Assembly: GCA_036873755.1 (NCBI GenBank)
Contig: JAVTVY010020589.1
Coordinates: forward strand, 1 to 64,000
Length of the DNA stretch: 64,000 bases
Origin: Hanleya hanleyi
Lineage: Eukaryota; Mollusca; Polyplacophora; Lepidopleurida; Hanleyidae
Direction: 5' to 3'
The notes under the pieces are model-generated. The model saw nothing but the letters and a program-made list of their open reading frames with translations, made no database searches and had not been told where the DNA came from. Positions 1 to 64,000 of the stretch are shown piece by piece; the first letter of the stretch is position 1, and each line of letters begins with the position of its first letter. The translations under genes and the position numbers were made by a program.

Positions 1-2520
1 GACACAAACAAAGACATTCTCAAAAAATCATCAGAAATTCTCAGTCAAAGCACCAGTCCTCCACCAACAACTGTTCCAGCTGAATCCACCTCTCAGGCTG
101 ATGCAGTTATATCCATGATTGCTAGCACCTCTCGGTCTGAGTCTCAGTCTGAGGAAGTTGAGATGGAAGAAGAACAAGAAGGGCTGTCCATGGGGCCTGG
201 TGAGTCAATTGAAGAAACTGCTGGAAATGGGAGGTCCTTCAAGCTTGAGTTCTGGCAAAAAAAGTTTACTTGGCTGTACCAGAATTTCAGCGAAGGTGGC
301 TATAAATGCAAAGACTGCGAGATATTTGGAGTGGCAGAAAGGGGCCATGGTCATAAATGGATTACAGAGCCAGTGAAGTCCCTTGGAAGTCATGCTGGGC
401 GCATTTTGAGATCTCATGAGTCGTCTGGCAAACACATCAAGGCCATCAAGAAGAAGACTACCTCTAGAGAAATGTTTCTACTCGAAACCTACAGGCAAAA
501 GAATCTCTCAAAGGAGGAAACCGAGGCTAAGAAACGAGCAGCAGTGATTCAGCTGATCAAAATAGTTGTTTTCATGGTGAAAAAAAAGTGGGCGCTGATG
601 AATAACTTTGGGGATTTAGTTCAATTTGTATCACAGGAGCTTGAAGACAAGGTGCTCCAAGCATTCCTGAATGAAAGTCCCAGTAATGCCCAATATACAA
701 GCAATTACAGTGTGCAGGAGTTTATCAATGCAGTAAGCACCTGGATACAGAGGCAAACTCTGGAACAAGTTTCCAGAGCATCAATGTACGCAATGATCAT
801 GGACGAGGCTACAGACGAGGCTAATCGCGAAAACATGGCCCTCTTTATCCGAAAGGTCGATGCTGGGAAAATTGTAGTCGTGTTCCTGTGTATTCTCAGA
901 ATCACTGATAAAAGTGCTAAAGGTCTGTTTAAAGCCATTGAGAACTACTGCAACGAGAACAACATTGATCTCAAACGGTGTGCATTCGTTGGAATGGATA
1001 CAACCAGTGTTATGTCTGGGGTTCGTGGAGGACTTCAGGTATACTTCAAGCAGGCCAACCCGCATTGCATTTATGTGAAATGCCGAAACCATCTCTTGGC
1101 ACTGCCCTTCAAACACCTTGAGAAAGGACACCGAGTCATGGAGCGCTTTGTGTCATTCATCTTGCACTTGTGGAAGGTGTTCGAAGACTCAACATTAAGA
1201 AGTGATGATTTGGAAAAGACATACCGAGCTCATGGATACCAGCCATTACGAATGATCAAAGCCATTGTCACACGATGGCTGAGCATAGGTCCAGCATGTG
1301 CAAGGCACTGCAATTATTACGAGGTCCACCTAGATACCTTTGACCAGATTCTCACGCGAAAGTTTGACACGACAGTTCAAGGTGTGAGAGATGAGGCTTG
1401 TAACTCTGACATGGTGTTTGTAACGGGGCTCCTTGCAGATGTGACATTCTACACGACCAAAATCCAGACGATTCTCCAGGAGAAAACGCTTACGTTTACC
1501 AAAATCCCCTCTCTAAAAATGGAAATCTTAGATGCCATCCAGAGGATGATCGATAATCCCTGCCTTGACGATTGCCATTGCCCAAGACAAGCGGAAAAAC
1601 AAACCTTGCGAAGAATTGATGGCGAACATGAAGAACTCCATGGCTGCCACCTTAGTCGGGTTGCACACCGCCTAGAGATTGCTAAGGCACGATCCGAGTT
1701 GGTACGACGTGCACGGTCTCAAACTTTGACTGGGCAGCTGCAAGTTGAAGGCCTAATGAAGACCCTTGGAATTCCCATACTAAGAGACCTTAAGCGAGAA
1801 CTGGAGGATGCCCTGTCCATTGATGAGCAACTTAATGGGCTCTGTTGCTTTGATGGTGAAAATCTGCCTCGGTCAGAGGACGATTTGGAAATGGAAGCCT
1901 TGACAGATACAATCGAATTTTATGGGAAAGTTCAGCAAAAAGGCGCAGTCATGTCTTTCCCAAAAATTAATGAATCTGAAGCTAAAGCTGAAGTTCCAGC
2001 AGTGCTGAAAACCCTTGTTGGGTGGAAAGCAGATTTCAACAGAGACATTGAACACCAAAAACAAGAATGTGGACGAAAACTGTCTGCCCTAAAAAGGAAG
2101 AAGTTAAACATGATTAGTGCAAGCAAAGCAAAGGCTCCAGAGAAGGTAAAATCTATTCAGAAAGTTGAGAACAATATCAAGGCTGCTAGGCAGAGCAGTC
2201 TCGACATAGAACACTCAACCTTTGGATTGAAGGAGCTTTTGGCAAAATGGGAGACCAGTGGGGAGAAACAGATCTACACCCAGTGTAACACCCTGATCAA
2301 ATTAGCATCACTTGTTCCTGGCTCAGTGGCAGAGGTGGAAAGGGGTTGGAGTGTGATGGGTTTGGTATCGACACCTCTTCGAAGTCGACTCACTTCGGAC
2401 AACCTGGAGAAACTTATGAGGATCACCCTTTTCACAGGAGACTTTGTTTGGGAAGACATTCTCAAAATATGGATGGAGTCTCCACGGAGGATTGATATTG
2501 GGGAACCTGACGAGGACTGA
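1..2520 (+). CDS. hAT transposase-derived zinc-finger protein (ZNF862/KIAA1586-like), 5' end outside window
   Basis: The first ATG in the window is at 115 (801 aa to the TGA at 2520), but the same frame is open back to base 1, so the true start probably lies upstream or in another exon. Numbering from M1 at 115: an acidic, Ser-rich N-terminus (1-40); a TTF/BED-like zinc finger with C65, C68, H101 and H107; a DUF4371-like transposase core with MDEATD (D230) and FVGMDTTSVMSG (D295), then the conserved TRW at 386-388; and a hAT C-terminal dimerisation segment around 739-765 with AEVERGWSVM and TPLRSRL. Vertebrate ZNF862 and KIAA1586 have this layout and are regarded as exapted hAT proteins. The long intact frame with no introns or stops implies either recent insertion or selection on a domesticated gene. 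No terminal inverted repeats were recognised near it. Family is fairly sure; host role is unknown. Confidence 0.8.
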   Translation, partial: DTNKDILKKSSEILSQSTSPPPTTVPAESTSQADAVISMIASTSRSESQSEEVEMEEEQEGLSMGPGESIEETAGNGRSFKLEFWQKKFTWLYQNFSEGGYKCKDCEIFGVAERGHGHKWITEPVKSLGSHAGRILRSHESSGKHIKAIKKKTTSREMFLLETYRQKNLSKEETEAKKRAAVIQLIKIVVFMVKKKWALMNNFGDLVQFVSQELEDKVLQAFLNESPSNAQYTSNYSVQEFINAVSTWIQRQTLEQVSRASMYAMIMDEATDEANRENMALFIRKVDAGKIVVVFLCILRITDKSAKGLFKAIENYCNENNIDLKRCAFVGMDTTSVMSGVRGGLQVYFKQANPHCIYVKCRNHLLALPFKHLEKGHRVMERFVSFILHLWKVFEDSTLRSDDLEKTYRAHGYQPLRMIKAIVTRWLSIGPACARHCNYYEVHLDTFDQILTRKFDTTVQGVRDEACNSDMVFVTGLLADVTFYTTKIQTILQEKTLTFTKIPSLKMEILDAIQRMIDNPCLDDCHCPRQAEKQTLRRIDGEHEELHGCHLSRVAHRLEIAKARSELVRRARSQTLTGQLQVEGLMKTLGIPILRDLKRELEDALSIDEQLNGLCCFDGENLPRSEDDLEMEALTDTIEFYGKVQQKGAVMSFPKINESEAKAEVPAVLKTLVGWKADFNRDIEHQKQECGRKLSALKRKKLNMISASKAKAPEKVKSIQKVENNIKAARQSSLDIEHSTFGLKELLAKWETSGEKQIYTQCNTLIKLASLVPGSVAEVERGWSVMGLVSTPLRSRLTSDNLEKLMRITLFTGDFVWEDILKIWMESPRRIDIGEPDED

Positions 2521-3449
2521 TTTATTCAGCTAGAATAGATATGTTATTATCATTCAAAAGTCACTCTATTTCATCTGGGTGGACTTTGCAACAAACTTGA
2601 CTGTCCGCAGTTAATAAGCTAATAATGCTGAAAATGATTACCTTGATGCTGGTCAGGTGTGATAGACGCATGCCATCATGTACCTGACACGGATATATCT
2701 TGTCTTTGTAAATTAGCTTTAGAAGTGTGATCCAGACTTGAAGCTGTGAGATTCCAACATCAAAGTGTTTATCGGAACTCTCTTGAGGGTGGTCTTTGTA
2801 AATAACTTGTATATATTTGAAGAATATTGTTTCATAAAGACGGACAGTCTGATATCTGAAGTTGTGAAGTTGATGAGAAATTACTTGATCTTCGCATCGT
2901 TACCATGTTGTCTTTCTAAGCGAGATACAAATCTGACCTCAAACTGGAATCTGTGATCTTCTGTGTTTTAACATCAGAGAATGTTTTCATATGATCTCCC
3001 TTGGGGATGATCCTGGTACGTGTCTTACCTCTGTTTATAAGTTGTATTTTTGTAGAATATTTTAACATCAAGACACTCATCATGGGATGCATGATCGAGA
3101 TGGCATGATGGTGGGGTCAAACTTGAGAAAAATTGTCAGTGATTATATGCCATGGTCTTCACTCTTGAAATCTATTAAAATAAGTGAGCAAGTTACAATA
3201 CAGAACATGTGTTTTTTTTTTGTCATTTATGATCCAAATCACATTAGATAGCTCACCTTAGTACTACAGAAACTATTTGTTAATATCTTAATTGGTAGGG
3301 TGGTAAAAACATTCAAAAACTCAATATCAACTTGTGGGTGGGCCGTAAAAACTTGGAAAAACTCAATTTGAGCATAAAAAGAACTCAATATTTTAATTTG
3401 GGTAGAAAAAATTTGGACTTCTATGAATCCCTGATTCATTGTTTACAAG
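2521..3449. other. 3' flank of the hAT-like gene, no gene seen
   Basis: AT-rich sequence with no convincing coding frame. An ATTAAA at 3174-3179 could be a poly(A) signal for the upstream gene, which would give a 3' UTR of about 650 bases; this is weak. At 3290-3400 a degenerate phrase (AAAAACxxxCTCAAT-like) recurs about three times. Confidence 0.4.
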
Positions 3450-3788
3450 TTGGTCACTAAGAGGTCCAGGAAGAAGAAGCGCTACACGCACTTCGATTTC
3501 CGCTTAGAGGTTGCACATGCATTGCATGGGGCGTACTGTGGCCGAAAGCGATCTGCTGTGATCGATCTGTCGCGAGCCGAAATATCAGAAAACCTTTCAT
3601 CTGTCCATGTAAGCACACCCATGGATAAAAGTCGTCGGTGCAAGTGGCATACCATGAAGCAGATGAGGAGGGAGACCGTGTTCGGGTGCCGAGTGTGTGG
3701 AGTGCACCTTTGTAAAGAAGGTTGCCGTGTCGTATATCATCATCTTCCTTTACCAACTCGGCCAGCTGAGGATGAGTCACTTGCTTGA
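3450..3788 (+). pseudogene. piggyBac (PGBD4-like) C-terminal remnant
   Basis: The frame has no ATG start; the open region begins at a TTG. It reads as the end of a piggyBac transposase-derived protein: a basic stretch (KRSRKKKRYTH), the segment FDFRLEVAHALHGAY that precedes the C-terminal domain in this family, then a cysteine-rich domain with RRC, the pair GCRVC and VHLCKEGC, ending in VYHH. The usual first CxxC is degraded (RRCKWH). The catalytic DDD core is not seen upstream, so this is a 3' fragment or an exon. Family assignment rests on the order of these motifs. Confidence 0.55.
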
Positions 3789-4950
3789 AATTCGGTTTGA
3801 TTGGCTACTGAATATCAGATCTTACACTCGTATCAGCAGTTATAATTGCAGACTGTGTCTTGTTAATTTTTCGAGCAACTCTGTTCTTCAAAATTTATGA
3901 AATGGCTGATGTGATTGGCATCATGCAATTCTCTCTGATTTCAGTGGATTATCTTAGTGAATATCATAACTAAGGTATTGTAAATATTTTATTCCAAAGG
4001 ACAATGGTGTACATACACAAGTTGACTGATGCTTACCGACATATTTTCACATTCCATGACAATGTTGAAGTGTATTATTCACTTCCCAGACTAATATATT
4101 TCTTCTTTGCTCTTACAAATTATTGAATATTCACTTATATTTAACTGTTTGTGACTTCCAGAGCTGCAGAAAATACTTACCTTGCAAGTAGTCATTGAAT
4201 CAGTCCCTACCTTGCAAGTAGACATTGAACCAGTCGTACACAGTTTCACCAAAGTTTATTTAAAAATTTGTTATAAATTCACAATGCTCTACAGAATGAA
4301 TACATTTATATTTTTACATAACATTTCCATAGCTATACCATGCAGAATCAGGAGTGTATTTTCTCTTATTAATATTCTGTTGAATTCTTATTCCTTGATC
4401 ACTCAAATGAGCTTCAAATCAACCCACTCCACTCCTGCTGCTAATCAGCTGTTCACTCTATGGAGCTGCAGCAGTGGTGACCTACTTTCCAGTATGGGTC
4501 AGCAGAGCTACTACAGACAGTAACACTTATGGGGAGATAACACTAGAACAGGTAAATCTTCAAGGGGAAAGTTAATGAAATTAAGGATTTTTGATCTGGT
4601 TAATGCCATTTTGGTTTAGTTAATGCCATCCAATGTTATTGCAATCCAAAGCACACATTTCTGAGGCTACAACTGATAAAAGAAAGTGTGCACATGAGAC
4701 CCATCTACACATTAAATTGCTCACGATATTAAACCGGATGTAGTCAGATTGGGTCGTTTGCGCTTGCAGTTTCGTCTCAACATGTGTTAAGTATTTCTGG
4801 GATTTAAAGCTGGTATTATTCCAGATTTCTTGTGTAGTATTTTTCGTGAACGTTTTTGGCTTCTGTGCATGGTGAAATTTTGAGTTGATTCGTCAGATTG
4901 TCGCTGTTCGCGGCGGTTTTTGTTTGTCTTGGTAGCCCGTCTGGGTTGAA
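3789..4950. other. Gene-free AT-rich stretch
   Basis: No recognisable product; the 113-codon frame at 4182-4523 resembles nothing I know. A phrase containing CTTGCAAGTAG and CATTGAA is repeated in tandem (period about 33) near 4180-4235. Confidence 0.4.
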
Positions 4951-4964
4951 CTTGAATCGCCATT

Positions 4965-5250
4965 GTTTTTGTGTAGGTAGAGGGCGCTGTATTGAGTATA
5001 ACACGGTCATACGGGGCTTTTGGGTCCTTGAAGGCACTGTTGATCTATAGCGCGGGCTATTTTTAAACTGTTGGCAACTGTTATTATTCTCTTGTTTGTT
5101 TGTTCAAATTAATCTTTTCTGAAGCTCCCTGGGTGGGAGTCTATAATTATTGTTTAGTGCTATGACAATCAAACTGAGAGATCACCATTTTCCTAGTGTA
5201 GGTAGATGGCGCTGTATTGAATATAACACTGTCATACACAATCTCAGTCA
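4965..5250. repeat. Two copies of a 40-bp motif about 240 bp apart
   Basis: TAGGTAGAGGGCGCTGTATT at about 4975 and TAGGTAGATGGCGCTGTATT at about 5201 are each followed by closely matching flanks (ATATAACAC, GTCATAC). This is repeat sequence of unknown family next to the family-B repeat. Confidence 0.5.
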
Positions 5251-5304
5251 ACTCGGATATAATATCACGGAATATTATATCTGAATTCAGCCCTATATAA
5301 AAAA

Positions 5305-5476
5305 ATCCCGTGCGAGTTTTAAACTACTATTGTTAGCCAATCGGATGGATAGCTTGTTTTAACTATTTCAAAATCACGCCCACAGTAAAAATCCCGTGCG
5401 AGTTTGAAACTACTATTGTTAGCCAATCAGATGGATAGCTTGTTTTAACTATTTCAAAATCACGCCTACAGTAATT
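5305..5476. repeat. 86-bp tandem duplication
   Basis: A unit beginning ATCCCGTGCGAGTTT occurs at 5305 and 5391 with only a few differences. Each unit contains a CCAAT box in TTAGCCAATC and the phrase AAAATCACGCC. Confidence 0.75.
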
Positions 5477-5489
5477 ACACACAGTAGCT

Positions 5490-5767
5490 CGTGGTCTTTA
5501 CAACGAATTATGGATTAAGAATACTGATCAGCGATACGGATTTGATATTTTTGGAACATCATCATGTCTTGCCGGCATCATTGAAAACTGTTGACCGCTT
5601 CTCTCTTGCAGGAAACAAGCCTATGTTTATGTACACTATGATTGTCTTTTTGAATTTGGTGCTAATACTGTTATGTGGAAAATGGAATAGGTCTTTGGAT
5701 TATGGACGCGGATATTCTCTAATGGACGACGGCTGGATTATGAATGACGGACTAGACGCTTGTAATT
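5490..5767 (+). repeat. Family-B dispersed repeat with a fixed 3' end
   Basis: It carries GATTTGATATTTTTGGAAC near 5540 and GGACGCGGATATTCT near 5705, and ends in GACGCTTGTAATT at 5767. Related copies occur near 28611-28690 (+), 28766-28870 (-), 34580-34790 (-), 37630-37790 (-) and 57870-58000 (+, partial). Copies vary at the left end while the GCTTGTAATT end recurs, which is the pattern of a 5'-truncated retroposon. The right end abuts the truncated integrase exactly. Confidence 0.65.
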
Positions 5768-6242
5768 CATCCGTTTGCAAATAGAGGGGTTTGCGCCCCG
5801 TCTTGAAAATCTGCTGGAATGCTCCTATTAGATTCTCTCCTGTTTTGGTGCGAATGGGTAGTACCCAGGCATACTTGGATAAAATATCGATACAGGTCAA
5901 TATGTACCGATGTCCATCATTGTGAGGTGCAAATCGACTCATATCCACTAAATCCGCCTGCCATTGCGCGTCTATACCTCCTACGATGACTCGGTTACGG
6001 CGAAAATGTCGTCGGGCTGCTCGATGTAAACTATAAGTGTCTTGGGTATTTAACCAGTCTCGAACTTCAGTTCGACTGATGCCTTGAGAATGGACAGCTC
6101 GAGCCAGCGCTCCCACAGCGCTATACGCGGCTGGACTCGTAGGATTGTAATACAAATCGGTTAACACCTTGTTCACTGTAGATGCTGACTCCTTTTTTCC
6201 CTTTCGGGACCGCCTCATCACGGTGTTCTTCTTACCCTTCAT
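5768..6242 (-). pseudogene. Maverick/Polinton-type (F54H12.3-like) integrase, truncated after the second catalytic Asp
   Basis: It starts at an ATG at 6242 and reads 158 genuine residues. A helical N-terminal part (YYNPTSPAAY, ISRTEVRDWLNTQDTY, HRAARRHFRRNRV) leads to a retroviral-type integrase core. WQADLVDM holds the first catalytic Asp (D97); YILTCIDILSKYAWV, TKTG and GRKPLYLQTD follow, with the second Asp (D158). The open frame continues for 22 residues to 5700, but these are encoded by the family-B repeat. The third catalytic residue (Glu) and any chromodomain are lost. This integrase type inserts linear double-stranded DNA of Polintons and adintoviruses. It would be inactive here. Its 5' end overlaps a small ORF by ATGA. 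Confidence 0.75.
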
Positions 6243-6457
6243 CGGGTCGCCTCTGGGTCCCCGTCATGTGTGTTCGCTTCATCAGGTGACACTGTCACTC
6301 TAGCCTCTGTGCATTCTATAGATATAGTACTTTCGTCTTCCCCGGCTGTATCATCGGATTCATGTTTTTTTTCATGGGGTTCAGCCAGCGCGTCTTCTAT
6401 AGCACGAGCCCACGCCAATTGGTCTGGCTTCGCTAGCTCCAAAACGGCTATTTTCAT
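6239..6457 (-). CDS. Small acidic ORF overlapping the integrase start, 72 aa
   Basis: Starts at ATG 6457; its stop overlaps the integrase start as ATGA. The N-terminus (MKIAVLELAK) is encoded by a repeat unit also found in tandem at 63.2-64 kb, where the matching codons read MEIDVLELG. The C-terminal half is acidic (HESDDTAGEDEST). No known family. It may be an upstream ORF, a separate small gene or the 5' exon of the integrase; expression is unproven. Confidence 0.3.
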   Translation of the reverse strand: MKIAVLELAKPDQLAWARAIEDALAEPHEKKHESDDTAGEDESTISIECTEARVTVSPDEANTHDGDPEATR

Positions 6458-6640
6458 ACCCTTCGGCCACCGCGCATGCGCAGAATGACGCTAGTTCAAC
6501 CCCACACCCAGCCCATTACATGCCCCCTCACATAGGCTTCACATTGATACCTCACTCGATCCCACTGGACCAGTAGTCACTCCCCTAGCTCCAACACGGC
6601 TATTTCCATATCCTTGGCCCACACGAGTTGTCTCCCTTGC
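6440..6640 (-). repeat. NRF1-palindrome repeat unit upstream of the integrase
   Basis: Read on the minus strand, this matches the tandem units at 63280-64000: GAGTGAGGTATCAATGTGAAG, GTGAGGGGGCAT, a GCGCATGCGC palindrome, then GGGTATG and TTGGAGCTAG. About 1.3 units are present. CGCGCATGCGCA at 6471-6482 fits the NRF1 consensus YGCGCAYGCGCR fully. Confidence 0.7.
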
Positions 6641-6699
6641 GTCAATGTGTGCAGATGGCGCTACGGTCGACGCCGTGATGGGGAAAGGGCGTCCCCGCA

Positions 6700-6722
6700 C
6701 CATCCTGGAGCCGCCATTTTCT
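6700..6722 (-). promoter_or_regulatory. YY1-type motif upstream of integrase
   Basis: On the minus strand the sequence reads AAAATGGCGGCTCC at about 6706-6719, the core of the YY1 consensus. The RING and CARD-PC4 promoters carry arrays of the same core, so all three genes of the segment may share this input. Confidence 0.4.
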
Positions 6723-6779
6723 TTGTTGTTTTCTTGCGGAGATACACGGGACAATAAACACTCGACCCTAGGGTGGTAC

Positions 6780-7260
6780 AGATGCTAGACTGATCCTATT
6801 AACATGGTACAACACCTATAGATTATGTTTATTATTATTATATGGCTTAGAGGTTTTTTGAGGGTAATTTGTGTTTCTTTTACAATTTTAAACGGCTGTG
6901 ATTTTGCAATAAATGTCAGTGCACGTATAAATTTTATTTCCAATTGAACTCAGGCAACTCATGATGTAGTATTTAAAAAATTTAGCAGCCTAGCGCTAGA
7001 CTAAGCCGTTATTTTTAATGAATTTATCGATTTTTACACGCCTAACGTTAGTGTATGGTAGTATGGAAAACACGGTACACTGGAAATAAATGGATTTTCC
7101 TGGCTAAAAATACGTCAAGACTACGGCTTACAGCCTTATAATATTTCCCTGAAAATTGTAACGGGTTTATCGAAAGAAAACTAGGAAATTTTAATGCTTG
7201 GGCAATGGTAACACAGCGCTATACAGTGTGCAGGCAAACAATTTTAGCAGATACCACCAT
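6780..7260. other. Divergent intergenic region between integrase and RING gene
   Basis: AT-rich with no ORF. Two small palindromes lie about 60 bases apart in related contexts (GCCTAGCGCTAG near 6990; GCCTAACGTTAG near 7041). No core promoter for the minus-strand integrase is certain. Confidence 0.4.
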
Positions 7261-7280
7261 ATTGTACTCACTGACACCGG

Positions 7281-7383
7281 CCGCCATCTTAAACCCACCT
7301 CCCACCATCCACATGCCGCCATCTTAAACCCACCTCCCACCATCCACATGCCGCCATCTTAAACCCACCTCCCACCCACCACA
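7281..7383 (+). promoter_or_regulatory. Three 35-bp repeats with YY1 core, RING gene promoter
   Basis: Units start at 7281, 7316 and 7351, each with GCCGCCATCTT (reverse complement AAGATGGCGGC, the YY1 motif), then CCCACCTCCCACCATCC. They lie just upstream of a TATA box. The same motif, in 36-bp units, forms the large array at 10530-11213. Confidence 0.7.
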
Positions 7384-7396
7384 CAGCCACCTAGAC

Positions 7397-7404
7397 TATA
7401 AATA
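7397..7404 (+). promoter_or_regulatory. TATA box of RING gene
   Basis: TATAAATA lies 39 bases before the ATG. With usual spacing, transcription would start near 7427-7432, leaving a 5' UTR of only about 10-16 bases. Confidence 0.6.
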
Positions 7405-7442
7405 ACGCGTAGTATGTTACCATTTATTCACAAAATACAATC

Positions 7443-8171
7443 ATGGGTACAAGAAGACGACCAATGTTCACCCACCACCCTCCTAGAGATCCTAGAGAGA
7501 TGGTTACCAGAGAGATGGTTACCAGTGAAGATGATGGTGGAATATCCATAATTACAAGCTTGCAGCCGGTTATTACAGACGAAACCAACATACGGCGAAG
7601 TCAAGAAGAACTGGAACAGCTACGGAGGGATGTAATGCAAGAAGATGCGAGAAGACGAAGTCAACAACAAGACCAAGAAATCAGCAGGATGGTCGCCATA
7701 GAAGAAGAAGATACCGATATAACTGATGGGGAAGAAGAAATTACATGGTTAAACAGTAATAGACCTGCAACAAATACAACCACGTCGGTTTCCGAAACTC
7801 CCATTATAACGACTTCAGCTTCCGAAACAACACCACAACAACCATGCTCTTGGGCCGAGGTAACCCGCCTCAACGAACAAATTAACGGCATGAGACAAGA
7901 CATGAATCTAATGGACGCTGAGATTTCAAGACAGAACAAAGAACGACATAAGGAAGAAAAAAAATCAAGATGTAGCGTGTGTACAGACGAAGAGAGCTTG
8001 TACGCTGTATTGCCGTGTGGGCATTTATGCATCTGTAAAGATTGTTGGGTCACGCTAACGTGTGTAGGAGACATGTGCCACTGCGTTGAAGCAGGCGAAC
8101 AACATTTAAAAATCAAGTGTCCAATCTGCAGGAAGCATGTGGGTGGAATAAAGAGAATCTACCGCGCATAA
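7443..8171 (+). CDS. RING-finger E3 ubiquitin ligase-like protein of virus-like element (IAP-type C-terminal RING), 242 aa
   Basis: The ATG at 7443 has a good Kozak context (A at -3, G at +4). Residues 1-130 are hydrophilic, rich in Arg/Glu/Gln and then Ser/Thr. Residues 135-175 (TRLNEQINGMRQDMNLMDAE) could form a coiled coil. The C-terminal RING has C177, C180, C192, H194, C198, C201, C226 and C229, with CGHLCICKDC followed by CPICRKHV, and ends KRIYRA as IAP and MDM2-type RINGs do. C201 and C226 are 24 residues apart, much wider than in IAPs, and the gap holds extra Cys/His (C207, C212, H213, C214). It likely catalyses ubiquitin transfer in the cytosol or nucleus; no BIR domain is present. 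Intronless, with its own TATA box and a histone-type 3' end. The target is unknown. Confidence 0.75.
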   Translation: MGTRRRPMFTHHPPRDPREMVTREMVTSEDDGGISIITSLQPVITDETNIRRSQEELEQLRRDVMQEDARRRSQQQDQEISRMVAIEEEDTDITDGEEEITWLNSNRPATNTTTSVSETPIITTSASETTPQQPCSWAEVTRLNEQINGMRQDMNLMDAEISRQNKERHKEEKKSRCSVCTDEESLYAVLPCGHLCICKDCWVTLTCVGDMCHCVEAGEQHLKIKCPICRKHVGGIKRIYRA

Positions 8172-8198
8172 AACAAGTGTCGTAACACTTAAAAAAAA

Positions 8199-8240
8199 AG
8201 CTCTTTTCAGGGCTGCCCCATCTTTCCGAAAGGGAAACTT
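8199..8240 (+). terminator. Histone-type mRNA 3' stem-loop with purine-rich downstream element
   Basis: AGCTCTTTTCAGGGCT at 8199-8214 folds as a 6-bp stem (A-T, G-C, C-G, T-G, C-G, T-A) with a TTTC loop, matching the metazoan replication-dependent histone stem-loop in stem length, loop length and loop sequence. It is preceded by an A-run and followed by GCCCCA, like the ACCCA after histone loops. A purine-rich GAAAGGGAAA at 8228-8237, 14 bases on, is placed like a U7 snRNA target. It starts 28 bases after the RING stop codon. Confidence 0.7.
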
Positions 8241-8683
8241 CTATCAAAAAGCACAAAAAAATTAACACCAGATCCCATCATCTTGCTGCCCTATGAAAAA
8301 TATTTTTTTAAATTTTTTTTACAATTTTTTTGAAATTATTGAAAAAAAGGGAGGGGGGGAGGGAGGGTTGGTGGAATAGCCAAAAAAAATTTTTTTTTAA
8401 ATTTAAAAAAAAAGACAAAAAAAATGAACACTAACAAGCATTTTTTTAATTTTCTACTATTTTTTTTACAATTTTTTTGAAATTATTGAAAAAAGGGTGA
8501 AAGGGGAGAATGGAGGGGGGGACAAGGGGGAGGGAGGGTTGGTGGAATAGCCAAAAAAAAATTTTTTTTTAAAATTTAAAAAAAAAGAAAAAAAAGAATG
8601 ATAGAGCCAAAAAAAATCTTTTTAATTTTCTATTGTTTTTACCATTTTTTTGAAATTATTGAAAAAAGGGGTAAAGGGGGGAA

Positions 8684-8717
<34 letters not shown>

Positions 8718-8837
8718 AAAAAAAGAAAAAAAGAATGAACACTAACAAGCATTTTTTTAATTTTCTACTATTTTTATTAACACAAATAGAATGAACGTGT
8801 TCACAAGGGTATTGAATTTAATACAATTATATCTGAG
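8241..8837. repeat. AT- and G-run-rich imperfect tandem repeats between convergent genes
   Basis: About three units of 130-190 bp recur with the phrases CAATTTTTTTGAAATTATTG, GGGAGGGTTGGTGGAATAGCC and long A/T runs. A TTTATT on the plus strand near 8772 gives AATAAA on the minus strand, a candidate poly(A) signal for the CARD-PC4 gene about 300 bases past its stop. No ORF. Confidence 0.6.
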
Positions 8838-8844
8838 TATTGAA

Positions 8845-9087
8845 TTTTTTAATACAATTAACAGTAAAAAAACTCTGAATTTTTAATACAATTATACGCT
8901 CTCAAGTCACTTCAATGAATGTGTACGAATACGGTAAATGTTTTTCAACACTTGTTCAATAGTTCTGCATTTAATACAATTAACAGTAAAAAAACTCTGA
9001 ATTTTTAATACAATTATACGCTCTCAAGCCACTTCAATGAATGTGTACGAATACGGTAAATGTTTTTCAACACTTGTTCAATAGTTC
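8845..9087. repeat. 122-bp tandem duplication covering the 3' end of the CARD-PC4 gene
   Basis: AATACAATTAACAGTAAAA recurs with a period of 122 (8851 and 8973). The following sequence, through TTCAACACTTGTTCAATAGTTC, matches at near identity. The right copy contains the last codons and stop of the CARD-PC4 gene; the left copy is a duplicate of that end and of the 3' UTR. Confidence 0.8.
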
Positions 9088-10352
9088 GCCAACAAGACTT
9101 GTTTGAATTCATCATCGTCTTTTCGTCCCTGGCGCACGTAGATGTACGTAATAATCTCTTCACGTGGAATTTTGGGAGGGCAGGCAGCTTCCACTGCCAG
9201 GGCAATTTGCGTCTCCGTCACCGTCTGTAGTGCCTCAGTGATGATGGCGTATGAGGGTACACTAGTGTCCATGCGAGGTCTGATCAGATCCAGGACTGTG
9301 TCGATGTACTTGTTATAAATATAGTCAGACACCTGGTAAGCCAGAGCTTGACGAATTGTACTTGCGAGACTCTGCAACTTCCGCCACGCCGTTAATTTCA
9401 AAGTGACACCCTGAGGACAAGGTACACGCTCTTGCGTATCTAACCGCATTTTCCATTTACGGATATGCACGAGGAGCTCATCGTTGAAATAGGCACAGCT
9501 CACAAAGATGTCGTCACCCACATGAAATTTCGCTTCGTCACTCCCCTGGTCGCGAATAACAGCATCGATGGCGTATTCAAGGGTCTCCAGTTTTTGCCAG
9601 GTGTCTAAGGTCATGGCAATATGCTTACCGGGTCTGTCGTTAAAGCCCGATGCATTAAAATGCACTTCTTCGTCTTTGACACTCACAGTTAAATAGGCTG
9701 AGAGCTCCCAAATGTCCGTGTGGGCTGCCTGGTAGGCTTGCTGGATAATGTTATTGATATCCTGCACAGACATAGGAAGTTGTACCTCTTGTTTCACAGG
9801 CACTTGCTGGGATATTGGCTGCTCAACCACTGACTCAGGTATTTCTAACGGTGTTAGTCGGGGGCGTTTGGATCGTCCAGCGCGTTTGGCAGGTGTACTC
9901 TCTGGGGTAGTGTGCGTACGTTTGCTAGCTGTACGCTCTTCGGTAGTGTCCATCACTAAGAAATCATCATCTACAAGGGGAATTTCAAGTAGATCTGCTA
10001 GTTCTCCATTTCCCGTCTTCTTGAGCGCCTCCACGAAGGCTAGAAATGCATAGGGGCCACGGCGCAGTAGACCGTCGATGAGAGCTCTGTTTTGTCGTGA
10101 AGGGGTATTCTCCGCCATGATATCTTCGACACCCTGTTTCAGGAGTATGTTATCGTCCATAAGCAGATCACATAATTCGGCCGCATGCTGCATCTCATCA
10201 ACGAGGCGAACACGGTTCTTTTGAAGCGTCACTAGGTCGGCTGAATTCATCATGACTATGGGCTCAGGCTGCTGAGTAACTGCTACCGTGTAAAAGTCTG
10301 GTGAATTTGCACTGGTAAAATGAAATATAGTCAAAGGTTCTCCACAGCTCAT
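9078..10352 (-). CDS. CARD and tandem PC4-like domain protein of virus-like element, 424 aa
   Basis: The first in-frame ATG is at 10352, in a weak context (T at -3); M34 at 10253 has G at -3 and lies just before the first domain. Residues about 36-123 read as a caspase recruitment domain: LQKNRVRLVDEM, LCDLLMDDNILL, VEDIMAE, SRQNRALIDGLLRRGPYAFL, ALKKTGNGELADLL. A basic stretch at 144-166 (KRTHTTPE, AKRAGRSKRPRL) looks like a bipartite nuclear signal, and VKQE at 186-189 fits a SUMO site. Two PC4/p15-like modules follow: about 215-268 (LTVSVKDEEVHF, DRPGKHIAMTLDTWQKL) and about 276-338 (IFVSCAYFNDELLVHIRKWKM, GVTLKLTAWRKL). The last 85 residues are unassigned. CARDs bind other CARDs in caspase, adaptor or inflammasome signalling; PC4 binds single-stranded DNA and aids transcription. 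The fusion is not one I know. Confidence 0.7.
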   Translation of the reverse strand: MSCGEPLTIFHFTSANSPDFYTVAVTQQPEPIVMMNSADLVTLQKNRVRLVDEMQHAAELCDLLMDDNILLKQGVEDIMAENTPSRQNRALIDGLLRRGPYAFLAFVEALKKTGNGELADLLEIPLVDDDFLVMDTTEERTASKRTHTTPESTPAKRAGRSKRPRLTPLEIPESVVEQPISQQVPVKQEVQLPMSVQDINNIIQQAYQAAHTDIWELSAYLTVSVKDEEVHFNASGFNDRPGKHIAMTLDTWQKLETLEYAIDAVIRDQGSDEAKFHVGDDIFVSCAYFNDELLVHIRKWKMRLDTQERVPCPQGVTLKLTAWRKLQSLASTIRQALAYQVSDYIYNKYIDTVLDLIRPRMDTSVPSYAIITEALQTVTETQIALAVEAACPPKIPREEIITYIYVRQGRKDDDEFKQVLLANY

Positions 10353-10377
10353 ACAAGTAGGCAAGCAGGCTGGATGA

Positions 10378-10444
10378 CTGGCTAAAGGTGAAGCAAGCAG
10401 GCAGGCAGGCAGGCAGGGAGGCAGGCAGGCAGGCTGGTCAGGTC
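10378..10444. repeat. CAGG microsatellite in the 5' leader
   Basis: Imperfect (GCAGGCAG)n with one GGGAGG interruption, then GGTCAGGTCAGG. It lies between the TATA box and start of the CARD-PC4 gene. Confidence 0.8.
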
Positions 10445-10506
10445 AGGTAAGTCAGAGTGCTACGCAAGGTAGTGCAATGAATACACCCTTTCCCTAAAAA
10501 TCGACT

Positions 10507-10515
10507 CCTTTTATA
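10507..10515 (-). promoter_or_regulatory. TATA box of CARD-PC4 gene
   Basis: Minus-strand TATAAAAGG, just downstream (in gene direction) of the last unit of the 36-bp array. It predicts a transcription start near 10480 and a leader of about 130 bases to the ATG at 10352. Confidence 0.6.
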
Positions 10516-10529
10516 CGTTTTTCTACAAG

Positions 10530-11213
10530 CCGCCATCTTGAAACCCACCACCCACCAACCACATGCCGCCATCTTGAATCCCACCACCCACCAACCACAT
10601 GCCGCCATCTTGAATCCCACCACCCACCAACCACATGCCGCCATCTTGAATCCCACCACCCACCAGCCACATGCCGCCATCTTGAATCCCACCACCCACC
10701 AACCACATGCCGCCATCTTGAATCCCACCACCCACCAACCACATGCCGCCATCTTGAATCCCACCACCCACCAACCACATGCCGCCATCTTGAATCCCAC
10801 CACCCACCAACCACATGCCGCCATCTTGAATCCCACCACCCACCAACCACATGCCGCCATCTTGAATCCCACCACCCACCAACCACATGCCGCCATCTTG
10901 AATCCCACCACCCACCAACCACATGCCGCCATCTTGAATCCCACCACCCACCAACCACATGCCGCCATCTTGAATCCCACCACCCACCAACCACATGCCG
11001 CCATCTTGAATCCCACCACCCACCAACCACATGCCGCCATCTTGAATCCCACCACCCACCAACCACATGCCGCCATCTTGAATCCCACCACCCACCAACC
11101 ACATGCCGCCATCTTGAATCCCACCACCCACCAACCACATGCCGCCATCTTGAATCCCACCACCCACCATCCACATGCCGCCATCTTGAATCCCACCACC
11201 CACCATCCACACA
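10530..11213 (-). promoter_or_regulatory. 36-bp tandem array, 19 units, each with a YY1 core
   Basis: Nineteen units start every 36 bases from 10530 to 11178. Each has GCCGCCATCTTGA on the plus strand, so CAAGATGGCGGC on the strand of the CARD-PC4 gene, plus CCACCCACCAACC. Units are nearly identical; the two farthest from the gene read CCATCC like the RING-gene units. Because 36 is a multiple of 3, several frames are open through it; those frames are artefacts. Confidence 0.85.
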
Positions 11214-11216
11214 CCC

Positions 11217-11280
11217 CACGTGACCACAATACTCGCTTCTGATTGGCTGATGCGTGACGTAACAAAGGTCATATGCAAAT
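11217..11280. promoter_or_regulatory. Enhancer-like cluster beyond the array
   Basis: Within 64 bases lie an E-box CACGTG (11217-11222), an inverted CCAAT box in GATTGGCTGA (11241-11250), a CRE-like TGACGTAA (11255-11262) and a perfect octamer ATGCAAAT (11273-11280). They sit upstream of the CARD-PC4 gene beyond its array. Confidence 0.45.
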
Positions 11281-11463
11281 TTCTGAGGTCAATAGGACTC
11301 AATTTACGCTTTGTATACTACTCTTCTAATAACCGTACATGGTCATCTACTTACCATAATAATGGGGCACATGGACAGGTCAGGAAGAACATAAACAACG
11401 ATAGATGTACACATTTCTCGTCTATTTTCTTTTGAAATAAAGTGTCAATGAACCAAAAACCAT

Positions 11464-11687
11464 CATTTCTTTGTGGCGATTTCGTACTCAACCAATTGCA
11501 ATACGCATTTGGTGCTGTTCAGGGCGCTAAACTTGAAATTCAGTCGTCAATATCATTTTGATAGGTTGGGCACGGGGCCAGGAAGAGCGGACAGGAAGCC
11601 GTTTAACTTCTCACCGTACGGATGTAGTTGTGCATTACAGAAGAGTTCCATATTGAACTGGCCGAAACTCACGAAATGATCCATCCG
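11464..11687 (-). pseudogene. Possible degenerate coding segment
   Basis: From an ATG at about 11687 the minus strand reads 43 codons (MDHFVSFGQFNMELF, PYGEKLNGFLSALPGP), two close stops, then about 27 more open codons in the same frame (RLNFKFSALNSTKCVLQLVEYE). The composition looks protein-like and the stops look like decay. No family recognised; it could be a remnant of another gene of the virus-like element. Confidence 0.25.
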
Positions 11688-12560
11688 TTTTCCTTTTCAC
11701 AAATACAAATGGAAAGCAGAACTTCCAATCATTACAACAGTATTACTATAATAAGTTTCACATCAGCAAAATTTCAAATCAGATTAATACTTAATCATTT
11801 ATCAAGCAGTTTTTTGCGAAGAAATTACATAAATAAAAATATTCGAAAAATCTGACTGAAAAATCGACCAAATCTGTTTTTAAATGGCGTCACTGTGACG
11901 TCATCAAGGTGGCCATGTTGTTGTTTTTTTTACATTTTCTTGTAGAGCTTGACCCAAGGGTATAATGTGATAGGTTTCAGCCCCCTATCTCAAGAGGTAA
12001 GAAAAAAATGACGGAAGAGGCATTAAGGGGGCCGAAATGACCCCCGCCCAGACCGTACATAAGACCGGTACAGTTCCAAAAAAGCCCAGGCCAGATAGGA
12101 TTAATTTTGAGAAGTTTCAGGTTATTGTGATGGAAATGCATTCACACCATGGCAATACCAGAAATTAAAGAGGGGCCAGTTCCACGCGTTCGACATAGAA
12201 TGCATTATTGATTAGACTTTCATTAACTTTCACTAACCTTAGAAAAACATATGTTGTTAAAATTATGGATAGGGATAACAGAGCATATATTAAACGCCTC
12301 ATTTGACATTCTCTCTTACTATGCATAGTTTAGAGTTCAAAGTGCTCGTAATAACAGATTTGCACATGTTTTTCTACATATCTGAAGAAATAATTGCTAC
12401 TCTCTTCGAACAACCAACCGCGGACCGCGGACTAACTTTACTAACTCCACGTTTTTCTCAGTGGAATAAATATGTCAAACTCTTCTCATGTGAGGTGATC
12501 ATTACAATGACGTTTTACAATGAGAAGTAAATGTTCAGTAAAAGATCATATATCCAGCAC
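11688..12560. other. Gene-free stretch at the right flank of the virus-like segment
   Basis: A perfect CRE palindrome TGACGTCA lies at 11896-11903 beside AAATGGCGTCAC. No ORF or clear element terminus was seen, so the right boundary of the mobile segment is undefined. Confidence 0.4.
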
Positions 12561-15300
12561 CAATTCCGGTTACCGATTGCACACAGAATTGAGACGAAGG
12601 TGGAATAGATATATCACCTTCACAGTCAAAGCAGGGCGGTAATTCTCTATGACAACGGAAACTTACTGTCGACGATCGTCTGTCTGGAATAATGTACGAG
12701 TTCTAACCTGATTTTATATCGCTTGATCAATTATTCCTTGCCATCCGATTGTTCCTTCGCCGTCAATGATGGAAACAAATCTTTTTATTATATCATCATT
12801 TTGAGATATAACCAACGGTAAATCGGAGTATAAAAAAAATCAGAAGTATTTCAAAATGTCCAGACACACACACACATAGTTCTAATCAGTGCGGGAGAAC
12901 ATTTGCGGAAGTCTGCCGAGAATACTATAAATCAATTGAGAAAAAGACAGGTAGTCGACTTCCCAATTACCCCTTATCTCTGTTATATGAAGGGTCATTA
13001 CACAAATCCTCCTAGCGCGAATTGGGATAGAAGAACGGAAACTCGCCACGACAGAGATGGAGATAACAGCGAAGAATCAGACCTAATAAGCACCCAAATT
13101 TGTGTAGAAAGCCACCGCAAGCCCTTGACTCGGACTCGATCTACCGTGTTAACTCTCAGAGAAACATTTGTCTTACACATCGGTTGAAGAGCACGACAGT
13201 GGTAAGATAACAAACCCCAACAATATTACTTGAGAAATGATTCGATCACCGATTCACTGCTAAATCTCAATGGCTTTAGCTACAATTTCCAGTTGATTTC
13301 ACACAGCTTTTTGTGTTAGTTCTCCACTTATTCTGTGGAGGTCCGTCCGTAGCATCAAGCTTTATACCAGGTTTACACAAAGAGTGTTCATTGTAGATTA
13401 GGTTATTCCCTTTTCAGATATGTGCAGTAAAGTGCATTCCAATGGATTTGTCATCACACGGAAATGGCAGACGACAGTTTGGATGCTCTTGCGAGAATTT
13501 CGAGGTAGAAGTGATGTCGTCTCAACAGAAATTGGTTTTTGTCCCGACTTCGGCGATCAGTTTGTTTCCAGGCTTAATGTAATCGTGAAGGGGAAGGACA
13601 CATGGCGCAAACCACGTTTTTTTTCAGTGTACGCCAGTGTAAACGTTGTATGACGAATCAGTTTGCTTATCAACGGTTTCACGTTTGTAACACAAATGGG
13701 TCGCGGTATCAATTGCGTCGTTTGACAATTCTCTTGGTTGAGCACGTCCTCAAGCAGGAGAAAAAATCGACACCGTAAAATTACGATTGAATTATTCATT
13801 GTAAGTAACACACTATTCATTACAATTAACAAAGTCCAATTTTCCTCGCACCTTTCGGAAGATTTGACAAAACTCGCAATAGGAACTCGAGTGAGTGAGT
13901 GAGTGAGTAGAATTTAACGTCGCTTTCAACAATATTTCAGCTATATCACGACGAACCAACTAAGCACCACCCAGCCAAGTTGCGTTCCTGCTACTTCAAA
14001 GAAGAAATCTTTGAAGCAGCATGGAACCAGACACCCTCCATCAACACTAAAAGATGTTTTATGAACATTGAACTTGAGTACATTGTATATGAATGCCAGA
14101 TTGCCGCGATGAAACCACGATCGGTTTTGGGTGGTCACCGTGGATGATTCAGAATTTCTGCCAATGATATTCTGTCGAGCATCAGAACTGAGATATCAGA
14201 CAGGGTGGAAAAAGCACGAAGCTCAAGCATATCCATGCGTTGATGGTAGTTCGTTTGTTACCAGCATATACAGCTGAGTATTTCAATATTGACTGAACGC
14301 CAATGTCATCGGATCTCATGCATCGTATAGGTGATGGTGTATATAGTTACCCAGCGACACCTGTTTTAATCAACACGGAGAAATACAAGACGAGTCTGGT
14401 AGACAGGTTGGGGAAACAATACAAGCTTTAGAATTGTTAAGTTGAACAGTGACTCTCGCGGGAACCATGCATCTTTACTGGAGATTGTATTTGTTGGTAA
14501 AAATTATGGACATACCCGCCCGCATCATTTGGAAACTTTTATAGAAAATTTCTAGAGACGGGGAAACTTACCCCTGAGGATCAGTTTGCAGTGGAGTATT
14601 CCTTTAACAGCTAACACGTCCATCTTCGACCCAGGTGATGTTACGCTAGAAAAAAGTATTTTCTTCACTATTCTATTCATTACATGTATCGATTTCGAAA
14701 AGAATGGCGCCTTTATGTCGATTGTTGTCCAGTTGTATGGGACATCATTTGGGACTATTCACGCCATTAGCACGTTTTGTCTTTTGCTCTGATTGTCTTT
14801 TTGTATCTTTGAATCAAAAATTTTAAAGTCAAGTTCCAAATAGAGACGCTCTTTGAATTTACTGCGTTCGATGATGAAAGATATTTTACAAATAATTTTT
14901 AAACCTGGATAAAATGATTCAACGAACTGGAACTCCATATATGAGTTATACGGATTTGACTATTTGGTCACTCCACCTGGCAAAGAACTATATCTTGTGT
15001 TTGTTTATTTGTATATTGCATACCTGCTGTGGTTCATGAATAAGGTCCTTCGATTACAGACATGGGGATTCTTTTTTAACGACGGCTATCTGCTGGATCT
15101 GAGGCTTGTATATAGAACATACAAATGACGGTTCAAAAAGTCAAAGAATCTAGTTATTCCTGTCGTAACACTTCCATACAGATGCATGGAAAATGAAATC
15201 TAACTGACCGCCAAAACGGTTGAGGAATAAAACTCCAGTATATCGGATGGGTTCTCAATCAATCGCTGTAAGACATTGTAAATATCACAACACATGAGAA
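12560..15300. repeat. Family-A dispersed repeat, copy 1
   Basis: A non-coding repeat of roughly 2.7 kb. Diagnostic phrases shared with other copies are GACGATCGTCTGTCTGGAA, CCCAATTACCCCTTATCTC, AGATAACAAACCCCAACAAT and AATGGCGCCTTTATGTCG. No transposase or reverse transcriptase frame was found. It may be a non-autonomous element or part of a larger duplicated block. Confidence 0.7.
13888..13958 (+). repeat. GTGAGTGAG-type short interspersed repeat
   Basis: A GAGTGAGTGAGTGAGTAG start is followed by AATTTAACGTCGC and TTCAGCTATATCACGACG. It sits inside family-A copy 1 and is absent from copy 2 at the matching place near 16888, so it is a later insertion. Confidence 0.65.
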
Positions 15301-15439
15301 GAAACAGAGGAAACTTTCCTTGTGCTTTTCTTTTCCATCCGTCGACTTTCAATCGTTGAGCGCACAAGACTTGTCAAGACTGATATACTAACCATAACGA
15401 CTATATAGATCAGCACGCCAGGTCCTGGTATACATTATA

Positions 15440-17540
15440 CACCTGATGCGCATAATTAAGGCGAAAACTGAAGATATCTAACCTTCACAGTCAATAGGGT
15501 TATACTTCTCTACGACAAGTGCTAATTGCTCAAATATTTTCGCTATTGACGATCGTCTATCTGGGATAAATGACAAGATCTTGCCTCATAATTCCAGAAT
15601 ATCATAATTTATATCGCTTGCTGGGTTATTCTTGTTCTTTCGATTGTTCTTTTGCCAACAATGTTCGAGATGAATCTCTTTAATATATCCTCATTCTGAT
15701 ATATATCCAACGGTGAATAGAAGTAAAAAATCAGAACTATTTTAAAATGTCCAGGCACACACACAGATTTCGAATCAGTGGTTAAGAGGAATCCAACAGG
15801 ATATAGTCGACTTCTCAATTACCCCTTATCTCTCTTATATGAAGGGGCATTACACAAATCCTCCTAGCGCGATTTGGACAGAAGAACGGACACTCCACGA
15901 CAGAGATGGAGAAAACAACGAAGAATGAGACCTAATGAGCACCCAAATTTGTGTAGAAAGCCACCGCATGCCCTTGACTCGGACTCGGTCTACCATGTTA
16001 ACTTTCATAGAGAACTTAGACATCGGTAGAAGAGCACGACAGTGCACGCTTAAAACTAAAGCGTTGAAATAACCTTTTAAGGGTGTCCACAGTGACTGCT
16101 CTTATAAGTGTAATCCCTGTAGACACTCTTAAAGGGTTACTTCAACACTTTAGTTTTAAGCGTGTGGTAAGATAACAAACCCCAACAATATTACTTGAGA
16201 AATGGTTCGATCACCGATTCACTGTTAAATGTCAATGGCTTTAGCTACAGTTTCTGTTGATTTCCCCACAGCTTTTTGTGTTAGTTCTCCACAAGTGGAG
16301 GTCCGTCCTTATCATCTGGCTTTATCATAAATTGACAAGGAGTGTTCATTGTAGATTAGGTTATTGGCATTTTAGGTATGTGTAGTAAATTCCATTCCAA
16401 TAGATTTGTCATCGCACAGAAAAGGCAGACGACAGACTGGATGCTCTGGCGAGAATTTCGAGGAAGAAGCGATGTCGTCTCATCAGAAAAAGATTTTTGT
16501 CGCGACTTCGGCGATCTGTTTGTTTCCAAGCTGAATGCAATCCTGAGGGGAACGGACACATGGGGCAAACCATGGGTTTTCAGTGTATGCCGCTATACCA
16601 TATGCCCAGACAGCAGCCAGAACAACGTTGATATTTTGATTCTCTAAAACATTATATGACCTTCAGTTTGCTCATTAACGGTTTCTCGTTTGTAACACAA
16701 TTGGATCGCGGTATTAATTGCTTCTTTGACAATTCTCTTGGTTGAACACGCCCCCAAGCGGGTGAAAAAAATCCACACCGTAAAATTACGATTGAATTAT
16801 TCATTATAAGTAACCCTCTATTCATTATAACTAACAAAGTCCAATTTTCCCTCACACCTTTGGGAACATTCGACAAAACTTCCGATTGGAACTCAAGCGA
16901 TGTTCAGAAATCTCCACCTATACTCTATCTTAGTTTATTGATCCTTATTCTGGAACACGTATACCACTAACATTTGTTTTATGAATGCCACATTGTCGCG
17001 ATGAAACCAGAGTCGGTTTTGGGTGGTCACCGGGAAATGATTTAGAATTTCTTCTCAATGACATAATGTCGAACATCAAAATGGAGATATCAGACAGAGT
17101 GGAAAATTTATGGAGCTCAAGCAGATCCATGCGTTGATTGCAGTTCGTTTGTTACCGGCATGTACATATCTCAGTTGATTGTTATATTGAACGTCCAGGT
17201 CATCGAATCTCGTACATCATAGGCGAAGGTGTATAATTAATTATCGACACCTGTTTTAATCAACACGGAGGAATTAATGCCAAGTCTGATAGACATACTG
17301 AGGAAACACTATAAGATTTAGAATTGTTTAGTTGGACATTGCCTCTCGGGGAAAACGTCTTTACTGCAGAGTGTATTCGCTAGTAAAAATAAGACTTGCC
17401 AGTCCGCATCATGTGGAAACTTTCACAGGAAAAAACTTGCCCCTGAGGATCAGCTTGCAGTGGAGTTTTCCTTTAACAGATTAACAGGGCCATCTTTGAG
17501 CCCGGTGATGTAACGCTCGAAAATTGTGCCATCATTGAAA
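15440..17540. repeat. Family-A dispersed repeat, copy 2
   Basis: Matches copy 1 through most of its length at an offset of about 2.9 kb, so the two are a tandem pair. It ends earlier than copy 1, after a phrase near 17520 (TAACGCTCGAAAATTGTG). Confidence 0.7.
16045..16164. mobile_element. 120-bp MITE with long terminal inverted repeats
   Basis: Begins CACGCTTAAAACTAAAG and ends with its inverse. The arms of about 43 bases differ at only four positions. The matching site in copy 1 (CAGTGGTAAG at 13197-13206) is empty, giving a TG target duplication at 16043-16044 and 16165-16166. A diverged part of the same arm (TTTTAAAAGGGTTACTTCA) appears near 35009 and 44415. Confidence 0.85.
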
Positions 17541-18400
17541 TCTATTTAGCCTACTTAAGAAATAAGGTTTCATAAGCGTGCTCAGCGATCAATAGATTTC
17601 AATGTTGCTATCGTCAAATCGTATAACTCAGAGAGTCTCAGCTGGTTGAATCATTATACAGGTTTAGAAAATCTTTCATCAATAATGCAGTAATCCATAG
17701 GTCGTCTTGTATAGATAGATATTCTATTGAGCATGCTATGATAACATTATTTCTATTCTATAAGCACTACTTAAATTGATTATCAACAAGGATTAGAACA
17801 AAAGATTGAAAAAATATTGTAAAAAAAATGGCCAACTCCCTCTCCCATTTCAACGTTTGCTGAAACGTTCCCGACAGTGTCAGTGAGCGAGTGTATGTGG
17901 TCTCTTATTGGGGATTATTCTGCTCCCTTTGACAGACTGTGTGAAACATAGATTGATATAGGTCTGTTCGTGTAGCTTTGTTAATCACTTTCACGATGGA
18001 AACAGCAGTTAAACTTGGGATGGTAATTCGCCCTTGCCCTAAAATATAAACGTTTCCACACTAACCGTGCGTCAAATAACCACTGAGCACGCCTATGAAA
18101 GCATTATTTCTATTCTATAGCAGTAGTTAAATTAATATCAACAAATATTGGAACGAAAGATTGAAAAATGCTGTAAAATTTGGCATTGGCTACCTCTGCC
18201 GCACCTTGCTATGTATTTTAACCACACCCCTCCCCCCCCCCCCACCCCCACCCCGCGTATCAACTGGCAAGGTGCCAATCTCAATGGCTGAGTGTAGGTG
18301 GTCTCTTATTGGGAAGGGGTTCTGCCACTTGCGACAGACTGTGAAACATTGATATAGGTCTATTTGTGTCTCTTTGTCAATAAATTTCATGATGGAAACA
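17541..18400. repeat. About 350-bp tandem duplication, otherwise gene-free
   Basis: The block from about 17730 to 18010 matches about 18088 to 18400 (TTATTTCTATTCTATA, GGTGGTCTCTTATTGGG or GTGGTCTCTTATTGGGG, CATTGATATAGGTCT). A C-rich run with C12 at about 18230 lies in the second copy. Confidence 0.65.
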
Positions 18401-20000
18401 ACACGTCAGACAATAATCGACTTCCCAATTACCCCTTATTCCTCTTATATAAAGAGTCATTATACAAATTCTTTTAGCGCGCATTTGGACAGAATGCGGA
18501 AAACCGCCACGACAGAGATGCAGATAACAACGAAGAATCAGAACTAATGAGCACCCACATTTGTGTAGAAAACCATCGCATGCTCTCCGCTCGGTTGCTA
18601 TCAACCGTGGTAACACTCAGGTTGAACAATTATCGTAGACATCGGTTGAATAGCTTGTCCGTAAAAAGACAACAAACCCCCGGTTGGTTGTCTTTCTCTG
18701 CCTCGAGGTGACTCTCACGCCGTCGGGTATTGGGACAGGCACACCCAATCCAATCCGGTACGGATCAAACCGTGACGTCATCGGTGTACGACCCCTGTTC
18801 AACTGTATGTTCTAAGAATAGAACCACCACTGAGTTTTGGGAAAAGGTCGCCGAATACCTGTCGTCACATCCACCGGGGTGAAGGATTATGGGTACTAGT
18901 CAGAACAAACCCCAACAATTTCGAAAAAGATTAAAAAAGAACAGTTGAAAGTGAATAGATCATACACAACCTTTTGTTTTAGATCTACTCTGGTTTTGTG
19001 GTGCGCGGAGCCATATTCAACTGCAAAAATACCGACTAATAATGCAAATATCAATTTTAGTTTACCTTTAACAATGGATGGATGTCTTTACCTTAAGGTT
19101 TGCCGTAAATTCACAAAGTAAGTGTCCATCGCAGACTAGTCATTCAAGATATGTGTAGTTACATTTATTGCGATTGGGTTTTCTATGCACAGAAAATCCA
19201 GAAGAAAAATTGGATGCACGATTGGTTGTTGAGTTACGTGGACGATCGTAATTCCTTTGATCGCGTTATTTCTCATGTTCTCCAATGAAGAACAAATGGC
19301 CCGACTTCAGCAGTGACAATATCGAGAAAACAATAAAAAATGTGATATCGACCATATCAAGAAAAAGAAGAAAACTATTGCAGGATCTGCTCTGGCAACA
19401 AGTGTTCATGCGCAGTTAAACGCTTCAACGAATACACACCATGCAGAATAAGCATTATACACACTCCCCATTTAAACTCCGCCGCCCATCAGTTTCGAAG
19501 ATATTACTAGTTTCAGTGTACAGTGTACGCAGGTACAACATATAGACAAAATGGGAACTACAACTCACGTGTGTTGTGTCAGCATCACGATGCGCCTGCC
19601 TCATATTACCCATAAGAAGCTTACTATGAGCATGGAAGGACTGTAGGCTATTGACAACAGAGTGGTCCTTTCTGGGTCGATTCTCGTTTGAAACACGACT
19701 GGGTTGCGATATCCATTGCTTTCTTGCCGAAAATTGAGTTAATTGAACACGTCAACCAGCCGGAAAAAGCGCCCAAAATTTGCAACTGCCATTGTACTTT
19801 TCATTTTCAGTAACAAAGTGAAATATTCCCTTCTACCCTTAACAAAATTTGAGAAAACTTGCGACTGAACCTCGAACGCTATTCGCAAACACGTGCTCTT
19901 ATGTTAGTTCCATAATGTGACGAGTACGCTTGTCCTCAAATACTAATAAGGTCATCACAGTACTAGCAGCCTGATTCGTAAAAAGTGATTAGTTTGTTGA
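18401..20000. repeat. Family-A dispersed repeat, diverged copy with an insertion
   Basis: Shares CCCAATTACCCCTTATTCC, the GCGCGCATTTGGACAGAA phrase and AAGATATGTGTAGTT with the other copies. No coding frame. Confidence 0.55.
18681..18903. mobile_element. SINE-like insertion with 10-bp target duplication
   Basis: A 223-bp block is flanked by AACAAACCCC on both sides (18671-18680 and 18904-18913), and the other family-A copies have the uninterrupted site. GATCAAACC inside fits the pol III B-box consensus, but no clear A-box or tRNA fold was found, so SINE is only a guess. Confidence 0.5.
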
Positions 20001-23000
20001 GATGAATCCCAGGCTATATGTAAATAATTTAGTTGCTTGCTGTTCTGCATCCGGCAGATTTAGTTTTACAATTAGTCCAATTCAAACCAACCACCCCTAA
20101 CCACTGAATCTGCATATTAAATCATCAGGTGACGCCCTCAACCATAACAGATCTGTGATATTGGATTGAAGTCAGGATTGTTTTTTTAAGAACACTTGCA
20201 CAGGTGCATCATTCCTGAAAACACATCATATATAATTCCTGATCTGACAGGGTTAAGGATATGTGCTGTTTCCATCTGGTTAGTTTTTCACTTTAATTGG
20301 TTTGCATACAGCTCAAATGTAGATCTGTAAAAACCCATGGATACCAAACAGAATTGGTATGAAAGCAGGGATAACTGTATGATTTCTGAAAAATTATTTT
20401 AGAGCAGACAGAAAATAATTAAAACCAAGAGAGACCATTCTGATGAAGATTGGAATTGTCTTCCAGTTTATATGATTAATGGCTCGCACCGAGATTTGCT
20501 ACATACGGCTGAAGATAATAATCTGTCTCCACGTGAAGGATTCTTGTCACTCGATACAATCAATATGATATCTCACTAAATCTATAATGTGGAGCATAAT
20601 CAAGATTCGCCAGCTTGACTATATAGTACCCATCATTGCAAGTGACATCTAGCAACTCAAATGCATAGGCCTACTCTATCGATCTGTTGTAGAGAATGCC
20701 AAAAATTAATTAAAACTTCGGTCGATACTTCATGTAGGAAGCTATTGTCTGGGTCTTTGTGTCGCTGAAAAGGCACAAGTAGACACATTGTTGTCCCCAG
20801 ACTAGGCTATTGTTTGCATTGTCTCTTGATTCTTACAAGGAGTATGAACCAAAACTTCAGATACTTGCGATAACATAGTATGCATTTGCTTAGAAATTTC
20901 TCAGCAAATTTCGTTATAACAGATTCATAGCAAAATATGATGTATTCTTTTTTTAACTGGCAGACTATTTTTCGGGATTTGTAACTCGAAAACTGTAAAT
21001 TTGACTGATTGGTTTTCCTAAACAAAATTTCTGGATATTTCCCCGATTAATCCAGATCCACAATTGTTTGTATTGCGCTGATTTGTGTACGGTTAAACGC
21101 CTAATACACCGCTTTGGGGGTATGAATGACGTATGTACTCAGGCCGTTATTTCTTTTTATCAGACGAAGCACTCGTAAGTGACGAGATTATCGAACTTGA
21201 CGGGCGAGACGAAAACAGTAAACTGTGAGCAGGAAAGTGGTGTTCCATATCTTGTCTCGGTGTGGTGGCTAAGAATGTTCTGGGGATTAGTGTCCCTTTT
21301 CATATCGTTTTCTATTGCAACCAAGGAAGGACACTTGTCCTCAATGTGTCCTAGCTGGGTTAGAAGATAGGAGCCGGACACTCTTAGCCACCGGACATTT
21401 TTAGCCTCTACAGCGGGTCCGAGCGATGACAAAATCATGTCAGAGGGAAACAAAACATATAAACAAGAGCTGTGAGATAACGTTCATTAACTAATTGATT
21501 ATTGGGAGTCGAGAGTTAGGATTTCAATACTGCTTGCAAATCATCGGTGCTATTTGCCATATGCGAGATACCATTATTAGTGTAAAAGGGCGTCTCCGGT
21601 GTCACATGTGAAATGTGGAAGGGATCAGTGACGTCATTTAGCATCGCGTGGAAATGGAATCAATGAACACGCAGTTGTTTTATTCGCTCTATTCTCAATT
21701 ATCCATTGTCATTCAGCTTAATACAGGTCTTTGATTTTTAGGGGTATACAGCCCCACAGACTGACGGTATTGTCTCGCTCCACTGAGTGGGGAACGAATG
21801 ATCGCTTGAAATATATAGGGGTGAGTGAGTGAATAGGGTTTAACGTCGCTTTCAAAAAATTTTCAGCTATATCACGACGGGGAAGGGAAGAGAGGGGAGG
21901 GGAAGGAGCGGTTGTACCTGCTTGTGACAGAGCATAGCTAATGCTGCCATTTTATAGTGCTGTCCCACTGAAATATCATGCCGTAAGCAGTAATGAAACC
22001 CCACTCAGTCAAATTAGACTGACATCGTGCGAACCAGTGCTTGTGCTACCCTCTTAGTGCTAGACCTCCTCTCTTCTTTGTTCCCTTTATACCTTAGTCA
22101 GGCAGCTGCTCCTTTATCCAAGCAAGCGTACGCCCGAGGCCGGTCACCCTTTGTTTTTTTGCAGAGTTAGGTGTGTTCATTGTCAGCATACTCTCACATT
22201 ATGATGTACTAATGTCAAACATGAAGACCAGAGAGAGCAGAGAGCAAAGTGAAAGGAATAAGACGAGTACTTTCGCAACAACGTGGTACTTAGGACAATA
22301 CAGAAAATGGTTTAGCTCAGTAATTTCAGTCCAATCCCCATAGCAATGCAAACGTATACCGTTCAGGTTACAAACCACTTTAAACAGCCCTACTTGATAT
22401 GTTGTGAATCGGCTACGCACTTCTCAATAAAACTATATTCCCTAACCTTCGTCTACACAAGTGACCTATCACGTCAGGTAACCTGGGTTTCCGCTCAAAT
22501 AAATAGAACGAATTCAGCATACATTGTCACCATTTATTTTTTCATATACGGCTGGCAGAATTAGGTCATTCCGACTGCACAATAACAAATGGGAGGTGTG
22601 CAATCAAACTGGCCCAGAGTTTTCCCATATTAAATTTTTGTAAGTTTGTTTGGAAATCTTTTAGCGTTTAATATTATAGAAACATTTTAAAATATATCAC
22701 CATTTCTCACCCAGTCAGTTATAATGACCAATTAAATTTCACCGGAAGTCAAGTCCTGATTATAATCTTAGACTCAAAAATAACAATGATAGTTTGTGGC
22801 CTACAAATAGTCAGATACCAAGAACACTGCAGAGGTTAAAGCAGTAACAGATAAGCATATACAGGTGCAGATATAAAGGCCGTACTTCAAAGATACGGAC
22901 ATTTGGATTAGGGTGCTATTTTCATTAGTATTTAGGCTCTTGGGCCTGTTATAATATATCCATCCAAAGGAATTTTCAATAACTTCTTTGCCGGTTTTTA

Positions 23001-23689
23001 TATTTGCTTAGTTACTGACGTTTTCTATGATGCACTGGCTTACGCCTGCAGACACACGAGATGACTGTTATTAACATAAAACCGATGCTATCCCCATTGA
23101 TGAGTGTGTATGTTGTTTGTGCTGAAAAAATTATCAGATGAAGTATTGGCGCTGGATAGGATAGTACTTGTTCTCTTAGGTTCATCATCGTTTGGTATTA
23201 AATATGTGATAAGTCTGACATTCGCAGTTGTATGTGGTTTCAAATCGAGGAATAGATACTCATACGGACAATATATATTTTTTTTTCATGAAAGAAGACA
23301 TACTTCTAGGGCAGATCTGTCTCCCGGAAGTTAGAATTGTTGTCTATTGAAGAGATACTGGGACAGATAAACTGCGGTTAACTTTCTCTAATGCGAACCG
23401 TCTGTGATGTGTATGTGGATGTGGATGGATATTGTGTAGGTCGGGCACCCATCATATCGTCCAGGATAATAACGTTGCTTTGACTGGGGTCGAAGTAGAT
23501 TTGTAGATTCCTAGTCATTGACTGTGACACCATACCATGTATGGTGGAGTGGAATCAATATTAGCTCGCTTCAAAAATTTCATAACCCAGGATGTCTTCC
23601 CTAAACCAGTCGGTCCTTTGACTATCGTGTTAAATAAAAGGGATGCTCTCGGTTGCATCATATTTGGTTGCATAGGATGAGTTTTATGC
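20001..23689. other. Gene-free repeat-rich stretch
   Basis: No recognised product. A GTGAGTGAGTGAATAGGG...TTTAACGTCGC short repeat lies at 21822-21882, followed by a purine-rich GGGAAGGGAAGAGAGGGG run. The open frames at 21160-21453 are on opposite strands and resemble nothing known. Confidence 0.45.
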
Positions 23690-23830
23690 TATTCTCTCCA
23701 TTCAATCATTCCTCTCGCCATCCAATCATTCCTCCCTCCCTCCATCCAATCATTCATCCCATCTCCCCTCCCTCTATTCAATCAATCCTCTCTCCATCCC
23801 TCCATCCAATCAATCCTCTCACCCTTCATC
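23690..23830 (+). repeat. Pyrimidine-rich simple repeat
   Basis: Imperfect repeats of CCTCCATCCAATCAATC. An open frame across it is compositional only. Confidence 0.8.
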
Positions 23831-23999
23831 TGTATGCTGATCTCCGATGTTTTGATATTGATTATAGCCTAATAGTTAAACTTTAATATTTTGATCTATC
23901 AAACAAATGTCTATTTTCTTATGTCCATATTCTGGTTATATTCTTATAACATACCCGATGCTGAATATATAAACTTAATTTCGATATGATGACGACATT

Positions 24000-26290
24000 G
24001 TTACGTCACTAGTAGGATTAATTAACTGTCTCAATCAAAAGGAGTTTAAAATGACCACGCACACACATGGATTTCGAATCAGTGGTTAAGAAGTATCCAG
24101 CAGGTTACTGATTTTTTCAGGAGAATATTCGGGGAAGTCGAACCAGAATACTATAAATCGAGAAAAAGTCAGTTAGCGAACTTACCAATTACCCCTTATC
24201 TCTCTTATAAGAATTTAGCGCGAATTTGGAAGAAGAACGGAAACTCGTCACCACATAGATGGAGATAACAGCGAAGAATCAGACCTAATAAGCACCCAAA
24301 TTTGTGAAGAAAACTGATACAATCTCTAGACTTGATCCACCCATGTAACGGGTGGACATTTGTCGTGTACTTCGGTTGAAGAGCTCGCCCGTGGTAAGAT
24401 AACAAACCCCCAAAAAATCGAGGAATATTACTTGAGAAAACAGGATATTTTCGATCGCCGATTTACTGCTGAATGTGAATGTTTCTTTCCATATAGATTC
24501 TAGTTGATTTCTAAACCCCGTTTTGTTAGTTTTCCCCTTTTTTGTTGCGTGGGCCGTTTTCATCTGCACAAATACCGACTGATAATGTCAAATCTACCTT
24601 TAGAATAGAGGTCCATTTTTAGAATCGGGCATTACCATAAGTTTACAAATATTATCCACTGCAGACTAGGAACACTGTCATTCGAGATATGTGTAGTTTC
24701 GTTCAATCCAATGGGGTTCTGCTGGACAGGTTGTTGAAGGTGGAGATCACACAGTTATGGAAGCGTTCCATTTATTTTCGGCATTGGAAAACGAATGATC
24801 GTGCATCATTGCGAGAATATCGAGAAAAACTGAAAAGAAAGAAAGCCGCACTTTCCTCTCGCGATTTAGCTTTGTGGTTTGTCACCTAGGCAGCCTCAAT
24901 CCTTTTCTGTTTCTCATCAATCTGGAGACAAATATTCACATTGTGTGATTGAACTATCCATTATGAGACCAATTTTCTCTCACATTGGAATTCGAAAGAT
25001 ATTCAGAAATATTTTAACCTATACTGATCCTTATTATGCGATACATATAACACTAACGGTAAATTATATATGAATGCCAGACTGCCCCGATAAGAACAGG
25101 ATCTGAGTTGTCATGTAGCTAGGTGGAAGTTTTGAGCGGTCAATGGAAAATGATTTAGAACTTCTCTCAATGACATTCCATTGAGCATTAAAATTGAAAC
25201 ATCAGAGTGGAAAGCCGCACGAAGCACAATCAGATCTATCCGTTGATAGCAGTTCGTTTGTAACCGTCATATACACCTGTGTATATCAGTTGATTGCTAT
25301 ATTGGACGTTCAGATCATTGAAGCCCATACATCATAGGTGAAGTTAACTATCGACACCTGCTTTAATCAACACGGAGAATTAAAAGGCTAGTCTGACAGA
25401 CCTGCTGGGGAAACACTACAAGATTTAGAATTTAGTTGGACAGTTCCTCTCGCGGGAAAGATCTTACTGGAGATTGTATTTGTTGGTGAAAAAGAATAGA
25501 CCCGACTGTCTGGATCATTTGGAATCTTTTGTATAGAAACTCTCCAGATAATGGAAAAACCTTTCCCTGATGGTCAAATTGCAGCTGAGTTTTCCGCTAA
25601 CAGATTACCAGGTCCGTATTCAAGCCCAGTTATGTAACGCTGGAAAATTGTGCAGTGATTGAAAAGTATTGACTTCACTATTCTATTCATTACATGTGTC
25701 GAATTCGACACGAATGGCGCCTTTATGTCGGTTGTTTTCCAGCGGTATCGTACATCATTTGGGACTGTTCCCTTCATTGACATTTTTTGTGTTTTGCACT
25801 GATTGTCTTCTGGAACTTCGATTCAGAAAGAAAGACGCTCTATGAATAGATGTGACAGTTTTTAACTTCTAAAACTGTATAGAAAGATTCAACGACCATC
25901 AGCTGTGACTCCCTGTCAGTTCTATGGATTTGAAGATAGCCTCATCGAATACTGTTGATCGCTCCGCCTTGAAAATCACCAGCTTGTGTTTCTTTATACA
26001 TGTAATTATATTGCATGCCTGTTGTGGTTTTGATTCGAATAGAATAATTGTTCAGAGGCTTTCATACCTTAGAACTTTTGCTTATTGAGAGACTCACAGA
26101 CTTAATCTAGTTATGTGTATCGAGTCACTTTTCCATATAGCTGAATGTCAAATGAAATCTAACTGAAGACGAAAGTGGGAAGTCATATCCATTCGTTCAG
26201 GGCAGGTGAATTCAAACCTAGAAAATTTCAAGTTATAAAACTCCAATATTTTCGACGGGTTCTCGCTTATTTTTTGCAATTTTCATTGTC
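24000..26290. repeat. Family-A dispersed repeat, copy 3
   Basis: Shares the long colinear match with copies 1 and 2, including AATTACCCCTTATCTCTC, ACCTGCTTTAATCAACACGG and AATGGCGCCTTTATGTCGG. No coding frame. Confidence 0.65.
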
Positions 26291-26869
26291 ATGATAGGGC
26301 ATCGACAATGGAACTTGTCGGTCTCTCCACTCCATTGTCAGTTGCACTCTTTTCGTACCCTACTCTTGTGGAGAGAGTGATCCATTTAATATTCACTGAC
26401 CGAGTTCCCAGTAGGCTTTTATACTAAGATAAAATAACGGATACTCACTATTATCCTTATCTCCAGATATGAAGAGCAATTACACAGATCCTTCCAGTAC
26501 AGTTTAGTCATGGGGACAGAAACTCACCACAACAGAGATGCGAATAACAGAAGATTTAGACCTACTGTGCAATGAGCGTTTTTATCGAAATCTGGCACAA
26601 AGGTGATCTCGTTTACTGAAGACTGAAAATATCATAATGCGGAAAGTTTTTCCACTTACTGAAGACATTGACTGAAAGGCTCATAATATTCCTGGAGAAG
26701 TATAGATAGATTGTATAGATTCTAGCTGATTTGTTTAATATAAGTGTCGTATTCGTCCTTCATTAAGCAACCATGGAGTGTCTCATCGATAATTGTCTGA
26801 GATCTTTCTCGTATGGCTCCATGTTGAGGCATTTACTCCATCAGACGATCTCGATGCTCATCCTTTAAC
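26291..26869. other. Gene-free stretch
   Basis: Nothing recognisable; weak family-A similarity (ACAACAGAGATGCGAATAACAG near 26530). Confidence 0.35.
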
Positions 26870-28610
26870 ATCATTTGAACTGATCTGTTATCAGAGCTCT
26901 CGAGCTGGGGTACCTAATTCCGCTTATCGAGTGCTAGGGGCCGTTTGGTTACTTCATATGTTGAAGTTCCACATGAACAGTTGCAATATAAGCGCGACTG
27001 AGATATTAAGGCTACGTCCTCCGTATTTTCTGTATTCTAGAGTCTGAATGTGAGATGCCGAGAGAAGCTTTTCTGTTGAGTCATATCGTTGCTTTTCAGT
27101 TGCCAGGCGTCGTCAAATTGTCCCACTTCTTACATATCTCTAGAATCTATTATCACCCGACGACGAATGGGTATGAAAGGAAATTACAATTAAGATAACC
27201 AGAAGTCTTCTATACTGTAGAACGTAGAGATCACGTGAACAGCTTGTCCGTATCGTCCCCTGGTACCTTTTCCACATTAACTCAATGACCAAAATGACTG
27301 ATACACCACGTGTCGTCATGTATGTCATGTACATGTATAGGACGATGTTAAATAACATGCTATGCATTGGTTTTCACTCACGACAGAATAATTGGATCCG
27401 GGGAAGGCTGGGTATTCAACAGATCGTCTAGAAGATACGATCGACAACCGGTTAGACATTTCATAGATCCGCAACAGGCTAGATATGTGATGGAACGACA
27501 GGTTGTTTACAGTTTGGCATCATCATGCAATGAGTTGTTTGAGTTGATCAGTCATCACAGCTCCCGAGCTAGCGTATCTAATTCCGCTTAAGCCGATGCT
27601 AGGGGCCGTGTGGATACTTCATAGTCTCCACATGACCAGCTGCAAGAAAAGCGCGGCTGACATACTAAGGCTACGTCCGAGAATCGACCGTATTCTCGGG
27701 CCTGAATGTGAGGTGCTTAATGAAGCTTTCCGGTTGATTTTAAGTCACCAGACGTCGTCAATTTTCTTGCATATCGCTCCAATTTATTACCAGTTTATGA
27801 TAGGATTGTGCAGGTGGACTGTTAGTCCCCATGTCGTTCGACAAATATATGTAGGTTTATTGTTTTGGTGGGCAATTTAAGCCGTACGACATCGGGCATT
27901 ACAGCTTAGTTTTTCTGGGTATTCTTGCATTTGCGAGGTTTACCCCATGTTGAGGCGTTTACTCCATCAGACGTCCTCGATGCTCATCCATTATTATCAG
28001 ACTAGTGACATATTTGAGCTGATCTGTCATCCCAGCTCCCGAGCTAGGGTAACTAAATCCGCTCAAGCCAATGCCAGGGGCCGTTTGGATACTTCATAGT
28101 CTCCACAAGAACAGCTGCAATACAAGCGCGACTGAGATACTAAGGCTACGTCCGAAAATTCACCGTATTCTCAAGCCTGAATGTGAGGTGCCTAGCGAAA
28201 CTTTCCTGTAGAGTCATATCGTTGGTTTTTATCGCTAGATATCGTCAAATTTCCCCATCTCTTGCATATCGCTCCAATTTATTACCTGTATATCGTAGGA
28301 ATCTGTTGGTGGACTGTTAGTCCCCGAGGCCCGCCCTCTGTACACGTCGTTCAACAAATATATTTAGATTTTATGTTTTGGTGGAAATTTAAGCCGTACG
28401 ACGTCGGGTATTACGTAACTAATCCCACTTAAACCGGTGCTAGGGACCGTGTGGATAGTTCAGTCCCCACACGAACAGCTGCAATAAAAGCGCGACTGAG
28501 ATACTACGGATATGTCCGAGAATCCACCGTATTCTCGGGCCTAAATGGGAGATGCCTATAGGGAAGCTTTCCTGTAGAGTCATATGGTTGCTTTTCAGTC
28601 GCCAGAAGTC
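26870..28610. repeat. Four-unit diverged tandem array
   Basis: Units near 26875, 27540, 28018 and 28415 share TAATTCCGCTTA, GGGGCCGT, AGCGCGACTGAGATA, GGCTACGTCC, a TGAATGTGAGRTGC phrase and GAGTCATATCGTTG. Spacing varies from about 400 to 670. A further unit starts the second segmental copy at 37391, and a relict lies near 57745. Short frames here are not genes. Confidence 0.6.
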
Positions 28611-30249
28611 GTCAGTTTGGATTGTGGACGCGGATATTCTCTGATGGACGACGGCTGGATTATGAATGACGGACTAGACGCTTGTAATTTCCCACCTCTT
28701 GCATATCGCTCAAATTTATACAAATTTGATCACGTTTACAAAGAATGACCTTTATGAATGTCGAATACAAGCGTCTAGTCCGTCATTTATTATTCAGCCG
28801 TAGTCCATTAAAGAATTTCCGCATCCATAAGACCTAATTCATATAATAACATTAGCAACGAATTAAAAGGACAAATCATAGTATACATAAAACTAGGCTA
28901 ATTTCCTGCAAGACAGAAGCGGTCAATCCACAGTACAGGATCGGAATGAGGGTGTTTGTGAAACAGGACAAGGGAACTTCTGGAGACAAGACCTGCCATG
29001 TAGCTAGTGGTAGACAGGTTGAGTGGAGGGATGAGAATGAGCGATCGTGCTGTAAATCTCGTGCTCGGTGATCGTCTTTCTGGAAATATTGCAACAGACC
29101 ATGGCTTATCACTCCCGAATGTTTCAATTTATCTCTTATGTTCAATTATTCTTGCCCGCTCGACTGTTCCATTGTCGCCAACGATTGAGGCAAATCTGTT
29201 CATTATAATCCCATTTTTAGTATACCCATTTAGAAAATATTGAGGAAAACTTCAAAATATCGACACACGAAGAGTTCCCGAATCAGTGGTTGAAGGGTAC
29301 GCAACGGGATACTTACTTTTTCAGGGAAAAGTTCGGGACGTCGTGAGAGAATAATATCAATCAACGCAGAAAAAGTCAGGGACTCGACTTCCTAATCACA
29401 CCTCATCTGTCTTATCTATAGTATTGGACAACACAGAAATCTTTTTAACGAAAAGCAGTGCAACGAATTAGAAGCGATGAGCACACACATTTGTGCAGGA
29501 GACCACACAACACCCTGGCGTAGTCTTGATCCTCTGAGAGAAAATATTTGTATATCAGTTAAATATCTCGTCTGGGGAACGATAACAAACCCTCCACAAT
29601 TTGAACAGAAAATCTTAACAATATCAGAAGTCAATTTACTGCTGGGTGTGAACGGATGGAGCTATAGCTTTTCTATGCAGCTGTTTCTGTTTATTCCACA
29701 TGGATTTTATTTCCTGGGCGCATTACTCACCCATTGCAGGCCACTCTGCATCCGAAAAAAATCGATTTAATTCGAATCGTATGTAGAGATCATTATCGCC
29801 ATTTCAAGAATTGCATGCTTATTCTTTGCTTCTTTTAGTCTGATTTTCGTGTATATTTCAGAATGCATAAATTATAAAAGTCCTACCAAAAAATGTATTC
29901 CAATGCGCATACAACCGATGTAGTTTGGGTCACTTGCCCTATAACTACGTGAACATGTATTCGTGCACTATTCTTGATATCATCACTGCTGTGACGTCGT
30001 TAAAAAAAATCGTATCACCGTTTTCACACTACTATCCATTATCTCACTTTCTCACCAAAGAGTATGTAATAAACGTATATACAGTCTCGGCCAAAATGGT
30101 TGGCGCATTTGAAACATTGACAAAACATTGTAGTTCTGGCGAATCAGACTGATTCTTGAGTATTTCTTTCGACGGTACGTGAATCTCCGAACGATCACAC
30201 GTCCCCGAGCTTTGGTCGACAACCTATTTGTAAAGGAATTCGAATAGTG

Positions 30250-31562
30250 TACGATTTCAGGTGAACTATCATTAATCTATGCGATAAAAACATTCTCCCT
30301 CTTGAAATAGTGAAGCTGGTACTTCGAAGAATTAAACTATCACTGAAATATATCACAAAATTGCGATCAAATCACTCGAATTCTGCATATAACTGTGTTT
30401 TCAACCCTCAGTACGTGGATTTCTATTTGAAGAAACTCTCCATTATTCCACCTCTCGGAATTCGTATGAAACCACACATTGTAGCAGCTTAGTCAAACTT
30501 TACCTAACAAGCTCTTACCAATTCCACCATGGCAGTTCGCTAAACCAGAAGTAGATATTACACTAACGAAATATAAAAAGGCAGACACGAGCCAGCTCGT
30601 GTATACACAAGAATTTGCTCTGCTGAGAGAAAAATACAGATCGCATCAGGTTATCTGTACAGGTGGTTGTAATGATGGTGAGAGAGTAGCATGCGCTAAT
30701 ATCTTCAGTTCCAAAACTAAAACCTGTCGACTACCAGGTACGAGTTCGATGTTCACTGCAGAAGCAAAAGCTATACTGTCGGCTTTGGAACATATTGGGT
30801 CCACTAAAAGGAAAAAAATATGTCGTATTCTCAGATTCACTGTCATACCTTCAAGCGATTAAAATTTGAACTTCAACTCATCCCACCATCTTGAATATTC
30901 CACAATTATATGACTGTAGATTTGATCAACAGATTGATATTGTGTTTTGTTGGTTGCCTAGTCACGTTGGCATCAAAGATAATACTGAGGCTGATAAAAT
31001 GGCTAAGGCAACCCTAGATAATGAGGTTGATCCTGTTGGAATCCCATATAGCGATTCCAGATCCTCTATATGCATTTATGTGAGAAAGCTGTTTCAATTT
31101 TTATGGGAGGCTGTGAATAAAAACAAACTTCATGAGTTCAAAAATAACTGTAGGCTATACTCATTTGAACAGCCAGAAACGTTTCGATCAAGCCATGATC
31201 AGGCGATGTAGAATCGGCCATACACGATTAACTCACGAACATTTACTAAAAAAAAGAGCCAGTCCCAAGGTGTATTCCATGCCACGAAGATCTCACAGTG
31301 AAACATATTCTTATCGACTGTATGGATTTTAAGATTGTAAAAGATAATTTTTATCGAGCAGCTACTTTAGAAGATCTTTTTAATCGGGTGAAAGAAGACT
31401 GTGACTTAGGTTATTTGAGAGAAATCGGTTTGTTGCATAAGTTCTAATGTGTGTATGTTTTAATGTGTTGGATTACTAAGTTATTAACTTGAATACTTAG
31501 AATTTTGTTTGATCGTCGATATATAGGTGAAATGTTGCAGAACGCGACGTTAAACATTGATT

Positions 31563-31593
<31 letters not shown>

Positions 31594-31595
31594 GC
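30250..31595 (+). pseudogene. LINE 3' fragment with RNase H domain, copy 1 (frameshifted)
   Basis: Starts in the post-RT region (ELVLRRIKLSLKYITKLRSN-like frame at 30310; PPLGIRMKPH), then the RNase H domain from 30599 with FTAEAKAILSALEHI, a frameshift near 30820-30850, and FCWLPSHVGIKDNTEADKMA. It ends with a C-terminal DCDLGYLREIGLLHKF and stop near 31447. A short 3' UTR runs into GCGACGTTAAAC and a TC microsatellite. The fragment is 5'-truncated, as non-LTR elements usually are. Expected TDGS at the first catalytic site reads TGGC, so it was already inactive. Confidence 0.7.
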
Positions 31596-31989
31596 TGGTA
31601 CGTATTTTGAATTCTAAAAAATTGCGGTCAAATCGTAGTTATTTACTGTTCCTTGGTATACTGGTTTTCAGACTTGAGCATTACTTGTTGGTCTAAAGCG
31701 CCATGTTATGCCTGTCGCGAGGTTTTGTAATCCATACATCAATAAATTGTCTCGTACTCTCTCAAAAGCAGCTTTAGATTGCTTCATGGGGATAATGTGA
31801 CCGTCCCTTGAGATAAATGAACGGTCCTGCTGCTCGGATATGTGTCTAATTTAACCCAACATCGTCGCTGTTGACGTCTCCTGTCGAGAATTAACATTCG
31901 CTGACAGCTGGTCGGCTGTTTCAGCATGTTGTTGTTGTTGTCGAGCTCAAATTTTAATTCTTCTCCAAAGTGAGGTATGAAGGTTTAAG

Positions 31990-32745
31990 CTTAAGCTTAA
32001 GGATACTGCAGACACATTTACACACCCTCGAGAATTTGTCTTAATACAGATAATAGTATACCTTATAGCTGAGGTAATGTATATATTTGTTGAAAGCGCA
32101 TTTCTCAAGGATTCCAAATATATAAATATATAAATGTGTTCACTGTAAATCTGAAGCTTGTGAAGATATTTCAATTTTAAAAAATTAATTTAAAAAAATG
32201 AGCGTTCTTTTTTAAATGGCTATTTTTAAAAAAAGTATTCAACTTATAGTAACTTACCATCATTTGCTGTAGAAAACAACTCCAACAGGAAATCTGTGTC
32301 TCACTTTTGTCAATGTTGATCTCGTTCTTATTCTATTGGCATTTAATTCAACTTCAAAGTTCAAAATTGTGAGTTGCTCAATTTTGTAAAGAAACATTCC
32401 ATTAAATGGCAATGGAATGAGAACTAAGCCAAAATTGATAAAACTGAGACACCGATTTCCTGTTGGAGTTGTCTTCTACAGGAAGTGATGATGTAAGTTA
32501 CGATAAGTTGAATACTTTTTTTTAAAAATAGCATTTAAAAAATTAAAATTAAATTTTAAATTAATTTTTTTTTAATCCGAATATCTTCACGACATACAGG
32601 TTTACGGTGAACAGATTTGTCTTTTTGGAATCCTTAAGAAATGCGCTTTCTACAAATATATACATTACCATAGCTATGAGGCATACTTGTAGCTCGATAA
32701 AGGCAAATTCTAGAGGGTGCGCAAAAGTGTGTGCAAGAGGGCTCA
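31990..32745. repeat. Foldback element 1, segmental copy 1
   Basis: Imperfect inverted arms of about 340 bases (about 31990-32330 and 32395-32745). Examples are AACTCCAACAGGAAATC against GATTTCCTGTTGGAGTT, and CGCATTTCTCAAGGATTCCA against TGGAATCCTTAAGAAATGCG. No ORF. Confidence 0.75.
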
Positions 32746-32751
32746 GTCACA

Positions 32752-33415
32752 GTGACATTGGTAGCAGGGGGTGTCTTCGACGATGTTGTTGTTGTTGGGA
32801 TTTATATGTAATTTTTTTTTCAAGAATATAATTATTTGCCACCTTTTCATACACCACAATGACAGTGGATATCATAAAAATGCTTTCTATACGACCTACA
32901 TCGATCTACATACCCCTCCTCTACTAGATCTCCATCTAAATATCGAGTGTGGAAACTCCAATGTTAAAGAATTCGCCACGTATTCCGGTACACAATACAT
33001 TCTCCTAGCTGGTTTCCAGTAACTGATAAGGCATCGAGCGGGGCGTGGAGATCGAGCCCGAACGGCTTCGAATGCAGGAGAACTTACCTCATGGCATTCT
33101 CCACGACCGTTGAGTTTTCACCATAGTCCACGCCTGTTGGTTGTCTGCAGACATCCGAATTCCCCCGTGTATCGGGGTTCGTGGCGAAAGTCGGTATACG
33201 GCTTTAACATTTGAGTTTCCACACTTGATATTTAGATGGATATCTAGTAGAGGAGGGGTATGTAGATCGATGTAGGTCGTATAAAAAGCATTTTTAGAAA
33301 TCCACTGCCATTGTGGTGTATGAACAGGTGGGAAATAATTATATTCTTGAAATAAAATTATATAATCACAACAACATCGACGAAGACACCCAGTGCTACC
33401 CAGGTCACTGTGAGC
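32752..33415. repeat. Foldback element 2, segmental copy 1
   Basis: Arms of about 210-230 bases (about 32752-32985 and 33205-33415). CTACATCGATCTACATACCC pairs with GGGTATGTAGATCGATGTAG. It adjoins foldback 1 directly. The spacer of about 220 bases is GC-richer and carries CGAGCGGGGCGTGGAGATCG. Confidence 0.8.
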
Positions 33416-34579
33416 TAGATATCCTTAGCATATTAAGCCATGAAGGCGAAGAATCCACCATAAACACGAAATACTGTTGCCATTAGAGTTGGTTGATTCA
33501 AAGTGCCGATCGCAATGCAGTTATTCTGATTATTTAATCAACAAAATGCCTCTAGGGCGCGTTTCAGGAATGCATACACTTTTTTGGCGCTCGGACTGCG
33601 TTTGAGGACTAGTATGCAAGGCAGAAAATTAATGTAGCTGCACGTCAGAGACGCATGTTGAGAGATTTCCTTATATTCACCAGAACACATCATCCAAGAT
33701 CCTAAGATATTAAGTCCATGAAACCCTTATGGGCGGCGATGGATCGTGCATTTGTGGCAAAGAGTATTCATCCGATACATTTGAAGTGATTGGAAACTGC
33801 GTTTCTTAAAAAAATTGACGATAGCCCGATATCTTTGCAACATTAACATTGGGAGTAGCATACCATGGCGTTCTACGTCAATAAGTGAAGTTCGACGTGG
33901 AAAAGCAGAATACAAAGGAATATCGACCGACTACAACGTAGCTGCAAGCACTGCTGTAATTCGAAAATTTTTCCATTGATATTATGTTTGAAAAATAATT
34001 CGCTTTTTATTCGCATTGACGTTCTCGTGAATTAGCATAGATTAATGTTAGTTCATCTGAAATGGCACAATATCTGAACTCCAAAACAGGTATGTCGACC
34101 AAAGCTCAAGAATGTTGGTAATCCAACCGTCGAACTATATACTCTCAACGATTCCAGAAGATGCTGAGATCTATTATATCGCCTGTTATCCAGGTTTTAT
34201 CAAAACATGTGTCGATAGTCAGTCTGATGTTTTGCTCAATCTTTCTTGAGTTATTGTCTTCAAATCTCTTCCACATACTTCTAAAATACTTTGCACTACT
34301 TTCTATCTGAAACTCGAGACAAAACACTCACCAACATCCTGCTGAGTGAGCATGAAATCTTCAAGTTTAAAATGTTTTTTTCTTGAAAACCATCATATCT
34401 GCCTCTCTTTTGATAAAGTCAGCCACTAAGATAAAGGTCATGTGACAATTTTGACTAATCAGATAACGTGTTTTGTGCAGAAAATATGGCGTAGATAGGG
34501 CGCAGTTGTGGCGCAATTAGGGCGCACGCTCAGAATAGTATTAGCATGAATAATGGTACGGCGCACTTGGGCCGCAGGT

Positions 34580-34790
34580 AATTACAAGCGTCACATCCGG
34601 CATTCATAATTCAGCCGTCGTCCATTATAGAATATCCGCGTCCATAATCCAAAGACCTATTCCATATTCCATATAACAGTATTAGCACCAAATTCAAAAA
34701 GACAATCATAGTATACTCTTGTTTCCTGCAAGAGAGAAGCGGCCAACAGTTTTCAATGATGCCGGCAAGACATCATGATGTTCCAAAAAT
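34580..34790 (-). repeat. Family-B copy inside segmental copy 1 only
   Basis: Begins AATTACAAGCGTC (the fixed 3' end, reversed) and runs to CCAAAAATT. Segmental copy 2 lacks it near 43988 and has unrelated sequence of about 40 bases instead, so it arrived after the duplication with a small local deletion. Confidence 0.6.
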
Positions 34791-37700
34791 TTATTTGAAA
34801 TAAAGTTATTAAAAGCTCTATATGACACGATATGAATTTGAAGCCCAGGACGTTAGGATGCAATTCAGAGGTTGCAATTAGGGCGCAACAGGCTGGCTGA
34901 GTTGAAGGATTGGGTCGCAATTTTGGGCGCAGCAGCTGTACAAGGTGCATATAGAGCACTAGTACAGCTCACATAAGGCGCTGTGAATTGTAAGGGTTTT
35001 CTACACTTTTAAAAGGGTTACTTCAGTGTAATAACACATTTGTTATAACACATTTGTTATTACACTCCTGGTGGTATGAACTTTGATAGTGCCGGAACTA
35101 CATTTTCTATGCCCGTCTGCAAACGTTTTATTCTGGATATGAACTCATGGAAACAATCTTGCAAATTTAATCCATATCGCAAATATCAGAGATTAACATA
35201 TCTCATTTGCGATAATTTACCCCCAATTAGTCCTTGGCCCTGAACTGATTAACAAGGATAATAGTTTTAATGAGCAAGGATAATAGCTTTGGATACGTAT
35301 CACACATTATACAACTGCTACTGTTTTATAGATTAAATATTTAGGTGAGTGAAGGGACGGGAAGTGGCTGGGCTTTAATAGTGGCGCGCCGTTTGGTGCG
35401 AACACCTCCCTCTCCGAGCCCAAACATCTCCCGGTTATCTCAGGTTTAATGTTCTGGGGGTTTGCTGTGTATCGCCCTAGATGTGTCTTGCGCAGATACT
35501 GTTCCAATCACAGAACCTATTCATATATCATGCAACAAAATAATTATATTTATCTCAGGAGCATTTTCGCGCCAAATCATAGAACGTTTGGAAAAAAGCT
35601 GCGTGAGTGGCTTGTCATTCAGGGATCAACAACACTCAAATGTGAGATGATCTTCGACAAAACACACCAACTTCTCCTTATGGCTCAGGTGCCCACTACG
35701 TAAATCAGATGTTTGTATCTATAACGACATTATCAAGTGACTTCACTAGCTTCCAGACCAATGCAAATCGTATAAACTATCCAGAGTTTGTTTTTGTATG
35801 TCATTCCACTCTGTGACACTACATCATTGGAATTCGGCATATAGCACATATCCTATATAGTTCTAGGTGTAGTTTCCAAGCTGATTTGTACACTGCCCTC
35901 TGTGTAATACAGACGCCAGACCCGACATTCATTAGGTAATAATCGTCTTTTATAGAGGATATCCACGTCAATAAATCGGGTGTCTTTCTTCGTATAACCC
36001 TATTAGGCCCAGATTCGGAGTAGCCATGAAGTCAAACTATACTTAAGGTAAGGCAATGCCTTGCCTGTGGGAAGCGATTAGCAACGCTGCCGGAAAACCA
36101 TGGAGAAGTCTCATATCATTGTGACGTTTGAGACATGCTTGGTAACGCTAATTTCAACATGTTATCGATCCTGCATGTATTGCATCCAACAATATAGAAT
36201 GACTTGCTATGCATTGCGTCTCATTCGTCTGGAGAAGGCTGACATTCAATAATTTTTATTGGATCGTCAGCAAAGATAGGATCCATAGCAGGTTAGACAT
36301 TTGTTAGATCCACAACAGATTACATATTTGACTGATCCACGAGGAGTTACAGTTCGACTTTATACAGTTGTACAATACAGGAGGAGAGTGACTTCAAAAA
36401 TATTAGCGAAAAACATTTTGTAGATCAATATTTCGTCATATATTTATTCATGTCATCATACAGGGCACATACAGTTAGTTGTATGACCTGCAGTGAATTG
36501 TGCAACACATTTAATAATGTTTAACATCAATGACTGTTAAAAATATTGAAATTCATTGGATTCGTTTTATATGAACGCCACAGTACAGGATCGCAATGAG
36601 GGTATTTGTCAGACAGGATAATGGAACTTTTGAGATCACTATACCTGTCACGTGATAAACAGGCTGATGGTGACTGTCATTGAGCATTCGTGCTGTGTAT
36701 CTTGCTATAGACGATCGTCTATCTGGAAATAATGCAGCAGATCATGGCTTACAACTCCCGGATCTCCTAATTGTCTCGACTCTTCAATCATTCTTGTCCA
36801 TCAGACTGTTGTTCCTTTGTCACCAACGATTGAGACAAAGCTGTTTATTATATCCACATTTAACCAACAGTGAATAAATGTAAAGAACAGTTTCAAACTG
36901 TCGACGCACGAATGGCGATCCCTAATCATTGGAAAATTTGGCGACATCTTGCGAGAATCACTTGAGAAAATTCAGGTAGTTGACTTCCTAATCACACCTC
37001 ATCTGTCTAATCTGTAGTTAAAGATTCATTACACAAATCTTCCTCGAGCCTCGATCACCACGGCAGTGACAGAGATGCCATCAACGAGTCAGACCTGATG
37101 AGCACCCAAATGTGCGTAGAATACCACTGCGAGACCAATTTGCGAAATTCACGAAAGTGACCATTTGTCGTAGACGTCTGTTAACAACCCGCCCGCGGCA
37201 CCATACCACCCCCTCCCAGACTTTGGAAACAAAATCCTGGAGAAAAGATAATAATTTCGGTCACCAATTCGATCTTGGATGTGAATGGGTTAGCTACAGG
37301 TTTTTTCCGCACATCTTGTTCGACACTGGTTCTCTGTCGAATTTAGCGATTTGAACTGCACAAATATCGACTTATACACTCTTAAATGTGTTAGGGGCCG
37401 TGTGGATACTGGATACAGCTGCAATAAAAGCGCGGCTGAGATACTAAGGATACGTCCGAGAATCCACCGTATTCTTGGGCCTAAATGTGGGGTGCTTAGG
37501 GAAGCTTTCCTGTGGAGTCATATGGTTGCTTTTTAGTCGCCAGAAGTCGTAAATTTTTCCCACCTCTTCCATATCGATCCAATTTATACAAATTCTATAA
37601 CGTTTACAAACAGTGACTTTTATGAATGTCGAATACGAGCGTCTAGTCCGTCATACATTATTCAGCCGTCGTCCATTAAAGAATTTCCGCGTCCATAATC

Positions 37701-39099
37701 CAAAGACCTAATTCATATAATAAGCTTAGCACCAAATTAAAAGGATATTAGTATACATAAAACTAGACTAATTTCCTGCTAGACAGAAGTAGCGAATCCA
37801 CAGTACAGGATCGGAAGGAGAGTTTTTGTGAAACCGGACAAGGGAACTTCTGGAGACAAGACCTGCCATGTAGCTAGTGGTAGACAGGTTGTGTGGAGGG
37901 ATGAGAATGAGCGATCGTGCTGTAAATCTCGTGCTCGGAGATCGTCTTTCTGGAAATAATGCAACAGACCATGGCTTATCACTCCCGAATGTTTCAATTT
38001 ATCTCTTATGTTCAATTATTCTTGTCCATTCGACTGTTCCATTGTCGCCAACGATTGAGGCAAATCTGTCCATTATAATCCCATTTTTAGACATAACAAA
38101 CAGAATAGCCATGTAAAAAATATCGAGGAAAACTTCAAAATATCGACACACGAAAAGAGTTCCCAAATCAGTGGTTAACGGGTACGCAACAGGATACTTA
38201 CTTTTTTAGGTAACATTTCGGGAGTCATGAGAGAGTATATCAATCAACACAGAAAATGTCGGACAGTCGAGTTCCTAATCCCGCCTCATATGTCATATTT
38301 GCAGTATTGGACCACACAGAGATCTTTTAACGACAAGCATTGTAACTAATTAGACGCGATGAACACCCACATCTGTGCAGGAAATCGTGCCACCCTGGCG
38401 TAGTCTTGATCCTCTGTGAGAAAATATTTGGCATAGATATCAGCTAAATAGCTCGTCTGCGGAATGATAACAAAACCTACACAATTTGGACAGAAAATCC
38501 TGGAAAAACTAACAATATCGGGGGTCAATTTACCGTTGGGTGTGAATGTACTGAGCTTTTCTATGCAGCTGTTTCTGTTCATCTAACATGGATTTTATTT
38601 CCTGTACGCATCACTCGCCAATCGTGGGACACTGCGAATCGATTTTATTCGAATCGTACGTAGAGATCATTATCGCCATTTCAAGAATTGCATGCTTATT
38701 CTTTGCTTCTTTTAGTCTGATTTTCGTGTATATTTCAGAAAGCATAAATTATAAAAGTCCTATCAAAAAGTGTATTACAATGCGTAGACAACCGATGCCC
38801 TATAACTCCGTGAACATGTATTCGTGCGCTATTATTGATATCATCACTGCTGTGACGTCGTCAAAAAAAAAATTGTATCACCGTTTTCACACTACTATTC
38901 ATTATCTCGCTTTCTCACCAAAGAGTATGTAATAAACGTATATACAGTCTCGGCCAAAATGGTTGGCGCATTTGAAACATTGACAAAACATTGTAGTTCT
39001 GGCGAATCAGACTGATTCTTGAGTATTTCTTTCGACGGTACGTGAATCTCCGAAGGATCACACATTTCCCGAGCTTTGGTCAGGTGAACTATCATTAAT

Positions 39100-40445
39100 C
39101 TATGCAAATTGCTGGGAACGTCAATGCGAAAAAAAAACATTCTCCCCATTGAAATAGTGAAGCTGGTACTTCGCAGAATTAAACTATCACTGCAATATAT
39201 CACAAAATTGAGATCAAATCACTCGAATCCTGCATATAACTGTGTTTTCAACCCTCAGTACGTTGATTTCTATTTGAAGAAACCCTCCATTATTCCGCCT
39301 CTTGGAATTCGTATGAAACCACACATTGTAGCAGCTTAGTCAAACTTTACCTAACAAGCTCTTACCAATTCCACCATGGCAGTTAGCTAAACCAGAAGTA
39401 GATAATACACTAAAGAAATATAAAAAGGCAGACACGAGTCAGCTCGTGTATGGACAAGAATTTGGTCTGCTGAGAGAAAAATACAGATCGCATCAGGTTA
39501 TCATTACAGGTGGTTCTAATGATGGTGAGAGAGTAGCATGTGCTAATATCTTCAGTTCCAAAACTAAAACCTGTCGACTACCAGGTATGTGTTGTAATTC
39601 GATATTCACTGCAGAAGCAAAAGCTATATTTTCGGCTTTGGAACATATTGGGTCCACTAAAAGGAAAAAATATGTCTTATTCTCAGATTCACTGTCATGC
39701 CTTCAAGCCATTAAAATTGGAACTTCAACTCATCCCACCATCTTGAATATTCTACAGTTATATGACTGTAGATTTGATCAACAGATTGATATTGTGTTTT
39801 GCTGGTTGCCCAGTCACGTTGGCATCAAAGTTAATACTGAGGCTGATAAAATGGCTAAGGCAACCCTAGATAATGAGGTTGATCCTGCAGGAATCCCATA
39901 TAGCGATTTCAGATCCTCTATCCGCACTTATGTGAGAAAGCTGTTTCAATCTTTATGGGATGCTGTGAATAAAAACAAACTTCATGAGTTCAAAAAAAAA
40001 CTGTAGGCTATACTCATCTGAACAACCAGAAACGTTTCGATCAAGCCATGATCAGGCGATGTAGAATCGGCCATACACGATTAACTCACGAACATTTACT
40101 AAAAAAAAGAGCCAGTCCCAAGGTGTATTCCATGCCACGAAGATCTCACAGTGAAACATATTCTTATCGACTGTATAGATTTTAAGATTGTAAAAGATAA
40201 TTTTTTATTGAGCAACTACTTTAGAAGATCTTTTTGGTCGGGTGAAAGAAGACTGTGTCTTGGGTTATTTGAGAGAAATCTGTTTGTTGCATAAGTTCTA
40301 ATGTCTGTGTGTTTTAATGTGTTGGATTACTAAGTTATTAACTTGAATACTTAGAATTTTGTTTGATCGTCGATATATAGCTGAAATGTTGCAGAACGCG
40401 ACGTTAAACGTTAATTCTCTCCCTCTCTCTCTCTTTCTCTCGCTC
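39100..40445 (+). pseudogene. LINE 3' fragment with RNase H domain, copy 2
   Basis: Post-RT segment (KLRSNHSNPAYNCVF, PPLGIRMKPH) then an open RNase H frame from a GTG at 39446 to 40006 (186 codons, no ATG start). It has FTAEAKAIFSALEHI (E57), FSDSLSCLQAI (D81), FCWLPSHVGI and TEADKMAKA (D134). The first catalytic Asp is replaced: TGGS at 21-24 where TDGS is expected. An added A in the run near 39995 ends the frame. The 3' tail is GCGACGTTAAAC plus TC repeats. Probably of the I/Nimb-like group with a C-terminal RNase H. Confidence 0.7.
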
Positions 40446-40842
40446 TCGCTGGTACGTATTTTGAATTCTAAAAAATCGCGATCAAATCGTTGTTATTTAC
40501 TGTTCCTTGGTATACTGGCTTTCAGACTTGAGCATCACTTGTTGGTCTAAAGCGCCATGTTATGCCTGTCGCGAGGTTTTGTAATCCATAAAGCCCATGT
40601 CTCGTTCTCTCTCAGAAGCAGCTTTAGATTGCTTCATGAGAATAATGTGAACGTTCCTTGAGATAAATGAACGGTCCTGCTGCTCGGATATGTGTCTAAT
40701 GTAACCCAACATCGTCGCTGTTGACGTCTCCTGTCGAGAATTAACATTCGCTGGCAGCTGGTCGGCTGTTTCAGAATGTTGTTGTCGTCGAGCTCAAATT
40801 TTAATTCTTCTCCAAAGTGAGATACGAAGGTTTAAGCTTAAG

Positions 40843-42260
40843 GATACTGAGCCCTCCTGCAGACACATTTACACACCCTCAAGAATTTGTCTTAATACAG
40901 ATAATAGTATACCTTATAGCTGAGGTAATGTATATATTTGTTGAAAGCGCATTTCTCAAGGATTCCAAATATATAAATGTGTTCACTGTAAATCTGAAGC
41001 TTGTGAAGATATTTGAATTTGAAATATTTGAAATTTGAAATGAGCGTTCTTTTTTAAAGGGCTATTTTTAAAAAAATATTCAACTTATAGTAACTTACCA
41101 TCATTTTCTGTAGAAAACAACTCCAACAGGAAATCTGTGTCTCAGTTTTGTCAATGTTGATCTAGTTCTTATTCTATTGGCATTTAATTCAACTTCAAAG
41201 TTCAAAATTGTGAGTTGCTCAAGTTTGTAAAGAAACATTCCGTTAAATGGCAATAGAATTAGAACTATGCCAAAATTGATAAAACTGAGACACGGATTTC
41301 TTGTTGGAGTTGTCTTCTACAGGAAGTGATGATGTAAAGTTACGATAAGTTGAATACTTTTTTTTAAAAATAGCATTTAAAAAATTAAAATTAAATTTTA
41401 AATTAATTTTTTTTAAATTCGAATATCTTCACGACATACAGGTTTACAGTGAACAGGTTTGTCTTTGTCTTCCTTAAGAAATGCGCTTTCAACAAATATA
41501 TGCATTACCATAGCTATGAGGCATACTTTTAGCTTGATAAAGACAAATTCTAGAGGGTGCGCAAAAGTGTGTGCAAGAGGGCTCAGTCACAGTGACTTTG
41601 GTAGCAGGGGGTGTCTTCGTCGATGTTGTTGTTGTTGTGATTATATAATTTATTTGTTTTTTCAAGAATATAATTATTTCCCACCTTTTCATACACCACA
41701 ATGACAGTGGATATCATAAAAATGCTTTCTATGCGACCTACATCGATCTACATACCCCTCCTCTACCAGATCTCCATCTAAATATCAAGTGTGGAAACCC
41801 CAATGTTAAAGAATTCGCCACGAATTCCGGTACACAATACATTCTCCTAGCTGGTTTCCAGTAACGGATAAGGCATCGAGCGGGGCGTGGAGATCGAACC
41901 CGAACGGATTCGAATGCAGGAGAACTTACCTCATGGCATTCTCCACGCCCGTTGAGTTTTCACCATAGTCCACGCCTGTTGGTTGTCTGCAGACACCCGA
42001 ATTCCCCCGTGTACCGGGATTCGTGGCGAAAGTCGGTATACGGCTTTAACATTGGAGTTTCCATACTTGATATTTAGATGGAGATCTAGTAGAGGAGGGG
42101 TATGTAGATCGATGTAGGTCGTATAGAAAGCATTTTTATGAAATCCACTGCCATTGTGGTGTATGAAAAGGTGGGAAATAATTATATTCTTGAAAGAAAA
42201 TTATATGATCACAACAACAACATTGACGAAGACACCCCCTGTTACCCAAGTCACTGTGAG
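40843..42260. repeat. Foldback elements 1 and 2, segmental copy 2
   Basis: Arms at about 40843-41190 with 41240-41590, and about 41596-41835 with 42040-42260. Same order and spacing as copy 1. Confidence 0.75.
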
Positions 42261-45200
42261 CTCAGTATCCTTAGCATATTGAGCCATGAAGGCGAAGAAT
42301 CCACCATAAACACGAAATACTGTTGCCATTAGAGTTGGTTGATTCAAAGTGCCGATCGCAATGCAGTTATTCTGATTATTTAATCAACAAAATGTCTCTA
42401 GGGCGCGTTTCAGGAATGCATACACTTTTTTGGCGCTCGGACTGCGTTTGAGGACTAGTATGCAAGGCAGAAAATTAATGTAGCTGCACGTCAGAGACGC
42501 ATGTTGAGAGATTTCCTTATATTCATTATGTAAAAACTATAACACATCATCCAAGATCCTAAGATATTAAGTCCATGAAACCCTTATGGGCGGCGATGGA
42601 TCGTGCATTTGTGGCAAAGAGTATTCATCCGATACATTTGAAGTGATTGGAAACTGCGTTTCTTATAAAAATTGACGATAGCCCGATATCTTTGCAACAT
42701 TAACATTGGGAGTAGCATACCATGGCGTTCTACATCAATAAGTGAAGTTCGACGTGGAAAAGCAGAATACAAAGGAATATCGACCGACTATAACGTAGCT
42801 GCAAGCATTGCTGTAATTCGAAAAGTTTTCCATTGATATTATGTTTGGAAAATAATTCGCTTTTTATTCGCATTGACGTTCTCGTGAATTAGCATAGATT
42901 AATGTTAGTTCATCTGAAATGGTACAATATTTGAACTCCAATACAGGTATGTCGACCAAAGCTCAAGAATATTGGTAATTCTTCCTATATTCAATAACCG
43001 TCGAACTATATACTCAGGAATCAACCCGATTCGACAGAACAACATTGTTCTATCGAAGCTTCGATTCGTCCATCAATGTATTAACCATTATGGCAGAGAA
43101 TGTATCGGTAGCCACAAAGTAGATTCTCGCCAGGTGAGCCGATTAAAACCGTCAACTTGTATACTCATTAGACGTTGCACCTTGAGGTTTAGAAATTGGA
43201 ATGCGAAAAACTACTATCAACTGATGCATAATTCAAAGTGCATCTCTCTTCGGAAATAAGATTCAACTTTTGTGATATAAATCCAAAATGACGAACAAGA
43301 GATAAGATGTCAAGGAAATGCAGTCCTCAATGATGTATGATACAAACAGAAAAAAGCCAACGACATAAAGGCGTCCTTCCTGTCGAATTCAATACATGTA
43401 ATAAATAAAATAGGAAAGTCACTTCTTTCAGATCACGGCCAGATTTTCGGGCATTACATCATTGGGCCTGACGAAACTAATAATGTGTTAGCGAGAAATT
43501 CAACGCCTATGGAGCCGAATAGGCAAATGACTCCATTATCTAGAGAGCTGCTCTCAACGATTCCGGAAGATGCTGATTTCTATTATATCGCCTGTTAGCC
43601 AGGTTTTATCAAAACATGTGTCGATAGTCAATCGGATGTTTTTGCTCACTCTTTCTTGAGTTATTGTCTTCAAATTTCTTCCACATACTTCTGAAATACT
43701 TTGCACTACTTTCTATCTGAAACTCGAGACAAAACACTCACCAAGATCCTGCTGAATGAGCATGAAATCTTCAAGTTTAAAATGTTTTTCTTGAAAACCA
43801 TCATATCTGCCTCTCTTTTGATAAAGTCAGCCACTAAGATAAAGGTCATGTGACAATTTTGACTAATCAGATACCGTGTCTTGTGCAGAAAATAAGGCGC
43901 AAATAGGGCGCAGTTGTGGCGCAATTAGGGCGCACGCTCAGAATAGTATTAGCATGAATAATGGTACGGCGCACTTGGGCCGCAGGTAAGGCGCAGTCAT
44001 CTTTTTTAAACAAAGCAAGAGTTTTGATTGAAATAGAGTTATTATTAGCTCTATATGACACGTTATGAATTTGAAGCCCAGGACGTTAGGATGCAATTCA
44101 GAGGTTGCAATTAGGGCGCAACAGGCTGGCTGAATTGGAGGATTGGGGCGCAAATTTGGGCGCAGCAGCTGTACAAGGCGCATATAGGGCAATAGTACAG
44201 CTCACATAAGGCGCGAGTTGTTAGCATTCTACTTTCTGAACCTGTAGATGACTAGCCTGTTGAACTCCATGTCAGTTTAACTGATCTGACGATCGAGAAT
44301 CAAAAACATGAACATCACAAACTGTTGATGGGTCCACCTGACAAGAAACTAGCTTGTGTCTAATGATATATACTTTTATTATTTATACAGCTGTGAATTG
44401 TAAGGGTTTTCTACACTTTTAAAAGTGTTACTTCAGTGTAATAACACATTTGTTATTACACTCCTGGTGGGTATGAACTTTGATAGTGCCGGAACTACAT
44501 TTTCTATGCCCGTCTGCAAACGTTTTATTCTGGATATGAACTCATGGAAACAATCTTGCAAATTTAATCCATATCGCAAATATCAGGGATTGCCATATCT
44601 CATTTGAGATAATTTACCCTCAATTAGTCCTTGGCCCTGAACTGATTAACAAGGATAATAGTTTTGATGAGCAAGGATAATAGCTTTGGATACGTTTCAC
44701 ACCTTATACAATTGCTACTGTTTTGTAGATTAAATATTTAGGTGGGTGGAGGGACGGGAAGTGGCTGGGCTTTAATAGTGGCGCGCCGTTTGGTGCGAAC
44801 GACCCCCTCTCCGAGCCCAAACATCTCACTGTTATCTCAGGTTTAATGTTCTGGGGGTTTGCTGTGTATCGCCCTAGATGTGTCTTGCTCAGATACTGTT
44901 CCAATCACAGAACCTATTCATATATCATGCAACAAAATAATTATATTTATCTCAGGAGCATTTTCGCGCCAAATCATAGAACGTTTGGAAAAAAGTTGCG
45001 TGAGTGGCTTGTCATTCAGGGATCAACAACACCCAAATGTGAGATGATCTTCGACAAAACACACCAACTTCTCCTTATGGCTCAGGTGCGCATTACGTAA
45101 ATCAGATGTTTGTATCTATAACGACATTGTCAAGTGACTTCGCTAGCTTCCAGACAAATGCAAGTCGTATAACTATCCACAGTTTTTGTTTTTGTATTTC

Positions 45201-46748
45201 ACTCCACTCTGTGACACAACATCATTGGAAATCAGCATATAGCATATCCTATATAGTTCTAGGTATAGTTTCCAAGCTGATTTGTACACTGCCCCCTGTG
45301 TAATACAGACGCCAGATCCGACGTTCATTAGGTAACAATCGTCTTTTATAGAGGATATCCTCGTCAATATATCCGATGTCTTTTTTCGTATAACCCTATT
45401 AGCGTCAGATTCGGAATAGTCATAAAATCAAACTATACTAAAGGTAAGGTACTGCCTTGCTTGTGGGAAGCGATTGGCAAAGCCGCCGGAAAACCATGAA
45501 GAAGTCTCATACCATTGTGACGTTTGAGATATGCTTGGTAACGCCAATTTCAACATGTTGTCGATCCTGCATGTGTTGCATGCAATACTATAGAATGACT
45601 TGCTATGCATTGTATCTCATTCGTCTGGAGAAGGCTGACATTCAATAATCTTTATTGAGTCGTCAGCAAAGATAGGATCCATAGCAGGTTAGACATTTGT
45701 TCGATCCACAACAAATATATATTTGACTGATCCACGAGGAGTAAAAGTTCGACATTATACAGTTGTATAGTAGGAAAGTGACTCAAAAAATATTAGCGAA
45801 AAGCGTTTTGTATATCAATATTTCGTCATATATTTATTCATGTCATCATACAGGTCACATACAGTTGTATGACCTGCAGTGAATTTGTGCAACACATTTA
45901 ATAATGCTGACGACCATGCAATGACTGTTAAAATATTGAACTTGATTGAATTCCTTTTATATGAACGTCACAGTGCAGGATCGCAATGGGGATGTTTGTC
46001 AGATAGGATAATGGAACTTTGAGATCACTATACCTGTCACGTGATAAACAGGCTGATGGTAACTGTCATTAAGCACTCTTACTGTGTATCTTGCTACAGA
46101 CGATCGCCTTTCTGGAAATAATGCAACAGATCATGGCTTACAACTCTCGGATCTCCTAATTTGTCTCGACTCTTCAATCAGTCTTTTCCACCAGACTGTT
46201 CCTTTGTCCACATTTAACCAACAGTGAATAAATGTTAAGAAGAGTTTCAAACTGTCGACGCACGAATGGCGATCCCTAGTCAGTGGGAAAATTTGGCGAC
46301 ATCTTGCAAGAATCACTTGAGAAAAGTCAGGTAGTTGACTTCCTAATCACACCTCATCTGTCTAATGTGTAGTTAAAGATTCATTACACAAATCTTCCTC
46401 GAGCCGGTATTGACAGAGAAACGGATGATCACCACGGCAGAGACAGAGATACCATCAACGATTCAGATCTGATGAGCACCCAAATGTGTGTAGAATACCA
46501 CTTCCAGACCAATTTGCGAAATTCACGAAAGTGACCATTTGTCGTAGACATATGTTAACAACCCGCCCGCGGCACCCTCCCAGACTTTGGAAACAAAATC
46601 CTGGAGAAAAGATAATAATTTCGGTCACCAATTCGATCTTGGATGTGAATGGGTTAGCTACAGGTTTCTCCGCACATCTGGTTCGACACTGGTTCACTGT
46701 CGAATTAAGCGATTTGAACTGGACAAATATCGACATAAACACTCTTAA

Positions 46749-47576
46749 ATTATTCAGGGACATTTCCTGAATTCCAGAGATTTTCAGGGAGAAATAAGCC
46801 CTGAATTTCATGAATTATTCCCTGGATTCACGGTGGTGAATGCCCTGAGATTCAGAAAATTGTCCTTTATTTCAGGCAGAAATCCCTGAAAATGAATTGA
46901 GTTGAATGGCCTGAACTTTCAGAAATAATTCTGGAATATCTTTTAAAAGTGGTATGCACCAGTTATTACCAACTATTTACAAAGAGTGTCAATTACCCAC
47001 AGACAAATATGCTGACTGCACAAAAAGTGACCTCTGTGATGATCTGTATCCCAGCCATCCTTTGACTGAATGGGCAATGAGGTGTGGAAGGCGACCATCA
47101 ATTGTCGTCCTTTCAATGACATATTGTTTTCATTTACTCAACTGGAAAACGATTGGTTGGTAATTAATAGCGAGAATACACATAATAAAATGAAAAAAGC
47201 GATGTCTCATCTCGAGATCTGTTTTGTCAGTTTTCTTTTTTAGCTCTTTTTAGCACGACCAATCTGTCAGTGTGTTGCCAATCGTGAGGCGATCGTTTTT
47301 GCTGAAGCTCGAGGAAATCGTGATGCCGGATGATACATGACACAAAGTCAGTTTTTTTCAATGTACTCTTCTACATCATATACATTATATAGTTCCGCAA
47401 GCAGAGATCTACGGTTGAGATGTTTAGCAGTATAATCTTGATCATGATGCACTTTGCATGTCCATACTGTATATTACGCGCACGAGAATAACTATGAGCT
47501 TGTCATTGTTGTGATCCAATGTGAGCGCGCCTGGTTCTCGAATGAACCGTCGTATTATAATGAGTTTCATTCATAA
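46749..47576. other. Gene-free stretch with a CCCTGAA-rich repeat
   Basis: From 46750 to 46935 the motif CCTGAA or TTCAGG recurs on both strands at least ten times (TTTCAGGGAGAAATAAGCCC and similar), a degenerate inverted and direct repeat. A 69-codon frame at 46954-47163 is protein-like but unrecognised (TIYKECQLPTDKYADC, HPLTEWAMRCGRRP). Confidence 0.4.
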
Positions 47577-47989
47577 CCCTTACTGTCCAGAAGTGTCACA
47601 CTTCATGTGAAGTGTGCCTAGAAGTGCCTCTAAAGAGTACACTGAAAAGGCACTTCAACAACAGAGAAAAATACTGGCACACTTCATAGGTACTTCATTA
47701 GAAAAAGGCAGTAGCAAGGACTCCTCAAAGACACTTCATGGACTTTGTCAATTTCATAGCAAAAAATGATGGACTTCAGAGACACTTCTGAGACTTGGTT
47801 TTTGTTCGGCATAATCCAAGGTACTCCTCAAAGACACTTCATAGACTTTGTCAGTTCAGCAAAACTTGGGGGACTTCAGGGACACCTCTGAGACTTAGTT
47901 ATTGTTCGGCATAATCTAAGGTACTCCTCAGAGACACTTCTTGGACTTTGTCAGTTTTATAGCATAACTTGGGGGACTTCCTCTTACAA

Positions 47990-48215
47990 AAAATATCTAA
48001 TAGGATCCTATAAGATTTTGAAAAATCCTATAAGATTCCAAAAAATCATATAAGATTCTAAAATATCCTATAAGATTCTGAAAAAAATCATAAAAGATTT
48101 AAAAAATCCTATAAGATTCTGAAAAATCCTATAAGATTCTAAGAATCCTGACTAATCCTATAAGATTCTAAAAAATCCTATAAGATTCTGAAAAATCCTA
48201 TAAGATTCAACCCAA
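47990..48215. repeat. ATCCTATAAGATT tandem repeat inside the transposon
   Basis: About ten imperfect units of 17-20 bases built on AATCCTATAAGATTCTG. Confidence 0.85.
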
Positions 48216-48839
48216 TAGGATTTCTAGATTATTGGAATTTTCCCACAAACTGTTACAGTAACATAACATTATAAATTAGAACTACATGTATACAAGTTTC
48301 AATGATATTAATTAGCTCTGGGAATATCCCAGCTTAAAGTTGGCTGATTAGATTTCACTCAGTCACATCAAATCTCATTTCAATGAAACCACTAAATATC
48401 AGATTTGTACTTCACAGTTCAAAATAGCTGCAACTGTGTAAAATATTCACATGTGATTACCGACATATTACTCGGAACTGTGAACACTTCTATTTGAATA
48501 AAATAAAGATATTAATAATATCAGTCTCTCACATATTAGTGTTATCAAAACAGTATCATATTAGATGAGAAATTTTGTTGAATTCAGATTTTATAATCAT
48601 TCCAAATCCATGATTTTATAGTAAAATATTGGACAAAATGGGAAAATATTTTTAGAAGAATATCAGTTCTAACATAACATAATGTCAGCAACGAAAATGC
48701 CCATTAAAGAATACTTTATATTATCCTCTTCATTATTATCACTTGTTTAAATATAATATAAATATAATTTCTGTTTCTGATAGTCTTTTCCCTCTTAACT
48801 GTCTTGTCAAAATGGATGGAGTTATCTGCCCTTCAAAAT

Positions 48840-50520
48840 TTAATTGAACACCGGGGGCGCCACCAGTCGACAAAAAAAAATGGCTGACAACTGCAAAAAA
48901 TCTGGTGGATTTGTTCATGTTAAGCTAGAATTATGGAGGTTTGAAGAACTGTATTGCAGATGGTGATGAGTGCAGCTAGTGATATGGTAAGTAAATTATA
49001 AATATAACTATAATTTTTCTGTTTTTCATAACTTAATAAGCAAAGAACTGAGCTGAACAGTGATGTAGACCTGGGAGTATCAGCTATTATTATCAACAAG
49101 TTTCCCTTGACTTGGCATATTAAAAACTTGATATTGGCCTCAATAGATATTGCTATATCTGCATGGACTGCAGGTTGAAATAATGTACTTCACCTTATAA
49201 TTGCAGTCAAATTTAATGGGCCAGCATGGCTTTCACAAAGAAATATCCATATCTCTGTCTCAATATCACTTTCAGATCTACCCAGGTTCCTTAGACAGTG
49301 TGGATTGCCTTTGTTATGATTGTGTGAATTGTCAGCGTGGAAACCCCAGGCTTGGGGACCTCATATGAAGATTTCCATGCACCCCTGCAGGAAATCCCCT
49401 GAGGGTGAGATATTTTTATCACAAAACTGCTTGTATACTTCCTGTTCATGTCAAAACAGGTGGATTTAACTGGTTGGGGAGATGGTAGCTCTAAATAAAT
49501 TATCTTGTTTTGAATTGTTTATCGATTTATAAAATTTATTGATTTTTGTTCCTTGCAGAATATTGTAGAATATTTCCATACCAGATTTTTGACAAAATGG
49601 TAAAGAAATGTTTTAAAATATATTGATAATAAAATGTAAGCATAAACCTTTTTTTTTACTGTAATCAGAAAAAGTATAATCAATTATGATTTAGACTTTT
49701 CATCATTATAACAGGTTATATTTTCCTTGTCTATTGATTGCACTATTCATATACCAAAGCTAAGGATCTTCACACACTTCAAATGTACATTTCTACCCAC
49801 ATCGTGAGAAATGAGAACTTTTCATTTCATACATTTATTTCATTTCAAAAATTTAAGAATACAATTTGTAGTTAATAAGCATTTATTTGTTATTTGAAAC
49901 CCTGTATGGAAATTTAGTTGAACCAGAAATTAACAAAGACAAATTATAAAAATTCACATGATTGTTTCTCTTCAATTCTAATGGCTTCTTACATTGTATA
50001 TACTTTCATATTCCAGAATACAGCCGCTACAAGGAACTCGGCTCACTTCGACTGATGGGAAATTTAATGAGCACACCTAGGTATGGTTGATTTCTTCATA
50101 GTGTATATTGGTTAGAACATCACACAAACTGTTTATCTCCCTTGTTGTATATCATGGAGTACTAAAGAAAGGATAATAGACATCTTCATCAATCTTTTGT
50201 AAATCGTAGGGATGTGTTTCATTCTTTACCCTTTATGGTAGTCAACCTATTCAATCATCCCGAGTGTATTAAAAAAAGAAAAACTGGATTGCATGTCATA
50301 TGGAACCATATATACAACTGATCAGGTTTTAATTATATGCATGTATTTATCGCCACAGGCCAAGAAGTTCACAATTCGGACTGGTGGGTTTCAGCAAAGG
50401 TTGGATTACGTCCAAGTGGATCTCAGGGCAACTAAAGCAAACTATCCTTCGAAAGATCTGCTGCTTCAAGTTCAAGTTGAATAATAATACTAATACTGCA
50501 ATAAATTCTCATACCAAAGA
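48840..50520 (+). ncRNA. Possible spliced transcript inside the transposon
   Basis: A GC-richer start (CACCGGGGGCGCCACCAG, 48849 on) is followed by a donor-like GATATG|GTAAGT near 48988. Acceptor/donor pairs frame exon-like blocks: TTGCAG|...|GTAAAG (about 49560-49600), TTCCAG|...|GTATGG (about 50017-50081), and CCACAG| at about 50360. A terminal AATAAA lies near 50502. Joined blocks give no long frame with consistent phase, so a non-coding RNA or decayed captured gene is more likely than a protein. Confidence 0.25.
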
Positions 50521-51182
50521 CTGCATGTAAATACGTATATGGTAATGTGCTGTATTTTGTCTCAAGGATTTGTGCTAGCGGTTATATAAACTACACGTTT
50601 CTTGTTAAGAACCATCAGGTTTATTGTAAATATTTTATGATGTACTATTTTGTCTCACTCTGTGTTTTCTCTAGATAAAATGTTCTGTACTCAAATATAT
50701 ATTTGTGTCTTCTTTTCCGGGAAAGTGAAGAGCTCGTGGCCATACCTTTCATTACACGGATTTGCTGTGATACTAATAAGGTACTTCAAGAGCACTTCAG
50801 AAGTGCTATGAAAGGTATTCTTCTGTAGAAGTGTGGATGAAGTGCCTTGCCATATAAGGACATTGAAGTGCCTCAAATATTCTAATTAGGCACTTCAAGA
50901 GCACTTCAGAAGTGCCTATGAAGGTTACCCTTCGTTGGAAGTGTCGATGAAGTGCCTTTGCAGTACTTAATTAACATATTTGAGGCACACTTCAAAAGTA
51001 CTTCCAAGTGACTTCATTGTGACTTCAATGCCCTTATATGGCATTGCCACAAAACAATACCCACACTGCAAGCACACTTCTGACTTTGAGCCTTGCACTT
51101 CAAGGTTAAAATATGGCCACACTTTAAAGTTACTTCAAAGTTACTTCAAAGTTACTTCAAAGACACTTCTGGACAGTAAGGG

Positions 51183-52035
51183 AAAACAAGTTCACAGCTT
51201 GAGGTGAAAAAACACCCGCCCCGTGGAAATGGCAACTCCGAGAAAAATTCCAACGACATTTAGAAACTCATCCGTTTATAAGTGAGTGAGTTAGGGTTTA
51301 AAGTCGCGTTCAGTGCTATTTCGGCCATATAGCGACGATATAACTAACAACGATATGATTAGCTGGACATGTGTGACTATCCATGTACAGTCATCATGTA
51401 GAGGAAATTAATCTTCCCTTCGTGGCAACAGACATGGTACAAAACTCATGCTGCTCACCCACTTGGGGGCTCCTTTCATAATCTGTCAGTTTGTGAATAC
51501 GAGTTTCATCAACAGATATACGACCAGTATAATGGTTCTGCTAATGTCGAACTTGACGGTATATATATCCGACCGTTTCACTGAAACCGAGATCTGGTCA
51601 ACCGGAGTTATAACTTCTGTCAATCAGAATACCGACAACCGGGTAAGCGGAAAAAACGCATCAAGCGAAAATACTCTCTTTTCTCGTGGATGTTCGCTTG
51701 TAAACGGCAAAAATTACAACACATATAAGGGAAGTGGGAAGAGGTGCCGACATACTGACTGCGTCACATGACTTCACAGAATAGTCTTCTGGTTAACCTA
51801 TTCTAAAGCACATACCAAGAATCTAACAATTCGTGATATGTGTTGTATCTCAGGTACTTGAGTGTCTGAGTTGATTGTTATGTTTTAAACATCATGTCAT
51901 CGAAGCCCATACATCATTTGGTGAGCCTTAATGTTGATTATCGAGACCTGTTTTGATAACAGCAGGGACATAATAGGCTAGTGTGACGGACCTAGTGGCG
52001 GTGCATACAAGATTTAGACTCCTTTAGTTCGTCAG
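51183..52035. other. Gene-free stretch with short repeat and half of a distant inverted pair
   Basis: A GTGAGTGAGTTAGGGTTTAAAGTCGC short repeat lies at 51281-51340. Bases 51712-51850 are the inverse of 61235-61375 (CATATAAGGGAAGTGGGAAG; AGTCTTCTGGTTAACCTATT). Confidence 0.6.
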
Positions 52036-52285
52036 TGCCTCTCGGGAACACCTTTACTAGTGCCTCTCGGGAACACCTTTACTAGTGCCTCTCGGGAACA
52101 CCTTTACTAGTGCCTCTCGGGAACACCTTTACTAGTGCCTCTCGGGAACACCTTTACTAGTGCCTCTCGGGAACACCTTTACTAGTGCCTCTCGGGAACA
52201 CCTTTACTAGTGCCTCTCGGGAACACCTTTACTAGTGCCTCTCGGGAACACCTTTACTAGTGCCTCTCGGGAACACCTTTACTAG
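52036..52285. repeat. Perfect 25-bp x 10 array
   Basis: Ten identical units starting TGCCTCTCGGGAACACC at 52036 and every 25 bases to 52261. The monomer exists once in each family-A copy (near 14451, 17342 and 25446) in diverged form. Confidence 0.95.
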
Positions 52286-52720
52286 CAATCGTACTGAGTG
52301 ACGAAGAGAATATGCCGCAATGTTACCATCATCAGGAATCCGTGATAGAAACCCTCTAGATAATTGACAACTCTTCCCCGTTGACCTAAATTGAAGTTGA
52401 AATGTCCGCTAAAAGATTACCGGTCGCGTCGCGCCGACTGATATGATGCTCAAAATGTTTTGCCGTAATTGAAAAGTATTGACTTCCCTATGTTATTCAT
52501 TGGATGTATCAAATTCGACAAAAATGGCGCCTTTATGTCGGTTGTTTTCCAATTGCATCGCACATCATTTGAGACTGTTCTCGTCATTGCCATATATTGT
52601 TTTCTATTCTTTTCGGATCTCTGAATCACAACAGTCGAATCCCAGTTTAACAGTGAAAAAACTCTGTGAATTACAGATTGTAAACCATGAGATGTTATTT
52701 TGAAGATTTGGGCTCGATTA
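52286..52720. repeat. Family-A dispersed repeat, partial copy
   Basis: Contains AAAAATGGCGCCTTTATGTCGG and GAAAAGTATTGACTTC, as in copies 1 and 3. Confidence 0.6.
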
Positions 52721-54860
52721 TATGTTCAGGCGGTATAGTACATGTATCCTTTACCCAGTTTAGCGGGCGTAACTTCCTGACCAGTCACATGGCAGATGTG
52801 ATTCTATGAATTTATCTAATTGATGGAGCAAGAAAAAATAGCTTTCCTGTCCGTCTCTAACATGTTTCCTTCACGGGTTGTTAGTTCTGATGTAGGTTCT
52901 TATGCTAGATCGTATCAACAGGATACAGAATCAACTGTGCCTGCGGATATTAATGATGTGTGATTTCAATTACGTTGCTCTGTGCAAGGCTGTGTCATTT
53001 TTCTTAGAACAAGGGTCTTGTTTGTTTAACTATAAGCATGGACAATGCTGTTTCTAGATAGACTTGAGATCACGTGTCCCTTGAAGCACATCCGTGTTTC
53101 ATTGTACAAAGAAAAGAATTATTTTATTGGCTTCTGGGAACTACTCTGTGTTTGAAATTAGATTGTCATATATGCAGTATGTCGATGTCCATCAACTAAT
53201 AAAACATTACATTGTTTCAAACAACGTCTCGTGGCTTGTATGGGTAAACTTCAGAGGCAACCTAAAGTAGAATTTTGGAAACGTTCCCTTTAAGGTTGTA
53301 TGTGTGGATTCTTCAGGTGAGACTACACCACAAGGCATATAGTATCGTAATTACCTGTCAAAATTCACAAGATGATTATAAAATATTTACATACCACTTT
53401 CTGAACCTCTCTAGATGAATTCAACCAGAATGAGCTTTTAAAGTCCATGTCAGTTAATGTGATCAGACGATAACATCAAAACTATCAAAGTAAAAGAACT
53501 GTTGATCGCTCCAGCTAGCTTGTTTCTATTGAACTATGTTACTGGCCTTTAGATTACTATTGGACGACGGCTGAATATTGAATGCCAGATCTGACACTTG
53601 TATATAGAGTATACAATCGCATGCTTTGGTTGTAAGAAATACTCCCAGTTACGTCTGTGGAAACATGGCGTTGTTATAATGACTGGTGAAATTGGTCCTA
53701 CTAAAATAGAGAAATAAAACCTTTACATACTTGACATATACTTTACATTCTTACATATTCGTTGCCGCAATATTTTTGGACTATGTTAGCCATAGCTGGC
53801 AGAGCCCTATGTAATGCACATTATCCTTCTCCATCTCCTCCTCCTCCTCCTCCCGAATTTCCTCATTTAGTTCCCTTAGCTACCTTTATAACTGGAACGT
53901 TTGGGATCTTCTCCAAATAATGGAGTGAAACTTTTTATTTGTTCGCCAGCTATTTTGGATTGTTTGCCAGGAAATGGATTACAGGTAAGCTTGCTATTAT
54001 GACAGTCATCCATTATGGCCGTTTTATTTCCTTGCACGCACAGCGTTCACGGAATTGAACAACATTTCACTGGTTTGAACAGGTGATTATTAATTCTTCC
54101 TGATAAAATGAAATTCAAAGAAAATTCATCATATTTTTACATCTCAAATTCTGTCGGGGGATTTGAAATTCAAGTCCAACAAATAAGGGGAAATGCCTGA
54201 ACCACCTTTTATTACTCACATCATCATTATCCTGAAACAAGGGGCTCTGAAACAAATATCACTCTCTACCATTACCATAAATCTACATTTATTTACCATT
54301 ATTGGAAGACGCAATTGAAGTGAATAAAGTAGACCATGTTTCTCACACAAATAAACTTCTCAAACCTATCAGAAATTTGATCAGTGGACTAAATAATGGC
54401 TGAATAATATACACAAGGTAAATTTACAGTTTCCTCGCAAAATTGATCTATTTCGCAAAACGGCGATAATAGAAATGTTGCTCACTCTTGGACATCCTAA
54501 AAAATGGGCGTTTCATCCGGGACGTAGGGGCAACCTAAATCAGCTTTGGTCACGAAAAGCACACCAAAACTGCTTCCTGAATAGCAGAATTCTCTCCCAG
54601 AGTTTAAATTCAAAATATTATCTATTCGTTTCAAAAAGCCCCAAAAAACCTTGAATAAACGTTCACAAAACCATGCTAACCCATATAGCTTGTGTTCATG
54701 TGGAGCTGAGAAAAGGCAGCAATTTGCTAGGGCCATATGTTCCTGACGGTTCAACTGTCGCCGGCAAATTTGTGTTATATTTCAGATCACCCATGCTTAT
54801 ACACCATTTATCAAATATGTATGATGAACTATCGTCCATAAACAGAGGTGTGTGAAGACA
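52721..54860. other. Gene-free stretch
   Basis: Weak family-A and family-B similarity near 53400-53640 (TTGGACGACGGCTGAATATTG). A CTCCTC microsatellite lies near 53828. No supported gene. Confidence 0.4.
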
Positions 54861-57150
54861 TTGGCATAGACAGGCTGGCGAATGGTTTAGTTGGACAGTG
54901 TCTCCAGGGTTAGCAACATCTGTATGTATTGAATGCTATAAACTCAAATGAAAGCGGTATCTGAATCCTGTGATAGAACCCTCTAGACAATGAGAAACAT
55001 GTCCCTGTTGAGCCATATTGTAGTCGAATTGTCCGCTCTCAGACTAGCGGATCCGTTTCCAAGTCGGGTGTTGTAATTCCCGGTAAATTGACCATAACTG
55101 AAAAAGTCTATCGTATGCATTTGCAAGTATCAAAATTTACAGAAACGATACCTTGGCGTCATTGGTTGTTTTATTTCCATGATCCCTTAGTTTTGTTTAC
55201 TGCTTTAGTTACTCGCCCTTGCGCCAATTTTGGAATCACAACAAATGCAAGCAGAAATTTTTCCAGAGCAGTAAAGCAGCATTCTGTCTCCTACTAACTA
55301 CCACATGCAATGCATTTCAAATAATCGTACAAGATTTCCTCAAGCTATTGAATTGTTGAAATGTTAGTTGATGTCTATTCGACTTACCGTCTTTCTATAA
55401 TCAGGGTAATAATGCTAATTGCTAAAGCTAAAGTTTAATTGTGGTATTTTTTGTAACTTTTTACATATAATTATGTTAAAGCTCTTTACTGTAATGTGAA
55501 TTTTGGGGACCCAGGTCTATCATGCCTATAATAGACTCTGTGGCATTATATATGAAGCGCAATTGTTTCCTGTTCTTGTAAATTGATACCCCTAGGCATG
55601 TAATCACTATCTTTGTAAATTCTACGTCATTCTTTGTACCTTAAATAAAAATGAGTTGATGTTTACATAATATATCAACAAATTTGAATTATAATGTACT
55701 GCAAAGCATCGTTTCTGACGCCCCGAAGCTTACATTGCTTTGGCATCAGGCGTGGGTGATTGTTTATATGCCGTGACCAACTTTGCCAACCAGTGAAAAG
55801 TAATTTTTATACCACCGATTAAAAACTACTACAAAATTATGGGATTACAACACACATGCGAGACAAATAAAAAAATTATATTTCAATCACATGCCACTAG
55901 GGCTGATTGTAATGGACGAAACTATATTCACAGGACACACACACAAACTATTTTATGTAAAGCTCAACCGAGAGAGAATTCAACATGGGAAAGCTGTTAC
56001 GCTTGTGACGATGTATAATGTGGTTCTATTGATATTCGTAGCATGCTGTATTGACAATCCGTTGAAGAGATAATCTTGACATGGAAGTCATAAACGCCGT
56101 GATCGCATTTGAGATAACCCATCATATTTGTCTTTTAATCGAATATACAGATATACTTGATGCATTCTGAGTATTCGTAACTTATGAGAATAAATACAAT
56201 TTTTCAAACGGCACCTAGTCACTTGTGAGAAGATCGCCTTCTGATCAGGTAATAGTTTTTTCCGGAAATGATAATAATTCTGAACTGCGACAAAAGTCTC
56301 AAAGATCCCACTGGACATAGCGTGGAAAAATGGCATTCGATTACGACGCATAAATAGCATGCCGTATTGTTCAACATTGATACATCAACAGTTTAAATTG
56401 TGTTATGACAATATATCTTTGAACACTGATTTGCACGCTACATTTTTCCTACATAAAGCTCGCGTTTTTAACATTTCACTTGCACCGAGCGGCAATCGCA
56501 TTCCCAGTATAACCAAGTTAACCTGTGGACGGCCTTGGTCCATGTTAAGGAAAGCGGGTACCATCGACATTGACAGGCCTGTAATCCACCGCTGTCAACC
56601 TTAATGTCCTTATTACAGAATAGCCGGTTATTAGAGCATTAGATTTGGAAAATGAAGCTGAATATAGGACAGAGATTAGCCGTTTGAGTTAAATTGGTTA
56701 TGCCGTACCAGAAAAATCGTTAACCGTGTCGGTAAGGTTAATCAATGATCGAGTTCAAATCTCAAAAAGAATCTTTGAAAGGCGTTCTCGTGACAGTAAT
56801 TTGACTTCAGATCGTGACTGATGGCGGCGACTTGATGTATTGCTTTTATATCGCTTATTGGGGTAAATGGGACCAGCTGATTTAGCTATTGTCCACATAT
56901 ATCGACCTTTAACCTGGAGTTGCTCCTCTCTTCCAAAGAAATATTTTGTGTTTATTATCACTCTGTTTTCTACCAAAATGGGTTCAGTTATTCGTGCGAA
57001 AAGAGGGTTTGGTGTGAAAGATTCTGAATAAAACGCCATCATGCATAATTGTTTGTTGTTTTTTTCCGCAAGAAGATTGATATTACATACCGGCGGTAGC
57101 TAACATAGAGTCTTCTTTTTTGTGACGGGGACACTACGAGGTCCACCAAG
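54861..57150. other. Degenerate family-A sequence, then gene-free stretch
   Basis: 54880-55250 carries faint family-A phrases (ATGAGAAACATGTCCC, GCGTCATTGGTTGTTTTATTTCC). From 55490 to 55660 a 3' UTR-like tail with AATAAA may be an old LINE end. No supported gene. Confidence 0.35.
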
Positions 57151-57159
57151 GGATCATTT

Positions 57160-57720
57160 CTAATGGGTACTAATTGTGCACCCCATTGACTGACCTATAC
57201 GAATATACTATATGACTATATGCAGACGCTTTCAAAGCCCGTTCCTCCTCATCCACAAAACGCTATATAGACGATCTTCTCGATGTGTGAGATAATTGCT
57301 ATATAAATGATGCTGTAAAGGATATATATCCTCCTTCGCTGGATTTGAAGGAAACTGCAGATAGCCCTAACGGTATACCATATTTAGACCTATATCTGTA
57401 CAGAAATGAAGCGGGCCTGGTCCCTCGTAAGCTTTACAACAATAGAGATGATTACAATTTCGACATCGTAAGCTGTCTCTTTCTGGACATGATATTCCAG
57501 TGGGACCTGCAAGTGGAGTATAAGCATCTCACCTAATAGCATATTCTAGATCATGTGTTAAATGTGAAGACTTTAATCAACGTCACAAAACTTTATTGCA
57601 GAAACATATAAAACTGGGCTATACCACCAAGCGCCTCCATTCAGTTTCCCAAAGTTGGCGATACATATCGCATTCTGATAGCAAAATACGAGCGTAGCAT
57701 GCAAGATCTATGGCGTTAGG
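57160..57720 (+). pseudogene. Reverse transcriptase remnant
   Basis: Reads MGTNCAP at about 57163, then after a frameshift LTDLYEYT, and in frame from 57261 RYIDDLLDV with the RT catalytic YxDD box. An in-frame stop is followed by DIYPPSLDLKETADSPNGIPYLDL and KLYNNRDDYNFDIV; after a second frameshift come IPVGPASGV and HLIAYSRSCVKCEDFNQRHK. Order and motifs match a widespread animal RT family, possibly Penelope-like; the clade is not certain. Two or more frameshifts and two or more stops make it dead. Confidence 0.6.
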
Positions 57721-58980
57721 TTTTGTACCGTAATTTGTGTCTAATTCCGCTTAACCCTGGGCTATGAACCCCTTTACTTCAAGATCCTCATGGTGAATAG
57801 TCACAATCAAAGCGTGACTGAGATACATCATCCTCTAGATAACGATTTTACTGCGAAAATCATATAGATAAGTAATACTGATCAGCGATAAGGATTTGAT
57901 ATTTTTGGAACATCATGATGTCTTTCCTCTATCATGAAAACTGTTGACCGCACCTCTCTTGCAGGAAACTGGCCTATTATATATATACCATGATTATTTT
58001 GTTTTTGTATAAATGCATCAAAATCGCAACACTCCTATCTCTACCCATGTTAAAACCTTAAGACGTGTTTTTCATGCAGATATTTGCATCGTCCCACGAT
58101 CTCTATTCTGGGATAAATTGATCCAGCAACCCATTGTCAGGTAAAACGCTACTTTTAAACTGAAAGAATTCCTTGATACTAATTCGTATACTATATAGTC
58201 TCAGTAACGTCACGTCGGTATTGACGACAAAATGAAGTCCATGTTATTTGGGGATGAAAACGGTTGAATATCCACGAAAAATTGAGAATGATATTGTTTA
58301 TATTAGAATGGACAGGTTTATCAACCTACTTACTGTATTCTAAGTATACTAAACTGTAATAGCATCAAACCTTTATCTCAACTTGACAATTGACGAATAT
58401 ATCTTGCTATAGATTCGAATGTGCATGTTTGATCACTGAACCATTACCGGTACCATGAAATAAACTGGCATGGTCATAATTACGAAGACTTCAAACTGAG
58501 CAATCGTTTCTGGGGCGAACACATGTGCTGATTATACAGTTTGTCTTGACGTGAAAATCTCGTATCTCCTGTTTAATTAACTCGATAGTAGACTATTATT
58601 ATGTGCTCATCTTGGTCAGAAAAAAGTAGGATGATTTTGAAGAACACAGCGTGAAAAAAACTTGATCTAACGAAAACATGCTGCTAGAGTATCTAATAAG
58701 CGACTGTGTAGAGAATAAGAATAAGAGTTCTTGGACCAAGCAGATATGCCTTTTTTCATCCACAGAAAACCGAACTAACGTATAAGCAAAGCTGGATGGA
58801 ACTATTATTTCGACGTCTAATGGTAAACATTAGACCAACTTTAGAAGATGGACAAGATGTGTAATGCATGGTCTGGTAAATACTGGAATTAACCAAGACA
58901 ACATGATGGGTTAGACGTGTATCGACTAAGTGCACGTGTACTAGTATATAAACACATTAAAGAACACTGCAACTGAGAAT
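57721..58980. other. Gene-free repeat remnants
   Basis: A relict of the 26.9-28.6 kb array near 57745 (CTAATTCCGCTTAACCC) and a family-B piece at 57870-58000 (GATTTGATATTTTTGGAAC). Nothing else was recognised. Confidence 0.45.
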
Positions 58981-59253
58981 TTGGAACGTGAAGGTTTTCA
59001 TACCATAATTATGGAACTCCATGATGCATTATGTTTGTTCGACGTACCATTAGCACAAAACTACATATTCTTGCTATACGTTCTGCAAAGATTTAGTCGG
59101 TGTATTTTCATCATCTCTAGTCATGGTTTGTCTGATATGGTTCATGATGGAGGACGAATTGGCCAGGAGGAAGACCATTTTATTAATATGCTTTCCGAAC
59201 AGCCTTCGCGACCTCAAGACCTTTCCGAATATGCCCGTATTCGGGCGAATTAG
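58981..59253 (+). pseudogene. TIR-domain-like fragment (weak)
   Basis: An open frame without ATG (TTG at 58981; open a little upstream as TENLEREGF). NLEREGF, an LHD at the place of the RD box, VPLAQNYIFL and then FSRCIFIISSHGL follow the order of a TIR domain (LExxGF, RDxxPG, xxI, SRRxIxVLS). The PG of box 2 is missing and the rest of the domain does not follow. It could be a decayed TLR or MyD88-like exon, or chance. Confidence 0.25.
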
Positions 59254-61234
59254 CCAAGTAATGTGTTGTATAGTTCAGCCCCTCTGATTGTGTTGATCTC
59301 ACATGCTCGTATCCGTATTTATTTTGACTTAAGAGACGCCTCCATGCCGTTTCTCTCTTGAACTTTAAATAGTTTGCCCTGCTGATTTCTCCCCCAAATA
59401 AATTAGACCCTCGTCAAAATATACCGAGATCTCAAGAAAGTGGAGATTCACACTCGAACGCCATCCGTTCACTGACACTCATTTTAACCGGACGGTTTGA
59501 GTAATAGCTGTACTACCCACACATGTAACCCAACTTCTTTCACTCATCTTAGTTCTTCAGTGTGTCGTCTCTACATATGGCCGCCGATGGATCGTACAAA
59601 ATTGCATTACTTCTGCCGCTAACGGTAGGTATCGCATGCGACTAGCATGCGACTAGCGGTTCACCAGTAATTCTCAAAGTGAACAACTCTATCCCACAAA
59701 CCAACAGAAATAACATATTCGTGACGTGAGTAGCTTGGAGCGATGACAACAACAACGCTGATTTATCAGCATTGTTTTATTGATTTGAGATCGATTAGTC
59801 AGCATTGTTTTATTGATTTGAGACGAGGTCGTGTGATTCTAGGTAACTAACATTTTTATTTACATATCTTCACAATAAAACTGAGATCCAGAATGGAATC
59901 GTCCGTAAAAAATGCGAGCGAATTTTATTTTCGTGGGTTTCATCCAAGGCGTCCCATTTAGTATAAGTTCAAAGAAATTTAATCGTTCAGGAGTTTACGA
60001 AACATTCATTCCGTCTAGCCAACCTCATATGTCTTTCTGCGTGTTTGAGTATCCGTCTATAGACTACGAATAAACATGCCGTGTTGGTGTGTAACGGGTG
60101 GAAGTACATTGGACAGTGTCTTCGTTTGTGATCGTAAACATGATTAAAGCGGCACCAACGGAAGACATGTAATGGTCTGTGTGGCTCGAACTGTCTATTT
60201 ATAATTACGACATACGGGAAGCCAAATCGTAGGAATGTAACATGCAATCTTTATGCTTCTTCTCTGGATTCTGGAGAACCCTGTGATCTGGACATGGCGA
60301 CCTTTGTTACACAGGTTATTGGAATTAATTCGAACATCCATATGATCACTGTTGATATTATCCATTCATCATTTTGGGTTCCTTAACAAACTGAACCTTC
60401 AACCGCGGGTTTGCATCTGGGTCACAACATTCAGAATACTGAGCTCTATCTTTTTTGGACACATCTAATATAAGCTATGTTTGTGGGTTGGGGTCGCTGA
60501 TATAAACGACGAAATCCTGACTACTGTTACCTACGACCAGGTCATCTAAACTGGTGTGGGTTTTACTTGCATTATCACCGTGACTTACCTGCGAGAAAGG
60601 GGAGTACAACTCACTCCATAGTAAATAATCTAGTTTTGACAACCAGTATCTCTCATAAGTCTCGGATGGGATCTGTCTGACATTGGCTCTGCGCCTGATC
60701 ACCAATGCCACACAATTCCCTTCCAAGACTCATGAGAGACTAGGTTATCTAATAAGAGATGAGATTTATTTGCATTATCAGTATGTGTGGTTGAGTTATC
60801 TGAGAGTAAGATGGACCTCAATGGCACCAGATGACAGTGGATCTACTAGATATACAAAATTAACATTAGAAACACAAACGAGAATTGCTTATCTACACAT
60901 GGTTCCTTGATTCTATGATGGAGACAAAACCAGGTGACACACTCGATTCCGTGTCAGCCTACTATATTAGCATCGTACGAGTTGGAAAGCAACCAGATCG
61001 ACTTCGTCTACCCAGGAAGTCCGGCTTTCAAATGTATTGTATCAAGTAATTATCGTAATACGTTTCGGCTTCATGACCGATGCTAGTAAATGCTTGAGGT
61101 ACAGAAGCAAATATTTGATCGAACGATGTCGGAATTGTAATCGTCTTTCTTGTGAAAGAACCGATGTGAAAGTTCCATTAGAACTCCATATCCATTGAAG
61201 GTGGATATGTAACATCCAAAGCGTACCTGAGATA
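59254..61234. other. Gene-free stretch
   Basis: A 34-bp tandem pair with CAGCATTGTTTTATTGATTT at about 59770 and 59803 (units separated by GAGATCGATTAGT). Frames at 59987-60247 and 60475-60910 are unrecognised and partly overlap on opposite strands. Confidence 0.4.
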
Positions 61235-61375
61235 CAACACATATCACGAATCGTTAGATTCTTGGTATGTGCTTTAGAATAGGTTAACCAGAAGACTATT
61301 CTGTGAAGTCATGTGACGCAGTCAGTATGTCGGCACCTCTTCCCACTTCCCTTATATGTGTTGTAATGTACATAG
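61235..61375. repeat. Inverted partner of 51712-51850
   Basis: Near-exact reverse complement over about 140 bases, e.g. AATAGGTTAACCAGAAGACT and CTTCCCACTTCCCTTATATG. Confidence 0.85.
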
Positions 61376-62214
61376 AAATAATCCAGAGCAAGGAGGTTGT
61401 GTTATAGCGGTTGGCGAATGAGAAGGAACGAACTTTTTCTTTTAATAATTCCTGCATAGAGTCGAGTGTATAAGGCAACACATATAAGTCTGGCGGATTG
61501 AGTCAACAACACTGATTTAGGCAGGGTCAAACCGTCTGCGACCACTGTAAGTTCAATTTTTTTCTCGCCGCGACCACTCAGTCACGTATTGTTTGACTGC
61601 AATGAGATCTATCTTCTGATCGGCCTTCAGGTTTTTATTTTTCGGTTCTCTATATATATTTAGGTCCCTTCGTCAAAAGTGTTTAAGGATGGTGACAAGA
61701 TGATTTTCCAACATGGCGGCACCTGCATACACGGGAGTTTGTTTGCTCTGATTCCTATTTTGGATTTCGTCGCCCCAGAGAATGAATTCTTCACAATATA
61801 CTGGACAGGTTATCAAATGGACTATAGACTATGTACATGTTTATGTGCCAAGTCACACAATAATAGCAAGAACATGTAGTTTGAGTATTTGAAGTGAGAA
61901 CACGTTGGCATTTTTGAATACGAGATTTGATTATACTGTTGAAGATTTGGTATAAAAAAATAACTTAGATCTCTGGGGACGAAAATCCCAATAATGGCAG
62001 GCCAGTACGGTGGCTTATTAGTGCCATCCAATAAAACTATACATTTTCCCTATGATTTCATGTTTCTCATAAGTTTAACTGTACATTTCTCTATGTTTGC
62101 GTATTTCTCTTCAATTCACCTCGCCTGTTTGATGATCAGTCATGCTGTTTTTATCCGAGATGAGAAATCAACAGGAAAACTTAAAATAAACGGCATTCAA
62201 TTCAAATTTACAAA
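61376..62214. other. Gene-free stretch left of the 20-bp satellite
   Basis: Two short frames (61679-61879 and 61994-62218) are unrecognised. AACATGGCGGC at about 61713 is an isolated YY1-like core. Confidence 0.35.
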
Positions 62215-62220
62215 CTAAAC

Positions 62221-62980
62221 CTTTTCTCCGCGGTGTAAACCTTTTCTCCGCGGTTGAAACCTTTTCTCCGCGGTGGAAACCTTTTCTCCGCGGTGTAAAC
62301 CTTTTCTCCGCGGTGAAAACCTTTTCTCCGCGGTTGAAACCTTTTCTCCGGGGTGGAAACCTTTTCTCCGCGGTGTAAACCTTTTCTCCGCGGTTGAAAC
62401 CTTTTCTCCGCGGTTAAAACCTTTTCTCCGCGGTGGAAACCTTTTCTCCGCGGTGTAAACCTTTTCTCCGCGGTTGAAACCTTTTCTCCGCGGTTAAAAC
62501 CTTTTCTCCGCGGTTAAAACCTTTTCTCCGCGGTGGAAACCTTTTCTCCGCGGTGGAAACCTTTTCTCCGCGGTTAAAACCTTTTCTCCGCGGTGGAAAC
62601 CTTTTCTCCGCGGTTGAAACCTTTCCTCCGCGGTGGAAACCTTTTCTCCGCGGTGGAAACCTTTTCTCCGCGGTGGAAACCTTTTCTCCGCGGTGGAAAC
62701 CTTTTCTCCGCGGTTGAAACCTTTTCTTCGCGGTGGAAACCTTTTCTCCGCGGTGTAAACCTTTTCTCCGCGGTGTAAACCTTTTCTCCGCGGTTGAAAC
62801 CTCTCCTCCTCGGTGGAAACCTTTTCTCCGCGGTGTAAACCTTTTCTCCGCGGTGTAAACCTTTTCTCCGCGGTGGAAACCTTTTCTCCGCGGTGAAAAC
62901 CTTTTCTCCGCGGTGAAAACCTTTTCTCCGCGGTTAAAACCTTTTCTCCGCGGTGGAAACCTTTTCTCCGCGGTGGAAAC
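62221..62980. repeat. 20-bp satellite, 38 units
   Basis: Units of CTTTTCTCCGCGGTGNAAAC run in exact 20-base phase over 760 bases. Variation is concentrated at two or three positions after CCGCGG (GTGG, GTGT, GTTG, GTTA, GTGA). Almost every unit has a SacII site. Long frames on both strands (up to 224 codons) arise only because the unit lacks stops in some phases. Confidence 0.95.
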
Positions 62981-63279
62981 ACACGTGACTTGACAGTCTC
63001 GCTCTGGGCTTGTACCGCCATATTGTTTTCTTGGAAAATCGTTAGTAGTAGTATAAGAGTAAAAAACCGCATATTGACCCCTTTGCACTTAAACTTGAGG
63101 GGTAACTGGTGATTTCCCTAAAGAATCCGACAGGGGGCGCCACCAGCTCAAGAGAGCTCCTCGCAAAAGGGAGGCAACTCTTGATGTACTTTTGTGGTTT
63201 TTGGCAAATGTCGGGTTATCTTCCCTGATTCGAACATTTGCATATTAAATCTATACGAGAAAATGCCTGTATGGGGTAT
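62981..63279. promoter_or_regulatory. Promoter-like sequence between satellite and NRF1 repeats
   Basis: CACGTGAC at 62982-62989 directly abuts the array, as CACGTGAC does at the end of the 36-bp array (11217-11224). CCGCCATATTG at 63015-63025 is a YY1-like core, and GGGGGCGCCACCAG follows near 63134. No gene is visible. Confidence 0.35.
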
Positions 63280-64000
63280 GGATGATCCGATGGGGTCGTA
63301 TGAGGTATCATTGTGAAGCTTATGTGAGGGGGCATCTGTGGGGTTGAAATAGCGTCATTCTGCGCATACGCGCTTGACCAAGGGTATGGAAATAGACGTT
63401 TTGGAGCTAGGGGAGCCCCTAATGGTCCGATGGAGTCGAGTGAGGTATCAAAGTGAAGCATTCGTGAAGAGGCATCTGATGGGCTGGGTGTGGGGTTGAA
63501 ATAGCGTCATTCTGCGCATGCGCGGTAGACCAAGGGTATGGCTCTAGGGGAGCCACTATTGGGCCGATTGGGTCGAGCGAAGTATTAATGTGAAGCACAC
63601 GTGAGGGGGCATCTGACTGGATTAGTGGTTCGGGCGTTGTCACCAGTCTGCGCATGCGTAAACAGAGAATTGTGGGAAAAGGCTATGGGAATACACGTTT
63701 TGGGATCTAGGGGAGCCACTATTGGGCCGATTGGGTCGAGTGAGGTATTAATGTGAAGCACACATGAGGGGGGATCTGACTGGAATAGTGGTTTAGGCGT
63801 TGTCACCATCCTGCGCATGCGCAAACAGGGAATTGTGGGAAAAGGCTATGGAAATAGACGTTTTTGGATCTAGGTAAGCCCCTAGTGGCCGATTGGGTCG
63901 AGTGAGGTATCGTGTGAAGCACCCATGAGGGGGCATCCGTCTGGACTAGTGTCTCGGCCGTTGTCACCAGTCTCCGCATGCGCATACAGGGAATTGTGGG
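63280..64000 (+). repeat. Tandem units with NRF1-type palindromes, running off the window
   Basis: Five units of about 138-165 bp start near 63292, 63431, 63569, 63735 and 63893. Each has GAGTGAGGTAT, GTGAAGC, TGAGGGGGCAT, a GCGCATGCGC-type palindrome and GGCTATGG or GGGTATGG. Full NRF1 matches are TGCGCATGCGCG at 63513-63524 and TGCGCATGCGCA at 63812-63823; other units differ by one or two bases. Homologous to 6440-6640 on the minus strand. Short frames here are not genes. Confidence 0.8.

Follow-up and report, generated by a model that had tools for sequence, protein, structure and literature searches.

Here, we describe CARD-PC4, a gene that is intact within a truncated copy of a Polinton/adintovirus-type element in the window (the whole 64,000-nucleotide stretch of Hanleya hanleyi DNA that was analysed), and whose predicted product joins a caspase recruitment domain (CARD), a basic region and two PC4-like modules in one chain, a layout supported by sequence profiles. 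We read the protein as a viral nucleic-acid-binding accessory factor that would also engage, and probably block, host CARD signalling, and we hold this reading at somewhat under even odds (roughly 0.45).

An earlier, sequence-only reading of this DNA had placed a gene at 9078..10352 and given no strand; a real open frame occupies these positions on the minus strand. The gene and its predicted parts are as follows.

9078..10352, minus strand: CARD-PC4 gene, one open frame of 424 amino acids, ATG at 10352, stop codon at 9078-9080
9984..10247, minus strand: CARD, residues 36-123 (Pfam stretch 42-123, counted from the ATG)
9855..9887, minus strand: basic NLS-like stretch KRAGRSKRPRL, residues 156-166, between the CARD and the PC4-like modules
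9786..9797, minus strand: SUMO-type site VKQE, residues 186-189, weakly conserved
9549..9752, minus strand: first PC4-like module, residues ~201-268, without a Pfam match and placed by family profile comparison
9333..9548, minus strand: second PC4 module, residues 269-340, with a PF02229 stretch at 280-328
9081..9332, minus strand: C-terminal region, residues 341-424

The frame is also open upstream of the ATG at 10352, past a TTG at 10364, and this ATG is the first one downstream of a TATA-like box. A second pair of ATG codons (M34/M35, with G at -3) lies where the CARD begins. Because the first ATG is lost in 4 of the 64 analysed copies and M35 is invariant in the 24 aligned copies, this shorter start may be used as well.

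Profile searches matched both parts of the proposed fusion. The CARD that had been suspected at residues 36-123 was borne out by PF00619, which matches residues 42-123 at E 1.4e-14 (54.3 bits, with 23.9 as the cut-off) and recognizes all 24 aligned copies at E<=0.001. Among structures in the PDB, caspase-9 CARDs come closest in sequence, at E 4.4e-6 with the single sequence and at E 1.7e-7 with a profile of 24 copies; cIAP1 (BIRC2), CED-3, RAIDD and a designed protein are next. A single-sequence AlphaFold model of the CARD contains five helices over residues 40-122, at a low pLDDT of ~31-51.

Downstream of the CARD, the basic stretch that had been read as a nuclear signal is present, and its KRPRL (residues 162-166) is invariant in all 24 aligned copies; it may serve nuclear import. 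The SUMO-type site fared less well: although largely retained, VKQE varies at V186, which is A in a second subfamily, so the site is weak. For the two PC4/p15-like modules that had been proposed, Pfam confirms the second. PF02229 matches residues 280-328 at E 1.6e-6 (about 28 bits, with 25 as the cut-off) and is found in 23 of the 24 aligned copies at E<=0.001, and human PC4 structures match the family profile of this module at E 8.4e-11. Module 1, by contrast, had no Pfam match even at E<=10 when residues ~198-273 were searched alone, and its case comes from the family: profiles of the two modules built from eight family members (among them three near-duplicate pairs) align with an hhalign probability of 92 and a score of 36.1, which none of 100 column shuffles reached (largest 16.7), and relatives that have no CARD also show both modules, aligning one after the other as here. 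We accept two PC4-like modules on these comparisons, the first one diverged, and we term module 1 PC4-like, on its homology to module 2, rather than a member of the Pfam family.

An AlphaFold model of the PC4 part, made from the window sequence only, has the order E-E-E-H, E-E-E-E-H; this low-confidence model (pLDDT 48.4), which gave no significant fold match, roughly fits two PC4 units. The residues I297 and R298 of module 2 are invariant in 24 of 24 copies, and this IR pair, together with the basic residues of PC4 FKGK and PGRKG, belongs to the set that contacts single-stranded DNA (ssDNA) in PC4. In the family-profile alignment, module 2 has FNDE opposite FKGK and PCPQG opposite PGRKG, and module 1 is more degenerate than module 2. 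DNA binding by the PC4 modules could be weak or altered, because some of the basic contact residues of PC4 are missing and module 1 is degenerate.

We searched the host assembly (2.48 Gb in 52,793 contigs) and found at least 98 copies of CARD-PC4 among the 98 scored of 7631 first-look candidates (138 match rows counted as 98 copies, with a stop in seven of the rows). The match falls into two parts in 39 of the 98 listed copies, with the break after residue 361 (residue 365 if the query is counted from the TTG). Where copies of this kind were read, 21-23 extra residues with a C-x2-C-x8-H-x-C motif stand in frame at the break; the window copy has no such insert. We examined 70 copies, including that of the window, each from a different contig, some of which may be alleles, and in 66 of them the frame stays open across the start region and both PC4 modules. 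This recurrence bears directly on whether the domain calls are due to chance, or the fusion to an assembly or frame artefact. Module 1 without its Pfam match and the low-confidence AlphaFold models are what such a reading could draw on, but the fusion recurs in one open frame across these contigs, the CARD and PC4 matches extend to 24 and 23 of the 24 aligned copies, and both domains recur in the second subfamily. At the level of sequence, the artefact reading is refuted for the CARD and for PC4 module 2, and overall we regard it as highly improbable.

The gene had been thought to sit in a virus-like mobile segment, and its copy number and neighbours of Polinton/adintovirus type agree. The element features in the window are these.

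11212..11322, no strand assigned: terminal stretch of the element, its outer end reading 5'-AGTAGTATACAAAG inward
7443..8171, plus strand: RING-finger gene of 242 amino acids, convergent neighbour of CARD-PC4 (Pfam zf-C3HC4_3, E 1.3e-7)
6248..6427, minus strand: fragment of the element gene ORF583 of L011
5766..6263, minus strand: truncated Polinton-type integrase, N-terminal part (rve E 1.2e-5), 95% identical to the L011 copy by tblastn

The RING gene adjoins CARD-PC4 in all seven other copies with 10-kb pieces. A second gene, RING-like and acidic, with a RING match below the Pfam cut-off, is next in six of these seven if the adjoining piece L016 is included; L013, the remaining piece, does not reach as far as the place of this gene. 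The integrase fragment in the window scores 25.9 bits, below the rve cut-off of 32.6, and the rve match in L011 is above the cut-off (E 5e-11). L011 and L012 adjoin on one contig, and there the integrase has a C-terminal chromodomain (E 5.6e-6 in L012); the window keeps the N-terminal fragment only. Both of the next inward pieces that were read encode a viral/organellar-type PolB (DNA_pol_B_2, E 1.9e-8 in L016 and 6.1e-7 in L012), and the L011-L012 copy, the one scanned for it, has a candidate Pox_A32-type ATPase (E 7.7e-5) at 22.7 bits, just under the cut-off of 22.8. No capsid gene was confirmed by Pfam or PDB sequence match; an ORF of 442 amino acids, likewise without such a match, lies in a place fitting a capsid gene, and PDB sequence searches with three other element ORFs gave nothing useful.

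A search of the first 20 kb of the window gave no PolB, no ATPase and none of the capsid-region ORFs, and a stretch of ~4.1 kb present in L011 is missing between window positions 6427 and 6867 (counting matches over 150 bases). The window copy is a truncated remnant that lost most of the element genes. Its end lies at 11322, beyond which two other copies no longer match it; one element end reads AGTAGTATAC..., and no partner end was found in the truncated window copy at 0-1 mismatches. Polintons and adintoviruses have terminal inverted repeats starting with AG and 6-base target duplications. Because no capsid gene was confirmed, we file the element no more narrowly than as Polinton/adintovirus-type. 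PMC11071296 describes a chromodomain on the integrase as an adintovirus trait, and names the adintovirus hexon and an OTU-like PolB domain.

The same genome holds a wider family. A PF02229 search of the assembly gave at least 150 matches above the cut-off among the 150 scored of 3117 candidates. A second CARD-PC4 subfamily (L079-L081 and the partial L086-L089) has the same layout, with CARD matches at E 4.3e-14 in L080 and 6.5e-15 in L081. Its RING neighbour is recognizable in three of three copies and its RING-like neighbour in both copies for which that stretch is available; identities are 28-60 percent, and some of the matches are fragments. Other relatives have tandem PC4 modules and no CARD, either followed by a C-x2-C-x4-PSQ-x2-H-x-C region (L083, L084 and L085, the last with one C lost) or without that region (L082, L090 and the shorter L091 and L092). 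One of these, L083, has a Polinton-type ATPase (58-60% identical) and integrase (57-65%), both broken, at a distance of ~6-7 kb; next to L082 and L084, the sequence that was read gave no match to the element's genes. Because CARD-less tandem-PC4 relatives exist, one of them near Polinton-type genes, the simplest reading suggests that a CARD was joined onto an older tandem-PC4 protein. The reverse, loss of the CARD from a CARD-bearing form, may have happened instead.

The family and its setting also speak to a quite different proposal, namely that the copies serve the host, with the PC4 modules detecting viral ssDNA and the CARD starting antiviral signalling. Such domain logic would resemble that of sensor-adaptor proteins, and most of the examined copies are open. 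However, a large set of similar copies on many contigs, with linked element genes, describes an amplifying element rather than a single domesticated locus, and the second subfamily repeats the layout alongside related neighbours. We consider a host sensor quite unlikely.

Conservation among copies was measured on 64 of the 70 examined, leaving out the stop-broken L028, L033, L040 and L047 as well as the open copies L056 and L062, and keeping L075, which stops early near the C-terminus. Median pairwise identity is 94 percent and the lowest 90. Pairwise dN/dS is 0.15 for the first PC4 module, 0.14 for the second, 0.34 for the C-terminus, 0.39 for the linker, 0.43 for the N-terminus and 0.72 for the CARD. 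Counting on a tree, where recombination between copies would inflate the counts, gives 0.17 (0.09-0.32) and 0.16 (0.08-0.30) for the two PC4 modules, 0.37 for the C-terminus and 0.40 for the linker; the CARD reaches 0.62 (0.32-1.24) and the N-terminus 0.70 (0.25-2.71). Among close copies, constraint is thus centred on the PC4 modules; the CARD is under weak or shifting constraint, with a profile match that is still strong.

The high CARD ratio among copies arises largely because silent changes are few: CARD dS is 0.050, against 0.069-0.103 elsewhere in the gene, and CARD dN, at 0.036, differs little from the values for the C-terminus (0.035) and the linker (0.033). Between the subfamilies (four pairs), the CARD is 70-76 percent identical and the PC4 modules 65-69 percent; dN/dS is 1.10-1.35 for the CARD, 1.10-1.76 for the linker and 0.31-0.58 for the PC4 modules; and at silent sites the CARD has diverged by 0.10-0.14 and the PC4 modules by 0.36-0.58. 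These figures, from which the second-subfamily pair L080-L081 was set aside (CARD ratio 2.24 on a dS of only 0.016, too few changes to use), do not single out the CARD as the fastest-changing part. The low silent divergence may mean that the CARD part was exchanged between subfamilies and then changed in amino acids, and recombination between subfamilies is our tentatively preferred reason for the few silent changes. An overlapping gene was rejected as their cause, no alternative frame being open across the N-terminus and CARD in seven sequences. An arms race would fit the CARD pattern, and recombination and relaxed selection fit alongside it; these figures do not separate the three. We do not claim positive selection on the CARD, as its tree-count interval includes 1.

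These rates weigh on the possibility that the CARD has no host target at all and instead polymerises the protein, giving cooperative ssDNA coating or a nuclear replication body. CARDs form helical assemblies, and an assembly role would sit well with PC4 modules that are the constrained part. The CARD-less relatives would indicate a core that works without host targeting, to which a CARD could have been added for assembly, and comparison across subfamilies shows the CARD no less conserved than the PC4 modules. Against this, the CARD is only weakly constrained among close copies, though the tree-count interval includes clear constraint, and its nearest match is to apoptotic caspase-9. We judge self-assembly without a host target possible but on the whole unlikely, and we continue to favour a CARD directed at host proteins.

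Control sequences lie on the outer side of CARD-PC4 and before its RING neighbour.

10509..10515, minus strand: TATA-like box TATAAAA, 157 bases upstream of the ATG
10525..11211, no strand assigned: 36-base repeat, 19 units with core GCCGCCATCTTG, upstream of the CARD-PC4 gene
7280..7383, no strand assigned: 35-base repeat, three units with core GCCGCCATCTTAAA, upstream of the RING gene

They raise the prospect of a transcription regulator, in which tandem PC4 would act on opened promoters, such as that of its own repeat array, and the CARD would recruit or titrate a nuclear host CARD protein. PC4 is a transcription cofactor, and all ten distinct copies have both a TATA-like box (121-157 bases upstream) and related repeat units, mostly 36-41 bases apart and numbering 1 to 21 by a strict pattern. 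Of the six copies with the RING start located, three (the window copy, L009 and L011) also have a set of three repeats with a like core ahead of the RING gene. The other three (L013, L014 and L018) have no strict-pattern site there, however, and the second subfamily showed none in the 330-418 upstream bases available. The array core GCCGCCATCTTG also resembles the YY1 site, AAGATGGCGGC, and a host factor bound there need not involve CARD-PC4. We therefore think a regulator of this kind improbable, more so than self-assembly.

Our preferred reading, a nucleic-acid-binding protein that also targets host CARDs, would work as follows. CARD-PC4 would be an accessory gene of a Polinton/adintovirus-type element, that is, of an integrated animal DNA virus or self-synthesising transposon. 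The tandem PC4 modules of one chain are expected to pair as PC4 does between two chains, and this core would bind ssDNA in the nucleus, either exposed by replication or at opened promoters. The CARD, most like that of caspase-9, would have been added in front, probably by capture from an animal host, and would bind host CARD proteins of a cell-death or immune pathway. It would most likely act as a decoy that dampens host CARDs during replication of the element. A viral CARD protein offers a functional precedent: as reported in PMC8524050, the ranavirus FV3 replicated less well and caused more apoptosis once vCARD had been deleted. That one protein links death-fold signalling to DNA, as the sequence-only reading had proposed, is an idea that we infer from its domains. 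A more specific version has the tandem PC4 modules loading onto viral nuclear ssDNA and displaying an array of CARDs that captures or poisons host initiator-caspase or adaptor CARDs, thereby coupling replication to death suppression, with the CARD an addition to an old tandem-PC4/zinc protein of animal Polintons; to this combination we would give a minority chance.

CARD proteins of viruses have been described, and so have PC4-type proteins. In a large protein set we found nothing for the full CARD-PC4 protein at E<=0.01 (5297 candidates), for residues 200-428 at E<=10 (552 candidates) or for the tandem-PC4 alignment A3 at E<=0.01 (3257 candidates), and viral contigs gave nothing for the CARD-PC4 protein, the integrase fragment, the repeat unit, PolB or the capsid-position ORF; both collections may hold few animal elements, so that absence from them says little. 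In the open-licence literature, we found no work that joins CARD with PC4 in a virus or transposon, CARD with adintoviruses or Polintons, or PC4 with Polintons; CARD and PC4 are absent from the main text of PMC11071296, and PC4 from PMC11071308. The claim that no described protein has this layout thus holds for the open-licence literature and the collections searched, and within that limited literature a CARD and PC4 in one chain, in an animal Polinton/adintovirus-type element, appears to be new. CARD-PC4 offers a concrete test case for how such elements handle host cell death, and it presents a modular difference within one genome, tandem PC4 with and without a CARD. Little is known of the replication proteins of animal Polintons beyond PolB, and tandem PC4 is also a candidate for their single-strand-binding gene.

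Several known systems frame this protein. The element resembles adintoviruses and Polintons (Mavericks) in its viral-type PolB, rve integrase with C-terminal chromodomain, candidate A32-type ATPase and, at the one end read, a 5'-AG. The PC4/p15 coactivator (PDB 1pcf, 4usg) is matched by module 2 through both Pfam and the family profile; CARD-PC4 differs from it in having two modules per chain, the first diverged, along with a CARD and a C-terminal region, and in changes to parts of the ssDNA-contact set. PUR-alpha and Whirly proteins, in which PC4-like units are paired within one chain, are a precedent for such an intramolecular pair. The best PDB match to the CARD is that of caspase-9 (PDB 3ygs, 5wvc, 5wve), whose R13 and R56, residues with a role in caspase-9, align with R47 and R89 of CARD-PC4; the place of caspase-9 R52 is taken by Q87, with R86 adjacent. 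The often-changing CARD positions 48 and 90 adjoin R47 and R89, and CARD-PC4 contains no caspase domain of the caspase-9 kind. The ranavirus vCARD, a short CARD protein not known to carry PC4 modules, belongs to a different virus group, the Iridoviridae. In FV3 and its relatives it is likewise a CARD protein of an animal DNA virus, and the effect of its deletion, as given in PMC8524050, is what a decoy would predict.

The element carries an internal inverted repeat of about 315-347 bases, whose arms are 87-98% alike and flank the RING-like acidic gene on both sides. The arms are present in four other copies of the element (L009, L011, L014 and L018), and one arm is retained in the window copy (6867-7183). 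In L011 the acidic gene lies with the RING gene on one side and the integrase side on the other.

L009, 1043-1357 and 3592-3906: inverted repeat arms
L011, 3881-4816: acidic gene whose RING similarity is weak, the zf-C3HC4_3 match (E 0.0024) falling short of the cut-off

Tandem-PC4 genes of up to 233 aa also occur without a CARD (host pieces L082 and L090-L092; G000 C52444 and others). Because many rows of the PF02229 search are similar in score and frame length, this L082-type gene seems to occur dozens of times in the host assembly. Its copies frequently form facing inverted pairs on the same contig, several kilobases apart, and no Polinton genes lay beside it in the single interval examined (L097). 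These genes are a different mobile family. A tandem-PC4-zinc gene without a CARD (L084; L098, 2778-3230; L099) is likewise found as an inverted pair, with its outer flanks repeated.

Elsewhere in the window, two open frames were judged by eye: the first looks transposon-derived, while the second reads like the RNase H part of a retrotransposon. A direct duplication is suggested by three identical short matches that 33608-33917 and 42454-42774 share at a spacing of about 8.85 kb.

1-2520, plus strand: 839-aa open frame, extending beyond the window start
39446-40006: 186-aa frame
62414-63088: repetitive stretch, two frames open, with a repeated RRKGFHRGEKV-type unit

Upstream of two element genes lie repeat arrays built on the core GCCGCCATCTT(G/A)AA, which resembles a YY1-type site.

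7280-7383: 35-base repeat array, upstream of the RING gene
10525-11211: 36-base repeat array, upstream of the CARD-PC4 gene

All 22 repeats across both arrays share a single orientation. Between the longer array and the element end (11212-11300), CACGTG, ATTGGC, TGACGTAA, AAGGTCA and ATGCAAAT fall inside 90 bases, a dense set reminiscent of known factor sites. Both arrays look like an enhancer driven by a host factor.
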